Origin: Palleronia aestuarii
Lineage (GTDB): Bacteria; Pseudomonadota; Alphaproteobacteria; Rhodobacterales; Rhodobacteraceae
Assembly: GCF_003253995.1 (NCBI RefSeq)
Contig: NZ_QKZL01000012.1
Span: 1 to 64,000 of the forward strand
Length of the DNA stretch: 64,000 nucleotides
Direction of reading: 5' to 3'
Below the pieces are notes generated by a model. The model was not told the DNA's origin. It was given only the letters and a program-made list of their open reading frames with translations, and did no database searches. Shown here piece by piece: positions 1 through 64,000 of this stretch. The translations under genes and the position numbers were made by a program. Numbering within the stretch: position 1 is the first letter of the stretch; the number at the start of each line of letters is the position of its first letter.

Positions 1-243
1 CAACAGGCTCGCCACGAAGCCCGTTGTCTGGCGAAGCGGCAGGCCGAACAGCACCTTGATGGTCAGGCACGCTTGGATCGCCGCGTCCGAGAAGGTTTGC
101 TGCCGCCCCTGCTTGCCCGAAGGCGCCGCGTGCCAAGCCATGCCCGGGTCGAACCAGACCGTCAGAGACCCGCGCTCACGCAGCGACGCGTTGTAACTCG
201 ACCCGTTCAGGGTGCGGCAACGGGTGGGCGCAGGCTTGGACAT
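1..243 (-). CDS. IS5-family (IS903 group) transposase, N-terminal part, truncated by window edge
   Basis: An open frame starts at the ATG whose complement is at 241-243 and runs 81 codons to the window edge without a stop. The product begins MSKPAPTRCRTLNGSSYNAS and contains LRERGSLTVWFDP, DAAIQACLTIKVLF and LRQTTGFVASL. These are typical of the N-terminal region of IS903-type DDE transposases. The same stretch in the copy at 4601-5763 is clearly homologous but carries two stop codons. The catalytic DDE residues lie outside the window, so whether this copy is functional cannot be judged. Confidence 0.7.
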   Translation of the reverse strand, partial: MSKPAPTRCRTLNGSSYNASLRERGSLTVWFDPGMAWHAAPSGKQGRQQTFSDAAIQACLTIKVLFGLPLRQTTGFVASLL

Positions 244-306
244 GCCGGACAGCTATGTCGCTGGACTCACGATGTGAATCCCACGCAGGCTTTCTGCAAC
301 AAGGCC
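1..306 (-). mobile_element. IS903-like (IS5 family) element, partial copy running off the window's left edge
   Basis: This is the terminal 306 bases of an insertion sequence lying on the minus strand. Its outer end, read inward from 306, starts GGCCTTGTTGCAG, close to the GGCTTTGTTG ends of the IS903 group of the IS5 family. The same end closes the copy at 4547-5826, which has the same orientation. The two copies therefore flank the segment 307-4546 in direct orientation, like the ends of a composite transposon, although at least the second copy is dead. Confidence 0.75.
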
Positions 307-349
307 AGTCACCACTATAAACCTCTTGACCGGCGGCATTAGCTAATAA

Positions 350-365
350 TGTAGTCTCCACTACA
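350..365. promoter_or_regulatory. 16-bp perfect inverted repeat, candidate repressor operator upstream of the bdcA-like gene
   Basis: The sequence TGTAGTCTCCACTACA has perfect 6-bp arms (TGTAGT/ACTACA) around CTCC. It lies 47 bases before the readable part of the bdcA-like gene. A TTGACC at 326-331 and TAATGT at 347-352 could be -35 and -10 boxes with a short 15-bp spacer; if so, the repeat would overlap the -10. In E. coli the neighbouring bdcR encodes a TetR-type repressor, so a TetR operator is a reasonable guess. No bdcR is visible in the window. Confidence 0.4.
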
Positions 366-411
366 AATCATCATGATAGGACATGCAATTACGTCAGAGG
401 CATGATCCGTA

Positions 412-1098
412 TTGGTTTTGGGAGGTAGCCGCGGCATCGGTGCAGCCATCGTGCGGCGCTTCGCCGAGGAGGACGCCCGGGTGACGTTCACCTATGCCGG
501 TTCGCATGAGGCAGCCGAACAGTTCACCAGGGAAACGGGCAGCGTCGCGGTACAGACCGACAGCGCCGATCGGGACGCAGTGATCGCCCGCGTGAGGGAC
601 AGTGGCCCCCTCAATGTCCTGGGGGTCAACTCTGGCATCGCGATCATCGGAGATGCGCTCAAGCAGCCCCCGGACGAGATCGACCGGTTGTTCCGGATCA
701 ACGTCCATGCGCCGTACCACGCCTCGGTGGAGGCCGCGCGGCAGATGCCGGATGGCGGCCGGATCATCATGATAGGCTCCGTGAACGGAAACCGGATGCC
801 CGTCCCCGGAATGGCATCCTATGCGCTCAGCAAGTCCGCCCTGCAGGGGCTCACGCGCTGACTTGCACGCGATTTCGGACCACGCGGCATTACGATCAAT
901 GTCGTGCAGCCCGGGCCGATCGATACCGACGCCAATCCGGCGGACGGGCCAATGAAGGATCTCATGCACAGCTTCACGGACATCAAGCGCCACGGACAAC
1001 CGGAAGAGGTAGCGGGCATGGTCGCCTGGCTGGCCGGTCCCGAAGCCAGCTTCGTAACCGGTGCGATGTACACAATCGACGGTGCATTCGGCGCGTGA
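412..1098 (+). pseudogene. bdcA: bdcA-like short-chain dehydrogenase (c-di-GMP-binding biofilm dispersal mediator family), broken by in-frame TGA
   Basis: The reading frame gives an SDR protein very like E. coli BdcA as I recall it. It has the nucleotide-binding GGSRGIGAA near the start, then DSADRDAV, FRINVHAPYHASVEAARQMP and IGSVNGNRMP. The catalytic YALSKSALQG is followed after a break by GITINVVQPGPIDTDANP and LAGPEASFVTGAMYTIDGAF. A TGA at 859-861 interrupts the frame exactly where the BdcA family has a Gly before LARDFGPRG, so GGA to TGA is the likely change. The 5' end is also damaged: the frame opens after a TGA at 403 with no good ATG, and the first residues of the Rossmann strand are missing. 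Without readthrough only about 149 residues would be made, lacking the C-terminal half of the fold. The IS end 105 bases upstream may have removed the original start. Confidence 0.8.
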
Positions 1099-1173
1099 GG
1101 GCCGTTTGCTTCGCACCACGGCACACGCCGCCAAGCGCGGGGCGTATCTGCGCGAAACCTTCAGGAGGTATAG

Positions 1174-1207
1174 GTGACAACGATTGCGATCATCGGTGCG
1201 GAAGCTA
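1174..1207 (+). pseudogene. Start of an NAD(P)-binding protein gene, cut off after about ten codons by an IS remnant
   Basis: A strong Shine-Dalgarno AGGAGG at 1163-1168 is followed five bases later by GTG and codons for MTTIAIIGAE. That is the first beta strand and start of the glycine-rich loop of a Rossmann NAD(P)-binding protein, for example the dinucleotide-binding or F420-reductase-like family. From about 1208 the sequence becomes transposase DNA in the opposite orientation. Only the translation start of the gene survives. The tight spacing behind the bdcA-like gene suggests the two were once an operon. Confidence 0.55.
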
Positions 1208-1256
1208 AACGGCCTTGCTGTCGGTGATGGCATGGAGCTTGGTGTTCATACCGCCG

Positions 1257-1301
1257 TCCTCGGTGAAACGATCCGCTGGATCGTTTCCTGATCCTCGAAC
1301 T
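1257..1301 (-). repeat. Palindromic insertion, family A copy 3 (45 bp)
   Basis: Read on the minus strand this 45-bp block contains GAGGATCAGG, then perfect 10-bp arms GAAACGATCC/GGATCGTTTC around AGC, then ACCGAGGA. It aligns end to end without gaps with the blocks at 5083-5127 and 5446-5490. It interrupts a transposase between the codons for RLIRR and GGMNTK. Confidence 0.6.
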
Positions 1302-1372
1302 CCGCCGGATCAGCCTGCCACGCCCCCCTTTTTCAATCGTAGCTTGGAGGCCGTGCAATGTACTTTGGGATA

Positions 1373-1415
1373 CTTTCGCAGGATCTCCCGAACGCAAGGC
1401 GTTCCCCTGCTCACT
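1373..1415 (-). repeat. Palindromic insertion, family B copy 1 (about 36-43 bp)
   Basis: On the minus strand the block begins GTGAGCAGG and ends CCTGCGAAAG. It holds arms GAACGC (complement at 1399-1404) and GCGTTC around CTT, plus outer arms GCAGG/CCTGC. It adds about 12 codons inside the transposase motif IMID-AT-YLK, keeping the frame. It resembles the blocks at 4965-5007 and 5152-5192. Confidence 0.45.
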
Positions 1416-1845
1416 TCGATCATGATCGTCTTGCGCTCTGGGCTATCGGCCGCCAGGCCATCCATGATCTTGGCGAACACCCCCATATCGCTCCACCGCT
1501 TCCACCGGTTGTAAAGCATCTTCGGCGGAGGTCCTGAGCCTAAGCTGCACTCCCTGCGCCGCGCCTTGATGACGCTTCTTCTTGGGAAACCAAGTGACAT
1601 TACGAATGCTCTCGGCACAAATCGCGTGCTGCCTCAGTTACGGCGCTTGCAAGTAAATGGGGTTTACAGCGTAGGCCTGATCTTCTCAAAAGCTGAAGCG
1701 AGCGAGAGTTTCGCCGTCGGACGGCTCATCGTTTCGCTCTGCCTTTAACGTATGTACACTGCCACGATCCCGATCTATGGGTCCCCTTTCTCCCAATGGA
1801 TCGCGTAGTGCGACACCGCATGCCCGAGCGCAGATCGGCCCCGCC

Positions 1846-3792
1846 ATGATTAATTCCCTGTCTGACGCTCTCGAAGAGCGTGGCTATACCACGTTGACCC
1901 CGGTTCAGGAGGCCGTCACCGCGCCGGGTCTGGAAGGCGCCGATCTGCTGGTCTCCGCGCAGACCGGTTCCGGCAAGACCGTGGGGTTCGGCCTTGCGAT
2001 CGGCTCCACGCTCCTGGGCGAGGACAACCTTTTCGGACCCGCCGCGTCGCCCCTGGCGCTCGTGGTCGCTCCGACGCGGGAACTGGCGTTTCAGGTCATG
2101 CGCGAGCTTGGATGGCTTTACGCGAAAGCCGGTGGACGGGTCGTCTCCTGCGTGGGCGGCATGGACATGCGCGACGAACGCCGGGCGCTCGAACGGGGCG
2201 CGCATATCGTCGTCGGCACGCCCGGGCGGCTGCGGGACCATATCCAGCGCGGCTCGCTCGACATGGGATCGCTGCGCGCCGTCGTCCTCGACGAGGCCGA
2301 CGAGATGCTCGATCTGGGCTTCCGCGAGGATCTCGAATTCATGCTCGGGGAGGCACCGACCGGGCGGCGCACGCTGTTGTTCTCGGCCACGGTCCCACCG
2401 ATGATCGCCACCTTGGCGCAGCATTATCAGCGCGATGCGATCCGGGTCGACACGAAGTCCGGTGGCTCCCAGCATGCCGACATCGCCTACCAGGCCCTGA
2501 ACGTCGCGCCGCAGGATGTCGAGAACGCGGTCATCAACGTCCTGCGCTACCACGAAGCGCCGAATGCCATCGTCTTCGCCAATACCCGTGCGACGGTGAA
2601 CCGACTGACGGCGCGCTTCGCCAATCGTGGATTCCAGGTCGTGTCCCTGTCGGGAGAGCTGAGTCAGACCGAGCGCAGCCACGCCTTGCAGGCGATGCGC
2701 GACGGGCGGGCGCGGGTCTGCGTCGCGACCGACGTGGCCGCCCGCGGCATCGACCTGCCGAACCTGGACCTGGTCATTCACGCGGAGCTGCCGTCGAACG
2801 CCGAGGGTCTTCTGCACCGCTCGGGCCGGACGGGGCGCGCGGGGCGGAAGGGGATCTCGGCCCTGATCGTGCCGTCCCGGGCGACCAAGCGCGCCGAACG
2901 CCTTCTGAAGACCGCCCGTGTCAACGCGGAATGGATCGCCGCCCCCACCGCCGAGGAGATCCGGGCCCGAGACGAAGAGCGGCTGCTCTCCGACCCGACC
3001 TGGGCGGAGGAGATCTCGGACAGCGAGGCGGCCTTCGCCGAGCGCCTTCTCGCGAGCCGGGACCCCCGCGCCATCGCGGCGGCCTATCTGCGCCTCTACC
3101 GGACGCAGCATTCGGCCCCTGAAGAACTGAGCCCCGCAGGCGCACGCCCGACCCCGAAGGAACGGACCCCGTTCGGGGATAGCGCTTGGGTCGCCCTGTC
3201 GGTCGGCCGCAAGCAGGGCGCGGAGCCGCGCTGGCTGCTGCCGCTTCTCTGCCGCACCGGCGGTCTCGACCGGGACGCCGTCGGCGCGATCCGGATGCAG
3301 GAGGACGAGACGAGCGTGGAAATCTCCGCCGCAGCCCTGCCCGCCTTCCTGGAGGGTCTGGGGCCCGATGGCGTCATCGAGAAAGGGATCGCTGTTCGGC
3401 GGATCGACGGACCGCATGGATCGGCCGCGGCCACTTCCCCCCGAGAAACGGCCGAGGAACGCCCACGCGACCGCAAGGCGCCGGCGCCGAGTGCCGGAGA
3501 CAAGCCCAATCCGAAGATCGCCATGGATGTCGATCGCTCCTCGGCAACGGCAAAACCGCAAAAGCCCCCGCGCCGTGCCGATGCGGCATCCAAGCCGCCC
3601 CGCGACGCAAGACCGACGAAGCCGGCAAAGTTTGCCGCGAAGAGCGGAAGGAGCGTCAAAGCCGGGAAGGCCGGAGACGCATCCAACACGTCGAAGCGAT
3701 TCAGCCCGTCGAGCAAGCCAGACCGTGCTAAGACGAGGGGCAGCGGTCCCAAACGACCCTCCCCTGCTAGTGGCAAACGCGGAAGCCGATAG
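1846..3792 (+). CDS. DEAD-box RNA helicase with DbpA-type RNA-binding domain and basic tail
   Basis: An ATP-dependent RNA helicase, cytoplasmic, probably acting on structured RNA such as ribosome precursors or cold-stabilised mRNA. The start is the ATG at 1846 (MINSLSDALEERGY); earlier in-frame codons code for sequence without family resemblance. In order: Q motif (TPVQ, about residue 18), Walker A AQTGSGKT (38-45), PTRELA, DEADEM (about 150), SAT (about 184), IVFANTRAT (about 245) and HRSGRTGRAGR (about 325). A DbpA-type RNA-binding domain follows (about 445-505, WVALSVGRKQGAEPRWLLPLL). The last 130 residues are a Lys/Arg/Pro/Ala-rich disordered tail. At 648 residues it has the size of DeaD/CsdA relatives. 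It is the only intact gene in the IS-rich left end. The opposite-strand frame here is a codon-bias shadow. Confidence 0.9.
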   Translation: MINSLSDALEERGYTTLTPVQEAVTAPGLEGADLLVSAQTGSGKTVGFGLAIGSTLLGEDNLFGPAASPLALVVAPTRELAFQVMRELGWLYAKAGGRVVSCVGGMDMRDERRALERGAHIVVGTPGRLRDHIQRGSLDMGSLRAVVLDEADEMLDLGFREDLEFMLGEAPTGRRTLLFSATVPPMIATLAQHYQRDAIRVDTKSGGSQHADIAYQALNVAPQDVENAVINVLRYHEAPNAIVFANTRATVNRLTARFANRGFQVVSLSGELSQTERSHALQAMRDGRARVCVATDVAARGIDLPNLDLVIHAELPSNAEGLLHRSGRTGRAGRKGISALIVPSRATKRAERLLKTARVNAEWIAAPTAEEIRARDEERLLSDPTWAEEISDSEAAFAERLLASRDPRAIAAAYLRLYRTQHSAPEELSPAGARPTPKERTPFGDSAWVALSVGRKQGAEPRWLLPLLCRTGGLDRDAVGAIRMQEDETSVEISAAALPAFLEGLGPDGVIEKGIAVRRIDGPHGSAAATSPRETAEERPRDRKAPAPSAGDKPNPKIAMDVDRSSATAKPQKPPRRADAASKPPRDARPTKPAKFAAKSGRSVKAGKAGDASNTSKRFSPSSKPDRAKTRGSGPKRPSPASGKRGSR

Positions 3793-4449
3793 GGTTCGCT
3801 CGGCGCTACTGGCGCCAGCGTACTGCCAATTGTTGGAATATCCGTGCCCGCGTGGTGGCAACTACTTCTACCCGCATTCGAGCGTTTACGGGCTCGATCG
3901 GCAGGGATACAGGACCCGGGCAGGAAAAGTCCGAACGTCGAGTGGAATTGCCCCCCGAACGGCGACAATTATGGGAGCAGGGTACGACTTGAAGATCCGA
4001 CGAGCAGCTTTGGATCGGAAAGTCCCCTTCCGAGGAATAGAGAATACCCACGGAACTTTCAGGGGAAAGGACGGCTGCTGGCTACCGCGGGCGGGATCCG
4101 GTCGATCTACTTCTTCCCCGACCGGACAGCGGAGCAGTCGCGGATCTAGCCGAGGCCGTCGAAGGCGACTTGGCGGAGCTCGCTCAGTACCTCGTCGAGA
4201 TCAATAGCCGGAAATCCGCCAACCGGAACGCCAGCGCGGCGAAAGAGATTAAGGGAGTCGCTTACTCAGAGCTCCGCCCCATAACTCACGCCGGGGTGAT
4301 CCGCGGCGCTCGGGCGCTGATGTAAGCTATGATCTTAGATCGCCAGTTCTTCGGTCGTCAGCTGCCCAGATCGGCTTTCCACCTCGCCGGCATCCCCGGC
4401 TCGCGTGCGTCAGCCATCGTTAATCGCGCGCCCCGATCTTGCTGAAGCG
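3793..4449. other. 657 bases without a recognisable gene
   Basis: Short open frames exist but none has a convincing start or family motif. One stretch ending at the TAA near 4325 reads DLAEAVEGDLAELAQYLVEI and may be the relic of a small protein. Its neighbours in other frames break up within 30 codons, so I treat this as decayed DNA between the helicase and the next gene fragment. Confidence 0.5.
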
Positions 4450-4546
4450 TCAGCGAGCCTCGCCCACCTGTAGTATCCGCAGAAAGGCCGGCACGATCAG
4501 AACGAGGAGCAGGATCCGCGCGAAATGGTGGATCGCAACGTAGGCG
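4450..4546 (-). pseudogene. C-terminal tail of an AbrB-like membrane protein, cut by an IS element
   Basis: The minus-strand frame ends at 4450 and codes for AYVAIHHFARILLLVLIVPA followed by FLRILQVGEAR. The HHFAR...P..FR pattern in a hydrophobic helix resembles the final segment of AbrB-type (duplicated-fold) putative transporters. The readable part stops exactly where the IS903-like end begins at 4547, so the first several hundred codons are gone. Assignment rests on about 31 residues and is tentative. Confidence 0.35.
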
Positions 4547-4705
4547 GGCTCTGTTGCGCGGAACGCCTGAAGGCCGCGTTTCTCCTCTTTGTTGCCTATG
4601 TCAGCCGACGGGTTGCGTGACGGGGATGCCGAGGGCGGTGAAGCGGTTCGGGATGGCAATGCGGATTTGAAGCTCGGCGGTCTGTCGGTCGAAGGCGAGG
4701 CATCG

Positions 4706-4742
4706 AGCCGCCATCGGTCCGAGGCCGATGCCGAACGGCCAT
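4706..4742 (+). repeat. Palindromic insertion, family C copy 1 (about 31-37 bp)
   Basis: The block contains CATCGG-TCCGAGG-CCGATG, a perfect 6-bp hairpin, inside GCCGCC...CCGAACGGC. Over about 30 bases it is almost identical to the reverse complement of 5311-5350. Both sit next to the sequence GCATCGA. It interrupts the transposase between LLGQKLMA and AFDRQ and changes the frame. Confidence 0.55.
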
Positions 4743-4964
4743 GAGCTTCTGACCGAGCAGCTTCATGCAGTTCATTTTCGTCTCGGCGAAACTTCGGCGA
4801 TGGTATCCGCTCCAGCGCCGCCAGATAGTCCGGCCGAGGCGTATCATGGCACGCAGCGCCTCGTTCCTGCTTGTCGCTCCGGGGCTGTCTTTCTTCAACG
4901 GCCTTGCATTGCGCCGGGGCGGCACGACCGCGTCCGCGCCCCGGGGCGCGATGGCATCGCGGCA

Positions 4965-5007
4965 GGTGAGCTGGCGCGGCGCCACCGGTTCAAGCCCGCT
5001 GGCGAAC
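4965..5007 (+). repeat. Palindromic insertion, family B copy 2 (about 37-43 bp)
   Basis: The block reads GTGAGCTGGCGC...GCCACCGGTTC...CTGGCGAAC. It resembles the minus-strand reading of 1373-1415 (GTGAGCAGG...GCGTTC...CTGCGAA). It lies between the transposase motifs TADGAYDT and CRDAIAPRG, where about six bases are expected, and shifts the frame. It is the most degenerate member: only short internal arms (TGGC/GCCA) remain. Confidence 0.4.
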
Positions 5008-5082
5008 GGTGTCGTAGGCACCGTCGGCGGTAACGGATGCGATTGGTTCGTCCACAGGGACTTGGCCAAGCAGGTCGGGCAA

Positions 5083-5127
5083 TGAGGAGGAACAGGGATC
5101 GATCCAGTGGATCGATCCCCCGACGAA
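5083..5127 (+). repeat. Palindromic insertion, family A copy 1 (45 bp)
   Basis: TGAGGAGGAACA is followed by perfect 12-bp arms GGGATCGATCCA/TGGATCGATCCC around a single G, then CCGACGAA. It adds exactly 15 in-frame codons (FVGGSIHWIDPCSSS on the minus strand) between VGDAP and LPDLLGQVP of the transposase. Compared with 5446-5490 the flanks are conserved while both stem arms have changed together. Confidence 0.65.
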
Positions 5128-5151
5128 TGGCGCATCGCCGACGCCGCTGCC

Positions 5152-5192
5152 GTCCACTGGCTCTCTCGGACCAGTGGCATTCGCCAGTGAAC
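5152..5192 (-). repeat. Palindromic insertion, family B copy 3 (about 36-41 bp)
   Basis: Arms CCACTGG (5154-5160) and CCAGTGG (5171-5177) enclose ten bases. On the minus strand the block reads TTCACTGGCGAATGCCACTG onward, resembling 4965-5007. It adds about 12 in-frame codons between RAVE and GSGVGDAP of the transposase. Confidence 0.45.
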
Positions 5193-5310
5193 TCTCAACT
5201 GCACGGATCTCGAGCGTGCTCTCATCGACGGCGAGGTGGACCTTGCACCAGACCCGCCTGCGCGCTCCACCATGCTTTCGGGCATGCCATTCGCCCTCGC
5301 CGCGGACTTT

Positions 5311-5350
5311 GACGCCATTCGGCATCGTCCTCGGACCGATGGCGGTCGAT
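5311..5350 (-). repeat. Palindromic insertion, family C copy 2 (about 33-40 bp)
   Basis: Outer arms CGCCAT (5313-5318) and ATGGCG (5339-5344) enclose a core with CGATG/CATCG arms. The minus-strand reading nearly matches 4706-4742. It adds about 11 in-frame codons (AIGPRTMPNGV) between the transposase blocks LLVDN and GEGEW. Confidence 0.55.
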
Positions 5351-5445
5351 GCCTCATTGTCTACGAGCAGGTGCAAAGGGTCGCCGCTACCACGGTCAGG
5401 CAACTGCACGGCCTAGGTCTTATGCCGTCGGCAGAGCGTCGAGAC

Positions 5446-5490
5446 TGAGGAGGATCAGCAAGCCTTCCAGTGGAAGGATCGCCCGACGAA
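5446..5490 (+). repeat. Palindromic insertion, family A copy 2 (45 bp)
   Basis: TGAGGAGGATCAG is followed by arms CCTTCCA/TGGAAGG around one G, then CCGACGAA. It is 45 bp like 5083-5127 and identical to it in the outer parts. In transposase sense it inserts FVGRSFHWKAC, a stop and SSS between WPVP and STLCRR. Confidence 0.65.
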
Positions 5491-5826
5491 GGGCACCGGC
5501 CAGTCGAGGTCTGCCAGCTTCGGAAGGCTCGCGACGAAGCCCGTCGTCTGACGAAACGGCAGGTCGAAAAGGACCTCAATCGTCAGGCAAGCCTGAATCG
5601 CGGCGTCGCCGTAGACCGGTTGGCCGCCACGCTTGCCCGATGGCACCGCGTGCCAAGGCGTCGAAGGGTCGAACCAGACGGTCAACGACCCACGCTCGCG
5701 CAGCGAGGCGTTTTAGGCGGACCAGTTCAGGGTGCGGTAGCGGGTCGGGACGGGCTAAGACATGCCGCCCAGCTATGCTGCTGGGCTCGCAATGTGAATC
5801 CCAGGCAGGCTTGGTACAACAAGGCC

Positions 5827-6688
5827 TTTACAAGACGATGAGGACGGAGGGGTTCACCGTCCAGCCCGATGTCGTGATCTCTTCCGCCATGGACCTGCAG
5901 GTGGCGCTGGTGAACCTGGAGATGGCAAGACGCATCTATCTCTCCGCCGCGACCACTCCGCCCGACCGGGCCAATTGGCGATCCGAACTCTTCGGTTTCA
6001 CGTTCGAACCCGCCGCCATGATCTATGATCGTCGCGCCATCTCGGAAGACGAGATGCCTCGCAACCACCAGGATCTCGCGGCCTTCGTGCGCGATAACGA
6101 GGCGCGCTTCGAGGGTCGGATCGGGACCTACGACGTCGGCGCTTCGGGGATCGGGTATCTCTATGCGACGCAGGACAGCCTGCAGGGACCGCAGACACAG
6201 CGACTGATCGAAGTGCTGGTGCGCGCCGGTGTGCGGACCTTCTGCTGCACGTCGGAGATGTTCGACGCGACCGCCCGCGGTGAGCTTATTCTGGCGATCA
6301 ACACGATCGGCTCCTACGCCGCCGCGTATACCCGGAATGCGCCGCATGTGGGTCTTCATTTCTTCGACGACTACAACCTCATGATGACCCGCACAGCGTT
6401 CGTCCCGAAAAGTGCGCGGCATCCGGCCCTCGCGACGCGCTTCGTCGAATTCCTCCTGTCGGAAGCAGGACAGAGCATCATGGCCGCGTCTTCCCCGCTG
6501 ATCCCGCTCGATCCCGGTCCCGACCTGCGACAACCCATTCTGGGCAGATCGCCGAGCGACGGGGGAGTTTCCTGCCGATCCGCCTGAGCCTCGGCCTCAT
6601 GGCGTTCCTCGATCAGTCGAAACGCGACAGGTTTCTGAAGGCGTGGGACACTTCGCTGAGTGATCGGCCTCTGACTTCAGACCCTTGA
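5827..6688 (+). pseudogene. Periplasmic solute-binding protein (family 1 type), 5' end lost to an IS and C-terminus frameshifted
   Basis: From the IS end the frame continues as a solute-binding protein without its signal peptide and first lobe. Blocks include SSAMDLQVALVNLEMA, FGFTFEPAAMIYDRRAI, GTYDVGASGIGYLYATQDS, TFCCTSEMFDATARGELILA and NTIGSYAAA. These match the family of substrate-binding proteins found next to TctDE-like two-component genes, as I recall it. At the GGGGG run near 6563 the frame shifts and ends at 6587. In the next frame the expected tail continues as FLPIRLSLGLMAFLDQSKRD and ends at the TGA at 6686-6688. Both defects make it non-functional. Confidence 0.7.
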
Positions 6689-6937
6689 TGGTGAACGCCG
6701 GGAGCGTAAGGGGACTACAGACAAGAGGAAGCCCGTCGGATTCCGCCCGTCAACGCCTCTTCGACAGTCGAGCCTGCCCGCACGATCTCGATCCGGTCCC
6801 GCCGCCTGAGCGACGCACGGCGTTCAGGATGAGCTTGTCGACGAATCCGCGACTGGAATGCAGACGCGGATCTCCCTGCCTTTCGATGCGCTCCGGAAGC
6901 ACCCGGGGCCGTTGCTAGGATCAAACGGGCTCCAAAT

Positions 6938-7618
6938 TCACGTCGAGTCGGAGAGAATGGCATGAACTTTCGCGCTCGCGCCCGAGAGATCCCCCAGCAT
7001 CTCGCCCGAAGCGATGCGGCCGCGGTTGCGGTTCGCGCGGGCTTGCCTCGCCTGGCCTTCGATCAGCACGTCCTCCGCTTCGTCGGCGGGCAGGACGAGC
7101 GCCCCGGAATTATCCAGCAGGACGAGGTCTCCCGGCAAGACTGGAACCCCGCCAACCGCAACGGGAAGGTTCAGCGCGCCACCCAGATCGTCTAGTCGCG
7201 AGGTGATCGCCGAGATCCCGCGGCAGAAGACCGGCAACCCCACCTCCGCGATCTCCTCGGCATCGGTGCAGGGACCGTCGAGAAGAACGGCGAGCGCACC
7301 AGCCGTCTTCGCCGCGAAGGCGACGCCGCCGCCAAGGCATGCATGTCGATCGTCGCCCAGCCGGTCGATCACGAGCACGTCCCCGGGCCGGATCGCGGAG
7401 ATAGCATGGTGCAGCATGGTCGAATCCGTTCCGGGGATGGCAACGGTGATCGCCGTGCCGGCCATTGTCCCGTCGATCCGTCCGAGGGGGCGGATCGCAT
7501 TGTGAACGAAGCCGCGATGGCGGAAATGACCGATCGTTGCGATCTCGATTCCCGCGAAGGACGTGATCAGTTCGGCTGGAAGACGGGCCGGATCTTGTCC
7601 AATCGCGTATTTTTTCAT
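6938..7618 (-). CDS. RraA-like family protein (4-hydroxy-4-methyl-2-oxoglutarate aldolase fold), atypical active site
   Basis: A 226-residue protein of the RraA/HMG-aldolase family, last gene of the importer operon; its start overlaps the stop of the ABC ATPase by 4 bp. Family features are present: RPGDVLVIDRLGDDRHACLG (about 77-95), GGGVAFAAKTAG and LLDGPCTDAEEI (about 112-123). In class II aldolases of this family the last motif is usually DG..RD, with Arg and Asp building the pyruvate enolate site. Here the Arg position is Thr118 while Asp119 remains. The protein may therefore be a non-aldolase relative or act on a different oxo-acid. It is cytoplasmic, presumably processing the imported substrate. 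Confidence 0.75.
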   Translation of the reverse strand: MKKYAIGQDPARLPAELITSFAGIEIATIGHFRHRGFVHNAIRPLGRIDGTMAGTAITVAIPGTDSTMLHHAISAIRPGDVLVIDRLGDDRHACLGGGVAFAAKTAGALAVLLDGPCTDAEEIAEVGLPVFCRGISAITSRLDDLGGALNLPVAVGGVPVLPGDLVLLDNSGALVLPADEAEDVLIEGQARQARANRNRGRIASGEMLGDLSGASAKVHAILSDST

Positions 7619-9246
7619 GTGGACTCGTTCCTTGCGGGATCGGTGTAGAGATGCCCCTCGCGGCCGGGAACGGCGGCGAGGAGTTCGCGGGTATAGGCCT
7701 CGCGCGGATTGGCGAAGAGTTCCGCGGGCGGGCCTTCCTCGATGATGCGGCCCCCGCGCATGACGGTGATCCGGTCGCAGATGCGGCTCGCCACGCGCAG
7801 GTCGTGGGTGATGAAGAGCATGCCGAACCGGAGCCGCTTCTGCATGCTCGCGAGCAGATCGAGGATTTGCGCCTGCACCGAGACGTCGAGGGCCGAGACG
7901 CTTTCATCCGCGATGAGCAGATCCGGCTCCACGGCGAGCGCCCGCGCGATGCAGATCCGCTGGCGCTGCCCGCCGGAAAACTCGTGCGGGAAGCGCTCCG
8001 CCGCCGAGGCATCGAGGCCCACCGCCGCCAGCAGATCGCGCGCCCGGGCCCTCGCATCGCGGCGCGAGACCCCGTGGATGATCGGTCCCTCCGCGACGGC
8101 ATCTCCCGCGCTCTGCCGCGGATCGAGCGCGGCGTAGGGGTCCTGGAACACGATCTGCACCCGCTGGCGCGCGGTGCGCAGGGTCGCCCCTTCGAGGTCG
8201 GTGAAATCGCTCCCCGCGATCGAAAGCGCCCCTTCGTCGGGTCGTTCGAGCCGGATCACGCATTGCGCGAGCGTCGATTTCCCGCTGCCGCTTTCGCCGA
8301 CCAGTCCCACCGTCTCGCCGCGACTGATCGACAGATCGACCCGGTCGACGGCGCGCGTCTCGCGCAACTTGCCGAAGAGGGTCCGGGTGCGGAACGTCTT
8401 GCTCACGTTGCGCGCGGAAAGCGCCACGTCGCCGAAATCCGTGCGCCGCTCGCGCGGCTCGAGGCGCGGCACCGCGTCGAGAAGCTCGCGGGTATAGTCG
8501 GCCTTCGGTCGGGTCAGCACCTCCTCGGCCGTGCCGATCTCGACAAGCCGTCCGTGACGCATGACGCCGACGCGGTCCGCGATCTCCGCTACGACGCCAA
8601 AATCGTGGGTGATGAAGAGGATGCCGGTGTCGTGCGTCCGCCTCAGATCGAGCATCAGCTTCAGGATGCGCGCCTGCGTGGTCACGTCGAGGGCGGTCGT
8701 CGGCTCGTCCGCGATGAGGAGCGCGGGATCGAGGGCGAGCGCCGTCGCGATCATCACTCGCTGGCATTGCCCGCCCGAGAGCTGGTGCGGATAGGCCCGG
8801 ACGATCTGCTCTGGATCGGGCAGCCGCACCTCGCCGAAGAGCTCGATCACGCGACGGCGGATCTGGGCGTCCTTCATATCAGTGTGCAGGCGGAAAACCT
8901 CCGCCACCTGCTCCCCGACGCGGTAGACGGGATTGAGGACGGCGATCGGCTCCTGGAACACCATGGCGAGCCGCCGTCCAGTCAGCCGCCTGCGCTCCGC
9001 GGGGGAGAGGCGAAGGAGGTCGCGGCCCTCGAACCGGATCTCGCCGGTGGGTTTCGGGAGGTTCGGCGGCAGGAGGCCCATCGTCGCGAAGGCGCTGAGC
9101 GACTTGCCGGAGCCCGTCTCGCCCACGATGCAAAGGATTTCACCCTTCTCCAGCGTGAGGTCGAGCCCGTCGACCGCGAGGGGTCGGTCGGCGCCGGGGG
9201 GAAGCGGAACGCGGAGGTCGCGGATGTCGAGCAGCGGTTCCGTCAT
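7615..9246 (-). CDS. Peptide/nickel-type ABC transporter, two ATPase domains fused (DppD-DppF type)
   Basis: One 543-residue chain carries both ATPase domains that are often separate DppD and DppF proteins. Domain 1 has Walker A GETGSGKS (about 42-49), signature LSGGQCQRV and Walker [13 protein letters not shown]. Domain 2 has Walker [10 protein letters not shown] (about 316), signature FSGGQRQRI and [12 protein letters not shown]. The oligopeptide-family extension after each domain is visible ([20 protein letters not shown]). It powers the two permeases encoded upstream at the inner membrane. It overlaps both neighbours by 4 bp, so translational coupling is likely. Confidence 0.92.
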
Positions 9247-10049
9247 CGCGCGCCCGTGCCCATGGGATCGCGCGGGTCGCGCTCAGCCAGGTGAGTGACG
9301 AAACGGGCGCAGTGATCCACCAGATGCTCGAAGATCGCGCGTCCGATCTCGGCGGAGGCGAGAGCCGGGTCGCCTCCCATCATGCCGTCGGGGTTCACCT
9401 CGTCCGCATCGAGCGGCAGGGCGATTGTCGCACCGTCGAAGAGGACCCCGCCGGCCCCGACCGTCGGCAACCCGAAGGCCGCGGCGCGGACGGAGGGCGT
9501 GGCGAGGTCGGGACGCATCCTCTCGGGGTGGAGATACATGCAGACGGAGGTGATCGGATCGCCGCCATGACCTCGCGCCTCATGCGCGCGCTCGCCGTGG
9601 AGCCGCGTCCAGAGATCGGACGGGATCGACCGCCAGAGGTCGATGGACGGAACGGCGATCCCGCTCGCCCGGCGGATGTCGCGCAGGGTCTCGTCGATCA
9701 GCGGCGCATTGGAGGAATGCCCGTTCAGGATCAGGACCCGGTCGAGCCCATGATCGAGGAACGCCTCCACCATATCGCGGATCACGGCGCGGAAGGTCGG
9801 GGCGCGGAGCTGCATCCCGCCCGGAAACGGGCGGAAGAACTCGGCGCATCCGAAGGGCAGGCAGGGCGCGGTCACGGCGCCCGAGCGTTGCGCGACCGCA
9901 TCCGCAATGTCGGCGGTCAGCGCGAAATCCCCCATCGGGCAATGCGGGCCCTGCACCTCCTGGCTGCCCAGAGGCAGGAGGATGACGGGATTCTCGGGCA
10001 GTCGGTCGCGAAACTCCGCGACCGTCATGTCCTGCAGCGCGTACTTCAT
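9243..10049 (-). CDS. Creatininase-family amidohydrolase
   Basis: A 268-residue creatininase-fold protein, a metal-dependent amidohydrolase family that includes creatininase and MftE. Metal-site motifs are visible: LPLGSQEVQGPHCPMGDF (about 20-37, E and H/D ligands), LILNGHSSN (about 107) and HGGDPITSVCMYLHPE. I start it at the ATG at 10049 (MKYALQDMTVAEF), which overlaps the binding-protein stop by 4 bp; the longer open frame upstream runs through unrelated coding sequence. In this operon it could open a cyclic amide or cleave an amide of the imported compound. The substrate cannot be read from sequence. Confidence 0.85.
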   Translation of the reverse strand: MKYALQDMTVAEFRDRLPENPVILLPLGSQEVQGPHCPMGDFALTADIADAVAQRSGAVTAPCLPFGCAEFFRPFPGGMQLRAPTFRAVIRDMVEAFLDHGLDRVLILNGHSSNAPLIDETLRDIRRASGIAVPSIDLWRSIPSDLWTRLHGERAHEARGHGGDPITSVCMYLHPERMRPDLATPSVRAAAFGLPTVGAGGVLFDGATIALPLDADEVNPDGMMGGDPALASAEIGRAIFEHLVDHCARFVTHLAERDPRDPMGTGAR

Positions 10050-11629
10050 GCCGGCAAGGTGAGGTAGTCGCCGAACATCCGCATCTCCCCGTCGGGGCGC
10101 GCGATCCACTCGATATCGGCGCGGTGCGCCCAATTGTAGACGCTCTTCCAGAGGTAATAGCCGGGATAGACGTCGAGCCAGGCCTGGCGCAGCTTCTCGA
10201 AGGCCGCCTGACGCTCCTCGAAGGTGATGGCCGCCTCGAACTCGCGCCCCGCAGCGAGATATTCGGGCGTCGGATCCCAGGTCTTCCACTGCGCCGTCGC
10301 CCGGCTCGAGGTCGGGCCCCAATCGAGCCAGAGCGGCTGGTAGGGGTCGCCGGGGATGAAGTCCGTCGACATCGACATGTTCATCATGTGGTAGGGCCGC
10401 GTGTAGACGAGCTCGAAATTGTCGAGGATTTCGGCACGCACGTTGACCCCGACCTGCCGCCACATCTCCACCATGATCTCGGCCGCGGCTTCGTAGTTGG
10501 GATAGAACTGCCGCGTGATGTGCCAGTCGAGCACCTGCCCGTCATAGCCGGATGCCGCGATCTTCTCGCGCGCCGCCTCCGGGTCGTAGGGCAAGGGGTT
10601 TTCCATGTCCGGGCGGTAGTAATCGCCGTATTCGGGGAAGTTGAAGGGCACGTCGGGGTGGAACGTCTTGTCCCCGAAAAGCGCCTGGACGATCGCATGC
10701 ATGTCGATGGCCTGCACCATCCCCTTGCGGAGATTCACGTCGACGAGGGGATTGTTCTCCGGGTCGGCGCGCGTGTTGAACGCGAAGGCCGGGTAGTTGC
10801 TGGCGAGCGCGCGGGCGACGGTGACGCCGTCGTAGCTTTCGAGTTGCGGTTCCTGGTCGGTGGGGATGTTGACCATGAAGTCGAACTCGCCCGAGACGAG
10901 GCCTGCCATCCGTCCGGCGAATTCCGGCACGATGCGCCAGACCACCCTCGCGGCGGGCGGCGGGCCGTCCCAGTACTCGTCGAACGCCTCGAGTTCGAGC
11001 ACTTCGCCGGAGCGGAATGTCGCGACGCTGTAGGGTCCGGTCCCGACGGGCGCCTGTCCGAACGCATCGACGCCCACCTCGAGGTAGTACGCCTTCGGCA
11101 CGACGAACCCGATATACCCCGTGAGCTTGCCGGGGATGAACGGATCCTCTTCCGCCGTCTCGATCTCGACGGTCAGGTCGTCGACCGCCTCCACCCGGAC
11201 GAAGCCCGCGGTGAAGGTCTTGCCGCGCGGCTCGAACGGCTCCTCGCCCCAGAGGCGTTCCGGACCGAGCGTGAAGGCCACGTCCTCGGCCGTCATCGTC
11301 TCGCCGTTGTGGAACTTCACGCCCTCGCGCAGCTTCAGCGTCCAGACCTTGCCGTCGCGGCTCCATTCCGTGGCGAGGCCGGGTTTCAGCTCGATCCCCT
11401 GTTCGTCGGAAATGTAGTCCCGTTCGACGAGGTGCGAATAGAAGTTGGGGAAGAACCGCCGCGTCGTCGTCGAGATACCGTTGATCGGGGCGATGTTGGC
11501 CCAGAGATTGTCGACCGCCACGGTCAACGTCGGACGCTCGCCCTGCGCGCGGAGCGGGCGCGCATACCCCGGAAACGCCAATGCTCCCACGCCGATGGAA
11601 TACTTGCCGAAGGTGCGTCTCGTTATCAT
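10046..11629 (-). CDS. Peptide-type ABC transporter substrate-binding protein (SBP family 5)
   Basis: Periplasmic binding protein of 527 residues. The N-terminus MITRRTFGKYSIGVGALAF with an RR pair and a downstream AQ suggests a Tat-type signal, common for this family in Rhodobacterales. Family 5 features include LKPGLATEWSRDGKVWTLKLRE, VKFHNGETMTAEDVAFTL, GTGPY and YDPEAAREKIAASGYDG. The ATG at 11629 is chosen because the signal starts there and the permease gene ends 17 bp upstream. It delivers its ligand to the DppB/DppC-type permeases of the same operon. The ligand may be a peptide or an opine-like compound. Confidence 0.9.
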   Translation of the reverse strand: MITRRTFGKYSIGVGALAFPGYARPLRAQGERPTLTVAVDNLWANIAPINGISTTTRRFFPNFYSHLVERDYISDEQGIELKPGLATEWSRDGKVWTLKLREGVKFHNGETMTAEDVAFTLGPERLWGEEPFEPRGKTFTAGFVRVEAVDDLTVEIETAEEDPFIPGKLTGYIGFVVPKAYYLEVGVDAFGQAPVGTGPYSVATFRSGEVLELEAFDEYWDGPPPAARVVWRIVPEFAGRMAGLVSGEFDFMVNIPTDQEPQLESYDGVTVARALASNYPAFAFNTRADPENNPLVDVNLRKGMVQAIDMHAIVQALFGDKTFHPDVPFNFPEYGDYYRPDMENPLPYDPEAAREKIAASGYDGQVLDWHITRQFYPNYEAAAEIMVEMWRQVGVNVRAEILDNFELVYTRPYHMMNMSMSTDFIPGDPYQPLWLDWGPTSSRATAQWKTWDPTPEYLAAGREFEAAITFEERQAAFEKLRQAWLDVYPGYYLWKSVYNWAHRADIEWIARPDGEMRMFGDYLTLPA

Positions 11630-11646
11630 GGGATGACTCCTCTGGT

Positions 11647-12483
11647 TCAGGTGGTTCGTTGCTTGAGCATCGGATCGAGCCGGTCGCGCAGCGCATCGCC
11701 GAGGATCGACATGGAGAGGGTGATCACGAAGATGAGCGTGCCGGGCCAGACCGAGATCCACCATGCCGTCGAGAGATAGTCGCGCCCGTCGCCGAGGATC
11801 TGCCCGAGGCTTGTCAGCGGCGGCTGGATGCCGAGGCCGAGAAAGGAGAGCGAGGTCTCGAGAAGGATGATCTGCGGGAAGGTCAGCGTCAGCTGCACGA
11901 TGAGCGCGGAGGCGACGTTCGGAAGGACATGGCGGAGATAGAGCCGCATCGGATGCGCCCCGAGCGCGACGACCGCCTTGGCGTAGGGCTGGGAGGTGGC
12001 CGAAAGAACGACGCCGCGGGCGAGGCGCGCGTAGGTTTCCCACCCGAAAAGGCCCATGAGCAGGATGAAGAGCGTCAGCGAATTGCCGAAGAAGGCGAGA
12101 AGCGTGAGCGCGATCAGAATGAAGGGGAGCGAGGCCTGGAAATCGACGAGCATCATGAGACCCTCTTCGACGAGCCCCCGGAAATGGGCCGCGACGAAGC
12201 CGATCAGCGTGCCGAAGACCGCCCCGATCAAGGTCCCCGCGAGCGCCACCGAGAGCGACATCCGAAGCCCCTCGACGAGCCGCGCAACCATGTCCCGGCC
12301 GATCCGGTCGGTACCGAGCGGATATTCCGCGGGACCGCCCAAAAAGGCCGGGCGGGCGAGCCGGTTCAGCAGATCCTGATCCGTGGTCGCGAAGGGCGTG
12401 AACACGTTGCCGATCAGAGCGACAAGGACGACGGCCGCGAGAAAGAGCGCCGCGAGGAGGACCGGTACCGACGGGCGGCTCAT
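11647..12483 (-). CDS. Peptide-type ABC transporter permease (DppC-like)
   Basis: Inner-membrane permease of 278 residues with an N-terminal helix, the family sequence YPLGTDRIGRDMVARLVEG, and about six membrane segments. The cytoplasmic coupling loop is AVVALGAHPMRLYLRHVLPN and the end is the DppC-type FLGLGIQPPLTSLGQILGDG. Its start overlaps the stop of the DppB-like gene by 4 bp. It pairs with that protein to form the translocation pore. Confidence 0.9.
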   Translation of the reverse strand: MSRPSVPVLLAALFLAAVVLVALIGNVFTPFATTDQDLLNRLARPAFLGGPAEYPLGTDRIGRDMVARLVEGLRMSLSVALAGTLIGAVFGTLIGFVAAHFRGLVEEGLMMLVDFQASLPFILIALTLLAFFGNSLTLFILLMGLFGWETYARLARGVVLSATSQPYAKAVVALGAHPMRLYLRHVLPNVASALIVQLTLTFPQIILLETSLSFLGLGIQPPLTSLGQILGDGRDYLSTAWWISVWPGTLIFVITLSMSILGDALRDRLDPMLKQRTT

Positions 12484-13403
12484 CGCGCACCTCCCCGAAT
12501 GCGTGGATCGAGCAGGCCGTAGAGCAGATCGACGAGAAGGTTGGCGAGCACCATCGTCGCCGCGATGACGAGGACGAGGGCCTGCACGACGGCGAGGTCG
12601 CGGGACGACACGGCCTGCACGAGCAGCCGCCCGATGCCGGGCCAGCCGAAGACGGTCTCCACCACGATCGCGCCCGCGATGAGCTGCCCGAGGTTCAGGC
12701 CGATCACCGTGACGATCGGGATGGCGGCGTTCGGCAGGGCGTGGAACAGGACGCGCTTCCAGGCCGGCACCCCCTTCGCCGCCGCGGCCCGCATGTAGGG
12801 ACGATCGAGCACCTCGAGCATCGCCGAGCGGGTGAAGCGCGCGAGCGTTCCGGCGGTGAACGTGCCAAGGGTGATCGCCGGCATCACCAGATGCGCGAGG
12901 GTGCCGGAGCCGGAAGAAGGCAGGATTTGGAGAAACAGGGAGAAAAACAGGATGAGCAGGATGCCCAGAAAGAAGTTCGGCAAGGCGAAGCCGAACACCG
13001 CGAAGGCCATGATCGCACGGTCGAGCGTCCGGCCTCGCCGAAGCGCGGCCGCGATCCCGGCCGGAATGCCGATGACGAGCGCGGCGCCGTAGGCCACGAG
13101 CCCGAGCGCGAGGGTCGCCGGAAGCCGCTCCATGATGATATCGATGACCGGGCGCTGGTCGCGCAGGGACGTCCCGAACTCACCGAGCGCCATCTGACCT
13201 ACATAGCGGAGGTACTGGACGAACAGGGGCTGATCGAGGCCCCATTGCCGCCGGAACTGCTCGATCTCGGCGGGCAAAGCGTCGGCCCCGATCAATGCCA
13301 CCACCGGATCGCCGGAGGTTCGCAGCACCACGAAGGCGAAGGTGACGACGAACCAGAGCGTGAGGATCGTTCTGAGGAACTTTATCGTCCAGAATCGGGT
13401 CAT
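12480..13403 (-). CDS. Peptide-type ABC transporter permease (DppB-like)
   Basis: First gene of the operon, 307 residues. N-terminal helix, FVVLRTSGDPVVALIG, six membrane segments in all, and the ABC-coupling loop AAAKGVPAWKRVLFHALPNA typical of DppB/GsiC permeases. The end FGWPGIGRLLVQAVSSRD is also characteristic. The gene starts 98 bp from the divergent LysR gene, so both are probably driven from the shared gap. Confidence 0.9.
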   Translation of the reverse strand: MTRFWTIKFLRTILTLWFVVTFAFVVLRTSGDPVVALIGADALPAEIEQFRRQWGLDQPLFVQYLRYVGQMALGEFGTSLRDQRPVIDIIMERLPATLALGLVAYGAALVIGIPAGIAAALRRGRTLDRAIMAFAVFGFALPNFFLGILLILFFSLFLQILPSSGSGTLAHLVMPAITLGTFTAGTLARFTRSAMLEVLDRPYMRAAAAKGVPAWKRVLFHALPNAAIPIVTVIGLNLGQLIAGAIVVETVFGWPGIGRLLVQAVSSRDLAVVQALVLVIAATMVLANLLVDLLYGLLDPRIRGGAR

Positions 13404-13460
13404 GTTCGGGAGGGCAACTCGCGGTAATGTTCAATCGAGCGTGAGCGAAGCACGACATTC

Positions 13461-13473
13461 ATTGTCGATCAAT
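13461..13473. promoter_or_regulatory. Candidate LysR-type operator in the divergent gap
   Basis: ATTGTCGATCAAT has 4-bp inverted arms and fits the T-N11-A pattern of LysR-regulated promoters. It lies between the divergent LysR gene (13502) and the importer operon (13403). The arms are short, so this is only a candidate. Confidence 0.3.
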
Positions 13474-13501
13474 TCGCAATAATCCCATGATTTGATATGC
13501 A

Positions 13502-14461
13502 ATGGATATGAATACCGGGATCGACCTCAGACAGCTCAGATACTTCGTCTGCCTCGCGGACGAGCTGCATTTCGGACGGGCCGCTGAAAGACTGGGCATC
13601 AGGCAGGCCCCGCTCAGCCAGCAGATCAAATTGCTCGAGGATCGGCTCGGGACGATGCTGTTTCACCGCACGACGCGGCGCACCCGATTGACGCCCGCGG
13701 GCGAGACGATGCTGCGTCACGCGCGGGAGCTCCTCGACGGGATGGACCGTGCGATCGCGCATACGCGCGCGATGGCCAGCGAATCGACGGGGCGGCTGAC
13801 AGTGGCGGGCGTGCAGGTCGCGCTGAGCCACGTCCTGCCCCCGATCCTCGAGGCGTTCCGGCAGAGCTGGCCCGCGGTCATCATCGACGTGCGTCACCTC
13901 GGGACGGGGGACCAGTTGCGGACGCTCGAGGCCGGGGAGATCAACATCGCGCTGATCCGGCCGACCGGCCAGGCGCCGTTCATGCAGACGCGGCGGCTCG
14001 TAAGCGAACCCCTGCTCGCGGCGCTGCCGCGAACCCACCGCCTCGCGGATCGCGCGGAGCTCCGGCTGAGCGATTTCGAGGGCGAGGACATGGTGGGCTA
14101 TGCCGATGTTCTGGGCGCGCCCTATTCCGGCGTCGTGGCGGAGGCGTTCCGCCGCGCGGGCGTGCATCCGCGGGTGGTTCAGAAATGCACCCACACGATG
14201 ACGATCGCGACCCATGTCGCCTCGGGTCTCGGCCTGGCAATCGTTCCCTCGTGGATCTCCAACATGCGCTCGCCGCGCCTCGTGTTCCGGCCGATGCCCG
14301 AACTCGACCAGGGCATCGATCTGCTGATCGCGTGGCCCTCCGGAGAAACCGCGCCCGTCATCCTCGACTTCGTCCAAACCGCGGAACGTGTCTGCGCGGA
14401 GATCGCGCCGGAGATCGGGATGGTCTCCGTCGCACGCGCGAAGTCCGGTCGGGGCGGCTAG
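13502..14461 (+). CDS. LysR-family transcriptional regulator
   Basis: A 319-residue LysR protein. The winged helix is at the start: LRQLRYFVCLADELHFGRAA, then the recognition region PLSQQIKLLEDRLGTMLFHR. An effector-binding domain follows, with motifs such as GVVAEAFRRAGVHPRV and ASGLGLAIVPSW. This resembles regulators of aromatic or hydroxy-acid catabolism (CatR/BenM-like length). It is transcribed divergently from the peptide-type ABC operon and most likely controls it in response to its substrate. ATG at 13508 is an alternative start two codons later. The 3' end overlaps the convergent dehydrogenase by 4 bp. Confidence 0.9.
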   Translation: MDMNTGIDLRQLRYFVCLADELHFGRAAERLGIRQAPLSQQIKLLEDRLGTMLFHRTTRRTRLTPAGETMLRHARELLDGMDRAIAHTRAMASESTGRLTVAGVQVALSHVLPPILEAFRQSWPAVIIDVRHLGTGDQLRTLEAGEINIALIRPTGQAPFMQTRRLVSEPLLAALPRTHRLADRAELRLSDFEGEDMVGYADVLGAPYSGVVAEAFRRAGVHPRVVQKCTHTMTIATHVASGLGLAIVPSWISNMRSPRLVFRPMPELDQGIDLLIAWPSGETAPVILDFVQTAERVCAEIAPEIGMVSVARAKSGRGG

Positions 14462-15417
14462 ACGAGGACGTCGATCTCCTGCGGCGGCGTGCCCGTCGCG
14501 ATAGCGTTCAAGTTGCGCATGATGCGGGTGATCGAGGTGCTGAAGCTCGTCGCGGAGACAGCGCCGATATGGGGCGTCAGGATCACCCGGTCGAGACCAA
14601 TGAGGGGATTGTCCGGCCGGATCGGCTCCTCTGCAAATACATCGATCGCGGCACCGGCAAGATGGCCGGACCGGATTGCCTCCGCGAGGTCGGCCTCCAC
14701 GAGGACACCGCCGCGCGCCACGTTGACGAGCAGCGCGCCTGGCTTCATCGCGTCGAGCGCGGCTCGGTCGATGAGGTTCCGCGTGCTGTCGTTCAGCTCG
14801 CAATTCAGCGTCACCACGTCCGCTTCGGAAAGGAGAACATCGAGCGGAGCATAGCGCACGCCGAGCGCGGCCGCCTCCGCCTCGGGGATGGGGGTGCGCT
14901 TGGTGTAGAGGACGTCGCAGCCGAACCCGACGAGGAGCCGCGCGAGGGCGGCGCCGATATATCCCAGCCCCACGATCCCCACGGTGCGCCCGGAGAGCGT
15001 CATCGAGCTCGGCGCGAGTTCGCCCTTCGCCCAAGCGCCTGCCGCGATGCCCGCATGACCCCGCACGAGGTTGCGCCCGAGCGCGAGGATCAATCCGAGC
15101 GTCGTCTCCGCCACGGCGACGGCGTTGGAACCGGTCGTCCGCAGGACCCGGACGCCGGAGGCACGCGCGGCGTCGATGTCGATGTTGTCGTACCCCACCC
15201 CCCATTTGTGGACCGCCCGAAGGCCCGGGACGGCCATCATCCGGGCGTCGACCGGCGCATCGCCGGTGATCGCGAATTCGGCTTCGGAGAGGGCTTCGAG
15301 CTGATCCTCGGACGCGCGGGACGTCGCAGTATGGAGCGTCCACCCGTCAGGCAGGTAGGGCCGGATACGGTCGAGCCGTTCGGGTGCGGCCGGGTCGAGA
15401 AGGACGATGCGAGCCAC
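14458..15417 (-). CDS. D-2-hydroxyacid dehydrogenase (NAD-dependent, phosphoglycerate dehydrogenase-like)
   Basis: A 319-residue D-isomer-specific 2-hydroxyacid dehydrogenase, interconverting a D-2-hydroxy acid and the 2-oxo acid with NAD(P). Visible are KWGVGYDNIDID, the dinucleotide-binding GIVGLGYIGAAL (about 151-162), NCELNDSTRNLI, the active-site VNVARGGVLVE (Arg), a Glu in DVFAEEP and the catalytic His in LTPHIGA. The GTG at 15417 is chosen because a GAGG lies ten bases upstream; the open frame continues further back without family similarity. It converges on the LysR gene. Together with the RraA-like protein it hints that a hydroxy or oxo acid is an intermediate of this locus. Confidence 0.85.
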   Translation of the reverse strand: MARIVLLDPAAPERLDRIRPYLPDGWTLHTATSRASEDQLEALSEAEFAITGDAPVDARMMAVPGLRAVHKWGVGYDNIDIDAARASGVRVLRTTGSNAVAVAETTLGLILALGRNLVRGHAGIAAGAWAKGELAPSSMTLSGRTVGIVGLGYIGAALARLLVGFGCDVLYTKRTPIPEAEAAALGVRYAPLDVLLSEADVVTLNCELNDSTRNLIDRAALDAMKPGALLVNVARGGVLVEADLAEAIRSGHLAGAAIDVFAEEPIRPDNPLIGLDRVILTPHIGAVSATSFSTSITRIMRNLNAIATGTPPQEIDVLV

Positions 15418-15944
15418 CGACGTCAAACCTCGAACCGGGCGCCGGGCCGCGTGGGGCCCCTGCCCTTCGCACTCACCGCGAAGCCGGGGGATAAGCCAGG
15501 GGTATCCGCTCGGCCGCCGATCGACAGAAATTCGTGGATAAATTCGCCAGCCGCCGCCAGAAGATCCCGAATCGGTCGAGAGATCGACCCCTGCGTGAAC
15601 TGTGCCGCGATGGTTCCGGCACGCAGTGCTCCCCTCGTCTTTCGGACGGAAGGCAGAGCATACGGGACCCCGCGAACGCCGGACGCCGAGGGGCTCATGC
15701 AAAGGAAAACGGCGGATAGCATGGCACCTCCAGCTGGTGGATCGATCATCCTCCGCGTCCCCATGGGGGCGCCCGGAGGACGGGACCATGTGAAGCGCGC
15801 CCGTGCTGGAATGACAAGGGCGAGACGTCGCGGTCCTCTCACGCCATCGCGGGCGTGCTTTCCTAGTGCATCGAGTTTCGACCCTTGCCCAAGGCAGGGG
15901 GTCCTGATCCGACGAACAGATCGCAGGTGTGTTGATGCAGACGG
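15418..15944. other. About 530 bases with no recognisable gene
   Basis: Long accidental frames exist on both strands because of the base composition, but none shows a family motif. Near 15728-15765 there is a compact stretch (CACCTCCAGCTGGTGGATCG) with a CCAGCTGG palindrome and GGAGGATGATCGATCC on the minus strand. It faintly recalls the family A palindromes of the left end. Confidence 0.4.
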
Positions 15945-16107
15945 AAGTGCATCGAACATTTGGAGGATGGGCTGCAACCACCACCGGCCGCATTCGGCGC
16001 TCGGAAACTTGGCGCGGAACGCCTTCACGGCTTCACCGAAACCGGCCCGAAAGCGCGCGTCACGTCCTGGCAAGGGGCGGGGTGAAGTTCACCCCCTCAT
16101 GCACTAG
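15945..16107 (+). pseudogene. IS3-family transposase (orfB integrase) C-terminal remnant
   Basis: The plus-strand frame reads CNHHRPHSALGNLARNAFTA, the hallmark end of IS3-group integrase domains (usually DYNHHRPHSSLG.LTP..F). It continues SPKPARKRASRP. Nothing of the DDE core is found upstream; the preceding bases do not continue the domain in any frame for more than a few codons. It is a scar of a lost IS3-type element just before the peptidase gene. Confidence 0.65.
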
Positions 16108-16213
16108 GACTGGATTTGGACCACCCGACAGAGGCAGGCCACGAAGACGCCCTGCCCTCGACCAAGAGACTCGGTGCCGGCAACGGCTCCATCAATGCCC
16201 AAGGGAAACGAGC

Positions 16214-17425
16214 ATGACCAAGGACATCGCCGCGATCCTCGCCTCTCCCGGTTTCGCCTCCGCCGCCGACGCTCTGCGCGGTCAGCACGACCGCTTCGTG
16301 GAGGAGATCATCGCGATCACCGAAATCCCGGCGCCGCCCTTCAAGGAGAACCGGCGTGCGGTGGCCCTCGAGCGGATGTTCAGGGAACATGAGCTGGAAG
16401 AGGTGAGGCGGGACGAGATCGGCAACGTCATTGGGCTGCGCCGGGGGCGGGCCAACGGCACGACCGTCGCCGTCGCGGCGCATCTCGACACGGTTTTCCC
16501 GGAAGGTACGGATTGCACCGTGCGACGCGAGGGCACGAAGCTCTTCGCGCCGGGCGTGGGCGACGACGGCCGCGGCCTCGCGGCGCTCCTCGCCTATATC
16601 CGCGCGCTCGACGCCGGCATGATCGAGACCGAGGCGGACCTGCTCTTCGTCTGCGACGTCGGCGAGGAGGGCAAGGGCGACCTGCGCGGCGTGCGGCACC
16701 TCCTTACCGAAGGTCCCTACCGCGACCGGATCGATGCTTTCTTCACGATCGATGGTCTGGAACTCGAGACGATTACGACGGTCGCCGTGGGCTCCTACCG
16801 CTACCGCGTGACCTTCCGCGGTCCCGGGGGACATTCGTTCAACGCTTTCGGAACGGTCAATCCCGCCTACGCCCTCGGTGCGTTCCTCGCGGGAATGGCG
16901 CAGGTCGAGGTAAAGGACGATCCCCGGACGACCTTCTGCGCATCGGTCTTCGGGGGCGGTTCGTCGATCAACGCCATTCCGGAGGAGGTCTGGGTCGAGA
17001 TCGACCTGCGCTCGGAGGATCAGCAGGCGCTCGATCGTCTGGACGCGGAAATACGAAGGCTGATCGACGGCGCCGTCGAGGGCGAGAACGCATGCGCGGA
17101 CAGATCGTCGGGAGAGATCGCCGCGGAGATCCGCCGGATCGGGAACCGCCCCGCAGGACGGACCGATCACGACCTGCCCATCGTGCAGGCCGCGTTCGCC
17201 GCGCTGCAGGCCTTCGACTTCGCTGCGCGGACGGGTGCGAGTTCGACCGACGCGAACATCCCGATGAGCCTCGGGATCCCGGCGATAAGGGTCGGATCCG
17301 GCGGCACCGGCGGGCGGGCGCATTCCCTTGAGGAATGGATCGACGTTGAGCCAGAGCTTTCCATCCGCGGCCTCACCGCGGGGCTCGCCACGATCCTCGG
17401 CACGGCGGGAATGCGGCACGATTGA
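16214..17425 (+). CDS. M20-family metallopeptidase (peptidase T-like)
   Basis: A 403-residue zinc peptidase of the M20 family, cleaving a peptide or N-acyl amino acid in the cytoplasm. Metal and catalytic motifs are in order: AAHLDTVFP (about 98, His and Asp), PGVGDDGRGLAALL (about 115, bridging Asp), DVGEEGKGDLRG (about 150, catalytic Glu-Glu), a dimerisation lid with GPGGHSFNAFG, and the terminal AHSLEEWIDVE with the last His ligand. ATG at 16214 matches the family start; the longer frame runs back into the IS3 remnant. It stands alone between an IS scar and the LysR gene, but may serve either neighbouring importer cluster. Confidence 0.85.
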   Translation: MTKDIAAILASPGFASAADALRGQHDRFVEEIIAITEIPAPPFKENRRAVALERMFREHELEEVRRDEIGNVIGLRRGRANGTTVAVAAHLDTVFPEGTDCTVRREGTKLFAPGVGDDGRGLAALLAYIRALDAGMIETEADLLFVCDVGEEGKGDLRGVRHLLTEGPYRDRIDAFFTIDGLELETITTVAVGSYRYRVTFRGPGGHSFNAFGTVNPAYALGAFLAGMAQVEVKDDPRTTFCASVFGGGSSINAIPEEVWVEIDLRSEDQQALDRLDAEIRRLIDGAVEGENACADRSSGEIAAEIRRIGNRPAGRTDHDLPIVQAAFAALQAFDFAARTGASSTDANIPMSLGIPAIRVGSGGTGGRAHSLEEWIDVEPELSIRGLTAGLATILGTAGMRHD

Positions 17426-17618
17426 AGAGGTAAGACATCGAACGCATGTCCGCCCATCGATCCGGACGGTTTCGTCGCCGCGGGAATGGAAGGGATCGCA
17501 ATAAGGCCATCGGCCATGTCGATTTCCTGCAGGCCGATTGGCACGGCGACGCGGTCGGCGCGATACGATCTCCGCACGTCCATGCCGAAACTCGGCAACC
17601 AAGAGCCGGGCGACCGTT

Positions 17619-18575
17619 TTACGAAACCGGACCGGACCCCGATTCGGCCGACCGGTTCGAGGGTACATGAACCATACGCCACGGCTCCTTGGCGAGCGAT
17701 GCCGCCAGCGCCTCGATGAAAGATTGCACCCTCGCTGCACGAAGCCGATGCGGGTTGAGAAGGGCGACGACATCGGCATCGTCGAGCCGCCAATCCGGCA
17801 TCACCTCGACCAGACGCCCCTTTGCGAGATCCCGTGCGATGCTCCATTCGGAGCGCTCGACGATCCCCAGCCCGGCAAGCGCCCAGGCGCGGACGACCTC
17901 TCCGTCATTGCTCGAGAAGGAGGGCCGGATGCGGACGGTTTCCTCCCCGTCGGACCCTGCGAAGGACCAGCGCGTCGCATCGACCTGATCCTCGCGGATC
18001 ACCCCGCAGGCATGTCCCGACAGATCGGAGGGGTGCAGGGGCGGAGAATGGCGCGAGACGTAGTCCGGCGCGGCGCAGAGGATCCTGCGGTTGGCGGCCA
18101 GCTTTCGCTGTATGACGGCGGTATCGGGCAATCTGCCGACATGGATCAGGACATCCCAGCTTTCCGTCGGCAAGGCGCTCCGCGGATCCTCGGTGAGCCG
18201 CAGATCGATTTCCAGTCCCTCGTGCCGGTTCGACAGGGACGCCATGATCGGGGCCACGTAGAGGCGGCCGAACCCGAAGGAGGCGACGACGCGCAAGAGG
18301 CCGCTGACGGAACTCCGCCGCGTCGCGAGGTCCTCGATCAGATTGTCGAGATCGCCGAGAATGCGGACCGCACGACGGGCCAGCAGTTCCCCCTCCTCGG
18401 TCAGGCAGAGCGGACCCACGCCGCGTTCCACCAGCCTGAGGCCCAATCTCGCCTCGATCTGCGCCAACCTCTGGGAAACGGCCGGCGGCGTGACGTCGAG
18501 CGCCCGCGCCGCCGCCGCCAGCGACGGCTGGCCTGCGAGAATACCGAAGAAGCGAAGGTCCCGCGCGCCGAGCAT
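17619..18575 (-). CDS. LysR-family transcriptional regulator
   Basis: A 318-residue LysR protein, starting MLGARDLRFFGILA, with helix-turn-helix SLAAAARALDVTPPAVSQRL and the linker LGLRLVER. The effector domain is of the short AceR/GcvA-like group (DVLIHVGRLPDTAVIQRKL, ALAGLGIVERSEWSIARDLA). I prefer the ATG at 18575, with AAGGA eight bases upstream. The open frame extends to a TTG at 18596, but that segment lies inside a palindrome that looks like an operator. It is divergent from the DSD1-OCD-ArgE-TRAP cluster and likely its regulator. Confidence 0.9.
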   Translation of the reverse strand: MLGARDLRFFGILAGQPSLAAAARALDVTPPAVSQRLAQIEARLGLRLVERGVGPLCLTEEGELLARRAVRILGDLDNLIEDLATRRSSVSGLLRVVASFGFGRLYVAPIMASLSNRHEGLEIDLRLTEDPRSALPTESWDVLIHVGRLPDTAVIQRKLAANRRILCAAPDYVSRHSPPLHPSDLSGHACGVIREDQVDATRWSFAGSDGEETVRIRPSFSSNDGEVVRAWALAGLGIVERSEWSIARDLAKGRLVEVMPDWRLDDADVVALLNPHRLRAARVQSFIEALAASLAKEPWRMVHVPSNRSAESGSGPVS

Positions 18576-18592
18576 TAAGCTGTTCCTTAATG
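18573..18592. promoter_or_regulatory. 20-bp inverted repeat at the LysR start, candidate operator
   Basis: Perfect 7-bp arms CATTAAG (18573-18579) and CTTAATG (18586-18592) surround six bases. The repeat contains the LysR ribosome-binding site and start codon, an expected position for autoregulation. It is AT-rich compared with its surroundings and about 85 bp from the divergent DSD1 gene, so it could control both directions. Confidence 0.5.
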
Positions 18593-18675
18593 GCAAAGTC
18601 AGAACTCGTTAATATCCAAACCGGGCCTGCTTCGGTACTCCTTCCCGCATCCAAGAAGTATCCGGAGATTGGCCA

Positions 18676-19839
18676 GTGATCACCGCGCCGGAAAACAAGG
18701 GGGCACCGAGCGTGCCGGACGATCTGGTAACGCCATGCCTTCTCGTCGACGAGGCCGTCATGTCGCGCAACATCGAACGGATGCGACAGCAGGCAGACAA
18801 GCTCGGCGTGATGCTGCGACCGCATCTGAAGACGACGAAATCGGTGGACATCGCCCGCCGCGTCCTCGCCGAGGGCATCGGGCCTGCAACCGTCTCGACG
18901 CTGGCCGAGGCGGAGGTTTTCGCGGCCGCGGGCGTGCGCGACATCCTTTACGCGGTCGGGATCGCGCCTGCGAAATTGCAGCGCGTGATCGAACTGCGCC
19001 GGGGTGGATGCGATCTGACCGTCATCCTCGATTCCCCCGAACAGGCCGAGGCGGTGGCGCGGGCCTCGCGTGACGGCGGCCAGGTCATTCCGGCGCTGAT
19101 CGAGATCGATTGCGACGGACATCGCGGCGGCATCGGACCGAGCGACCCGGCCCTCGCGGAAATCGGACGTCAGCTTCATCACGACGGGGCGGAGTTGCGC
19201 GGCGTCATGGCGCATGCAGGCGAAAGCTACCGGGCAGAGACCCGCGATGCGCAGGCGGCGTTCTCGGAAGCGGAGCGGCAGGCGGTCGTCTCCGCGGCGG
19301 AGGTCCTGCGACAGGCCGGCCTCCCCTGCCCCGTGCTCAGCGTCGGCTCTACGCCCACCGCGCTCGCCGCGCGCGAGCTTGGCGGGATCACCGAATTGCG
19401 CGCGGGCGTCTATGTCTTCTTCGACCTCTTCATGACGGGCATCGGGGTCTGCGAGATGTCCGACATCGCGCTCTCGGTCCTGACCCGCGTGATCGGGCAT
19501 CAGTACGACCGCGGCCGGATCGTGATCGATGCGGGCTGGATGGCGCTGTCGCGCGACCGCGGAACCGCCAATCAATCGGTGGATCAGGGCTACGGCGTGG
19601 TCTGCGACGAAGCCGGGCGTCCGTTCCCCGACCTCATCGTGATCGAGGCCAATCAGGAGCATGGCGTGGTCGGGTCGCGGTCCGGAGACGGCGCATTGCC
19701 CGACCTGCCGATCGGCACGCGCCTGCGGATCCTTCCAAATCACGCCTGCGCCACCGCCGCGCAGCACGCGCGCTACGAGGTGCTGGCCTCACGCTCCGGC
19801 ACGGGACGGCAAACATGGGAGAGGTTCGCGGGATGGTAA
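18676..19839 (+). CDS. DSD1-family PLP enzyme (D-serine dehydratase / D-threonine aldolase-like)
   Basis: A 387-residue fold-type III PLP enzyme with an alanine-racemase-like barrel. The PLP lysine lies in RPHLKTTKS (Lys52). The barrel continues through TVSTLAEAEVFAAAGVRDIL, ALIEIDCDGHRGGI, MAHAGESY and SVGSTPTALAAREL. The C-terminal domain has NHACATAAQH (about 358-367), the His/Cys pair that binds Zn2+ in DSD1 enzymes. Known members dehydrate D-serine or D-threo-3-hydroxyaspartate, or cleave D-threonine. It begins a plus-strand cluster, with an imine-reductase-like OCD gene 10 bp downstream. That pairing suggests dehydration of a beta-hydroxy amino acid with the imine captured by the next enzyme. 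Confidence 0.85.
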   Translation: MITAPENKGAPSVPDDLVTPCLLVDEAVMSRNIERMRQQADKLGVMLRPHLKTTKSVDIARRVLAEGIGPATVSTLAEAEVFAAAGVRDILYAVGIAPAKLQRVIELRRGGCDLTVILDSPEQAEAVARASRDGGQVIPALIEIDCDGHRGGIGPSDPALAEIGRQLHHDGAELRGVMAHAGESYRAETRDAQAAFSEAERQAVVSAAEVLRQAGLPCPVLSVGSTPTALAARELGGITELRAGVYVFFDLFMTGIGVCEMSDIALSVLTRVIGHQYDRGRIVIDAGWMALSRDRGTANQSVDQGYGVVCDEAGRPFPDLIVIEANQEHGVVGSRSGDGALPDLPIGTRLRILPNHACATAAQHARYEVLASRSGTGRQTWERFAGW

Positions 19840-19849
19840 GGGCAAAACG

Positions 19850-20785
19850 ATGATCCATCTGACCGAAGAGGAATCGGCACGCTACGCCGGTCACGAGATC
19901 GCGTTCGATGCCGCGCACAAGGCGCTCGTCGCCGCGAGCGATCCGGCCTCCAAAAACTTTCCCGTCGTGCTTGGGCATTGCAGCGACCCGGCCGACCGCT
20001 TCACGGTGAAGTCGGGGACCGGCGGACCGCTCGCCGGGCTGAAGGTCGGGTCGTATTTCCCGGGCAACGACGCGATCGGCCAGCCCCGCCACAATTCGCT
20101 CATCCTGATCTTCGACCAGTCGACCGGCCGCATCGGCGCGACGATCGAAGGGGGCAAGCTCAACGGCTATCGCACGGCCGCGGCCGACGCGGTCGCCACC
20201 GACGCCCTGGCGCGCGCGGACGCCTCGGTCCTGACGCTGTTCGGAACGGGGCACCAGGCCTTCTACGAGGCCGAGGCGGTGGCGCGGACGCGCGATCTCG
20301 ACCGTCTCCTCGTCGTCGGACGGTCGACCGACAAACGCGACGCGTTCATCGCCCGCCTCCGGGATGCGGGTCTCCCGGCCGAGGCCGGCGACGCCGAGGC
20401 GGCCTGCCGCGCCGCCGACATCGTCGTGACGGCCACGACCGCCACCGGGCCGCTCTTCGACGCGGCGTGGATCAAGCCCGGCACCCATGTCTCGAGCATG
20501 GGGTCGGACCGCACCGGAAAACAGGAATTACCACCGGCACTCCTGCGAAGCGCCCGTCTCTTCTGCGACCTGCCGTCTCAGTCCCGCGTGATCGGGGAAT
20601 TCCAGCACGCGTACCCGGAGGCCGAGATCACCGCCATCGGCGCGGTGCTGTCGGGCGATGTCCGGGGCCGCGAAACCGCCGACGAGATCACGGTGTTCGA
20701 CTCATCTGGCATTGCCCTCCAGGATCTCTACATCGCCGAGGCCATCCTCGAGGCCGCGGGACGCTCGATCGGGTCCGATCGATGA
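19850..20785 (+). CDS. Ornithine cyclodeaminase / mu-crystallin family enzyme
   Basis: A 311-residue NAD(P)-binding protein of the OCD family, which contains ornithine cyclodeaminase, imine reductases, iminosuccinate reductase BhcD and EutC. Visible motifs are GLKVGSYFPGN (about 63-73), EGGKLNGYRTAAADAVATDA (about 103-122), the Rossmann FGTGHQA (about 133), VVGRSTDK, TATTATGPLF and SMGSDRTGKQELPP (about 220). The start at 19850 follows the DSD1 stop by 10 bp. By analogy with EutBC it may reduce the imine made by the DSD1 partner to an L-amino acid. Acting on ornithine released by the downstream deacetylase is the alternative. Confidence 0.85.
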   Translation: MIHLTEEESARYAGHEIAFDAAHKALVAASDPASKNFPVVLGHCSDPADRFTVKSGTGGPLAGLKVGSYFPGNDAIGQPRHNSLILIFDQSTGRIGATIEGGKLNGYRTAAADAVATDALARADASVLTLFGTGHQAFYEAEAVARTRDLDRLLVVGRSTDKRDAFIARLRDAGLPAEAGDAEAACRAADIVVTATTATGPLFDAAWIKPGTHVSSMGSDRTGKQELPPALLRSARLFCDLPSQSRVIGEFQHAYPEAEITAIGAVLSGDVRGRETADEITVFDSSGIALQDLYIAEAILEAAGRSIGSDR

Positions 20786-20897
20786 GCCCTGCCCGCTCCC
20801 GACAACGGGCCGGGGATCGCCGCCGAGAGACCCCGATACCGCGGCTAATTCCGATGGAGGTGCAGCGCGCGTTTGCCGCCGGATCGGCGGCGCTCTC

Positions 20898-22055
20898 ATG
20901 AGCTGGCGGACGGCGGAACTCCTCGACAGGCTGGTGGCCTTCCCGACGGTCAGCCGTGACAGCAACCACGCGCTGATCGACTGGCTCATAGGCCATCTCG
21001 AGGGGATCGGGGCCCGTGTCTTCCGCGTGGACGATCCCGAGGATGCGAAATCGGGTGTCTTCGCGTCGATCGGCCCTCCCGGCGAGGGCGGCGTGCTCCT
21101 CTCCTCCCATTCCGACGTCGTCCCGGCGGACGGCGAGGGCTGGTCCTCCGATCCGTTTCGCCTTCGAAGCGCCGAGGGGCGCCTCCATGCGAGGAGGGCG
21201 TGCGACATGAAGGGGTTTCTCGCCGCGAGCCTCGCCGCGATGGAACGCGCGGCGCCGCTGGAACTCTCCGAACCCCTGAAACTCGCCGTCTCGTGGGACG
21301 AGGAAGTCGGCTGCGTCGGCATCGCGAAGATGGTGCCTGAGATCGACCGGACGACCGGCCGGCCGCGATACGTGCTCGTCGGAGAGCCCACGGGCCTCGT
21401 TCCGGTCATCGCGCACAAGGGCAAGCTCGTCATGCGGGCGACCTGCACGGGGGTGAGCGGCCATTCCTCCATGGCGCCCGCCTACGTGAACGCGTTGCAC
21501 CTCGCCTCGGACCTGATCACGGCCCTGCGCGAGATGCAGGCCGTGCGGATCGCCGACGGGCCGTTCGATCCGGCCTACAGGATGCCGCATTCGACGCTTC
21601 ATGCGGGGCGGATGTCGGGCGGCACGGCCCTCAACGTCGTTCCCGAGCGGGCGGTCGTCGATCTCGAATTGCGCCACCTGCCCGCGGAGGACGCCGACGC
21701 CGTTCGCGACGAGATCGTTTCGCGGGCAGACGCGATCGCGGCTGCCTATCAGACAACCCATCCCGATGCCGCCATAGACCTCGAGGTGGTCACCTCCTAT
21801 CCGCCGCTCGACACCGGGGAAGGCGACGATATCGTGCGCTGGCTCGGGCGCTATGTCGGCGATGCACGCGCCCCGGCGAAGGTCGATTTCGGGACCGAGG
21901 CGGGCGTGTTCGCAGCTGCGGGCATGGCGGCCATCGTCTGCGGTCCCGGCGATATCGCCGATGCGCACCGACCAGACGAATCAATCAATGCGGAGCAACT
22001 CCGCCAATGCGATGCGCTGCTCGAGCGTATCGCGCATGACCTCGTAAAGAGGTGA
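20898..22055 (+). CDS. M20-family N-acyl amino acid deacetylase (ArgE-like)
   Basis: A 385-residue ArgE/DapE-type zinc deacetylase. Motifs: LSSHSDVVPADGEGWSSDPF (about 70-89, His and Asp), ACDMKGFLAAS (about 103, bridging Asp), SWDEEVGCVG (about 134, Glu-Glu), VGEPTGLVPVIAHKGK, the lid TCTGVSGHSSMAPAYVNA and the terminal ADAHRPDESI (last His). The segment before the bridging Asp is HARRACD, while ArgE usually has GRGTCD. It probably removes an acetyl or other acyl group from an imported amino acid. The ATG at 20898 begins MSWRTAELLDRLVAF. The cluster role matches EutE/DoeB-like deacetylases of ectoine catabolism, although no ectoine hydrolase is nearby. Confidence 0.82.
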   Translation: MSWRTAELLDRLVAFPTVSRDSNHALIDWLIGHLEGIGARVFRVDDPEDAKSGVFASIGPPGEGGVLLSSHSDVVPADGEGWSSDPFRLRSAEGRLHARRACDMKGFLAASLAAMERAAPLELSEPLKLAVSWDEEVGCVGIAKMVPEIDRTTGRPRYVLVGEPTGLVPVIAHKGKLVMRATCTGVSGHSSMAPAYVNALHLASDLITALREMQAVRIADGPFDPAYRMPHSTLHAGRMSGGTALNVVPERAVVDLELRHLPAEDADAVRDEIVSRADAIAAAYQTTHPDAAIDLEVVTSYPPLDTGEGDDIVRWLGRYVGDARAPAKVDFGTEAGVFAAAGMAAIVCGPGDIADAHRPDESINAEQLRQCDALLERIAHDLVKR

Positions 22056-22086
22056 AGACCAGGACGTCCAGCAAGGAGACACCGCA

Positions 22087-23133
22087 ATGTCCAAGATCAC
22101 CGGAATTCTAAGAGGCACGTCCATCGTGGCCGCCAGCCTCGCCTTCGCGACTGGAGCGATGGCGCAGGCGGTGACCCTGAGCTTCGCGACCAACACGCCG
22201 CCCAACAACATGCGCGGCGAGGCCGAGCAGATCTTCCTCGAGGAACTCGCCAACGCCTCGAACGGCGAGATCACGGTGATCCCCTATTGGGGCGCCTCGC
22301 TCCTCGAAGGGGCCGAAACCCTCGGCGGGGTGCGCGACGGCGTGGCCGACATGGGGTTCGTCAACATCAACTACTATCCGAACCAGCTCCTCCTCAACAG
22401 CGCTTACAACCTTTTTCCCAAGGGGCCGTCCGAGTACGAGAACATCGTCTGGGCCTTCGACCAGATGTACGAACAGATCCCGGAACTCGACCAGGAATTC
22501 GCCGATCTCGGCCAGCGGATCGTCTACAAGTACGGCGTCACGCCCTATGCCGGGACGTTCAAGTCGCCGGTGGAGGAACTGTCGGACATGGAGGGGATGC
22601 GGGTCCGCGCGGCGAGCCGGTGGTATCTGAACCTCCTGCAGGGGATCGGCGCCACGCCGGTGTCGATGCCGTGGGGCGACCTCTACCAGGCCCTGCAGAC
22701 GGGCTCCATCGACGGCGTCTTCACCAATATCGACGGCATCCACCGTGCGAGCCTCGATGAGGCGGCGCCGAACGTCTACTTCATGCCGGACCTGTGGCTC
22801 GCGATCCCGTTCATCATCACCATCAACGAGAACAAGTGGCAGTCCCTCTCCGACGCCCAGAAGGAGGCCTTCGCCACCGCGGCGGAGGCCGCGACGGAAC
22901 GTTTCGGCGACGTGTGGGACAGCACGATCGAGCGGATCCTGAGCGAGGAGGAAGCGGCCGGCATCACCGTCGTCACCGCGCCCCCCGAAGCGACCGAAAC
23001 CTTCGCTGCCCTGCCCGAGGTCGAGACGAACCAGGCGCTCTGGGCCGACGAGGCCAGGTCGGCCGGTGCCGAGGATCCCGAGGCGATCCTCCAGAAGTTC
23101 GACGACATCATCGCCGAGGCGATCGACCGCTGA
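22087..23133 (+). CDS. dctP: TRAP transporter solute-binding protein (DctP family)
   Basis: Periplasmic binding protein of 348 residues. The signal peptide MSKITGILRGTSIVAASLAF ends in AMAQA, predicted cleavage about residue 27. DctP features are EIFLEEL-like IFLEELANASNGEI, YWGASLLEGAETLGGVRDGV, the ligand-Arg region GMRVRAASRWYLNLLQGIGA (about 172-191) and PWGDLYQALQTGSIDGVFTN. It works with the DctQ and DctM proteins encoded directly downstream, using the Na+ gradient rather than ATP. Such systems usually bring in carboxylate-bearing compounds, including acylated amino acids and ectoines. Confidence 0.92.
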   Translation: MSKITGILRGTSIVAASLAFATGAMAQAVTLSFATNTPPNNMRGEAEQIFLEELANASNGEITVIPYWGASLLEGAETLGGVRDGVADMGFVNINYYPNQLLLNSAYNLFPKGPSEYENIVWAFDQMYEQIPELDQEFADLGQRIVYKYGVTPYAGTFKSPVEELSDMEGMRVRAASRWYLNLLQGIGATPVSMPWGDLYQALQTGSIDGVFTNIDGIHRASLDEAAPNVYFMPDLWLAIPFIITINENKWQSLSDAQKEAFATAAEAATERFGDVWDSTIERILSEEEAAGITVVTAPPEATETFAALPEVETNQALWADEARSAGAEDPEAILQKFDDIIAEAIDR

Positions 23134-23198
23134 TCGCGCCGGAGCCGGCGGCGGGCCACGGCCACGCCGCCGCGCAACTCTTCAATCGGGAAAACGCC

Positions 23199-23702
23199 AT
23201 GCTGGGCAAGCTCGTCGACGCAGTGACCAATATCCTGGCCGAACTCTGCGGCTGGTTCCTCCTCCTGGTGATGGGGCTGATCATCACCGACCTGATCAGT
23301 CGCGCAATCGGAACCCCGATCTATGGAGTGGCCGAGAGCGCGATGTTCGTGATGATCGCGATCGTCTACATGGGGCTGCCCTATGCCGAGGCCACGCGCG
23401 CGCATGTCCGGGTCGAACTCGTCCTCGACGCGCTGCCGCCGCGGGTCCGTGCGGTCTTCGATCTCGTCATCTACATCCTCGTCGCGGGAACCATGGCCAT
23501 CGCGCTCTACGCGGTCGTGCTGAATGCCCAGACTTCCTACTATTCGCGCCAGGCCATCGCCGGGCCGACGCCCCTGCTGATCTGGCCCGTCAAGTTCGTC
23601 ATGGTCGCCGCCCTCGCACTCTACGGCCTGCGCATCGTGATGAACCTCGTGCAGATCGCATCGGGCGTGGTCGCGCCGGACCGCCAAGAGAAGGTGAACT
23701 GA
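23199..23702 (+). CDS. dctQ: TRAP transporter small permease (DctQ family)
   Basis: A 167-residue membrane protein with four helices. Family motifs are LLVMGLIITDLISRAIGTPI near the start and the central PYAEATRAHVRVELVLDALP. The ATG at 23199 is preceded by a weak GGGAAAA. It lies between the binding protein and the large permease, 2 bp before the latter, and stabilises the DctM subunit in the inner membrane. Confidence 0.9.
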   Translation: MLGKLVDAVTNILAELCGWFLLLVMGLIITDLISRAIGTPIYGVAESAMFVMIAIVYMGLPYAEATRAHVRVELVLDALPPRVRAVFDLVIYILVAGTMAIALYAVVLNAQTSYYSRQAIAGPTPLLIWPVKFVMVAALALYGLRIVMNLVQIASGVVAPDRQEKVN

Positions 23703-23704
23703 GC

Positions 23705-25027
23705 ATGGATCCGTTCACCCTCACCGGGATCGTCGCGATCGTGGCGCTCCTCGGTCTTCTCCTTTTCGGCGTGCACCTCGCCGTGGCGTTCCTGCTCGTG
23801 GGCTTCATGGGGACGCTGACGCTCCTCAATTCCACCGCGGCGATCTCGCTCATCGGGGAGACGATGTACTCGGCCATCGCCACGCCGACCTACACCGTCC
23901 TGCCGCTCTTCGTGCTGATGGGCGCGTTCGCCGCGGCAAGCGGCTTCGCGGAGCAGGCCTACCGCTCGATCCACCAGGCGGCGGCGCGGGTGCCGGGATC
24001 GCTGGCGATCGCGACCTCGTTCGGCAGCGCCGCCTTCGCGACGATCTGCGGCTCGTCGCTGGCCACGGCGAGCGTCTTCGGACGGATCGCCTATCCCGAG
24101 ATGCGCCGCTACGGATACGACCGGGCCTTCGCGCTCGGCTCCATCGCGTGCTCGGGGACGTTCGCGAGCATGATCCCGCCCTCGGGCATGTTCATCCTCT
24201 TCGCCATCTTCACGGAGACCTCCGTGGGGCGCCTCTTCATGGCCGGGATCGTGCCGGGCGTCCTGACCGCCACGGTCTACGCCCTGTCGATGTGGCTCAG
24301 GGCCAAGCGCAATCCCCGCCTCGCCCCGATCTCCGACGAGGAGCGCGCGGTCGCGCCCCGCGACCGGGTCAAGGCGCTCGGCGGCCTGTGGCAGATCGCG
24401 ATCCTCGGAACGGTGGTGATCGGCGGCATGTATGCGGGCTTCTTCACCGCCACCGAGGCGGGCGCGATCGGCGCCATGGGCACGCTCCTCTTTGGGCTCG
24501 CGAACGGTCCCCTGCGCCGCTTCCAGGCGTTCCGCGGGGCGCTGCGGGAATCTGCGCAGATCACCGCGACGCTCTTCTTCATCATCATCGGCGCGCTGTT
24601 CTTCAGCCGCTTCCTCGGATTGACGCGGATCCCCTACAACCTCACCCTGTTTCTCGAAAGCTGGGACGTGCATCGCGCCGTCATCCTGACCCTGATCCTC
24701 GCCACCTGGTTCGTGCTCGGGATGCTTTTGGTGCAGACGGCGGTGTTCGCGCTGACGCTCCCCATCCTCTTCCCGATCGTCGTGGGGCTCGGATACGACC
24801 CGATCTGGTTCTGCGTCATCGCGATGAAGATGAACGAGATCGCGGGCGTCTCGCCCCCCGTGGGACTGAACGCCTTCAGCCTGGCGGGCTCGGCGGGCAA
24901 GGACGTGCGGGTCGATCACGTCTATCGCGGGGTGTTCCCGTTCATCCTTTGCGATCTCGCGGTCCTCGCCCTGCTGATCGCGGTCCCGTCCATCGTGACC
25001 TTCCTGCCTGACCTGATGTTCGACTGA
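23705..25027 (+). CDS. dctM: TRAP transporter large permease (DctM family)
   Basis: A 440-residue transporter with about twelve membrane segments. Typical DctM signatures are visible: FVLMGAFAAASGFAEQAY (about 75-92), GSAAFATICGSSLATASVFG, SGTFASMIPPSGMFILFAIF, FTATEAGAIGAMGTLLFG (about 253) and NEIAGVSPPVGLNAF (about 378). It catalyses Na+-coupled uptake of the ligand delivered by the binding protein. It starts 2 bp after the small permease and ends 11 bp before the amidohydrolase. Confidence 0.93.
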   Translation: MDPFTLTGIVAIVALLGLLLFGVHLAVAFLLVGFMGTLTLLNSTAAISLIGETMYSAIATPTYTVLPLFVLMGAFAAASGFAEQAYRSIHQAAARVPGSLAIATSFGSAAFATICGSSLATASVFGRIAYPEMRRYGYDRAFALGSIACSGTFASMIPPSGMFILFAIFTETSVGRLFMAGIVPGVLTATVYALSMWLRAKRNPRLAPISDEERAVAPRDRVKALGGLWQIAILGTVVIGGMYAGFFTATEAGAIGAMGTLLFGLANGPLRRFQAFRGALRESAQITATLFFIIIGALFFSRFLGLTRIPYNLTLFLESWDVHRAVILTLILATWFVLGMLLVQTAVFALTLPILFPIVVGLGYDPIWFCVIAMKMNEIAGVSPPVGLNAFSLAGSAGKDVRVDHVYRGVFPFILCDLAVLALLIAVPSIVTFLPDLMFD

Positions 25028-25038
25028 GGAGCCGCTCC

Positions 25039-26448
25039 ATGCCGCAGACCTACGACACCATCCTCCGCAGGGGTCTCGTCGTCGATCCCGTCAACGGCGT
25101 CCACCGCCAGGCCGACGTGGCGATGTCGGACGGGCGCATCGCCGCGATCGGCGAGATCGACGGGACCGCGCGCGAGGATCGTGACGTCGCGGGGCTGATG
25201 GTCATGCCGGGGATCGTCGACGCGCATGTCCACCTCTCCCCGTGGCTCGGCGGGGGCGCTGGCCACCGGATGCTCGCGCTGGCAGGGGTGACCTTCGCGC
25301 TCGATCTCGCCGGCCCCATCGACGGCGTCACGCGCCTCGCGGCCGAGAGCGGCTGCGGCGTCACGATCGGTTGCATCGACTACGTTCGTCCGGGCCATAC
25401 CGTCGGGTCGGAGGATCCGGGGGAGGACGAGCTGCGCGATGCCCTCGCGAAGGCGCGACGCGCGGGGGCGATCGGTTTCAAGATCCTCGGCGGGCATTTT
25501 CCCCTCACGCGGGAGGCGTCGGCCCGCGTGATCGACGTCGCCGCGCGGGAAGGGGCCTACGTCGCCTTCCACTCGGGCACGCTGTCGACGCCGCAAAGCG
25601 TGGCGGGCATGCGCGAATCCTGCGAGCTCGCCGCCGGAAACCCGCTCCATCTCGCCCATATCAACAGCTATACCCGCGGCCTCGACGCCTCGGCCGTGAT
25701 CGAGGCGGAGGAGGCCATCGCGATCCTCGCGGAGACCCCGAACGTCTGGTCCGAAAGCTATCTCGCGCCGATCAACGGCAATTCCGGCAAATGCGCGGAT
25801 GGCGTGCCCGAAAGCGTCGCGACCCAGAAGAACCTCAAGCGCGGCGGCTTTCCGGCCACAACCGAGGGCATGGTCGCGGCGATCTCGGCCGGCTGGGCGC
25901 AGGTCCATGTCCTGCAGGACGGCGTCCACGTCCTCACCGGCGGAGAGGTCGGGCTCACGGCCTGGCGCGCGGCGGAATCCAACATCGGCATCAGCTTCGA
26001 GGCCAACCCGCCGGAGCCGCGCATCCATCTCGCCACGGCGAAACGCGCCGATGGCAGCTTCGCCGTCGATGCCCTCGCGACGGACGGTGGCGGCATTCCC
26101 CGCAACGACCTGATCTCGCGCGGTCTGGCGCTCTACCACCTCGACGCCCTCACGCTCGACGATTTCGTGCTGAAGACCTCCGCCGCCCCTGCCCGCGCGC
26201 TCGGCCTCGCGGGCCGCAAGGGTCATCTCGGCATCGGCGCGGACGCCGACGTGACGGTGATCGACGTCGCTCGTCTATCGCCGGTCGAGAGCTACGCGCA
26301 TGGACGCGCCGTGCTCCGCGACGGAGAGGTGGTCGGCCGCGGTGCCCGGATGCTGGTCCCGCCCGAGGGGCGGGCGCATGTCGAGAGCCTCGGGATCGAG
26401 ACCCTCGTGGCCGAGCCCGGATCCATGCTGTCCGGCCGCGGGGCCTGA
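25039..26448 (+). CDS. Amidohydrolase-family protein (dihydroorotase/D-aminoacylase-like)
   Basis: A 469-residue metal-dependent hydrolase of the urease/dihydroorotase superfamily. The N-terminal beta-sandwich contains GLVVDPVNG and DVAGLMVMPGIVD; DAHVHLSPW (about 54-62) has the HxH metal pair. FKILGGHFPLT may hold the bridging Lys, HSGTLSTPQS and LHLAHINSYTRG (about 200-211) the further His ligands, and DGGGIPRND the catalytic Asp. It likely opens an amide or cyclic amide after import. It overlaps nothing but is separated from the hydrolase gene by only 3 bp, and its place after the transporter puts it early in the pathway. The substrate is unknown. Confidence 0.8.
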   Translation: MPQTYDTILRRGLVVDPVNGVHRQADVAMSDGRIAAIGEIDGTAREDRDVAGLMVMPGIVDAHVHLSPWLGGGAGHRMLALAGVTFALDLAGPIDGVTRLAAESGCGVTIGCIDYVRPGHTVGSEDPGEDELRDALAKARRAGAIGFKILGGHFPLTREASARVIDVAAREGAYVAFHSGTLSTPQSVAGMRESCELAAGNPLHLAHINSYTRGLDASAVIEAEEAIAILAETPNVWSESYLAPINGNSGKCADGVPESVATQKNLKRGGFPATTEGMVAAISAGWAQVHVLQDGVHVLTGGEVGLTAWRAAESNIGISFEANPPEPRIHLATAKRADGSFAVDALATDGGGIPRNDLISRGLALYHLDALTLDDFVLKTSAAPARALGLAGRKGHLGIGADADVTVIDVARLSPVESYAHGRAVLRDGEVVGRGARMLVPPEGRAHVESLGIETLVAEPGSMLSGRGA

Positions 26449-26451
26449 GCC

Positions 26452-27210
26452 ATGTCGCTCCATCACGAAGTCACCGGCACCGGCCCGAACGTCCTCCTCG
26501 TCTCGGGGCTGAACGGCCGGACGAAGTTCTGGGCGCCGGTCGTGGACCGCCTCGCGGACCGGTTCACCCTCGCGACCTACGACCAGCGCGGCTGCGGGCG
26601 AAGCCCGGACGACGGCGCGGCGTGGACGATCGGCACGATGGCCGAGGATGCCGCGGAGGTCGCCAAGGCGGCTTTCGGCGACGCGCCCTATGCCGTGATC
26701 GGCCATTCGACCGGCGGCGCGATCGCGCAGCTTATGGCGGTGAGCGATCGCGGCGGACCGCATTGCACGGTCCTGTCGGGGACGCTGGCCCGGGCCGACG
26801 CGTATTTCGAGGAGCTCCTGCAGCTGCGTCTCTCGCTGCTCGACCGCGCGCCCGATCTCGACCCGATCCTGAGCAACCTGCTGCGCTGCGACCCGGCGGA
26901 GTTCTCCACCGGAGGCACCGCGATCGCCCTCGACACCGACGTCACGATACGGCGCATCCGCGCGTTGCTCGGACATCGCGGGTACGAATTGACCGAACGC
27001 TGGGACATTCCCGCATTGGTCGTCGCGGCGGAGGACGACCGCATCGTGCCGCCCCACCTCTCGCGCGCCTTGGCCGAACTGATCCCTACGGCGCGGTTCG
27101 AACTGCGCAGGGACGGCGGGCATTTCTTCCCGCAGACCCGGACGGACTGGTTCTGCGAGATCGTCGGTGACTGGATGGTGTCGCTCGACCCTACGGCGCG
27201 GTCCCGCTGA
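26452..27210 (+). CDS. Alpha/beta-fold hydrolase
   Basis: A 252-residue alpha/beta hydrolase. Oxyanion and nucleophile regions are seen: VLLVSGLNGRTKFW (about 13-26), YDQRGCGRSP (about 42), nucleophile elbow GHSTGG (about 80-85, Ser82), an acid in VVAAEDDRIVPP (about 186) and the catalytic His in RRDGGHFFP (about 222). It resembles esterases and RutD-like carbamate or aminoacrylate hydrolases. RutD-like action on an aminoacrylate-type product would fit a cluster beginning with a dehydratase, but this is inference. Last gene of the cluster. Confidence 0.82.
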   Translation: MSLHHEVTGTGPNVLLVSGLNGRTKFWAPVVDRLADRFTLATYDQRGCGRSPDDGAAWTIGTMAEDAAEVAKAAFGDAPYAVIGHSTGGAIAQLMAVSDRGGPHCTVLSGTLARADAYFEELLQLRLSLLDRAPDLDPILSNLLRCDPAEFSTGGTAIALDTDVTIRRIRALLGHRGYELTERWDIPALVVAAEDDRIVPPHLSRALAELIPTARFELRRDGGHFFPQTRTDWFCEIVGDWMVSLDPTARSR

Positions 27211-27281
27211 GCCGGGCGCCGTTCGCGCGGGCCGGACAATTTCGGAGGCGGCGGCGGCGCGGATCTGGCGGACCTTGCGGC

Positions 27282-27316
27282 ATATCCACAGATCGTGGGG
27301 ATGATCCTGTGTATAA
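27282..27316. other. Two inverted DnaA-box-like sequences in an intergenic gap
   Basis: ATATCCACA (27282-27290) and, on the other strand, TTATACACA (27308-27316) each differ by one base from the DnaA box TTATCCACA. They lie 17 bp apart in the gap between the hydrolase gene and the histidine kinase gene. With only two boxes and no AT-rich unwinding region this is weak evidence for a DnaA-responsive site. Confidence 0.25.
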
Positions 27317-27409
27317 GGACGTGATCATCTCCGGGGCACTTCGGCGCGCCGTCTTTCTTCCCCTTTCTCCCCTCGGCAGCCTGTCCCGCTCGCGGCCCGG
27401 TGGGTCCGA

Positions 27410-29761
27410 TCAGCCGGCTCGCGCAGCGATACGCGTATGAGTGTCGGCGGCATCCGTGCCCGAGTTCGGATCGACAGACAGCGCCTTCGAGAGCACCTCG
27501 ATCAGCTTCGCGCGGCTCACCGGTTTGGCCAGGAACCCATCCATGCCGGCCTCGAGGCACCGCTTCTGATCCTCTTCGTAGGCATTGGCCGACAGGCCGA
27601 TGATCACGCACCGCCCCTGACCCCGTTCGCGCAGGCGGATTTCGCGGGTCGCATCGAGGCCGTTCATCCGCGGCATGGAGATATCCATCAAGATCGCGTC
27701 GGGCAGGTTTTCCTCGGCGCTCGCGACCGCCTCGATCCCGTCCTCGGCCTGCCGGATCCGGGCATTCACGCTCGCGAGATACCGCTCGGCCAGGAACCGG
27801 TTCACCTTGTTGTCGTCGACCACGAGGATATCGAAGCCCGAAAGATCGGGAAGCGGCTCTGGCCCGGTGGACCCGATAAGCGCGCGGGCCGCGACGGCGC
27901 GGGGGAACGGCAGGACGAGGGAGAATGTCGAGCCTTCTCCGACCACCGACAGGACCCGGATGTCTCCCCCCATCTGTTGCGACAGCATCCGGCTGATCGA
28001 GAGGCCCAGCCCGGTGCCGCCGAAGCGCCGCGTCGTCTCCGCATTCTCCTGGGTGAACGGCTCGAAGATGGCCGCGAGGCGGTCGCGGGAGATGCCCACG
28101 CCGGTATCCTCGACATCGATCCGGCACTGACCGTCCGTCCAGGACAGCCGCAGGGAAACGGAGCCCGCATCGGTGAACTTCACGGCATTTCCGAGGATGT
28201 TGGTCAGGACCTGGCGAAACCGCCCGGCATCCCCCACGACCTGCCCGTCCGGGCAACCGTCGAGCTCGAAATCGAGGCCGATCTCCTTCGCCCGGGCAAG
28301 GGGCTTCAGGAGATCGACGACGGATCGGACGGTCCCCGCGAGGTCGAACGGCTCGTTGTTCAGCGTCACCTTGCCCTCTTCGAGGCGGGTGAAATCGAGC
28401 AGCATGTTGACCAGCGAGAGAAGCCCGTCGCTCGACTGCGCCATCGTGTCGACATAGCCGCGCTGCCCCTCGCCGAGTTCGGTGTCGCGCAAAAGATCGA
28501 TCGTGCCCATGATGCCGTGCAGCGGCGTCCGAAGCTCGTGGCTGACCGAGGCCAGGAACAGGCTCTTGGCACGCGTACCCTCCTCGGCCGCCACCTTCGC
28601 CTTGCGCAGATCCGCCTCGCGCGCCCTGATGATCTCCTCGCTCTTCAGGCGTTCGCGCTGATCGCGGAACGCGAACACGGTCTGGTTCTTCCGTCCGACC
28701 TTCACCTCGCCTCTGAGTACCCGGACCGGAACGGGCGTTCCGCACGCCCGGGCGAGTTCCATGTCGTATTCCTCGCGCTCCGTCATCTCGAAGGGGGCGT
28801 CGATGGGGATGATCTCGGTGACCGGCCGTCCGATCACGTCCTCGGCCGCGACGCCCGTCAGCCTCGTGAAGCTGTCGTTGACGATCGAGACGATCTCGCC
28901 CTCGCAGACGACGAGGCCTTCGAGCGCGAGGTTTGACAGCTCGCGCAGCCGCGTCCGGTCCCGACGCAGCTGTGCCTGCGCCTGCAGGCTGAACCTCAGG
29001 CCGAAGAAGGCCAGCACGACGAGGGCGGAACAGACACCGGCGACGATCGGCGCGATCACCTCCGCCGCGACGGCGAAGTCCGGCAGGCCGATCGACGGAT
29101 CGTAGGACAGCGTCATCGCCGTCATCCCGCCGACATGGAGCACCGCGATGGCCACGAAGAGCAAGGGCGGGGCCAGACGCCGCACGGCGCGCCGCCGGTC
29201 CACTGCGACGACCATCGCGGCACCGAAGATCAGGAGGCTTGTTCCGATGGAGCCCGCGACGAGGGGCAGATCCCAGGACATCGTTCCGGTGACCCGGTAG
29301 CCGTACTGGCCGAGATAATGGAGAACCGTGATGGAAAGCCCCAGAAGAAGGCCCGAGGCGAACCGGCGCCATCGATCCTGACGTCCGATCATGCGGCTCA
29401 TGCTGAAGCCGATGCCGGCGATCACCGCGAGGAGCGAGAGCGCCGTCAGCGGCAGGTCGAAGGCCGCCGGCATACCGGGCCGATAGGCGAGAACGGCAAC
29501 CATGTGCGTCGCCCATGCCGTGCAACCGGCCGCGACGATGCTGACGCTGGCCCAGTTGCGCCTCGCGGAACCGTCCGACCGGCCGGCATGGCCCGAGAGC
29601 GCGGAGGCCGCGTATATCCCGACAATGCAGATGAGGCCCGCCGCGATCAGCAGCTTCCGGTCATGACCTTGAGCCAGACATGTGATGACAGCTTCCACGC
29701 GCGCCTCGTCCGTTCGATCCGACTGCGGACGAGGCTCCGGGATATCTCCCGCAAACTCCAC
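27410..29761 (-). CDS. Hybrid sensor histidine kinase: MHYT-type membrane sensor, PAS, kinase, receiver
   Basis: A 783-residue inner-membrane hybrid kinase. The N-terminal 260 residues contain about seven helices with degenerate MHYT repeats (ATHMVAVLAY, VLHYLGQYGY, VLHVGGMTAM), a module proposed to sense O2, CO or NO through bound metal. A PAS domain follows (about 280-380, GEIVSIVNDSFTRLTG). The HisKA motif is ASVSHELRTPLHGIMG (about 408-423). Kinase boxes are NILGNAVKFTD, DVEDTGVGIS and RRFGGTGLGLSIS. A short linker leads to a receiver domain with VVDDNKVN, ILMDISMPRMNG (phospho-Asp, about 700) and GFLAKP. No partner regulator or phosphotransfer protein is adjacent. Confidence 0.88.
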   Translation of the reverse strand: MEFAGDIPEPRPQSDRTDEARVEAVITCLAQGHDRKLLIAAGLICIVGIYAASALSGHAGRSDGSARRNWASVSIVAAGCTAWATHMVAVLAYRPGMPAAFDLPLTALSLLAVIAGIGFSMSRMIGRQDRWRRFASGLLLGLSITVLHYLGQYGYRVTGTMSWDLPLVAGSIGTSLLIFGAAMVVAVDRRRAVRRLAPPLLFVAIAVLHVGGMTAMTLSYDPSIGLPDFAVAAEVIAPIVAGVCSALVVLAFFGLRFSLQAQAQLRRDRTRLRELSNLALEGLVVCEGEIVSIVNDSFTRLTGVAAEDVIGRPVTEIIPIDAPFEMTEREEYDMELARACGTPVPVRVLRGEVKVGRKNQTVFAFRDQRERLKSEEIIRAREADLRKAKVAAEEGTRAKSLFLASVSHELRTPLHGIMGTIDLLRDTELGEGQRGYVDTMAQSSDGLLSLVNMLLDFTRLEEGKVTLNNEPFDLAGTVRSVVDLLKPLARAKEIGLDFELDGCPDGQVVGDAGRFRQVLTNILGNAVKFTDAGSVSLRLSWTDGQCRIDVEDTGVGISRDRLAAIFEPFTQENAETTRRFGGTGLGLSISRMLSQQMGGDIRVLSVVGEGSTFSLVLPFPRAVAARALIGSTGPEPLPDLSGFDILVVDDNKVNRFLAERYLASVNARIRQAEDGIEAVASAEENLPDAILMDISMPRMNGLDATREIRLRERGQGRCVIIGLSANAYEEDQKRCLEAGMDGFLAKPVSRAKLIEVLSKALSVDPNSGTDAADTHTRIAARAG

Positions 29762-30013
29762 GGACGGCTGGCGTATCCCGCAATGAGGATACGGGACCGA
29801 CAGCTATCTCCGAGAGGTTAAGAAAGGACCCGCTTCGTAAGATGCATGGGTCCGGCCTTGCGGAACTCGCTCATACCGGTGGCGCGGTTCCAGCATCGGC
29901 AAAGCAAAAATCCGCCTCGGCGTGCGAGACGAAAGGATCCCTTGCGACATCGTCCCGTGGGAGCCGGCGGCGACCCGGAAGGCGGCCGGCGATACCGGGT
30001 CCCGCGCGTACCG
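29762..30013. other. Intergenic gap upstream of the hybrid kinase gene
   Basis: About 250 bases lie between the kinase start and the end of the gamma-glutamyltransferase gene. I see no further gene or clear hairpin terminator; the kinase promoter must lie here. Confidence 0.4.
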
Positions 30014-31594
30014 TCAGAAACCTACGGCGCAGCCATCCTTGCGGTGGTCCGATCCGGCGACATAGCCCGCCTCGCCCCGCATGACGAGCTGCGCACCGCC
30101 GAAGCCGAAGGCGTTGTCGGGCGCTTCGCGGGTGATCTCGTGGCCGCGCGCGGCAAGGCCCTCGACGATCTCGGTGGGCATCCCCCATTCGACCGCGACC
30201 TTTCGACAAGCGACGACGCGCCAGCGCGGCGCATCGCTCGCGGCCTGCGGGTTCTGGCCGTGGAGTGCCGTGCGCACCACCATCTGGACATGGCCCTGCG
30301 CCTGCATCGGCCCGCCCATCACGCCGAAACTCATCTCCGGCCGCCCGTCGCGCATCACGAAACCCGGAATGATCGTGTGGAACGGCCGCTTGGAGGGTCC
30401 GACGACGTTCGGATGATCGGGCGCGAGGTCGAAGCCCGCGCCGCGGTTCTGCAGGTGGATCCCCGTCCGCGGCACCACGACGCCGGATCCGAACCCGGCA
30501 TAGTTCGACTGGATGAAGGAGACCATGCGCCCCTCCGCATCGGCGGCCGAAAGATAGACCGTGCCTCCGTCCCGCGGCGCGCCCGCCCCCGGATCGCCCG
30601 CCTCCGCGCCGATGAGCCGGGCGCGTTCCGCGAGATAGGCGTCGTCGAGCAGCGCGCCGGGTCCCACCTCCATCGCCGCGGGGTCGGCCACGTATCGTTC
30701 GGCATCGGCCAGGGCGAGCTTCACCGCCTCGATCTGCAGATGCATCGCCTCCACGCTGTCGGGCGCATGATCCGCGATATCCGTCCCCCGCAGGAGACCG
30801 AGGGCGATCAAGGCGGCGATCCCCTGCCCGTTCGGCGGGATCTCGTGGAGATCGACCCCGTGGAACGCCGTCGAGATCGTGCCGCACCAGTCGCAGCGAT
30901 GCGCCGCGAGGTCTTCCCGGGTCAGCGCCGCTCCGTGCCGCGCCGCATCCTCCGCGATCGCCTCGGCGAGCTCACCCTCGTAGAAGGCCAGTCCCTTCGT
31001 GCTCGCGATGGCCTCGAGCGTCCGGGCGAGGTCGGGATTGACGAAACGCTCGCCCGCGCGCGGCGCACGTCCCTCCGGCAGGAAATGCGCGGCGAAGCCC
31101 GGCTGCCCGGACAGCGTCCGGCCCCCCGCCTGCCAGAGCGCGGCGATCGTCGGCGAAACGGCGAACCCGTTTTGCGCATAGTTCAGGGCGGGCGCAAAGA
31201 GCGCTTCGAAGGGCAACGCCCCGAACCGCTCGGAAAGCGCGACCCAGGCGGAGACGGCGCCGGGTACGGTGACGCTTTCCCACCCGCGCTGCGGCATCTC
31301 CGTGGCGCCGGCGAAGCGCTCCGGCGTCCAGGATGCGGGCGAGCGGCCCGACGCGTTCAGCCCGTGAAGCTCCGCGCCGTCCCAGACGATCGCGAAGGCG
31401 TCGGAGCCGATGCCGTTGCCGGTGGGCTCCACCACGCTCAGCGTGATCGCCGCCGCGAGTGCCGCGTCGATCGCGTTGCCCCCCGACGCGAGCATCGAGA
31501 GCCCGGCCTGCGCGGCCAGCGGTTGCGACGTGGCCACGACGTTCGCCGCGAGAAGCGGCACCCGCCGCGACGGATAGGAAACCCCGAAATCCAT
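30014..31594 (-). CDS. Gamma-glutamyltransferase family protein (YwrD-like)
   Basis: A 526-residue Ntn-hydrolase precursor of the gamma-glutamyltranspeptidase family. Motifs: QPLAAQAGLSMLASGGNAIDAALAA-type N-terminus (about 25-50) and EPTGNGIGSDAFAIVWDG. The self-processing and nucleophile site is at GGTVYLSAADAEG (about 356), where the Thr begins the small subunit; classical GGTs read GGTTH here, while the YwrD group has the TVYL or TIYL form. Further on are SNYAGFGSGVVVP, LQNRGAGF and GVMGGPMQAQGHVQ. No signal peptide is seen, as in YwrD. The start is ATG 31594; the open frame upstream is the out-of-frame reading of mmsA. It could hydrolyse gamma-glutamyl compounds or glutathione. Confidence 0.87.
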   Translation of the reverse strand: MDFGVSYPSRRVPLLAANVVATSQPLAAQAGLSMLASGGNAIDAALAAAITLSVVEPTGNGIGSDAFAIVWDGAELHGLNASGRSPASWTPERFAGATEMPQRGWESVTVPGAVSAWVALSERFGALPFEALFAPALNYAQNGFAVSPTIAALWQAGGRTLSGQPGFAAHFLPEGRAPRAGERFVNPDLARTLEAIASTKGLAFYEGELAEAIAEDAARHGAALTREDLAAHRCDWCGTISTAFHGVDLHEIPPNGQGIAALIALGLLRGTDIADHAPDSVEAMHLQIEAVKLALADAERYVADPAAMEVGPGALLDDAYLAERARLIGAEAGDPGAGAPRDGGTVYLSAADAEGRMVSFIQSNYAGFGSGVVVPRTGIHLQNRGAGFDLAPDHPNVVGPSKRPFHTIIPGFVMRDGRPEMSFGVMGGPMQAQGHVQMVVRTALHGQNPQAASDAPRWRVVACRKVAVEWGMPTEIVEGLAARGHEITREAPDNAFGFGGAQLVMRGEAGYVAGSDHRKDGCAVGF

Positions 31595-31797
31595 GTCCGG
31601 CCTCACTTTCGGTTTAGAGACGCCCGCCCGCCGGACGCGTGGCGGCGGCGAGACGGCGGTGGCGGTTTCATCGTGCAGCTCCCCGGCTCCGGGCGATCTT
31701 GCCCAAGGTCCGGTACGGCGACAAGCCGGAAGCGGATCCGGCCCGCGCCCTGCCCCGCCCGCAGCCCGGGCGGACGCGGACGCGGGCCGGGATGACT

Positions 31798-33294
31798 CTA
31801 GAGCGTCGGCATGGAGAATTGCGCGTCGTCGCGGATCCCCGTGGGCCAGCGCAGCGTCGTGGTCTTGATGCGGGTGTAGAACCGCACGCCCTCCATCCCG
31901 TGCATGGCGTGGTCGGAGAAGACCGAATCCTTCCAGCCGCCGAAGGAATGGAACGCCATCGGCACCGGGATCGGGACGTTGACGCCCACCATGCCCACCT
32001 CGATGTCCTGCGCGAAACGCCGCGCCGCGTCGCCGTCGCGGGTGAAGATCGCCGTGCCGTTGGCGTAGTTGTGCGCATGGACCAGATCGACGGCACCCTG
32101 GTAGCTGTCGCGGCGCACGATGCCGAGGACGGGGCCGAAGATCTCCTCCTTCCAGACGTCCATCTCGGGCTCGACGCGGTCCATCAGCGTGCCGCCGATA
32201 TAGAAGCCGTTCTCGTGACCCTGCGGGGCCTTGAAGGTGCGCCCGTCGACGACGATCCTCGCGCCCTCCTCTTCGCCCCGGTCGATATAACCGCGCACCT
32301 TGTCGCGATGCGCGCCGGTGACGAGCGGCCCCATCTCGGACGCCTCGTCGGAGGCCGGGCCGATCTTCAGCGCCTCGATCTTCGGTACCAGCTTCTCGAT
32401 CAGCGCATCGGCCACGGCGTCGGTCACCGGCACAGCGATCGAGACCGCCATGCAGCGCTCCCCCGCCGAGCCGAAGGCCGCGCCCATCAGCGCGTTGGCC
32501 GCCATGTCGAGATCGGCGTCGGGCATGATGACCGCGTGGTTCTTGGCCCCGCCCAGGGCCTGCACCCGCTTGCCGTTCGCCGTGCCGGTCCGGTGGATGT
32601 ACTTCGCGATCGGCGTCGAGCCGACGAAGCTCACCGCCTTCACGTCGGGATGCGCGAGAAGCGCGTCCACCGCCTCCTTGTCGCCCTGCACGACGTTGAA
32701 GACCCCCTCGGGCAGGCCCGCCTCGGTCAGCCACTCGGCGATGAGGAGCGCGGCAGACGGATCGCGTTCGGAGGGTTTCAGCACGAAGGTGTTGCCGCAG
32801 GCGAGCGCCACCGGGAACATCCACATCGGCACCATCGCGGGGAAATTGAAGGGCGTGATGCCCGCCACGACGCCCAGGGGCTGGCGCACCGAATAGCTGT
32901 CGACGCCGCTGCCCACGTTCTCGGTGAAGTCGCCCTTCAGGTGCGAGGGGATGCCGGTGGCGAACTCGACCACTTCGAGGCCGCGGGTCACCTCCCCCAT
33001 CGCGTCCTCGTGGGTCTTTCCATGCTCGGACGAGATCGCGCGGGCGAGCGCGTCGCCGCGCTCCCACAGGATCGCCTTGAACCGGTCGAGAATACGCGCG
33101 CGCTTGAGGGGCGTTGTCGCGGCCCAGTCGGGCCAGGCGTCGCGCGCCGCCTCCACCGCGCGTCCGACCTCATCGCCCGAGGCGAGCGCCACGACCTTTT
33201 CCTGTTCGCCCGTCGCGGGGTTGTAGACGGGCGCGGTCCGGCCCGACGATCCGGCGACGCCGGTCCCCGAAATGTAGTGGCCGATCTCGATCAT
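31798..33294 (-). CDS. mmsA: Methylmalonate-semialdehyde dehydrogenase, CoA-acylating
   Basis: A 498-residue aldehyde dehydrogenase converting methylmalonate or malonate semialdehyde to propionyl- or acetyl-CoA with NAD+ and CoA (valine, inositol and beta-alanine degradation). Features: [20 protein letters not shown] (about 141-160), KPSERDPS, the catalytic Cys281 in [11 protein letters not shown], and ALGGAKNH where most aldehyde dehydrogenases have the general-base Glu. Absence of that Glu is a hallmark of MmsA. The end KTTTLRWP is also family-typical. It stands alone on the minus strand, but its product would suit beta-amino or beta-hydroxy acid catabolism encoded elsewhere in the window. 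Confidence 0.93.
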
Positions 33295-33507
33295 GGGTCT
33301 CTCTCCTGTGACATTCCGCCGTCTGCGATGGTCCCGTCTTCATACAATTCTTCCGGCCCGTCCAACCGTTATCTGAGATCGCATGCGCCTGCGCGACGAC
33401 GCCCCCGCCCGATCTCCTCGGGTGCGGACGGGAGATCCTCGATACCACGCCATGCTCTTGACCAAGGACCTGAGGGCCCTCCGCTCCCTTCCCTGCCGAT
33501 CCGACAT

Positions 33508-34269
33508 TCAGGATGCAGGACCGGCTCCGCCCTCCGGACGCTCGATCCGCGCGAGTTCGAGGAGGCGCGCCTCGGGGATCTCGCCTTCCACGACCGTGCG
33601 GCCCACCACGAGCGCCGGCGTGCCGACGAAACCGAAGAGCCGGACGAGGGCGCGGGTTCGCTGCAACGACGCTTCGACCTCTTGCGCCTGCATGTCCCGT
33701 TCAAGCTCCGGCCAGGAAAGGCCGACCGCGAGGGCGAGCTCCTCGAGATAGGACGGGGTGACGCGGATCGGCGTCTGCATCAGCCGCGCGTGAAGCGCGT
33801 CGTCATCGGTCTGCATCCCGGCGGCAAGCACGGCGCGGGCGGCGAGGTCTGACGAGGCGCCGAAGATCGGCCAATGATGCCGCGTGACCGCGATCTCGGC
33901 CGTCGCTCGCAACGATGCGAGATGCTCGGACAGGACCCGGCAATATGGACAGTAGTAATCGAAGAAATACGCGATCCGCGTCGGACCATTTGCCGGGGTG
34001 TCAAAAAGGGCCGACTCCGGATCGGACGCCACCTTCTCCGCAAGACCCGGCGGAAGCGGCTCACTTCTCCCGAGGCCCGTCAGCACGTCGAACCCCGCCC
34101 CTGCCGATCGCGCCCCCTCGCTCGCGATCCGGCGGTAGCCGGAGACCCGCTCGTGTGGCTCGAACCCGATCCCGCGGAAGCGCTCGACGATATCGGGTCC
34201 GTACCGGAACGCCCCGACCCAAAGGCCAGCGGCTCCGCCAAGAACAAGCAACTGCCGCCGTGTGCCCAT
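33508..34269 (-). CDS. DsbA-family thiol oxidoreductase, periplasmic
   Basis: A 253-residue thioredoxin-fold protein. The start ATG 34269 (MGTRRQLLVLGGAAGLWVGA) opens a signal-anchor or Tat-like signal. The active site is DYYCPYC (Cys107-Cys110) preceded by IAYFFD, and cis-Pro lies in GTPALVVG. The helical insertion contains HHWPIFGASSDLAARAVLAA, as in the Com1/DsbA group. It would introduce or rearrange disulfides in the periplasm. No DsbB is adjacent. Confidence 0.85.
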   Translation of the reverse strand: MGTRRQLLVLGGAAGLWVGAFRYGPDIVERFRGIGFEPHERVSGYRRIASEGARSAGAGFDVLTGLGRSEPLPPGLAEKVASDPESALFDTPANGPTRIAYFFDYYCPYCRVLSEHLASLRATAEIAVTRHHWPIFGASSDLAARAVLAAGMQTDDDALHARLMQTPIRVTPSYLEELALAVGLSWPELERDMQAQEVEASLQRTRALVRLFGFVGTPALVVGRTVVEGEIPEARLLELARIERPEGGAGPAS

Positions 34270-34953
34270 CCCACTTTTCCCGCCGTTTCCGGATTCGGTG
34301 TGTAAGACCCCAGAGCGGCGCCAGCCGCCGACGCGGAGATCACATTCGACCGCGCATCCCGTCGCGATCACCAGACATTGTTGCGGCCCTAGACGGAGTT
34401 CAAGTCCGCGGAAGTCGATCCGGTGTCCGGCTCAGGATACCGCGGTGACGCCATCGATTTCCGGGGAGTTGACTCACTCGGGAAACCCGGATTGATCCTG
34501 AAGAAGGCCCCCTGCCCCGCTCTCCCGGTACGACTTCTTCGTCGCCACCCGGCACCCTCATTTCGTCGCCAGTGACGCGGCCGTATCCTCGTATGGCCCA
34601 ATCTGCATACTCGGCCATACTTCACTGGATCGTGGGATATGCGCTTGACGAAGACGCTCGTGGCACTCGGATTAGATTCCGACGAGGTGATAGGCTGTCA
34701 CGTTGGTAGTGTGGTTCCATGGCGAAAGTTTACCTTTTCTTCGTGCGCCTCGTGCGCCGGTAAGATGAGATATCCGATCACCCTAATCCTAATAATATCT
34801 TGGTAAATCAGTTGGTTAGAATTTTTTCATTGACCATCCTAGACGGACGGGAGGTAGATACTCGGTGAGTTGAATGGTTTACAGCTAGATCTGGGATTGA
34901 AGAGCATTGGGATGGGAGGCATTTGATCCGCACCTCCATCTCGGAGTTTCATT

Positions 34954-35214
34954 TTGAGACCAAGCGCCATTCGTTCTTCTCTCGGCCAGCAGATCGTCGT
35001 AAGCCTTAGAACGGTTCCGAAAGGGGCGTCGCTCAATCACCTAGCGCAAATTCGCGAAGAAAAGATTATTGCCGCTCTGGGCACCGATGCTTGGAGCCGA
35101 TCCGCGGCCTATGAGTCGATGTGCGAGTGGAATGCTCGTGGCGTTGTGCAATATTTACGTTGGGGTCCTGTACCGCAGTCCTCTTTCAGTCATGTGCGAA
35201 CTCAGCTCATTTAA
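34954..35214 (+). CDS. Hypothetical protein, 86 residues
   Basis: The frame starts at TTG with GGAG seven bases upstream and codes for a small polar protein (QQIVVSLRTVPKGASLNHLA, AYESMCEWNARGVVQYLRWG). No signal peptide, membrane segment or known motif is seen. It lies in the low-GC stretch beside the replication genes, so it could be an acquired or plasmid-specific gene, or a chance frame. Confidence 0.25.
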   Translation: MRPSAIRSSLGQQIVVSLRTVPKGASLNHLAQIREEKIIAALGTDAWSRSAAYESMCEWNARGVVQYLRWGPVPQSSFSHVRTQLI

Positions 35215-35440
35215 CTTCGAGCGTCGAAGCAAGCATTCATGCGAAGTCTTGTATGCCGATCATCGTTCAGCAGCGGATAGGCAATTGCAATCTGCTGAGA
35301 TCCCCTATCGCGCTGCTACCCTTGGCCAAGACCATGAAGGCATTCTTTATGAATCCTATATTCCATTAACGTGCCGTTCTTAAAATAGTGACCGTAAATA
35401 TTTGCCTCGTCTCACCGGGATACCGCACCGACAGCACCAA

Positions 35441-35456
35441 GTTGACAGCTGACAAC
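35441..35456. promoter_or_regulatory. parS-like centromere site of the repABC system
   Basis: GTTGACAGCTGACAAC fits the published repABC parS pattern GTTN4GCN4AAC exactly. It is palindromic except at positions 5 and 12. It lies 75 bp beyond the repC stop codon, a known location for the incompatibility (incB) centromere bound by RepB. A related palindrome is at 36693-36708. Confidence 0.7.
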
Positions 35457-35530
35457 ACGGTTTGCACGTCGGATATCGGCTAGAATCCGGATCATGTTCG
35501 GTAGTGTTTCCTTCCAAAGTACAGCACAAC

Positions 35531-36649
35531 TCAATCAAAGACCGGCCGTTGTAGAAGTGTTGATGGCTGTAGTCGACCCGCCGAAATCTTACGAACAAGC
35601 GTCCGGAGATATCCCCCAGGATTTCGGATCTCATCTAGCCGTTCGAGGATATACAGGAGGCAGATTGCCGCGACGTCCCGGCCGACCATTCCGGTCGAAG
35701 ACGTCCACGTACTCTGGTCGACACTCATGAGCTTTCGAATGTTACCCGCAAATTCTACGAAATCTTGCCAGTTCGATAGAGGCCGGTCGGTAAGTTCTAT
35801 AGCTTTCGGAAACGCCGTGAGCGCATTTGTGACAGTCATCCCATGTGATTGAGTCGAGAGCTGAGAGCCAGCGTAATCAGAAGGATCTTCTTCTGGTTTC
35901 TGTAAGTGCCGCTCAAATTCAGCGTCTTTGACGTTCGAAAGTCTCGATTCTGTGGTCTGCTCACCAGCTAGGTTGTCCCTCAGATTTGTCATACGTTCCG
36001 CAAGCGCTTCCAGAATGGAACGGTTCGGTTTGCGGCGGACAACTCGCTGCAGTTCCGCAAGACCGTCGCTGATCGTGTTTGCTTCGGTGTGATCTGCGTA
36101 GCCGTCAGCAAAAGCGAGAAGGTCACGCTTGAGGAGGCTCAGGCGCTCTTTGAGGCGGCGACAGATGTCGCGATCTTCCTCGACGCGGGTCGCGGCCTCG
36201 GCGATCTCTTCGCTTCTCTCCACCAAGGGGCGGAGGTCGAAGCCGAAGGCGTGGAGCATTTCTCCGCCGCGTCCTCGGGCGGCGTATCGCTTGCCGTTGG
36301 GGCTGTCTTGCCGGTTGATGAGGCCGGCCTTTAGGAGCGCGGCGAGGTGACGTCTCAGCGTGCTCTCCGGCATCCCGTGAGCGCGGTCCGAGAGGGTGCG
36401 GTTCGAAGGGAATACGACGAGCGGTTTCGTGCCGTCGAGCTCGCGCTGGGGCAGGAAGGTGAGGAGGGCGTTCAGGACGGCTAGGTTTCGATAGCTCACG
36501 CCGAAGGCCTCGTGTCCGATACGGAGGCGCTCGAACAATTTCCATTTGTCGATGCTCCCCGTAACGGGGCTTGTGCGGGGCGCAGGAAGTTTGCTGCGGG
36601 CATGCGAATGCGATTGGCGCCCGAAGGGCGTCAGGGTAAGTCGTTCCAT
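35531..36649 (-). CDS. repC: Replication initiator RepC
   Basis: A 372-residue RepC, the initiator of repABC replicons; by precedent its origin lies inside its own coding sequence. Family features: KWKLFERLRIGHEAFGVSYR (about 35-54), LNALLTFLPQREL, VVFPSNRTLSDRAHGMPEST (about 77-96), the winged-helix LRRHLAALLKAGLINRQDSP (about 98-117) and GFDLRPLVER. The C-terminal part ends in NPGGYLRTLVRKISAG, as other RepC do. It is separated from repB by 183 bp that encode a counter-transcribed RNA, the usual brake on RepC synthesis. Its GC content is visibly lower than that of repA and repB. Confidence 0.95.
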   Translation of the reverse strand: MERLTLTPFGRQSHSHARSKLPAPRTSPVTGSIDKWKLFERLRIGHEAFGVSYRNLAVLNALLTFLPQRELDGTKPLVVFPSNRTLSDRAHGMPESTLRRHLAALLKAGLINRQDSPNGKRYAARGRGGEMLHAFGFDLRPLVERSEEIAEAATRVEEDRDICRRLKERLSLLKRDLLAFADGYADHTEANTISDGLAELQRVVRRKPNRSILEALAERMTNLRDNLAGEQTTESRLSNVKDAEFERHLQKPEEDPSDYAGSQLSTQSHGMTVTNALTAFPKAIELTDRPLSNWQDFVEFAGNIRKLMSVDQSTWTSSTGMVGRDVAAICLLYILERLDEIRNPGGYLRTLVRKISAGRLQPSTLLQRPVFD

Positions 36650-36692
36650 TGCTGTTCACGAGACGAGAAGAAGCGTTCGCCCAAAGACGTGA

Positions 36693-36708
36693 GTTGACAA
36701 CAGTCAAC
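36693..36708. promoter_or_regulatory. Second parS-like palindrome, overlapping the ctRNA promoter
   Basis: GTTGACAACAGTCAAC has perfect 6-bp arms GTTGAC/GTCAAC. It shares GTTGACA and the terminal AAC with the site at 35441-35456 but has AC instead of GC in the centre. It contains the TTGACA -35 box of the counter-transcribed RNA, so a RepB or RepA protein bound here could shut off that RNA. Confidence 0.4.
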
Positions 36709-36723
36709 GGAAGGACGTAGCTT
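36694..36723 (+). promoter_or_regulatory. Promoter of the repABC counter-transcribed RNA
   Basis: TTGACA at 36694-36699 is a perfect -35. TAGCTT at 36718-36723 after an 18-bp spacer is a moderate -10. It points toward repB, antisense to the repB-repC leader. Confidence 0.55.
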
Positions 36724-36729
36724 CGTAAG

Positions 36730-36795
36730 TGTCTAGGTTACGAACCTTGGTCCTTCGGGTGTCACCTCAGGGTGACGTCCGGAGGGCTTTTCGTT
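36730..36795 (+). ncRNA. Counter-transcribed (antisense) RNA of the repB-repC intergenic region, incompatibility factor
   Basis: A transcript from the promoter just upstream would run about 65 bases to a strong hairpin. It would be fully complementary to the repC leader mRNA. In characterised repABC plasmids such an RNA of roughly 50-60 nt terminates or blocks repC expression and determines incompatibility. Here the size, position, orientation and terminator all fit. The exact 5' end is inferred. Confidence 0.65.
36752..36791 (+). terminator. Rho-independent-type terminator of the ctRNA
   Basis: The stem pairs CCTTCGGGTGTCACC with GGGTGACGTCCGGAGG (a few mismatches) around TCA, followed by GCTTTTCG. 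The complementary hairpin on the repC leader can form as well and may serve in attenuation. Confidence 0.6.
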
Positions 36796-36832
36796 TCTGC
36801 CTGCCTGATCGTGCCTCCTTTTGTTGCTCTTA

Positions 36833-37858
36833 TCAGCCCTTGTCCGGGCTGCTCTTCGCGTCCGCCTGGGTGACCCATTGGCGGTGGAAGTCTTCTAGGT
36901 GTTCGACGAGCCATTCCTCGAACCCGCCCGAACCGTCGCGGGGCAGGGTGAGGACGACGGCATCACGTTTCCGTGATACCTTGGCGACGGGCAAGCCGTT
37001 CGCGCTCTTCACGAGGGTGGACCGGGTGCGCGGTCCGGCGGTGCGGCGGGGAGCGCGTGGGGCGTCCGACTTGCGAACCGCCGCAAGAGCGCCCTCGAAC
37101 CGTTCGGCACTGGTGGGACCCTCGGCGAGGGCGGGGATCGCGTCGGCCACCTGTTCCGACGAGATCCCGAGTTCCTGCATCCGATCCGCGAGGAGCGTCC
37201 AGCGGTCGCGACCGATCCCGTGGGCCGCGCCGATCGTCTCGATCACGGGCAGCCCGACTCGATCCACCACGGAAAACATACGCGATATCAACGTCTTGTC
37301 GATGCTGAGCGCGTCACAAATCGCCTTGCGGTCGTAGCCCGCCTCGCGCATCTGCCGGGCGAAATTGCACTTCTCGATGAAGCTCAGGTCCCGCCGCGCG
37401 GTGTTCTCCTGGCCCTGCGCCATGACGAGCGCGGCGTCGTCGAGATCGCGAACCATCGCCTTCGCGAGGAGGCCCAGATCGCGCAGGGCGAGGACACGGC
37501 GCCGTCCATAGACGATCTGGAACCGGCCCTCCGTCTCGGGATGGGGTCGGACGAGGATCGGTACCTGCTGCCCATAGGTCTCCAGCGAGGCCATGAGCGC
37601 CGCGTGGTCGGTCTCGTCGTGCTCGAGCCGGTCGGTCACGCCACCCGCCTCGATCGCATGGGGATCGATCTCGATCACCGACCGGCTCTTCAGATCGGCG
37701 ATGGATTGGCCGACGGCGCCGATGGCACCCTTCGAATAGGCCGGTCGCCGGGTTTCCGCCTTGCGTTCGGGCGGGGCAGGGGGGGCGGTGCGGCCGGTTT
37801 CGGGCGCGTCGGACGGGGCAGGGGGGACGAGGCCCGCGAGAAGGTTCTTACGTGCCAT
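36833..37858 (-). CDS. repB: Plasmid partitioning protein RepB (ParB family)
   Basis: A 341-residue centromere-binding protein. The N-terminus MARKNLLAGL is typical of RepB. The ParB nuclease-like fold contains YGQQVPILVRPHPE (about 105-118), GRRRVLALRDL and GQENTARRDLSFIEKCNFAR. The helix-turn-helix follows (about 178-200, YDRKAICDALSIDKTLISRM). The C-terminus holds the dimerisation domain ending in FHRQWVTQA. It loads on parS and recruits RepA for partition. Its start overlaps repA by 11 bp, indicating coupled translation. Confidence 0.95.
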   Translation of the reverse strand: MARKNLLAGLVPPAPSDAPETGRTAPPAPPERKAETRRPAYSKGAIGAVGQSIADLKSRSVIEIDPHAIEAGGVTDRLEHDETDHAALMASLETYGQQVPILVRPHPETEGRFQIVYGRRRVLALRDLGLLAKAMVRDLDDAALVMAQGQENTARRDLSFIEKCNFARQMREAGYDRKAICDALSIDKTLISRMFSVVDRVGLPVIETIGAAHGIGRDRWTLLADRMQELGISSEQVADAIPALAEGPTSAERFEGALAAVRKSDAPRAPRRTAGPRTRSTLVKSANGLPVAKVSRKRDAVVLTLPRDGSGGFEEWLVEHLEDFHRQWVTQADAKSSPDKG

Positions 37859-39047
37859 TCGTCCGGCCCCAGCTTTGCTTGATGAGGTCGATGATCTCGC
37901 CGTTCACGGCGTTCACCGCCTCGATCGCCCGCTCGTAGGTCGTGCGGGTGAACTGCGACTTCTCCACCTCGTAGAGTGTCTGCTTGGTGATGCCGGCATC
38001 CGAGATCGCGGTCGATTTCAGCATGGTATGGTTCAGCACGTGGTCGCCGAACATGGAGCGCATGAAGCTCACCATCTGGTTCTGCGGCCCGTCGCCGGGC
38101 TCGTAGCGGGTGATGACGTAGCGCAGCCAGTCGTAGCTCATGTCGCCGCCCGCCTCGGCCACGACCCCGAGGAGGTTCGAGGTCATCAGCAGGAACTGGC
38201 ACATCGACATCACGTCGAGCATCTGCGGATGCACGGTGACGAGGACGGCGGTGGCGGCCGAGAGCGCCGACATGGTGACGAAACCGAGCTGCGGCGGGCA
38301 ATCCATCACCACGACGTCGTATTCGGATTCGACCTGCGCGAGCGCCTCGCCCACGCGGGTGAAGAAGAGCGTGCCGTCGCGAGCGGCGAGCGCACGCGGC
38401 GTCTCGTGCTCGAATTCCATCAGGTCGAGATTGCCCGGCACGATGTCGAGATTCGGGAAATAGGTTTTCTGGATCACGGACTTGAGCGGCGCCGGGTCCT
38501 CGTATCGGATCGCGTCGTAGAGCGTGCCGCCGTCGCGAAGGTCGAATTCCGGCTGGAACCCGTGGAGCGCCGAGAAGCTCGCCTGCGGGTCGAGATCGAT
38601 CCCGAGCACGCGGTAGCCGTCGAGGGCGAGCTTCTGCGCGAGATGGGCCGAGGTCGTGGTCTTGCCCGATCCGCCCTTGAAGTTGATGACGCTGACGACC
38701 TGCAGGTTCTCTCCGGCGCGGCGGCCGGGGAGGTACGTGCCGGGCGTCTTGGTCCCGTGTTCGAGGAATTGCCGAAGCGCGAGAATGTCGTGGGGCGAAT
38801 AATAGCGACGGCCGCCCGCCCGCGTCTCGGGCGCGGGGCCCTTGCCGTCGAGGCTGAGCTTGCGGAGATAGGCGTCCTTCACGCCGAGAAGCTCCGCCAC
38901 CTCGCCGGAGGTGAACTTTCTGAGCGACCGGCGGCTGTCGGGCGGGTAGAGTTGCGCGCGGTGGGCCTGAAGCTGATCGGACAGACGCTGGGCGTGATCG
39001 CCCACGAGCGTGTCGATACGTTGGGTGTAATCCCTCATCGGTTGCAC
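37848..39047 (-). CDS. repA: Plasmid partitioning ATPase RepA (ParA family)
   Basis: A 399-residue ParA-type ATPase and autorepressor of repABC. The N-terminal winged-helix part (about 42-100) contains FTSGEVAELLGVKDAYLRKL and RYYSPHDILALRQFLE. Deviant Walker A is NFKGGSGKTTTS (about 122-133), A' is DLDPQAS (about 151-157) and Walker B is VVMDCPPQLG (about 245). It drives plasmid segregation with RepB and represses the operon promoter upstream. ATG 39047 begins MQPMRDYTQRID. The operon order repA-repB-repC on the minus strand is the standard one. Confidence 0.96.
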   Translation of the reverse strand: MQPMRDYTQRIDTLVGDHAQRLSDQLQAHRAQLYPPDSRRSLRKFTSGEVAELLGVKDAYLRKLSLDGKGPAPETRAGGRRYYSPHDILALRQFLEHGTKTPGTYLPGRRAGENLQVVSVINFKGGSGKTTTSAHLAQKLALDGYRVLGIDLDPQASFSALHGFQPEFDLRDGGTLYDAIRYEDPAPLKSVIQKTYFPNLDIVPGNLDLMEFEHETPRALAARDGTLFFTRVGEALAQVESEYDVVVMDCPPQLGFVTMSALSAATAVLVTVHPQMLDVMSMCQFLLMTSNLLGVVAEAGGDMSYDWLRYVITRYEPGDGPQNQMVSFMRSMFGDHVLNHTMLKSTAISDAGITKQTLYEVEKSQFTRTTYERAIEAVNAVNGEIIDLIKQSWGRTNGT

Positions 39048-39108
39048 CGATGCGGGAGACCGAAGGTCGCCGGGCGGGTCCGTGTTCTGCTCATCTCTGC
39101 TCCAACAT

Positions 39109-39165
39109 CCGGTCAGTTACGCCGAAAGTCGTTTTATTCTTTTGCTTGCGTAAATAACTGACCGG
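39109..39165. repeat. Inverted repeat upstream of repA, candidate operator or centromere
   Basis: CCGGTCAGTTA (39109-39119) and its exact complement TAACTGACCGG (39155-39165) are separated by 35 bp of AT-richer sequence. The pair lies 62-118 bp before the repA start, where the repABC promoter must be. RepA/RepB operators and stability palindromes of rhodobacterial repABC plasmids are found at such positions. Confidence 0.55.
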
Positions 39166-39255
39166 AAGTGTCGATTCCATCAAGTGCTTTTCGGTCTCGG
39201 CGTTGGCGCAGGCCGTGAAACCGGCGGATCCCCGTCCGGGACCGGCCGCCATGCC

Positions 39256-39297
39256 TTGCTTTTCGAGGTGTATCCTTACATTATAGGAGAGGTAAGG
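39256..39297 (+). promoter_or_regulatory. Promoter and operator of the vapBC operon
   Basis: TTGCTT (39256-39261) and CATTAT (39279-39284) with a 17-bp spacer form a plausible promoter. Arms CCTTAC (39274-39279) and GTAAGG (39292-39297) flank and touch the -10. A VapBC complex binding this repeat would give the usual autorepression. Confidence 0.45.
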
Positions 39298-39335
39298 AAA
39301 AAGTCCGCGCGGAGCGGAGAGACGGAGGACCGGCG

Positions 39336-39572
39336 ATGTTCGAATCGACCCTGACGGTGAAGGGACAGACGACGCTGCCGCGGGACGTGCGCCTGGCGCT
39401 CGGTCTCGAGCCGGGGGACCGGGTGCGGTATCTCGTGCTCGACGGGGGGGAGGTGCGGATCCTGCCCGTCCTCAAGGCCGCCTCGCTCGCCGGGCTGCTT
39501 TCCCGTCCGGGCCGCGCGGCGGTGACGCTCGAGGAGATGGACCGCGCGATCGCCGAAGGTGCGGCAGAGTGA
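39336..39572 (+). CDS. vapB: Type II antitoxin, AbrB/VapB family
   Basis: A 78-residue antitoxin with an N-terminal SpoVT/AbrB swapped-hairpin DNA-binding domain (STLTVKGQTTLPRDVRLALG, LEPGDRVRYLVLDGGEVRIL). The C-terminal tail (LLSRPGRAAVTLEEMDRAIA) would neutralise the toxin. GGAGG lies upstream of the ATG. It overlaps vapC by 4 bp, as usual for such pairs, and lies 289 bp from repA. Confidence 0.88.
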   Translation: MFESTLTVKGQTTLPRDVRLALGLEPGDRVRYLVLDGGEVRILPVLKAASLAGLLSRPGRAAVTLEEMDRAIAEGAAE

Positions 39573-39976
39573 TCGGGATCGACACCAACGTCCTCGTGCG
39601 CTTCCTCACGGGCGACGATCCGGCACAATCGGCGGCGGCGGGCCGGCTGATCGGGTCGCTGAGCGCCGAACGGCCGGGCTTCGTCTGCAGGGAGGTGACG
39701 ATCGAGCTCGTCTGGGTGCTCGAACGGGCCTACCGGTTCGGGCGCAGGGAGATCGCGGGCGCGCTCGAGGGGCTTCTCGGTGCGCGGGAACTGGTGATCG
39801 AGGCGGCGGAAATCGTGGGGCTCGCGCTCAGCCGCTATGCGCGGGGCGGGCCGGGCTTCGCGGACCAGATGATCCTCGCCCAATGTGCGACGGCGGGATG
39901 TTCGGAGGTCGTGACCTTCGACAGGCAGGCGGCCGGCGGGGCAGGGGGGCGGCTTCTGGAGACGACGCCCCCCTGA
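39569..39976 (+). CDS. vapC: Type II toxin, PIN-domain ribonuclease VapC
   Basis: A 135-residue PIN-domain protein starting with GTG in the GTGA overlap. The acidic metal-binding residues are present: Asp5 (GIDTNVLVRF), Glu46 (REVTIELVWVLERAY), Asp99 (GFADQMI) and Asp118 (VVTFDRQ). VapC toxins cut initiator tRNA or rRNA until the antitoxin binds. Beside repABC it most likely acts in post-segregational stabilisation of the plasmid. Confidence 0.9.
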   Translation: MIGIDTNVLVRFLTGDDPAQSAAAGRLIGSLSAERPGFVCREVTIELVWVLERAYRFGRREIAGALEGLLGARELVIEAAEIVGLALSRYARGGPGFADQMILAQCATAGCSEVVTFDRQAAGGAGGRLLETTPP

Positions 39977-39982
39977 TCGTCG

Positions 39983-40010
39983 GGCCGGCCCGGAGCGTTC
40001 CGGACCGGCC
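39983..40010. terminator. Bidirectional hairpin between convergent vapC and katG
   Basis: GGCCGGCCCGGA (39983-39994) pairs with TCCGGACCGGCC (39999-40010) with one mismatch and a 4-base loop. It sits between the ends of two converging genes, so it can stop transcription from both. There is no T-run on either side. Confidence 0.55.
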
Positions 40011-40016
40011 ATGGGG

Positions 40017-42314
40017 TCAGCAGATCGACATGACCTTCTTGCGCTCTTCGGGCACGTCGTAGCGGTCGAGCATCATCACCTTGTGCCAGGCCGCCACGAA
40101 ATCGTGGACGAGCCGCGCATGGCCGTCATCGGCACCGTAGATCTCGGCGACCTGACGCAGCTGCGCGTTGGCGCCGAAGACGAGGTCGCAGCGCGTGGCG
40201 GTGAACTTCGTCTCCCCGGTCGCACGATCGTTGATGTCGAACATCATCTCTCGGCTGTCCTGCGGCGACCATTCGTAATCCATCGAGGTGAGGACGCGGA
40301 AATAGTCGTTCGTCAGCACGCCCGGACGGTCGGTGAAGAGACCGTGCCTGGAGCCGTCCCAGTTGACGTCGAGCACCCGGAGCCCGCCCGCGAGCGCGGT
40401 CCATTCGGGCGCGGTGAGGCTCAGGAGATGGGCCCGGTCGAGGTAGAGATGCTCCGGCGCCACCGAGAAGCCCACGCGCGCATCGTGGAAGTTCCTGAAG
40501 CCGTCGGAGACGGGCTTGAGGAAATCCATCTGCTCTTCGTCGGTCATCTCCTGCGTGGCGTCGGTCCGGCCCGGCACGAAGGGCACGACGACCTCGATCC
40601 CCGCGTCGCGCGCGGCCTTCTCCACGCCCGCGCAGCCCGCGATGACGATCATGTCGGCCATCGAGACCGGTGCGGTGAACTCCGACCGGACGCGCTCGAG
40701 CACGTCGAGGGTGCGCGCGAGCGTCTGCGGATCGTTGGGCTCCCAGTCCTTCTGCGGCGCGAGACGCAGCCGGCCGCCATTGGCGCCTCCGCGCTTGTCG
40801 CTATCGCGGTAGGTGGAGGCCGAGGCCCAGGCGACGGAGACGAGCTGGCCCACGGTGAGGCCGGTGACGAGGATCTTCTCCTTAAGCTCGGTCACCTCCG
40901 CGTCGCCCACGAGCGGGTGCTCGACGGGCGGGATCGGGTCCTGCCAGAGGAACTCCTCCTTCGCCACGTCGGGCCCGAGATAGCGGGAGGTCGGCCCCAT
41001 GTCGCGGTGGATGAGCTTGTACCAAGCCTTGGAGAAGGCCTCGGTGAAGTAGTCGAAATCGGCGAGGAACTTCTCGCAGACCGCGCGGTAGGCCGGATCC
41101 TCCTTCAGGGCGATGTCGGAGGTCATCATCATGAGCTCGTTCATCTGCCCTTCGACATGGGCGTCGGGGGTGCGCGGCGCGTTCGGGTCGCGGGGCTTCC
41201 ACTGCACGGAGCCCGCCGGGGATTTCGTCTGCTCCCACTCGAACTTGAAGAGGTTCTCGAGATAGGTGTTGTCCCAGGTCGTCGGATGCGGGGACCAGGC
41301 GCCCTCGATGCCGTTCGTCATCGTGTACTGGGCGAAGCCGGTGCCGTTCGGGTTCTGCCAGCCGAGGCCCATCGCCTTCATCGGCGCGCCTTCGGGGGCC
41401 GGGCCGATCTCGTCAGGGGCCGTCATGCCGTGCGACTTGCCGAAGGCGTGTCCGCCCGCGATCAGCGCCACCGTCTCCTCGTCGTTCATCGCCATGCGCG
41501 AGAAGGTTTCGCGGATGTCGCGGGCCGAATCCATCGGGACGCCGTTGCCGTTCGGGCCCTCGGGATCGACGTAGATCAGCGCCTGGTGGGAGGCCGCGAG
41601 CGGGTTCTCGAGGTCGTAATGCTCTTCCTCGACATCGCCTTCCCAGCGGATCGTGCGGGTGACCATCTGGTTCGGGTGGCCTTCGAGCGGTCCGGCGGGC
41701 ACTTCGCCGGGACGCTTGCCGTTCCAGCCCTCGGGGCCCCAATAGGTCGCGCGGTCGGGCTCCCAGGCATCGATGCGGCCGAAGGCGAAGCCCGTCAGCG
41801 GCAGACCCATATCCTCGAGCGCGATGGTGCCCGCGAGCATCATGAGGTCGGCCCAGCTCACGGCGGCGCCGTATTTCTGCTTGATGGGCCAGAGGAGACG
41901 CCGCGACTTGTCGGTATTGCCGTTGTCCCACCACGAATTGATCGGGGCGAACCGCTGCATCCCCTGCGCGGAGCCGCCACGCCCGTCCGCGATGCGGTAG
42001 GTGCCGGCCGAATGCCAGGACATGCGCACCATCTGCGGTCCGTAATTGTCGTAATCGGCAGGCCACCACTCGACGGGGGTGTGCAGGAAGGCCCGCACAT
42101 CGGCCTTCAGGGCCTCGACATCGAGCGACTTGAAGCGCTCGGCGTAATCGTCATGCGTGCCATAGCCGTTGGCCTGGATCGGATCCTGGTGGAGAAGCTC
42201 CACCTTCAGGCGGTTCGGCCACCAATGGTCGAGCTGCGGTTCCGAGCCGAGGGCGCCGCCCATCCGCGTTCCGCGGAACGGGCAGGCCCCTTGTGTCGCT
42301 GCGTGATCTTTCAT
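40017..42314 (-). CDS. katG: Catalase-peroxidase KatG
   Basis: A 765-residue haem enzyme removing H2O2 by catalase and peroxidase activity. In the N-terminal catalytic half are the distal-site [11 protein letters not shown] (Arg97, Trp100, His101), Tyr248 in ALIYVDPEG and Met274 in FSRMAMND. With Trp100 these form the Met-Tyr-Trp adduct needed for catalase activity. The proximal His289 is in [10 protein letters not shown]. The second, haem-free half repeats the fold ([32 protein letters not shown]). The C-terminus is slightly longer than usual ([11 protein letters not shown]). No OxyR gene is next to it. Plasmid-borne katG may add protection against peroxide. Confidence 0.96.
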
Positions 42315-42843
42315 CTCTCTGATCCCACTTTTCTAATTTTCGAAGTCCCGGGCCAGATACCTGAGTGACCGGCAGGGGGCGTCAAGGCCTTCGCCGGTTT
42401 TCGGCTCTCCCCAACACGATGGGCGTAGATAGTTCGCGGTCGGCCAGAGGCCATGCCCCATGGCGTTACGCGCAGAATGCCGCACCGGTCCGCGCACCTA
42501 AAAGGAGAGTAAATCTACATACTAAGCCTAAAGTCGCCTTTGACGCGAACGATCGGGCGGGACGCCGGTGATCGCCGATGCGGACGGGAAGGCGGTGCGG
42601 GTGCCCGCGTATGCTGGTGGGCTGCCCCGTCACCTGGCCCGGATCCATCGGGACGAAGGCCGCATGATCGTGCCGCCCGGTGAGGATCGTCGCGAAACGC
42701 CCTTTGGCATGACGGACGGGACAAGGCATGTGCGCCATCGCCCTTATCACGATTGCGGCTCCGGTCTTCCATTGCGCGCCGTGCCGCGTATTCATCTCCC
42801 CCACCGCCTCGCCGGGCGTCGGGGACTTGCAAAGGAGACATCC
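42315..42843. other. About 530-base gap between divergent katG and the GH32/43-like gene
   Basis: No protein with family resemblance is found on either strand. The first 70 bases beside katG are AT-richer and should hold its promoter. A good ribosome-binding site (AAAGGAGAC) ends four bases before the GTG at 42844. Confidence 0.45.
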
Positions 42844-43827
42844 GTGACCCTCGCACTCGACACGCATTTCATCTGGGACTCGTGGTACGTGAAGGAGGGA
42901 GGTCGCTGGCACGGCTATTTTCTCCAAGCGCCGAAGTCGATTGGCGATCCGGAGCTCAGGCACTGGAACGTGACCCAGGGCCACGCGGTCAGCGACGATC
43001 TCGTGACGTGGGAGCATCTGGGCACCTGTCTCGCGCCCCAATCGAGCCCGGCCTGGGACGATTACACGACCTGGACCGGATCAGTCGTGGAGGGCGATGA
43101 CGGGCTCTGGCATCTCTTCTACACCGGAACGAGCCGCGAGGAGGACGGGCTCTACCAGCGGATCGGTCATGCGACCTCGACCGATCTGCATGGCTGGGAG
43201 CGGGTGGGCGATGGGCTCTGCCTCGATCTCTCGGGTGACGCCTATGAGACCTCGCTGCAGGAGGGATTCTGGCACGAGCGCGCGATGCGCGATCCGTGGG
43301 TGATGCGCGACCCCGAGGGCTCCGGCTGGCTCATGTTTTTCACCGCCCGCGCGCCGGGCATCGTGGAGCCCAATGCGGGGGGCGCGATCGGCCTCGCGAC
43401 CTCGCCCGATCTGATGGAATGGACGCTGCAGGCGCCGGTCTTCACGGGCGATTTCGGCCAGCTCGAAGTGCCGCAGGTCTTTAAGGCGGAGGGGCGGTGG
43501 TACTGCCTCTTCTGCACCGCGGCCGAGCATTTCTCGAAGGACCGGGCCGAGGCGATACCGGGCGGGCCGGTCACCGGCAGCCATTACCTGATGGGGGAGG
43601 GGCCGCGCGGCCCCTGGCAGGTGGCCGAGGGGCCGTTCCTCGACGGTGCGCTGCCCTGCCGCCGCTATGCCTCGCGCATCGTCGAGACGGAGGAGGGGCT
43701 GCGGATCCTGGGCTTCGCCGACCGCCCCGAGGGAACGTTCGTCGGCCATGTCACGGATCCGGACCCCGTGGAGATCGAGCCCGACGGACGGCTCGTCATC
43801 CGCTCCGGCTCCGGGCGGCGGGGCTGA
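42844..43827 (+). CDS. Five-bladed beta-propeller glycoside hydrolase, GH32/GH43-like
   Basis: A 327-residue protein with the signatures of the GH32/43/68 clan. WDSWYVKEGGRW stands in the place of the WMNDPNG nucleophile block. WTGSVVEGDDGLWHLFYTG is the second blade, RAMRDPWVMRD the RDP motif, and GQLEVPQVF the ECP-type acid-base motif (Glu). No signal peptide is seen, so it is probably cytoplasmic and would act on a short fructoside or arabinoside. The GTG start at 42844 is chosen because AAAGGAG lies just upstream; the frame extends further back without similarity. It stands alone, with no sugar transporter next to it. Confidence 0.75.
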   Translation: MTLALDTHFIWDSWYVKEGGRWHGYFLQAPKSIGDPELRHWNVTQGHAVSDDLVTWEHLGTCLAPQSSPAWDDYTTWTGSVVEGDDGLWHLFYTGTSREEDGLYQRIGHATSTDLHGWERVGDGLCLDLSGDAYETSLQEGFWHERAMRDPWVMRDPEGSGWLMFFTARAPGIVEPNAGGAIGLATSPDLMEWTLQAPVFTGDFGQLEVPQVFKAEGRWYCLFCTAAEHFSKDRAEAIPGGPVTGSHYLMGEGPRGPWQVAEGPFLDGALPCRRYASRIVETEEGLRILGFADRPEGTFVGHVTDPDPVEIEPDGRLVIRSGSGRRG

Positions 43828-43848
43828 CGCGATAAATCGCTCGGCCCG

Positions 43849-44808
43849 CTAGGCCGGGTCGAGCTCGGGCGGCCAGCGCCGGGGATGCTCGGTCATCTGC
43901 AGCCAGACATCGGCGCCCTCGAGCGCGGCGCGGGCATCGGCGATCATGCGGAGATTGAGCCGGTCGAGCTCCGCCGCCGTGATCGGGCGTCCGGGGTCGT
44001 AGTAGACGGCGATGAGCCGCAGCCGCCCCATCCGGATGATCGAGAGATCGCGGAGCCGCCCGCCATCCTCGGCGATGGCCGGCCGCAGCGCCCGGCGGGC
44101 CGCGGCGAGTTCCGCGGGCGGCGCGGTGGCCCCGGCGAGCTCCCTCAGCCCGCGCCCGAAATCGCGCAGGTAAGTGCCCGTCGCGGCGAGGCAGAGGAGA
44201 AGGACGACGAGTGAATCGCCGATGGGAGCGACGGGCGCGAGAAAGCCGTCCTGGAAGAAGTAGACGAGCGCGAGCCCGCCGCCCGCGGCCGCGGTGATGA
44301 CCCCGTCGAAGAGCGCGGCCGTCATCTCGAGCCGCAGCACGCCGCTCTGCCGGTTCGTGCGGCGCCAGGCGACGAAATGGCTGGCCCAGAGGGCGAGGCA
44401 GATCGCCCCAATGAGCGCGAAGTAGACGAGCATCGGCGCGAAGATCAGCGGCTCCGGCGGCGCGCCCCGGACGTAGTTTGCGATGTTGCGCCCCGCGGTG
44501 GCGACGGCGAAGAGGACGAGGCCCAGGAGCGAGAGGGCGCGGAACGTCGTGAAGATCGCCTCGTCGGCGGCGTAGCCGAAGGGCCGGATGCGATCGGGCG
44601 GGGCGTCCGCCCGGACCGCCACCCGCCGCCCGAGCCAGGCCGCGCCGAAGCCCACGAGCGAGAAGAGGCCGTCTAGCAGGATCGCGTTCGAGTTCGACAG
44701 CGCGCCCGCGACGAACCCGGCTGCCGCCATGACGAGGTTGCCGGCCATGGCGAGGCCCAGCGAGCGGGCCTCGATGCGCTGGCGGGTGGTGCGGTCGGGT
44801 CTCGTCAT
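43849..44808 (-). CDS. Cation diffusion facilitator family transporter
   Basis: A 319-residue CDF protein with six membrane helices (about 15-200) and a C-terminal domain (about 225-310). Family landmarks are the first helix SLGLAMAGNLVMAAAGFVAG, LLDGLFSLVGFGAAWLGRRV (about 44-63) and TAALFDGVITAAAGGG (about 163-178). In Zn2+ exporters such as YiiP the sites are DxxxD and HxxxD. Here one Asp of each is clear (Asp46, Asp169) and the second site residues differ (Ser50). The metal may therefore not be zinc, or the protein may be divergent. It probably exports divalent cations across the inner membrane. Confidence 0.8.
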   Translation of the reverse strand: MTRPDRTTRQRIEARSLGLAMAGNLVMAAAGFVAGALSNSNAILLDGLFSLVGFGAAWLGRRVAVRADAPPDRIRPFGYAADEAIFTTFRALSLLGLVLFAVATAGRNIANYVRGAPPEPLIFAPMLVYFALIGAICLALWASHFVAWRRTNRQSGVLRLEMTAALFDGVITAAAGGGLALVYFFQDGFLAPVAPIGDSLVVLLLCLAATGTYLRDFGRGLRELAGATAPPAELAAARRALRPAIAEDGGRLRDLSIIRMGRLRLIAVYYDPGRPITAAELDRLNLRMIADARAALEGADVWLQMTEHPRRWPPELDPA

Positions 44809-45032
44809 GCGGCGCGCTCCTGTCTCGGCCCAACCCTACCACGGGTCGCGGCGGCGGCCGCAACGGGCATCGCGCCCGGCCTCCGCTCCCGTCTTGGAAG
44901 GCGGGTCCGGAAGGCTCCCCCTTCACGGGCATCGGGTGGACCGGCGTTTCACGGGCCTGTAGCTTGCCGGAACACATCGTCGATCCGCGCGGTCGGCGGA
45001 TGCCGTCGCGATGGCACCAACTCGGGATCGAG

Positions 45033-46220
45033 ATGCACATGACTTCGAAGACCCTGAAAGACGTCCGCCCGATGGGTAGGGCCATGACCGATCTGCATAT
45101 ATCGGAGGGCCGCTTCGTGGCCGGTCCGGTTGCGGGCGCGGAGGTGATCGATTGCGGCGGAGGGCTGCTGATCCCCGGCCTCGTCGAGGCGCATACCCAT
45201 CTCGACAAGACGCTTCTGGGCCTGCCGTGGTACCGCAACGAGGTGGGTCCGCGCCTCGTCGACAAGATCGAGAACGAGCGGGCGGTGAAGACGTCCCTCG
45301 GCCTCGATCCGGCGCTGCAGAGCGCGCGGCAGGTGGTGCAGACGGTGGCCTACGGCACGACTCATATCCGCAGCCATGTCGATGTCGATACCGAACACGG
45401 GCTTGCCGGGATCGAGGGGGTGCTCGCCACGCGCGAGGCATTCGCGGGCATCTGCGACATTGAGATCGTGGCCTTTCCCCAATCCGCGATGATGGCGCGT
45501 CCCGGTACGGTGGAGCTGATGGACGAGGCGCTGGCGCTCGGCGCCGACGTGGTGGGCGGGCTCGATCCCTGCGGCATCGACCGCGACCCGAAGGGGCAGC
45601 TCGACGCGGTCTTCGCGCTGGCCGAGAAGCACGGCAAGCCCATCGACATCCACCTCCACGAGCGGGACGCGCTCGGCGCCTTCTCGATGGAGGAGATCGT
45701 CTCGCGGACGCGTGCGCACGGGATGGGTGGCATGGTCACGATCAGCCACGCCTTCTGTCTCGGCATGACCGACCGCGCGGCGGTGGCGATCCTTCAGGTG
45801 GCGCTGGCGGAGGCGGGCATCCACGTTGCGACGACCGCCCCCGCTTCCGCCCCCGTCCCGGCGGTCAGGGAATTGCGGGCGGCGGGCATCGTGACCGGCG
45901 CGGGATCGGACGGGATCCGCGACACCTGGGGGCCCTACGGCAACGGCGACATGCTGGAGCGGGCGATGTTCGTGGGCCTCAGGAACAACCTGCGCCGCGA
46001 CGACGAGGTGGAACTCGCCCTCGACATCTGCACGTTCGGCGGCGCGCGGATGATGGGGCTCGAGGGCTATGGCCTCGGTATCGGCGATCGCGCCGATTGC
46101 GTGCTCCTCGAGGGCGAGACACTGGCCGAAGCGGTGGCGCTCCGCGCGCCGCGCAGGCTCGTCCTAAAGGGCGGAACGGTGGTGGCGGAGAACGGACGGG
46201 CCACGGTCTCGACGCCCTGA
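45033..46220 (+). CDS. Cytosine deaminase-like amidohydrolase
   Basis: A 395-residue amidohydrolase-superfamily protein related to CodA and other N-isopropylammelide or creatinine deaminases. Metal ligands: HTHLDKTLLG (about 46-55, HxH), IDIHLHERD (about 205-213), TISHAFCLG (about 237) and GSDGIRDTW (about 297, catalytic Asp). It should hydrolyse an exocyclic or ring C-N bond of a pyrimidine-like compound. Start ATG 45033 or 45039 is preferred because NVRPMG-like DVRPMGRAM follows at the usual distance; a longer frame upstream lacks similarity. No nucleobase transporter is adjacent. Confidence 0.82.
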   Translation: MHMTSKTLKDVRPMGRAMTDLHISEGRFVAGPVAGAEVIDCGGGLLIPGLVEAHTHLDKTLLGLPWYRNEVGPRLVDKIENERAVKTSLGLDPALQSARQVVQTVAYGTTHIRSHVDVDTEHGLAGIEGVLATREAFAGICDIEIVAFPQSAMMARPGTVELMDEALALGADVVGGLDPCGIDRDPKGQLDAVFALAEKHGKPIDIHLHERDALGAFSMEEIVSRTRAHGMGGMVTISHAFCLGMTDRAAVAILQVALAEAGIHVATTAPASAPVPAVRELRAAGIVTGAGSDGIRDTWGPYGNGDMLERAMFVGLRNNLRRDDEVELALDICTFGGARMMGLEGYGLGIGDRADCVLLEGETLAEAVALRAPRRLVLKGGTVVAENGRATVSTP

Positions 46221-46496
46221 GCCGCCGCGTCTGCGTTTGGCGGGTGGGACATGAGGGGATGCATCTTGGGCTGCGGGTGCGTCTTCGGTGGCGGGAAATC
46301 CTCGGTGTCGAGCGCTCGGCCTTTCGATCTCGGCCCGACGACCCGCGGTTTTCGAGGTCGAGGGTCATTCGAAGCCGGGGCGCGTCCGGGCCGGAGGCGA
46401 GGTTGCCGGTTGTCAACCGTGCGCGGACGGCCGGGTCGGCTTGCACTTCCCGGCGGAAGGGTGGACACGGATCTCGCCTCTGATCCGGTTCACCCG

Positions 46497-48200
46497 ATGC
46501 TTCGAGAATTCGCGAGTTACTATCGACCCTGGCGCGGCCTCTTCTGGCTCGATTTCGGCTGCGCGGTGCTCTCGGGGCTACTAGAGCTGAGCTTCCCGCT
46601 CGCCATCATGCTCTTCATCGACGTGCTCCTGCCGCAGGGCGATCTGGCGCTGACGCTCCTGGCCGCCGCGGGGCTCCTCGTGGTCTACGCGGTCAATACG
46701 GGGCTGATGGGGGTGGTGATCTACTGGGGCCACATGCTCGGCATCAACATCGAGACGGAGATGCGGCGGACGGCTTTCGATCAGCTCCAGCGCCTCTCCT
46801 TCTCCTACTACGACCAGATGCGGACCGGGAAACTCGTCGCCCGCGTCACCCGCGACCTCGAGGAGATCGGGGAGGTCGCCCATCACGGGCCCGAGGATCT
46901 CTTCGTCGCGGTGATGACCTTCGTCGGCGCCTTCGTCATGATGTGGGCGATCGATTCGGAGCTCGCGCTCATCACCTTCGCCATCGTGCCGGTCTGCGCG
47001 TTCATCGTCTTCGTGTTCGGCGGGCGGATGACCCGGACCTGGCGGTCGATCTACGCCCGCGTCGCCGATTTCAATGTGCGGCTCGAGGAGAACGTGGGCG
47101 GCATCCGCGTCGTGCAGGCTTTCGCCAACGAGGCGCACGAGGCCCGGCTCTTCGCGCACGACAACGCCCGCTACCGCGACACGAAGCTCGCCGCCTACAG
47201 GGTGATGGCCGCCTCCTCCACGCTCAACTACATGGGGATGCGGCTCGTCCAGGTCGCGGTGATGGTGGCGGGCGCGGCCTTCGTCCTGGACGGCTCGCTC
47301 ACCACGGGGGGCTATGTCGCGTTCCTGCTGCTCGTGGGGCTGTTCTTCCGGCCGCTCGAGAAGATCGCCGCGGTGATCGAGCTCTACCCCCGTGGCATCG
47401 CGGGGTTCCGCCGCTACCGCGAGCTGATCGCGCTGCGCCCCGACATCACGGATCGCCCCGACGCGGTGGAGGCCCCACCGCTCAGGGGCCGCGTGCGTTT
47501 CGAGGATGTCCGGTTCGGCTACGATCCCTCCCGGCCGATCCTCAAGAGCATTTCCCTCGACGTGGCGCCGGGCGAGACGCTCGCGCTCGTCGGTCCGTCG
47601 GGGGCGGGCAAGACCTCGCTCCTCGCGCTCGTGCCGCGCTTCTACGATCCGCTGGGCGGGCGCATCACCATCGACGGGATCGACGTGGCGGACATGACGC
47701 TGCGCTCCCTGCGCCGCCAGATCGGCATCGTCAGCCAGGACGTGTTCCTCTTCGGCGGCACGCTGCGCGACAACATCGCCTATGGCCGGATCGGCGCGAC
47801 GGAAGAGGAGATCCGCGAGGCCGCCCGTCGCGCGCGGCTGTCGGAGATGATCGCGGGCCTGCCCGCGGGGCTCGACACGGTGGTGGGGGAGCGGGGCGTC
47901 ACGCTCTCGGGCGGGCAGAAGCAGCGGGTCGCGATCGCCCGGATCTTCCTCAAGGCGCCGCCGATCCTGATCCTCGACGAGGCCACTTCGGCGCTCGACG
48001 GCGAGACGGAGCGCCAGATCCAGCAGGCGCTGGCGGAGCTCTCGCAGGGCCGCACGACGCTCGTGATCGCCCACAGGCTCGGTACGATCCGCGACGCCGA
48101 CCGCATCGCCGTCATGGAAGAGGGCCGGATCGTCGAGATCGGCGATCACGACGCGCTCATCGCCCAGGCCGGCGCCTATGCGCGGGTCAACGCCGCCTGA
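46497..48200 (+). CDS. ABC exporter, fused membrane and ATPase domains (MsbA/LmrA-type)
   Basis: A half-transporter of 567 residues that should dimerise. Six membrane helices (about 15-300) begin MLREFASYYRPWRGLFWLDF. Coupling sequences are SFSYYDQMRTGKLVARVTRD. The ATPase domain starts near 335 (VRFEDVRFGYDP) and has Walker A GPSGAGKTS (about 365), Q-loop IVSQDVFLF, signature TLSGGQKQR, Walker B ILILDEATSALD and H-loop VIAHRL. It may export lipid, peptide or drug. The frame is open further upstream to a GTG at 46461 with a GGAAGG touching it. The ATG at 46497 gives the usual family N-terminus, so the start is uncertain by 12 codons. Confidence 0.9.
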   Translation: MLREFASYYRPWRGLFWLDFGCAVLSGLLELSFPLAIMLFIDVLLPQGDLALTLLAAAGLLVVYAVNTGLMGVVIYWGHMLGINIETEMRRTAFDQLQRLSFSYYDQMRTGKLVARVTRDLEEIGEVAHHGPEDLFVAVMTFVGAFVMMWAIDSELALITFAIVPVCAFIVFVFGGRMTRTWRSIYARVADFNVRLEENVGGIRVVQAFANEAHEARLFAHDNARYRDTKLAAYRVMAASSTLNYMGMRLVQVAVMVAGAAFVLDGSLTTGGYVAFLLLVGLFFRPLEKIAAVIELYPRGIAGFRRYRELIALRPDITDRPDAVEAPPLRGRVRFEDVRFGYDPSRPILKSISLDVAPGETLALVGPSGAGKTSLLALVPRFYDPLGGRITIDGIDVADMTLRSLRRQIGIVSQDVFLFGGTLRDNIAYGRIGATEEEIREAARRARLSEMIAGLPAGLDTVVGERGVTLSGGQKQRVAIARIFLKAPPILILDEATSALDGETERQIQQALAELSQGRTTLVIAHRLGTIRDADRIAVMEEGRIVEIGDHDALIAQAGAYARVNAA

Positions 48201-48257
48201 CGTCTGGCTCCGCGTCTTCGGGGCGGGTGATGCCGGCGCCGCCTCGCCCCGCTGGCG

Positions 48258-49109
48258 CTATCTGACGAGGAGGATCGGCACCCGGCAGGTCCGGATCATC
48301 TCGAGCGAGGTCGATCCGACGAAGAGCGCGCGCAGCCGCGAATGGCCCGCGGCCCCCATCACCATGTGGCCGATCCCGCGCGCTTCGATGATCTCGGAGA
48401 GGACCTCCTCGGGCTCGCCGCCGAGCATCTCGCTCTCCACGTCGATCCCGGCATTGGAGAGGAGGGCACGCGCCTCCTCAAGGCGCTGGCGCGCACGTTC
48501 CGTTCCGTCGCCCACCGTCACGATCCGGACCGGCAGGCCGCGATAGAGCGGGCTCTCGGCGACAAAGCGTACCGCCCGCAGCGCACCGTCGCTGCCGTCG
48601 AAGGCCACGAGCACGTTGCGGATCGGCTGGAACGCCCGCGACGCCACGAAGAGCGGGCGCTTCGTCCCGCGCATGATCCGCTCGAGGTTGGAGCCCAGAT
48701 GCTCCTTGGCGAAACCGGCGCCCTCGCCGCGCTTGCCGATCAGGATCATCTCGGCGGTGCCGGTCACGTCGCCCACCGCCTCGAGCAGATCGCCCCGGCG
48801 CAGGGTCCCGTCCGCGTCGACCCCGTCCTCGTGCAGGATCGTGCGGGCATCCTCGAGGATGGCGCGGCCGCGCTCCATGGCGAGCTTGGCGCGCTGTTCG
48901 TCAAGATCGGAGAGCGTCTTGAGGAGCGAGGAGCGCGCGCCGAGCGAGATCTGTCCCGACAGGTCTCCGCCGCCGCTGCCTTCGCGGCGGCCGAGGACGT
49001 GCAGGATCTCCACCGGCAGATCGGTGCGCTTCGCGATCCAGGCGGCATGGTCGCAGACGCTGCGCGCGTAATCCGATCCGTCCACCAATGCGACGAGTTT
49101 GCGTGTCAT
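48258..49109 (-). CDS. Universal stress protein with two UspA domains
   Basis: A 283-residue tandem UspA protein. Domain 1 (about 1-145) starts KLVALVDGSDYARSVCDHAA and ends GKRGEGAGFAKEHLGSNLER. Domain 2 (about 150-283) starts NVLVAFDGSDGALRAVRFVA and ends with the ATP-binding loop MGAAGHSRLRALFVGSTS. The second domain keeps G-x2-G-x9-G-S/T; the first is slightly altered. The ATG at 49109 has GGAGGAGAT upstream. It lies 13 bp after the SulP gene in the same direction, a pairing seen in many bacteria, and may regulate or support the transporter under stress. Confidence 0.88.
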   Translation of the reverse strand: MTRKLVALVDGSDYARSVCDHAAWIAKRTDLPVEILHVLGRREGSGGGDLSGQISLGARSSLLKTLSDLDEQRAKLAMERGRAILEDARTILHEDGVDADGTLRRGDLLEAVGDVTGTAEMILIGKRGEGAGFAKEHLGSNLERIMRGTKRPLFVASRAFQPIRNVLVAFDGSDGALRAVRFVAESPLYRGLPVRIVTVGDGTERARQRLEEARALLSNAGIDVESEMLGGEPEEVLSEIIEARGIGHMVMGAAGHSRLRALFVGSTSLEMIRTCRVPILLVR

Positions 49110-49122
49110 GTGATCTCCTCCC

Positions 49123-50604
49123 TCAATGCGCCGACAGCTTGTCGAGCGCGCCCGGCTTGTCATGCACCGCCAGCCGGTCGACGATGGTGCGCGAGGCGTC
49201 GTCGAGCCCCCTGATCTCCACATCCGCGCCTTCGCGGCGGAACTTCAGGACCGCCATGTCGAGCGCCTCGACCGAGGAGATGTCCCAGATCTGGGCATCC
49301 GTCACGTCGATGACCACCCGCTCCGGCGCCTCGCGGAAATCGAAGGCCCGCATGAACTGCTCCGACGAGGCGAAGAACATCTGACCCGTGACGCGGTAGG
49401 TGCGGACGCGCCCGTTCTGCGACGTCTCCGACGTGATGCGGAAGAGCTGCGCGATCTTCGCGGCGAAGAAGATGCCCGACAGGAGCACGCCGACGAGCAC
49501 GCCGATGGCGAGGTTGTGGGTGTAGATCACGACCGCCACCGTCGAAAGCATCACGATCGAGGAGGAGGCGGGATGCACCCGGAGGTTCTTGATCGACGAC
49601 CACGAGAAGGTGCCGATCGAGACCATGATCATGATCGCGACGAGCGCGGCCATCGGCACTACGGAGACCAGATCGCCCAAAACGACGACGAGGATCAGGA
49701 GGAACACCCCCGCCGCGAAGCAGGACAGACGGCCGCGCCCGCCGGATTTCACGTTGATGATCGACTGCCCGATCATGGCGCAGCCCGCCATGCCGCCAAG
49801 GAACCCCGTGGCGGTATTGGCAAGGCCCTGGCCGACGCATTCCTGGTTGCGGTTCGACGGCGTGTCGGTGAGTTCGTCGACGATGTTCGCGGTCATCAGG
49901 CTCTCCATGAGCCCCACGACGGCAATGGCGACGGCATAGGGCGTGATGATCGCCAGCGTCTCGAGATTGAGCGGGATCTGCGGGATGAGGAACACCGGGA
50001 GCGTGTCGGGCAGGCTGCCCATGTCGCCCACGGTCCGCACCTCCCACCCCATGAGCGTCACGACGATCGTGAGCAGGATCAGCGCGACGAGAGGCGAGGG
50101 CACCGCCGTCGTCACGCGCGGGAAGAGGTAGATGATCGCGAGCCCGACGGCCACGAGCGGATAGGTCAGGACCGGCACGTCGACGAGCTCGGGGATCTGC
50201 GCCATGAAGATCAGGATCGCGAGCGCGTTCAGGAACCCGGTCATCACCGAGCGGGAGACGAAGCGCATGAGATTGCCAAGCCGCGCGGCCCCCATGGCGA
50301 TCTGCACGAGGCCCGCAAGGATCGTGGTGGCGAAGAGGTACTGCAGCCCGTGATCGGCCACGAGCGTCACCATCAGCACGGCGGTCGCCGCCGTTGCGGC
50401 GGAGATCATGCCGGGACGCCCGCCCGCGATCGCGGTGACGACCGCGATGGAGAAGGAGGCGTAGAGCCCGATGGCCGGATCGACCCCGGCGATGATCGAG
50501 AAGGCGATGGCTTCGGGGATAAGCGCGAGGGCCACGACGATCCCGGAGAGCAGATCCCCGCGAACGTTACCCAGCCATTGGCGCCGGTAGGCGTCTAGTG
50601 TCAT
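49123..50604 (-). CDS. SulP-family inorganic anion transporter with STAS domain
   Basis: A 493-residue membrane transporter for sulfate, bicarbonate or another anion. The start [20 protein letters not shown] is followed by [20 protein letters not shown] (helix 1) and [20 protein letters not shown]. About ten more membrane segments include [20 protein letters not shown] and [20 protein letters not shown], SulP signatures. The C-terminal cytosolic STAS domain (about 400-490) has the [20 protein letters not shown] switch segment. ATG 50604 gives the standard SulP N-terminus. It is first in a two-gene unit with the universal stress protein. Confidence 0.92.
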
Positions 50605-50969
50605 GTCAATCTTTTCCGCTTCGCACCGGCACGGACCCGTGGTCCCGCACCGATCATCTTGTGATGCTTGTGGTTGCCCGGCGGATCGGCGGCCGGGAGA
50701 GCCACCCGTGCGTCTCGTCACGGGTCCTGATGATGGGCTGGCCTTATCGCCCTCCCGTGCCGGACGCAATGACGCCCTGCACCGGACCCGCCGGACGGGG
50801 CGCGGAGGTCACGATTTTGCGCGAAATGGTCCGATTGACGGCATTATCCGTGCCGTCCGGTCGACGTGAAGTCTAGAGCAAGGACCGATCCGGCGGGTTG
50901 GCGTTCCGCGCCGCGATGGGCTAGGACCGACCGATCCCCTTCCCTCGAGACGAGACAGGCGGTCGCGGC
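50605..50969. other. Divergent gap between the SulP and sulfotransferase genes
   Basis: About 365 bases without a gene I can support. Short frames on the plus strand near 50600-50870 show no family resemblance. Both promoters should lie here; no clear operator repeat stands out. Confidence 0.4.
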
Positions 50970-51617
50970 ATGGCCACACAATATCTCCCCTCGTGCAACG
51001 CGCTGTTCCTGCACGTGCCCAAGACGGCGGGCTTCTCGATCTCGACGGCGCTCTCCGAGGCGTTCTCCGATTCGGAGGCCCATCCGGTTCGCGGCATGAC
51101 CACGCTCGAGGGCGCGGCGCAGCAGATCGGGCACCGGCTCGGCCCCGACATTTTCGCCCGGACGTGGAGCTTCTGCTTCGTGCGCAACCCCTGGGACTGG
51201 GCGGTGTCGGGCTGGCTCCACGTGACGCGCAACAAGCGCGTCTATGGCGACACGCCGCCCGATTTCGACCAGTTCCTGCGGGAAGGCTGGGACCGAGGCA
51301 TCCTGCGCAATCCCAACCCGATGAAGTTCGAGACGCCGGTAATGTTCGTGGCCTATCACACTCAGGTCACGCAGGAGGAGCATCTCGCGGCGGGCGATGG
51401 CGGCCCGGTGCCGCTCGCGTTCCATGCACGATTCGAGCAGCTACAGGAGGACTGGACGCGGATCTGCGAGCGGCTCGGGAGGGAGATCGCGCTGCCGCAC
51501 CAGAACCGCTCCGAACGCAGGCATTACAGCGAATATTATTCCGACGAGCTTCGCGACATCGTCGCCCGCCGGAATGCCGGGCTGATCGCCCGGTTCGGCT
51601 ATACGTTCGACGCCTGA
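50970..51617 (+). CDS. Sulfotransferase family protein
   Basis: A 215-residue protein with the two PAPS-binding motifs of sulfotransferases: the 5'-phosphosulfate loop HVPKTAGFSIS (about 15-25) and the 3'-phosphate motif SFCFVRNPWDWAVSGW (about 66-81). Later blocks HARFEQLQEDWTRICERLG and HYSEYYSDELRDIVARR match the Sulfotransfer_2 group that modifies carbohydrates. It would transfer sulfate to an unknown acceptor in the cytoplasm. A SulP anion transporter is encoded divergently, which is suggestive but not proof of a link. Confidence 0.8.
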   Translation: MATQYLPSCNALFLHVPKTAGFSISTALSEAFSDSEAHPVRGMTTLEGAAQQIGHRLGPDIFARTWSFCFVRNPWDWAVSGWLHVTRNKRVYGDTPPDFDQFLREGWDRGILRNPNPMKFETPVMFVAYHTQVTQEEHLAAGDGGPVPLAFHARFEQLQEDWTRICERLGREIALPHQNRSERRHYSEYYSDELRDIVARRNAGLIARFGYTFDA

Positions 51618-51629
51618 GGACGTCGGCGG

Positions 51630-52676
51630 CTACCCCGTCGCGTGGGCCTGGTCCCGCGTGCGCCAGAGGGAATAGAAGATGCCCGCGCCGAGGATCACGA
51701 AGGTGATCGCGAGCGACCAGATCGCCGGGAATTTCTCCCATCCCATGAAGTGGGCGATGAAGATCTTCGAGCCGATGAAGACGAGGAGCACGGCCAGCGC
51801 CTGCTTGAGGTATTCGAACCGGTGCAGGATCGCGGCCAGCGCGAAGTAGAGCGCCCTGAGGCCGAGGATCGCGAAGATGTTCGAGGTATAGACGATGTAG
51901 GGATCGGTCGTGATCGAGAAGACGGCCGGAACCGAGTCGACCGCGAAGACCACGTCGGCGAGTTCGATGACGACGAGGGCGAGAAAGAGCGGCGTGACGT
52001 ACCGAACGAGCTTGCCGGTCTTCGGGTCGGGTTTCCGGACGAAGAAGTCGTGGCTCTCGATCTCGTCGGTGACCCGGAACCGGCGTCGCATGAAATTTAC
52101 GACGGGGTTCTGATCGAGGTTCATCTCCTTGTCCTTCGAGACCAGCATCTTGATGCCGGTGAAGATCAGGAATGCCGCGAAGATGTAGAGGATCCAGCCG
52201 TATTCCGCGACGAGCGTGGCGCCGAGCCCGATCATCAGGCCGCGCAGCAGGATCACACCGAGAATGCCCCAGAAGAGCACGCGGTGCTGGTATTTCCGGG
52301 GCACGGCGAAGAAGCCGAAAATGAGCGCGATGACGAAGACGTTGTCGAGCGCCAGCGTCTTCTCGACGACGAAGGCGGTCAGGTACTCCGTCGCGGAGGT
52401 GCCGTCGAGCGTGAACCAGACGAAGCCGGAGAAGCCGATGCCGATGGCGATGTAGAGCGCGGAGAGGCGCAGGCTCTCGCCCACGCCGATCTCGTGATCC
52501 TCGCGATTGAGGATGCCGAGGTCGAAGACGAGCAGCGCGATGACGAGGGCGAGGAAGATCGCCCAGAGCCAGAGCGGCTTGCCGAGAAATTCTGAGAAGA
52601 GAAGGACGTCCAAGGTCTCGATCCTTTGCGGGATGCGCAGCGCGGCCTGGATGTCGTGGGCGACCAGGCTGGGCAT
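51630..52676 (-). CDS. TerC/Alx-family membrane protein
   Basis: A 348-residue protein with about nine membrane helices. TerC signatures are LWAIFLALVIALLVFDLGIL (about 37-56), the acidic helix VVEKTLALDNVFVIALIF (about 103-120), GATLVAEYGWILYIFAAFL and the second acidic helix VVIELADVVFAVDSVPAVF (about 236-254). Family members export Mn2+ or other metals, or support membrane-protein metalation. The first 20 residues are not typical, so an internal start near residue 20 is possible. I looked for a yybP-ykoY-type riboswitch upstream and did not find its conserved core. Confidence 0.88.
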   Translation of the reverse strand: MPSLVAHDIQAALRIPQRIETLDVLLFSEFLGKPLWLWAIFLALVIALLVFDLGILNREDHEIGVGESLRLSALYIAIGIGFSGFVWFTLDGTSATEYLTAFVVEKTLALDNVFVIALIFGFFAVPRKYQHRVLFWGILGVILLRGLMIGLGATLVAEYGWILYIFAAFLIFTGIKMLVSKDKEMNLDQNPVVNFMRRRFRVTDEIESHDFFVRKPDPKTGKLVRYVTPLFLALVVIELADVVFAVDSVPAVFSITTDPYIVYTSNIFAILGLRALYFALAAILHRFEYLKQALAVLLVFIGSKIFIAHFMGWEKFPAIWSLAITFVILGAGIFYSLWRTRDQAHATG

Positions 52677-52868
52677 CGAACGGTGAATTCGATGCGTCCC
52701 GACATCACGCCACCCGAAGGCAGCGCCAGAGGGGCCCGGTCCGCACTACTCGATATGCGCGTCCCGAAGGGCGATTCAAGGGCCGCCCGGAAGGAGGGTC
52801 ATGACGGTTCGACCCGGCAGGGGCGCGTGTCGCACTTGGTCACGCGTCGCGTCCGCCCGGCGCTCTCC

Positions 52869-53356
52869 TCACTTCGGGCCGCGGAGCGCCGCCTCGATGC
52901 CCGCGATGTCGATCTTTCGCCTCCCCATCATCGCGGCCTGCGCGCGGGCGGAGGCGGCGGGATCGGGATGGGCGAGCGCGTCCATTAGGAGGCGCGGCGT
53001 GATCTGCCAGCGAAAGCCCCAGGCATCCTTGCACCATCCGCACATGATCGCTTCCCCACCATTGCGAACGATGGCGTCCCAGTACCGGTCGGTTTCCGCC
53101 TGGGTGTCGGTATAGACTTGCAGGGAATACGCTTCGTTCGGCCGGACGTTCGGCCCGGCGTTCAGAAGCGCGTAGGGCAGCCCCAGCAGCGTCATCTGCA
53201 CGACCTGGACGCTGCCCGCCGGCGTATGGGGAACGCCTTCGGGCGTGCGCGTGACGCTCAGTATCTCGCTGTGGGAAAGGTTGCGGCATAGAAGTCGGCG
53301 GCCGCTTCCGCCTCCGTGTCGAACCAGAGAAAGACCGCGGCCTTACGTTTCGGCAT
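52869..53356 (-). pseudogene. VOC-family (PhnB-like) protein, split by a one-base frameshift
   Basis: From the ATG at 53356 the minus strand codes for MPKRKAAVFLWFDTEAEAAA followed by DFYAATFP, the start of a PhnB-type VOC domain. At a C-run near 53274 one base seems missing (TTTCCCACAGC instead of TTTCCCCACAGC) and the frame stops. In the shifted frame the family sequence continues as HSEILSVTRTPEG and VQVVQMTLLGLPYALLNAGP. The typical end DAWGFRWQITPRLLMDALAH and MMGRRKIDIAGIEAA closes at 52869. It is the last gene of a minus-strand operon. A true mutation or a base-calling error are both possible. Confidence 0.75.
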
Positions 53357-53422
53357 CGTGTTGCTCCGCGCCGGGCACGTCGCCGATGGCCTTGCCAGCG
53401 CGGGACAGCCGATCCGGTCCTC

Positions 53423-53776
53423 TCACGCCTTCTCCTCGAAGATCGGCGCGAAGCCGCCCCACATCATGCGCTTGCCGTCGAAGGGCATGTCCATGTCCTG
53501 CCACCGGGGATCGCTCTGCATGGACGCGCCGCACCTGTCGTATGCCTCCTTGTCGGGCCAGATGATCCAGGCAAAGCAGACGGTCTCGTCCGGCTTGAGG
53601 TCCACGGCGCGCTTGAAGTCGGTCCGGGTGCCGTCGGGCACCTCGTCGCCCCAGGCCTCCATATGATGCAGGGCGCCGTAATCCTTAAAGATCGGCCAGG
53701 ATTTGCGGGCGCTCTCAATGTATTCCTCTTTCCTGTCATTCGGGACGGGGGTGAGGAATCCGGCGACGTAACTCAT
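53423..53776 (-). CDS. DUF1428 family protein (YbaA-like)
   Basis: A 117-residue protein of a ferredoxin-like (dimeric alpha-beta barrel) family of unknown function. It shows MSYVAGFLTPVPNDRKEEYI, the central VPDGTRTDFKRAVDLKPDET and the terminal MPFDGKRMMWGGFAPIFEEK, all characteristic of DUF1428. It overlaps the upstream GST gene by 4 bp and belongs to the VOC-GST-GST operon. The family often travels with VOC and PhnB-like genes. Confidence 0.88.
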   Translation of the reverse strand: MSYVAGFLTPVPNDRKEEYIESARKSWPIFKDYGALHHMEAWGDEVPDGTRTDFKRAVDLKPDETVCFAWIIWPDKEAYDRCGASMQSDPRWQDMDMPFDGKRMMWGGFAPIFEEKA

Positions 53777-54492
53777 GCGAGGTCTCCTTTCTTCGCTTCC
53801 ATCTCTGCCAGCCATTCGTCGAAACCGGGCGGCGGACTGCCCGTGAAGCCCGCCAACTGATCGGCGAGGGCGCGTTCGAAAGCCGGGCGGCCGGTCCCGC
53901 GGGCCACGTAGTCCACCAGGTTCGGATAGGGATCGAGAAGTCCGGTCCCCTCGAGGGCTCGGAGCACGGAGACCATCATCAGATCGCCCGCCGCGAACGT
54001 ACCAGCGAACCACGCGGCATCGCCGAGCCGCGCCGACGCTTCCCCTAGACGTTCTGCGATCCGGGCCTCGACCGCGCGGCGGCGCGGCGCCGACCAGCTC
54101 TCGCCCGCCTCGAAGATCGTACAGATGGAATAGTCCGTGATCGGCGGCTCGATCGTATTCAGCGCGGCAAAGAGCCATTCGAGGGACCTGGCGCGGGCGG
54201 TCGGATCCTGGGGCATCAGGCCGTGGAACCGTTCCGCCACGTGCCAGACGATGGCGCCGGATTCGAAGAGGGTGAGATCCCCCTCCTCGAAGGTCGGGAT
54301 CTGTCCGAAGGGCTGGATCGCCCGGTGCGCCGCCGCTTTCTGGCTTCCCAGCGGCAGCAGGCGGACGGCATAGGACTGCCCTACCTCTTCAAGGGCCCAG
54401 CGGACGCGCAGATCGCGGACCTGTCCCCTGGCGAAGTCGGGGACCCAGTCGAAAGCGGTGAGGGTGATCGCGGCATCGGGATCAATGGGCAT
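53773..54492 (-). CDS. Glutathione S-transferase family protein
   Basis: A 239-residue GST. The thioredoxin-like domain (about 5-90) contains VRDLRVRWALEEVGQSYAVR, the cis-Pro in QPFGQIPTFEEGDLTLFESG and the ESGAI glutathione-binding turn. The helical domain follows, with WFAGTFAAGDLMMVSVLRAL. The ATG at 54492 begins MPIDPDAAITL and overlaps the preceding GST stop by 11 bp. It is clearly paralogous to that gene. It may conjugate or reduce electrophiles with glutathione. Confidence 0.88.
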   Translation of the reverse strand: MPIDPDAAITLTAFDWVPDFARGQVRDLRVRWALEEVGQSYAVRLLPLGSQKAAAHRAIQPFGQIPTFEEGDLTLFESGAIVWHVAERFHGLMPQDPTARARSLEWLFAALNTIEPPITDYSICTIFEAGESWSAPRRRAVEARIAERLGEASARLGDAAWFAGTFAAGDLMMVSVLRALEGTGLLDPYPNLVDYVARGTGRPAFERALADQLAGFTGSPPPGFDEWLAEMEAKKGDLA

Positions 54493-55153
54493 GGGGAACC
54501 TCCTCATGGCTTTCGTCAAAGGCCGCTTTCTGGGCACGGAAGGCGCGGAGGTAGGCCGGGCGGGCGGTTCCGCGAGCGACGTAATCGGCGAGAGTCCGGT
54601 ATTCCGAGGCGAGATCGGTCCCCTCGAGCCTTCGCAGCACTGTAATCATGATAAGATCGGCGGCGCTGAACTCGCCCTCGAGCCAGGCGCGCTGACCGAG
54701 CGCCGCGGCGAGTTCTCCCAGGCGCAGACGGATGCGTTCGTCGAGAAGCGCCTGTCGCGCCGCGAACCACGGACGGTCCCGTTCGAGATATCCCGCCTGC
54801 TCGCGTTCCACGATCGGCGGCTCGATCGTGGTGAGGGCGGCGAACATCCAGGACACCACCCGCTCCGCCGCCGTCTCGTCCGTCGGCAGGAGGCCCGGGT
54901 CGCGCCGCGCGATGGAGAGGACGATGGCGCCTGACTCGAAAAGCATGAGGTCGCCACGTCGGAACGTCGGGATCTGACCGAACGGATGGCGGGCGCGATG
55001 CGCCGAGGCCTTCAACTCCGCGAGGCTCACCCGCTCCTCATCGTAGCTCCGTCCCACTTCCTCGAGGGCCCAGCGGACGGGCATGTCGCGGGCAAGGCCG
55101 CGTCCCCCGTCGGGGGAGGCGCGGAAGACCGTGAGGACAGGATCACTTGGCAT
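54482..55153 (-). CDS. Glutathione S-transferase family protein, paralogue of the next gene
   Basis: A 223-residue GST with the same blocks as its neighbour: ARDMPVRWALEEVGRSYDEE, HPFGQIPTFRRGDLMLFESG (cis-Pro and ESGA) and AWLEGEFSAADLIMITVLRR. The two genes are a tandem duplication that has diverged considerably. It overlaps the upstream VOC gene by 11 bp and the downstream GST by 11 bp, so translation of the three is coupled. Confidence 0.88.
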   Translation of the reverse strand: MPSDPVLTVFRASPDGGRGLARDMPVRWALEEVGRSYDEERVSLAELKASAHRARHPFGQIPTFRRGDLMLFESGAIVLSIARRDPGLLPTDETAAERVVSWMFAALTTIEPPIVEREQAGYLERDRPWFAARQALLDERIRLRLGELAAALGQRAWLEGEFSAADLIMITVLRRLEGTDLASEYRTLADYVARGTARPAYLRAFRAQKAAFDESHEEVPHAH

Positions 55154-55565
55154 CGACCGATGCGGGATCGCCCGCCTCGGGGTTCATCGAGAGCGTCTCC
55201 CAGATATGCCCGTCGGGGTCCTCGAAGGCGCCGCCATACATGAAACCCTGATCCTTGATCTCTCGTACATTGCGCCCTCCGGCGGCGACGGCCCGACGGT
55301 GGATGTCGTCGACCTCGGCCTTGCCGTCGAAGGTGAGGCAGAGCAGTGCACCGCTCTGCGTCCTGGCGTCGATGATCGTCTTCTCGGTGAACGTCGCATA
55401 GAAGGGACGGTCGAGGAGCATGACGCTGATCGCCTCCGACCAGCGCATCGCGGAGGCCTGCGCATTGGAGAACGCATCGTTCTTCTCGAACCCCACGGCC
55501 TCGTAGAAGGCGGTCGCCCGGGCCACGTCCTCGACGGGCAGGTTGATGTAGATCGCTCGGGTCAT
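55143..55565 (-). CDS. VOC-family (glyoxalase-like) protein
   Basis: A 140-residue VOC protein, first gene of the operon. It begins MTRAIYINLPVEDVARATAF, has a paired beta-alpha-beta-beta-beta layout and ends GFMYGGAFEDPDGHIWETLS. This resembles the glyoxalase/bleomycin-resistance group in which the terminal Glu may be a metal ligand. With two GSTs downstream it suggests handling of reactive carbonyl or electrophilic compounds. The gap upstream to the BKACE gene is about 280 bp and contains no gene. Confidence 0.85.
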   Translation of the reverse strand: MTRAIYINLPVEDVARATAFYEAVGFEKNDAFSNAQASAMRWSEAISVMLLDRPFYATFTEKTIIDARTQSGALLCLTFDGKAEVDDIHRRAVAAGGRNVREIKDQGFMYGGAFEDPDGHIWETLSMNPEAGDPASVDAK

Positions 55566-55845
55566 TTCGGGTCCTCCTCGGTCACCGAACCAGCCGGATC
55601 GGCCTGACAAGAGGAGGCTAGGCGAGGACGGTTACTTTAAGCAACAAGAAAATTCCTTAAAGCAACTTCGCCTGCGGAATAACGCCGAGGCGTAGCGGTT
55701 CACTGGGCTTCCTATTCGCGAAGACCCCGCCTGGCACGGGAAAGGCCGCCGCCTCGACCGGGGCCGCGGCGCGTCTGCCGTGGAGGATTGCGCAGATCGT
55801 CGGGCCGCGCGCCGGCCCCTTCACGGGGGCGCGGCGCTCGATTGG

Positions 55846-56775
55846 CTAGAACGCCACCCGGTCGGCGCCTTTCAGCGACAGCATTTCGCGCGCTTCGTCG
55901 GGTGTCGCGAGTTCGAGGCCGAGCCCCTCGATGATCTTGCGGACCTGCTGGACCTGCTCGGCGTTCGAGGTCGCCATCCGGCCCGGGCCGCACCAAAGCG
56001 AATCCTCCAGACCGACGCGGACATTGCCCCCCATGGCGGCCGCGATCGCGGCGATCGGCATCTGGTTGCGCCCTGCGCCGAGGACGGACCAGCGGTAGGT
56101 GTCGCCGAAGAGCCGGTCGGCGGTGCGCTTCATGTGCTGCACGTCCTCGGGATGCGGACCGATGCCGCCCATGAGGCCGAAGACCGTCTGGATGAAGAAG
56201 GGCGGCTCGACCAGGCCCTGATCCGCGAAGTATCTCAGATTATAGAGATGCGAGGTGTCGTAGCACTCGAACTCGAACCGCGTCCCGTTCGGCCCGAGCG
56301 TCGTCAGGATATGCTCGACCTGTCCGAAGGTGTTCGAGAACAGGATGTCCTTGTTGCCGACATAGTCGCGCTCCCATTGATGCTCGAGATCGGGAAAGCG
56401 CTTGAGCATCTGGAAGAGGCCGAAGTTCATCGACCCCATGTTGAGCGAGGCGACCTCGGGCTGATAGGTCGCCGCGGGGCGGACGCGCTCCTCGATCGGC
56501 ATCGTCGGCGCGCCGCCGGTGGTGATGTTCACCACGCAGTCGGAGCGCTGCTTGATGACGCCGAGGAACGGCGCGAACGCCTCCGGCGACTGGTCGGGGC
56601 GGCCGTCTTCCGGATTGCGGGCATGGAGGTGGACGATCGCCGCCCCGGCCTCCGCCGCCCCGATGGCGGCCTCCGCGATCTCCGAGGCGGTCACGGGAAG
56701 CGCCTTCGACATCGACGGCGTGTGGATCGCGCCCGTGACGGCGCAGGTGACGATGACTTTGCGGGGTTTGGCCAT
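55846..56775 (-). CDS. Beta-keto acid cleavage enzyme (BKACE family)
   Basis: A 309-residue Zn2+ enzyme that reacts a beta-keto acid with acetyl-CoA to give a beta-keto-CoA product and a shorter acyl-CoA or acid. The first strand is VIVTCAVTGAIHTPSMSKAL. Metal ligands are in AAIVHLHARNPEDG (about 46-59, His-x-His) and NVRVGLEDSLW (about 250, Glu). NITTGGAPTM and SLNMGSMNFG are also family blocks. It lies 8 bp after a 3-hydroxyacyl dehydrogenase gene. In carnitine degradation (cdhA, cdhC) the same pair oxidises and cleaves carnitine. A cdhB-type thioesterase is missing here, so another beta-hydroxy acid is possible. Confidence 0.88.
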   Translation of the reverse strand: MAKPRKVIVTCAVTGAIHTPSMSKALPVTASEIAEAAIGAAEAGAAIVHLHARNPEDGRPDQSPEAFAPFLGVIKQRSDCVVNITTGGAPTMPIEERVRPAATYQPEVASLNMGSMNFGLFQMLKRFPDLEHQWERDYVGNKDILFSNTFGQVEHILTTLGPNGTRFEFECYDTSHLYNLRYFADQGLVEPPFFIQTVFGLMGGIGPHPEDVQHMKRTADRLFGDTYRWSVLGAGRNQMPIAAIAAAMGGNVRVGLEDSLWCGPGRMATSNAEQVQQVRKIIEGLGLELATPDEAREMLSLKGADRVAF

Positions 56776-56783
56776 GAACTTTC

Positions 56784-57734
56784 CTATTGGTTTCCGGCGT
56801 TGTGCAGATGTCGGCGCAGCGCGGCCAGGCGGAGGTCGCGCCGGTCCTGCCGGGCCCGGATCGCCTCCGGACCGCGCTCCTGCGGCCAGCTCTCGGCGAT
56901 CCGCGCAGCCCGGTCGAGATCGTAGACCTCGGGGCCCGCGGGATCGCCGGCGAGTCGGCGGTAGAAGCCCGCATAACGCGCCATGTAATCCTCGATCCCG
57001 CCCGGTGCGTTCAGGTCGATCGTCTCGATCGGCCCCATCAGGACCCAGCGTAGCCCAAGTCCGTCGCGGATCGTCGCGTCGAGCCCCTCGACGGAGACGA
57101 TGCCGTCGCCCAGGAGACGCATCGCCTCCGCGAGGAGCGCGCCCTGCAAGCGGTTGAGCACGAACCCGTCGAGTTCGCGGGTCATCCTGACGGGGCTCTG
57201 CCCGATCCGCGCGTAGAGCGCCTCCGCCCGGTCCATCGTCGCATCGTCGGTCCAGGGGGCGGGGCAGAGCTCGACCACGGGGATGAGATGGGGCGGATTG
57301 ACGGGGTGACCCACGAGGCAGCGATGCCGCCCCGGCAGCGCCTCCGTGAAGAGGGAGGGCACGATGGCGGAGGTGGAGGAGGCGAGGACGGCATCCTCCT
57401 CGGCGGCACGGTCGATCCGGGTGAAGAGGTCGATCTTCACCTCCCGGTCCTCGGGCCCGTTCTCCTGGACGAAGCCCGCGCCCGCGACGGCCTCCTCCAG
57501 CGTCCGGGCGACCGTCACCCGCGCGGCGGCGCCCTCGGGATCGTCCATCATCCCTTCCGCGGCGAGGCCTCGTGCGAGCGCCGCGAACGCGGAGGGAAAG
57601 TCGGCGCGGACCTTCTCGTCGGGATCCCAGATCTGCACGTCGAGACCGGCGCGGGCGAAGAGCGCGGTCCAGGACCGTCCGATCAGTCCGGCTCCGATGA
57701 TGGCGATGCGTCCGCCCGTTGCCGTGTCGTTCAT
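56784..57734 (-). CDS. 3-hydroxyacyl-CoA dehydrogenase-family NAD-dependent dehydrogenase (carnitine/gulonate dehydrogenase-like)
   Basis: A 316-residue protein of the short HADH group whose members oxidise free beta-hydroxy acids (L-carnitine, L-gulonate). The NAD-binding loop is IIGAGLIGRSW (about 11-21). VQENGPEDREVKIDLF, SSTSAIVPS (Ser) and VGHPVNPPHLIPVVEL (about 140-155, catalytic His) follow. The C-terminal domain has FVLNRLQGALLAEAMRLLGD and GLGLRWVLMGPIETIDLN. It overlaps the fused Liv gene by 4 bp and precedes BKACE, suggesting sequential oxidation and cleavage of the imported compound. Confidence 0.86.
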   Translation of the reverse strand: MNDTATGGRIAIIGAGLIGRSWTALFARAGLDVQIWDPDEKVRADFPSAFAALARGLAAEGMMDDPEGAAARVTVARTLEEAVAGAGFVQENGPEDREVKIDLFTRIDRAAEEDAVLASSTSAIVPSLFTEALPGRHRCLVGHPVNPPHLIPVVELCPAPWTDDATMDRAEALYARIGQSPVRMTRELDGFVLNRLQGALLAEAMRLLGDGIVSVEGLDATIRDGLGLRWVLMGPIETIDLNAPGGIEDYMARYAGFYRRLAGDPAGPEVYDLDRAARIAESWPQERGPEAIRARQDRRDLRLAALRRHLHNAGNQ

Positions 57735-60289
57735 AGCCAGAGCACCTTTCTACGCAGTTCGATATCCTCGGCGAGGTCGCGCGAGGGTCCCTCGTGGATC
57801 ACGGCGCCGCGTTCGAGCGCCACGGTCCGGTCCGACAGCGACAGCGCGAGGTCGAGGTTGTGATCGACGATGATGAGCGAGATCTCCTGCCGCAGCGCGT
57901 CGAAGCTCTCGAAGAGCTGTTCGACGATCGCGGGTGCCAGACCCTCGAACGGCTCGTCGAGGAGCAGGAGCCGCGTATCCCCCGAGAGAGCGCGCGCGAC
58001 GGCGGCCATTTGCTGCTCGCCGCCCGACAGGTAGTCGGCCGGCGTGTCGATCCGATCCTTCAGGCGCGGGAAGTATTCGAAAATCCGGTCGTCGTCCCAG
58101 TGCACGCCGGTCCCGTTGCGCCGCTTCAGCCGTCCGAGCTCAAGGTTCTGTCCCACGCTCATCCCCGCGAAGAGGCCGCGGCCCTGCGGGACATAGCTGA
58201 TCCCGCGGCGCGCCATCTCCGCGGCGGGAAGGCCCGCGAGATCGGCGCCGTCCATGCGGATCTCGCCCGACCCCACGGGCGCGATGCCGATGAGCGCCTT
58301 CAGGAGCGTGGACTTGCCCGCGCCGTTGCGGCCCAGGAGCGCTAGGATCTCGTTCTCGTGTACGTCGAAGGTGACGTCGTTCAGGATGTGGCTCTTGCCG
58401 TAGCTCACGTTCACGTCCCGAAGCGAGATCAGCGCCGCGTCGCGAGCGGCGGAGGCACGCGGCGTGGCCGAGAGGCTGTCGGCGCCCGAGCCGATGTAGA
58501 TCTCCTGCACCTCCGAACTCGTGCGGGCCTCGTCCACGCTTCCATCGAGCAGGACCCGCCCCTCGTTCATCACGGTGACGCGGTCGGCGAGTTCGAAGAC
58601 CCGGTCGATGTCGTGCTCGACGAGGAGGATCGGGATGTCGGAGGAGAGCGACTTGATGAGCCGTCCCACCCGTTCCCGCTCCGCCGCGGAAAGACCGGCA
58701 AGCGGTTCGTCGGCGAGCAGGATCCGCGGCCCTGCCGCGAGCGCGATCCCCAGATCGAGCAGCCTCTGCCCGCCGTAGGAGAGGGCGTCGGCCCGCGCCT
58801 CGCCCATCCCGGCGAGGCCCATATAGGCCATCACCGCCTCGGTGCGCTCGTTGACCTCCTCGAGGTCGCGGGCGCGGCGGAGCGGATGCATGCGCGCCGG
58901 GTCGTTCGACTGGACCGCGATGCGGACATTCTCGCGCACGGTGAGTTCAGGGAAAAGGTTGGTGATCTGGAACGACCGCCCGACACCCGCCGCGGCGATC
59001 TCTTCCGGCGTGCGTCCCGAAAGTGGCTGACCGCCGAGGCGCACGGCGCCCGCATCGGGGGCATGGAGGCCCGACATGAGGTTGAAGGCGGTGGTCTTGC
59101 CCGCCCCGTTCGGCCCGATGAGCGCATGAAGGCTCCGGTCGGCCACGCGGAGCGAGACGTCGTCCACGGCGCGCAGACCGCCAAAGGACTTCGCGAGACC
59201 GTCGGCCTCCAGGATGGCGCCGTCGCGATGATCGCGGGGCTTCAGGAAATCGGGCAGGGGCGTCGTCTCCGCCCGGCGACCTGCCATTGCCGCGCCGCTT
59301 TCCGGGTCCGGCCGGAGCGCGCGCCGGATCTGGCCCGGGAGCCCCACCAGCCCCTCGCGGGCGAAGAGCACGAAGCCCATGAAGACGAGACCGAACCAGA
59401 GAAGCCAGTTGTCGGTGTAGATCGACAGGTATTCGCGGAAGAGGATGTAGAAGAGCGCGCCGATGCAGGGCCCGAGAAAGCCGCGCATCCCTCCGATCAC
59501 GACCATGGCGAGAAGCTCGCCCGAGAAGATCACCGACATCGGCTCCGCCGACGTCATGCGATTCTTGTAGAGCAGGAGCGCGCCCGCGAAGGCCGTGATC
59601 ATCGCGGAGACGATGAAGGCCGCGAGCTTGTAGCGATCGACGCGGTAGCCCAGGAACCGCGTCCGCTCCTCGTTCTCGCGAATGGCGAGGAGCACGGTGC
59701 CGAGCGGCGAGTTGACGAAGCGCCAGAGGAGCCCGAGCACTCCCATCGCGAGGACGGCGACGAGCCAGTAATAGGGGGCCGACATCTCGAAATCGAGCCC
59801 GAGGAAGGCGGGACGCGCGATCCCTCCGAGACCGTTCTCGCCGCCCGTGACCTCGGTCCAGCGATAGGCGATGGCGAAACCCATCGCGGCGAGCGCGAGC
59901 GTCAGGAGCGAGAAGTAGACCCCCCGCCGCCGGAGGATGAGCGCACCGAAGACCGACGCGACGATCCCGGTCAGGACCAGCATCCCGAGGATCGGCAGCC
60001 AGAATCCGCCGCCCATCGCGAGTGAAATGAGCCCCGCGGCATAGGCGCCGAGCCCGAACCAGGCGCCGTGACCGAAGGAGACGAGGCCCGTCTGGCCGGC
60101 GAGCACGTTGAGGCCCATGCAGGCGACGGCGAAGACCACGACCTCGGTGGCGGAAGTATAGGTGAGCCCCGCCGCGATCAGAACGAAGGGCAGCGCGACG
60201 AGCCCCGCGCCCGCGAGGAGAAGGGGGTGGAGGAGGGCGAAACGCCGGGTCTGCGCCGCGTCGTACCCGGTCGTGGGACTATCGGTCAT
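57731..60289 (-). CDS. Branched-chain-type ABC transporter: LivM permease, LivG and LivF ATPases fused in one protein
   Basis: A single 852-residue chain. Residues about 20-325 form a LivM permease (VACMGLNVLAGQTGLVSFGH, GAYAAGLIS, LLAIRENEERTRFLGYRVDR). After a linker with LPDFLKPRDHRDGA, LivG spans about 355-600 with Walker A GPNGAGKTT, RSFQITNLF, signature LSYGGQRL and LLADEPLAGLS. LivF spans about 615-852 with Walker A GRNGAGKST, VPQGRGLF, signature LSGGEQQM and LLLDEPFEGLAP. No stop or start interrupts it. With LivH and the binding protein upstream it makes a complete importer from three genes instead of five. Confidence 0.92.
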   Translation of the reverse strand: MTDSPTTGYDAAQTRRFALLHPLLLAGAGLVALPFVLIAAGLTYTSATEVVVFAVACMGLNVLAGQTGLVSFGHGAWFGLGAYAAGLISLAMGGGFWLPILGMLVLTGIVASVFGALILRRRGVYFSLLTLALAAMGFAIAYRWTEVTGGENGLGGIARPAFLGLDFEMSAPYYWLVAVLAMGVLGLLWRFVNSPLGTVLLAIRENEERTRFLGYRVDRYKLAAFIVSAMITAFAGALLLYKNRMTSAEPMSVIFSGELLAMVVIGGMRGFLGPCIGALFYILFREYLSIYTDNWLLWFGLVFMGFVLFAREGLVGLPGQIRRALRPDPESGAAMAGRRAETTPLPDFLKPRDHRDGAILEADGLAKSFGGLRAVDDVSLRVADRSLHALIGPNGAGKTTAFNLMSGLHAPDAGAVRLGGQPLSGRTPEEIAAAGVGRSFQITNLFPELTVRENVRIAVQSNDPARMHPLRRARDLEEVNERTEAVMAYMGLAGMGEARADALSYGGQRLLDLGIALAAGPRILLADEPLAGLSAAERERVGRLIKSLSSDIPILLVEHDIDRVFELADRVTVMNEGRVLLDGSVDEARTSSEVQEIYIGSGADSLSATPRASAARDAALISLRDVNVSYGKSHILNDVTFDVHENEILALLGRNGAGKSTLLKALIGIAPVGSGEIRMDGADLAGLPAAEMARRGISYVPQGRGLFAGMSVGQNLELGRLKRRNGTGVHWDDDRIFEYFPRLKDRIDTPADYLSGGEQQMAAVARALSGDTRLLLLDEPFEGLAPAIVEQLFESFDALRQEISLIIVDHNLDLALSLSDRTVALERGAVIHEGPSRDLAEDIELRRKVLWL

Positions 60290-60295
60290 GGCCGC

Positions 60296-61174
60296 TCACT
60301 CGAAGCGCAGGATGCGCTCGCCCAGCAGTCCGCGCGGGCGCGCGAGGAGGACGAGGAACATCAGGAGGTAGATCGCGGCCGTAGAATAGGCGGAAAGGCC
60401 GACCCCGATGAGCACGCCCTTCGTCAGACCGACGAGGAGCGCCGCGAGGATGACCCCCCAGAAGGAGCCGAGGCCGCCGATCACCACGACGACGAAGGCC
60501 GGCACGATAACCTCCGCCCCCATCGCGGGATGGACGGAGTAGATCGGCGCGAGGAGCACGCCCGCGAGCCCCGCGAGCCCGATCCCGATCCCCGCAACGA
60601 TCGAGAGATAGGGGCGCAGCGAGATGCCGAGCGATCCGACGATGTCGGGATTCTGCACGCCCGCCCGCACGATCCGCCCGAACGCGCTACGATTGAGCAG
60701 CACCCAGAGCGCCGCGACCGCGACGATCGCCACGGCGATGAGGAAGACGCGGTAGCGCGAATAGATGAAGTCGCCCAGGAAGACCTGTCCCCTGAGGATG
60801 TCGGGCATCGCGTAGGAGAGCGGCGCGGCCCCGAAGATCCAGCGCAGCCCCTGCTCGATCACCATGGCGAGCCCGAAGGTCAGTAGCAGCGAATAGAGCG
60901 GGTCGATGCGGTAGAACCGCGTGAAGAGCGTCCGCTCGACGATCATCCCGAGGCCCGCGACGAGGAGCGGCGCGAGGATCAGCGCGCCGAAATAGCCCGT
61001 ATAGGGCGTGATCAGGATCGCGGCATAGGCGCCGATCGCGAAAAAGGCGCCATGCGCGAGGTTGATGATCCCGCCGAGCGAGAAGATCAGCGACAGGCCG
61101 AGCGCGATGAGGAGATAGTAGACCCCGTCGAGAAGCCCGTTCAGAACCTGCGTCAGGAAGAGTTCGATATACAT
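60296..61174 (-). CDS. livH: Branched-chain-type ABC transporter permease (LivH)
   Basis: A 292-residue permease with about eight membrane segments. LivH signatures: LFLTQVLNGLLDGVYYLLIA at the start, GGIINLAHGAFFAIGAYAA (about 33-51), the coupling loop GRIVRAGVQNPDIVGSLGIS (about 176-195) and VVIGGLGSFWGVILAALLVG. ATG 61174 fits the family start; the longer open frame runs back through the binding-protein gap. It pairs with the LivM part of the fused protein 6 bp downstream. Confidence 0.93.
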   Translation of the reverse strand: MYIELFLTQVLNGLLDGVYYLLIALGLSLIFSLGGIINLAHGAFFAIGAYAAILITPYTGYFGALILAPLLVAGLGMIVERTLFTRFYRIDPLYSLLLTFGLAMVIEQGLRWIFGAAPLSYAMPDILRGQVFLGDFIYSRYRVFLIAVAIVAVAALWVLLNRSAFGRIVRAGVQNPDIVGSLGISLRPYLSIVAGIGIGLAGLAGVLLAPIYSVHPAMGAEVIVPAFVVVVIGGLGSFWGVILAALLVGLTKGVLIGVGLSAYSTAAIYLLMFLVLLARPRGLLGERILRFE

Positions 61175-61235
61175 CTGCGCGGATCCTCCCGCAGGTGGAC
61201 GGGACGCACGGCCGACCCGTGCGTCCGCGCCCCGG

Positions 61236-62480
61236 TCAGCTGGAGAAGGTGCAGGCGCCCTCGGTACTCTGCGCGAGCACGTCGAGCGGCTGGTCCTCGC
61301 CGGGGATCGGTCCCGACGTGGTGAAGATGTCCCATTCGTTCTCGACCGCGTCGGGATCGAGCGCGGTGATCGCATAGATCTCCTGGATCAGCTGGTGATC
61401 CTCGGGCCTGAAATAGGCCTGCCGCGTCTTCTGCACGTCGAACTTGGCCTCGTCGCTCTCGAAATAGGCGATGAGCTCGTCGCCGTTGGCGCCGCCGATC
61501 GCATCGATCCCCTGCGCCACGATCTTCAGGGCATTGTAATCGCCCCAGGCCTGGTTCTCCGGCGGCTTGCCGTATTTGTCGGTGAAGGTCTTGGTGAACG
61601 ACTTCGATTCCTCGGTATCGACAAGGTGGTTCCAGACATTGGGCCAGGTGCCGCGGAAGTTCCGCGCCCCCGCGGCCCAGGCGGCCACCGTGTCGAAGCC
61701 GAAGCCCCCGAGCGTGAAGTCGAGGCCGAACTCGCCGTACTGCTTGAAGAAGTTGGTGATCTGCGTGCCCGCGAGGTTCAGCGCGACGACATCCGGCTCC
61801 ACCTGCCGGATCTTCAGGAGATACGAGGAAAAGTCGGTGGCGTCCGTGGGTACCATCTCCTCGGCCACGATATTGCCCCCGTTGGCCTCGAGGAAGCTCT
61901 TGGCGGCGCGCAGCAGGTCGTGGCCGAAAGCGTAATCTGCGTTGAGCGTGTACCAGTCCTTGCCGTCGACGAGGCCCTCGTTCTGAAAGTACCGCCCCTC
62001 CGCGTTGACGTACATCGCGTTCTCGGTCTCGACATGGAACATGTAGCGGTTGCAATCCGACCCGCGAAGCGCGTCCGAATTGCCGCCCGTATTCACGAAG
62101 AGCTTGCCGTAGCGGGCCGCGACTTGGCTGATCGTCAGGCAGGATGCGGACGAAATTTCGCCCAGGATCATCTCCACCCCGTCGCGCTCGAACATCCGCT
62201 CGGCCTTGGTTGAGGCCGTCTGCGCGTTGACGCTGTCCTCCTTCAAAAGCTCGATCTGTCGGCCACCGACGCCGCCATTCGCGTTGATCTCCTCGAGAGC
62301 GAGGTCGACGCCCATCTGCCCGTATTCCCCGAGCGGTCCGAGAAAGCCCGTGAGCGGCGTCAGGTGCCCGATCTTCAGCGGACCCGACTGGGCGCGGAGA
62401 TAGGTCGGCGCGGCGAGACCCAGGGCAAGCCCGGCCGTTCCGCCCTGCAGGAAAAGCCTGCGGTTCGTCCTTGTCTTCAT
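61236..62480 (-). CDS. Branched-chain-type ABC transporter substrate-binding protein (LivK-like)
   Basis: A 414-residue periplasmic protein. The start MKTRTNRRLFLQGGTAGLAL with an RR-x-F-L pattern and an AQ site near residue 36 suggests a Tat signal. Mature features are LKIGHLTPLTGFLGPLGEYG, LALEEINANGGVGGRQIELL, DGVEMILGEISSASCLTISQ and the ligand-region NTGGNSDALRG. It belongs to the amide/urea and short-acid group of LivK relatives. The ligand is unknown; the downstream dehydrogenase and BKACE point to a beta-hydroxy acid such as a carnitine-like compound. First gene of the operon, 121 bp from the divergent GntR gene. Confidence 0.9.
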   Translation of the reverse strand: MKTRTNRRLFLQGGTAGLALGLAAPTYLRAQSGPLKIGHLTPLTGFLGPLGEYGQMGVDLALEEINANGGVGGRQIELLKEDSVNAQTASTKAERMFERDGVEMILGEISSASCLTISQVAARYGKLFVNTGGNSDALRGSDCNRYMFHVETENAMYVNAEGRYFQNEGLVDGKDWYTLNADYAFGHDLLRAAKSFLEANGGNIVAEEMVPTDATDFSSYLLKIRQVEPDVVALNLAGTQITNFFKQYGEFGLDFTLGGFGFDTVAAWAAGARNFRGTWPNVWNHLVDTEESKSFTKTFTDKYGKPPENQAWGDYNALKIVAQGIDAIGGANGDELIAYFESDEAKFDVQKTRQAYFRPEDHQLIQEIYAITALDPDAVENEWDIFTTSGPIPGEDQPLDVLAQSTEGACTFSS

Positions 62481-62541
62481 GGTGTCCCCTCCCTTCGAAC
62501 GTCCGGCTCGGCCACTGGCCGTCTCCCCCCGGATTGTCGAT

Positions 62542-62560
62542 CTGTGATGTGAGATCACAG
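62542..62560. promoter_or_regulatory. 19-bp perfect inverted repeat in the divergent gap, candidate GntR/FadR-type operator
   Basis: CTGTGAT (62542-62548) and ATCACAG (62554-62560) are exact complements around five bases. It is the only strong dyad in the 121-bp gap between the Liv operon and the GntR gene. FadR-subfamily regulators commonly bind TNGTN-type dyads of this size, so control of both directions is likely. Confidence 0.6.
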
Positions 62561-62600
62561 TTGTCGCGGGCGGGGGTGTGTGTCAAGACTTGTCTCAACG

Positions 62601-63320
62601 ATGACCCGCAAGCTCGACATCCTGCAGCCCGCGACCCGCGTGACGCTCTCGGACCAGGTTCATGCGGCGCTTGGCGACATGCTCCTGTCGGGGCAGTTGA
62701 GCCCGCTCGACAGGCTGTCGCTGCGCGAGCTTGCCGAGCGGATTGGGGTCTCCATCATGCCGGTGCGCGAGGCGGTCGGACGGCTCGCGGCGAGCGGCGC
62801 GCTCGAGGTGATGCCGAAGCGCGCGGTGCGAGTGCCGATGCTCTCGGCCGAGGCGTTCCGCGACCTCACCCGGATCCGCGTCCTGAACGAGGGCTGCGCC
62901 GCGCATCTGGCCGCGACGCGGGCAAGCGATGCGGAGATCGCCGAGATTTCTCATCTCACCCGCCGCTTCGACGAGGTGCTCGACAGCGCCTATGGGACAG
63001 CCCTGGCCGTGGCGGCGAACAAGGATCTGCATTTCGCGGTCTATCGCGCGGCGGGGTCGAAGGCCCTGCTCGACGTGATCTCGGTCCTGTGGCTTCGCGC
63101 CGGTCCGATCATCAATTTCGACATCGGCGTGGGGGAGGCGGCACCGGGCGGTGCGCGGCCGCATCATTCGCGCCGCAACCACGCCGCCCTCTGCGCGGCG
63201 CTCGAGGCACGCGACGGCGCCGAAGCGGAAGCCGCGGTCGCGCGTGACATCACCGAGGCGTCCGAACTCATCCTGGCGGCGGCCGATCTCGAGAAATCCC
63301 CGACATTGAGGAGCGCATGA
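62601..63320 (+). CDS. GntR-family transcriptional regulator (FadR/FCD subfamily)
   Basis: A 239-residue regulator from the ATG at 62601; a GTG at 62580 would add seven residues. The winged helix (about 18-80) contains LSDQVHAALGDMLLSGQLSP, LSLRELAERIGVSIMPVREA and VGRLAASGALEVMPKRAVRV. The FCD effector domain (about 85-230) includes FRDLTRIRVLNEGCAAHLAA, a metal-binding type NKDLHFAVYRAAGS and RRNHAALCAALEARDGAEAE. It is divergent from the Liv-HADH-BKACE operon and overlaps the SDR gene by 4 bp, so it most likely represses this pathway until its substrate appears. Confidence 0.9.
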   Translation: MTRKLDILQPATRVTLSDQVHAALGDMLLSGQLSPLDRLSLRELAERIGVSIMPVREAVGRLAASGALEVMPKRAVRVPMLSAEAFRDLTRIRVLNEGCAAHLAATRASDAEIAEISHLTRRFDEVLDSAYGTALAVAANKDLHFAVYRAAGSKALLDVISVLWLRAGPIINFDIGVGEAAPGGARPHHSRRNHAALCAALEARDGAEAEAAVARDITEASELILAAADLEKSPTLRSA

Positions 63321-64000
63321 TGGATCTCGGATTGCAGGGCCACAGGGTGATCGTGACGGCGGGAGCGGCCGGGATCGGTCGCGCCATCGTCGAGGCGTTC
63401 AGGGCCGAAGGTGCGCGTGTCGTGACCTGCGACATCGACGAGACGGCCCTTTCGACCCTGCCGGACGACGTGACGGGATTTTCGGCCGACATGGGCAACG
63501 CGGAGGCCGTGGCCGGTTTCATGGAGCGGGCGATCGATGTGCTTGGCGGCCTCGATACGCTCGTCAACAATGCGGGCACGGCCGGTCCGACCGGGCCCGT
63601 GGACGAGATCGATCCCGCCGATTGGGAGGCGTGCCTCCGAATCTGTCTCACGTCGCAGTTTCATTGCACGCGCCATGCGGTCCCTGCGCTGAAGCAAAGC
63701 GACAATGCCTCGATCGCCAATATCTCCTCGCTCGCGGGACGGCTCGGTTTTGCGCTCAGAACGCCCTATGCGGCGGCGAAATGGGGCGTGATCGGGTTCA
63801 CGAAATCTCTGTCGCTCGAGCTTGGCCCCGACGGGATCAGGGCCAACGCGATCCTGCCGGGCCTCGTCGCGGGCGAACGGCAGCGACGAGTGCTCGAAGC
63901 CAAGGCGCAGCGCCAGGGGCGGTCCTTCGCGGAGGTCGAAGGCGACGCGCTCTCCTATACCGGGCTTCGCAGCTACGTGCAGCCCGAGGAGATCGCGGAC
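63317..64000 (+). CDS. SDR-family oxidoreductase, cut by the window's right edge
   Basis: The first 228 codons of a short-chain dehydrogenase. It has the cofactor loop VTAGAAGIGRAIVEAF (about 14-29), CDIDETA, the NNAG block (VNNAGTAGP, about 86) and catalytic residues Ser in ANISSLAGRLG (about 138) with YAAAKWG (Tyr151, Lys155). SLSLELGPDGIRANAILPGL follows. The start is ATGATG at 63317, with the GntR stop inside it (ATGA overlap). Only about 25 residues should be missing. It probably oxidises or reduces a hydroxyl or keto group in the same beta-hydroxy-acid pathway. Confidence 0.88.
   Translation, partial: MMDLGLQGHRVIVTAGAAGIGRAIVEAFRAEGARVVTCDIDETALSTLPDDVTGFSADMGNAEAVAGFMERAIDVLGGLDTLVNNAGTAGPTGPVDEIDPADWEACLRICLTSQFHCTRHAVPALKQSDNASIANISSLAGRLGFALRTPYAAAKWGVIGFTKSLSLELGPDGIRANAILPGLVAGERQRRVLEAKAQRQGRSFAEVEGDALSYTGLRSYVQPEEIAD

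Follow-up and report, generated by a model that had tools for sequence, protein, structure and literature searches.

Two related families of tiny, putatively mobile hairpin elements in a dead IS5-family insertion sequence of Palleronia aestuarii and in other alphaproteobacterial genomes

The window, by which we mean the whole 64-kb stretch of Palleronia aestuarii DNA analysed here, carries an IS5-family (IS903-like) insertion sequence (IS) that contains six short hairpin-forming blocks, E1 to E6 (Table 1). This copy is dead: its ancestral transposase frame is interrupted by in-frame stops. The genome assembly (4.54 Mb, 77 contigs) holds two close copies of it, on contigs C10 (95% identity) and C6 (93%), the latter with an ancestral frame free of stops, as well as many more distant matches, several of them truncated at contig ends. 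Positions 1 to 306 of the window hold another IS903-like fragment, truncated by the contig start and about 79% identical to the main IS, and many contigs of this genome terminate in IS903-like copies. In the C6 copy (L003), GTCTC-like units within the transposase gene have undergone a short tandem expansion that the other aligned copies lack.

Table 1. Coordinates of the host insertion sequence and of the hairpin elements in the window; net gains are relative to the Limimaricola variabilis copy.
Feature	Position	Strand	Length (nt)	Net gain (nt)	Evidence
IS5-family (IS903-like) IS, dead copy	4547-5826	- (transposase strand)			Genome copies, relative alignment, in-frame stops
E1, A-type hairpin element	4695-4736	+	42	37	64.6 bits, A model; relative alignment
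E2, A-type hairpin element	4966-5007	+	42	37	54.2 bits, A model; relative alignment
E3, B-type hairpin element	5082-5128	+	47	42	84.4 bits, B model; relative alignment
E4, divergent A-type (family C of the preliminary description)	about 5152-5190	-		36	11.9 bits, A model; boundaries approximate
E5, A-type element	5317-5357	-	41	36	68.1 bits, A model; relative alignment
E6, B-type hairpin element	5445-5491	+	47	42	78.7 bits, B model; relative alignment
B-like hairpin in what is left of a different, multi-copy IS (about 1216-1528)	1250-1302	-			38.4 bits, B model

A preliminary description of this locus, made from the sequence of the window, held that the six blocks are insertions in a dead IS and proposed alignment with relatives as a check. 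In that alignment all six were missing from the empty copies used as reference, namely those of a Limimaricola variabilis plasmid, of Ruegeria pomeroyi (ISSpo9) and of Sulfitobacter dubius, and we therefore rejected the reading of the blocks as normal transposase sequence. Relatives without the blocks exist, and the blocks are present at other loci and in other genomes, the opposite of the two outcomes that the preliminary description had named as contrary to it. The net gains add up to 230 nt, and the values of about 45, 36 and 31 to 37 bp given earlier proved only approximate.

All six insertions are common to the window, C10 and C6 copies, and the differences among these three copies (70 nonsynonymous and 42 synonymous, summed over three non-independent pairs) are near neutral. 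Other copies share only some of the elements: E3 and E5 are present in the IS copy of contig C20, E2 and E3 in those of contigs C35 and C61, and in a Paracoccus yeei plasmid copy two insertions of these kinds occupy different sites. The E2 site also holds an A-type copy in C51, and the E5 site, which lies at the LID-ST-GIK motif of the transposase, is occupied likewise in C5 and at three further loci (L117, L120 and L170). In the C10 copy (L002), E3 has lost one hairpin arm and is 13 nt shorter, and reduced hairpins resembling this form were seen on C24 and C44. Such patchy sharing among IS copies suggests separate insertion events of different ages.

Next, covariance models R1 (A-type) and R2 (B-type) were built from the blocks and further copies, including some located in an IS3-type element (L015, L024). 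A-type elements are 41 to 42 nt long (E1, E2 and E5, with E4 divergent) and are flanked by R on the left and G on the right; inside these bases they read RY, GA, a stem arm of 7 to 9 bp, a short spacer, GCCAYYGGTYCGAG as the loop, a spacer, the second stem arm, GA and RY. The 47-nt B-type elements (E3 and E6) have similar ends around a core of GGATCAG-stem-CCRGTGG-stem-CCC. The terminal RY steps of A-type elements are mostly reverse complementary, with GT/AC in 19, GC/GC in 15, AT/AT in 7, AC/GT in 1 and other combinations in 4 of 46 unique contexts, a count that omitted contexts with neither base paired. Reduced and divergent forms occur as well, including a paired GTCGCC..GGCGAC subtype. The preliminary description had recognised three families, A, B and C, where we find two: its family C (E4) has an A core, though it matches the A model weakly. 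The block at 4965 to 5007, which had been called degenerate, corresponds to E2 and is not degenerate: it has a 7-bp stem that includes wobbles and a score of 54.2 bits.

The A-type stem covaries. In an alignment of 110 copies (107 distinct), all nine tested pairs had changed on both sides, pairing holds in 94.6% of 959 cells, and the covariation score was 0.535, compared with 0.177 for shuffled and at most 0.080 for slid alignments; this alignment (A6) was fitted to model R1, in which the base pairs are already included, and the counts therefore lean towards structure, although the slid controls still score far lower. The terminal steps form standard or wobble pairs in 69 (outer) and 67 (inner) of 70 contexts. 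Among 490 stem cells from 70 contexts there were 19 G.T against 3 A.C mispairs, and given this asymmetry the strand bearing GCCAYYGGTYCGAG is probably the one that folds. RNA folding z-scores were favourable for a consensus-like A sequence (-4.2) and the C61 copy of E2 (-2.9), and less so for E5 (-1.5) and the C6 form of E3 (-2.2).

None of the elements in the window matched Rfam at the gathering score, and membership in a known Rfam family was rejected. The two window matches above that score, both on the minus strand and neither on an element, were sul1 RNA (RF03058, 50672-50730) and terC RNA (RF03067, 52690-52747). In E-value mode, 10 loci with elements gave a single, sub-threshold match. 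The model of the Brucella small RNA CI153 (RF02604) includes a hairpin resembling the B-type core and matches the minus strand over E3 (L001 2010-2118, equivalent to window 5049-5157); nevertheless, at 28.2 bits against a gathering score of 137, the B-type is not a member by that test.

Within the window, E-values ranged from 2.2e-16 to 1.5e-12 for three A-type copies and were 3.5e-24 for E3 and 2.2e-22 for E6; these values are rough, as the window copies themselves helped to build the models. Together with recurrence in other genomes, which is independent support, they indicate that the elements are not a product of chance. Each block had been said to recur elsewhere in the window, which overstates the case: beyond this IS there is one clear further copy, the B-like hairpin of Table 1, and the remaining candidates are weaker, namely 30694-30725 with the A model (25.8 bits) and 29219-29270 with the B model (20.1 bits). 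Copies of the multi-copy IS whose remnant contains this B-like hairpin bear it immediately upstream of an ATG, and 11 further such cases occur in the genome. Up to an E-value of 5, the own genome gave 69 matches to R1 and 50 to R2, lists whose weak tails are not counted as real and of which the R2 list consists partly of the complementary strand of palindromes already listed.

To place the elements in a wider context, we searched 394 genomes of the family, nearly all chosen as one per genus. A-type elements were found in 175 of them (E-value 1e-4, with at most 15 candidates scored per genome), part of the matches being weaker subtypes (among those listed, the GTCGCC type in G018, G148, G300 and G346 and a GTCGTC form in G013). 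In a class-wide draw of 385 genomes at 1e-6, A-type elements occurred in five, that is, in three of the five listed family genomes (the own genome included) and in two of about 380 others; since the thresholds differ, the contrast between family and class is approximate. B-type elements were found in 11 of the 385 genomes at 1e-6, nine of them outside the family, and eight of ten loci examined are in register, with at least six showing the B architecture. Finally, the exact A consensus pattern recovered 33 stretches from a collection of 84,980 genomes. Thirty carry titles of genera, or of metagenome-assembled genomes (MAGs), of the order Rhodobacterales, and the other three are MAGs titled as Alphaproteobacteria, Hyphomonadaceae and WS1. 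This recurrence in other genes and other genomes upholds the earlier picture of a swarm of miniature palindromes whose insertions fall in coding DNA. The alternative offered with it, products of a repair process acting on this replicon, is unlikely because elements that are nearly identical recur across many genera of a single family.

A Pfam scan of 43 fragments flanking A-type insertions (36 of 53 contexts plus seven others) identified a transposase- or integrase-type family above the cut-off in 24, among them DDE_Tnp_1, rve, Transposase_mut and DDE_Tnp_IS66; two of the 24 had HTH_21 only and one HTH_Tnp_1 only. Two fragments, both from one gene, matched phage terminase GpA, and 17 gave nothing clear (ten no family, seven weak or generic helix-turn-helix matches). 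One fragment (L127) also touches ABC_tran at its far end, and no housekeeping gene was identified among the 43. As the fragments were picked by length and codon bias, this is not an unbiased census. At 25 of the 33 exact-pattern loci the flanks resemble fragments of earlier loci, a figure in which several repeat the same loci and two have their match in an unlabelled fragment alone; IS labels were in part assigned by eye. Both orientations of the elements occur, with strands assigned by a heuristic, and an RNA-level function requiring one orientation was rejected on that ground.

Some copies look intergenic. In G328 (L240, L251 and L262), at least three A-type copies with GA ends belong to a longer repeat that is dispersed, share similar flanking sequence and apparently lie outside any IS. 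The GTCGCC..GGCGAC copies of G018, G148, G300 and G346 look intergenic too; copies of this subtype (L241, L242, L243 and L244) are scattered in large contigs, several beside a AATATCCCGGGG-like motif, and by eye they look intergenic and terminator-like.

We then compared filled sites with their natural empty counterparts, which were sought for A-type elements by a script with fixed thresholds and an allowed gap range of -3 to 25; the replacement at E3 and E6 was read by eye from the relative alignment. Among 103 distinct A-type contexts, 50 had an empty counterpart within the set of loci retrieved and 53 did not. The target bases absent from the filled site numbered 5 in 28 cases, 4 in 18, 6 in two, and 11 and 1 in one case each. 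Thus, 4 or 5 target bases were replaced, with no duplication, at 46 of the 50 sites. Where identity was at least 85% on both sides, the loss was 4 nt in 10, 5 nt in 10 and 6 nt in one, so that 20 of 21 fall at 4 to 5 nt. The empty sites also revealed a target preference that precedes insertion: of the 50, 47 have R as the left base and 40 have G as the right base. An IS3 copy (L136) is a clear example: relative to a plasmid copy from Alloyangia pacifica (92% identity across the matched parts), it has five insertions, four A-type and one of 40 nt of another kind, and one site in this type of IS3 holds two different elements in two genomes (L130 and L136). Many copies owe their spread to IS amplification or to inheritance and do not count as independent events. 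To our knowledge, exact replacement of 4 to 5 bases fits no known transposition mechanism.

These sites bear on whether the elements are ordinary miniature inverted-repeat transposable elements (MITEs) that descend from a DDE insertion sequence and are mobilised by it. Inverted repeats at the termini characterise MITEs, with direct repeats flanking them while they are young (PMC10969869). The present elements are likewise non-autonomous, short, dispersed, palindromic and able to form stem-loops, and their ends are short imperfect inverted repeats (RYGAG / RYTCG). However, an exact direct repeat of 4 to 9 nt at the element ends was found in only two of the 103 contexts, which together with the loss of target bases led us to reject target-site duplication, and the arms covary rather than hold a fixed terminal sequence. 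Nor are the complementary RY dinucleotides a target duplication, because GT/AC and AC/GT are reverse complements and not direct repeats. A MITE origin therefore appears improbable.

A second possibility, to which we give about the same low weight, is that the elements are protein-coding palindromes in the sense of the Rickettsia palindromic elements (RPEs), selected or tolerated as in-frame peptides. In support, E5 is in frame in the transposases of L117 (whose protein is also that of L152, from Profundibacterium mesophilum) and of L170 (Limimaricola cinnabarinus). These differ by 48 synonymous and 28 nonsynonymous changes, with no stop, over 253 compared codons, a comparison limited to that part because the L170 locus stops short of the gene end; the neutral expectation, computed on another copy, is about 2.7 nonsynonymous per synonymous change. 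The pattern is as expected if constraint persisted after the insertion, provided that the insertion predates their split. In-frame copies also occur in a phage terminase whose two domains are both complete (L154, Oceanicella actignis) and in TrbE/VirB4-like ATPases of two further families. For such ATPases, L265 and L272, which come from two alphaproteobacterial families, have a B-type element in frame at what appears to be one shared position, with stems that differ and are each complementary. Against this possibility, the net length modulo 3 at the 50 sites splits 19/18/13, with 19 divisible by 3, near the third expected without frame selection, and both orientations occur. Therefore, frame is not selected overall and we rejected frame selection as a general property; the frame keeping noted earlier holds for E3, E4, E5 and E6 in the window IS, with E1 and E2 breaking the frame, but is not general.

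RPEs themselves are about 150 bp long, lie in unrelated metabolic genes and are nearly half fused in frame with genes (PMC10969869). The likeness extends to small palindromes of several families within protein-coding genes of Alphaproteobacteria, some of them in frame. The present elements differ in their size of 41 to 47 nt and in having been identified mostly in transposase genes. They share the location inside protein-coding genes, apart from the copies that look intergenic, and in-frame insertion occurs in individual cases without being general. By this comparison of features, the elements may be called RPE-like in habit, in part; the resemblance in style drawn by the preliminary description is supported, and membership is not implied.

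Small single-strand hairpins with a conserved foot, dispersed in genomes, and with some copies that look intergenic, also recall REP-type palindromes and their mobilisation by a Y1 (RAYT/IS200-like) transposase. We regard this reading as very unlikely and largely refuted already. High-copy genomes, defined as those with at least six matches in the 394-genome survey and including genomes whose listed matches are weaker subtypes, were compared with zero-copy genomes. The own genome and 22 of the 24 high-copy genomes lacked Y1_Tnp (PF01797), which was present in the other two and in two of 17 zero-copy genomes; moreover, insertion replaces 4 to 5 bases and most identified sites lie within genes. 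Similarly, RVT_1 occurred in six of the 24 high-copy genomes (the own genome included) and in seven of the 17 zero-copy genomes and did not track the elements. Neither distribution follows the copy-number class or explains mobility, and we rejected as movers both a Y1/RAYT transposase and a reverse transcriptase, the latter including a group II intron or RT-dependent retroelement. By the features tested, the elements are neither RAYT-type REPs nor MITEs.

Some IS that carry an element are present in identical copies. In G353, 1.44-kb IS256-type copies, 100% identical, lie at four contig ends, and in them the element interrupts a Transposase_mut gene that is complete apart from falling into two frames (profile positions 7-315 and 310-377 of 379); no close copy without the element was found in this assembly, which is 94% complete. 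In G386, two copies of a 2.1-kb IS21-type stretch are 100% identical and have the element in the second gene. Such copies were either mobilised in trans, or their genes are still functional. The byp elements of yeast mitochondria are short hairpin insertions in coding sequence. That the present elements are skipped in a comparable way at the RNA or translation level, leaving host genes functional, is the least credible reading: the G353 copies and the stop-free frame of the C6 copy would agree with it, but both orientations occur, there is no sign of translational bypass, the G353 copies sit at contig ends and could be fewer in reality and have moved in trans, and the three own IS copies differ by near-neutral substitutions.

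Overall, we favour, with a probability of about 0.62, the reading that the blocks are two related families of tiny non-autonomous mobile hairpins moved in trans by a putative enzyme. The dispersal of the elements, the A-type structure, the replacement of 4 to 5 target bases without duplication and the target preference are established; the insertion events are known from sequence comparison alone, and a search with the Y1_Tnp and RVT_1 profiles found no mobilising enzyme. In the proposed mechanism, each gene-less element of 41 to 47 nt would fold on one strand, with a covarying RY/RY step closing the hairpin next to a conserved tandem G-A mismatch. A trans-acting enzyme would recognise the folded strand, as RNA or single-stranded DNA, and join it at a staggered break whose 4- to 5-nt overhang is lost; the sites used have a purine to the left and, in most cases, G to the right. 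Elements would accumulate in IS genes because these are dispensable, multi-copy and themselves mobile, and IS movement would spread resident hairpins further. The window IS may have gathered its six elements before or during its death.

There is a fair chance that the insertion mechanism is new. A bolder and rather doubtful version is a new mobile class, in which a gene-less hairpin of about 41 nt exchanges 4 to 5 target bases through a dedicated novel enzyme and is aimed at transposon genes. If so, the elements could parasitise transposons, or they could serve the host by disabling transposons through hairpin insertion. What is new here is the combination of a covarying hairpin with tandem G-A mismatches, the 4- to 5-base target replacement and the frequent location in transposase genes; no earlier description of the elements appeared in titles and abstract openings of a literature lying mostly outside subscription journals. 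Mobile elements so small would show how little mobility requires. Given their presence in a large share of the sampled family genomes and their frequent location in transposon genes, they may shape the decay and evolution of IS, and the in-frame copies in otherwise open genes would be a free-living counterpart to the Rickettsia palindromes. With many natural pairs of empty and filled sites at hand, the mechanism is directly testable.

On contig C24, an IS110-family element (L107, about 3163-5211) has an A-like palindrome just beyond each end (15107-15150 and 17431-17475 of C24), and this palindrome could be a target of that IS.
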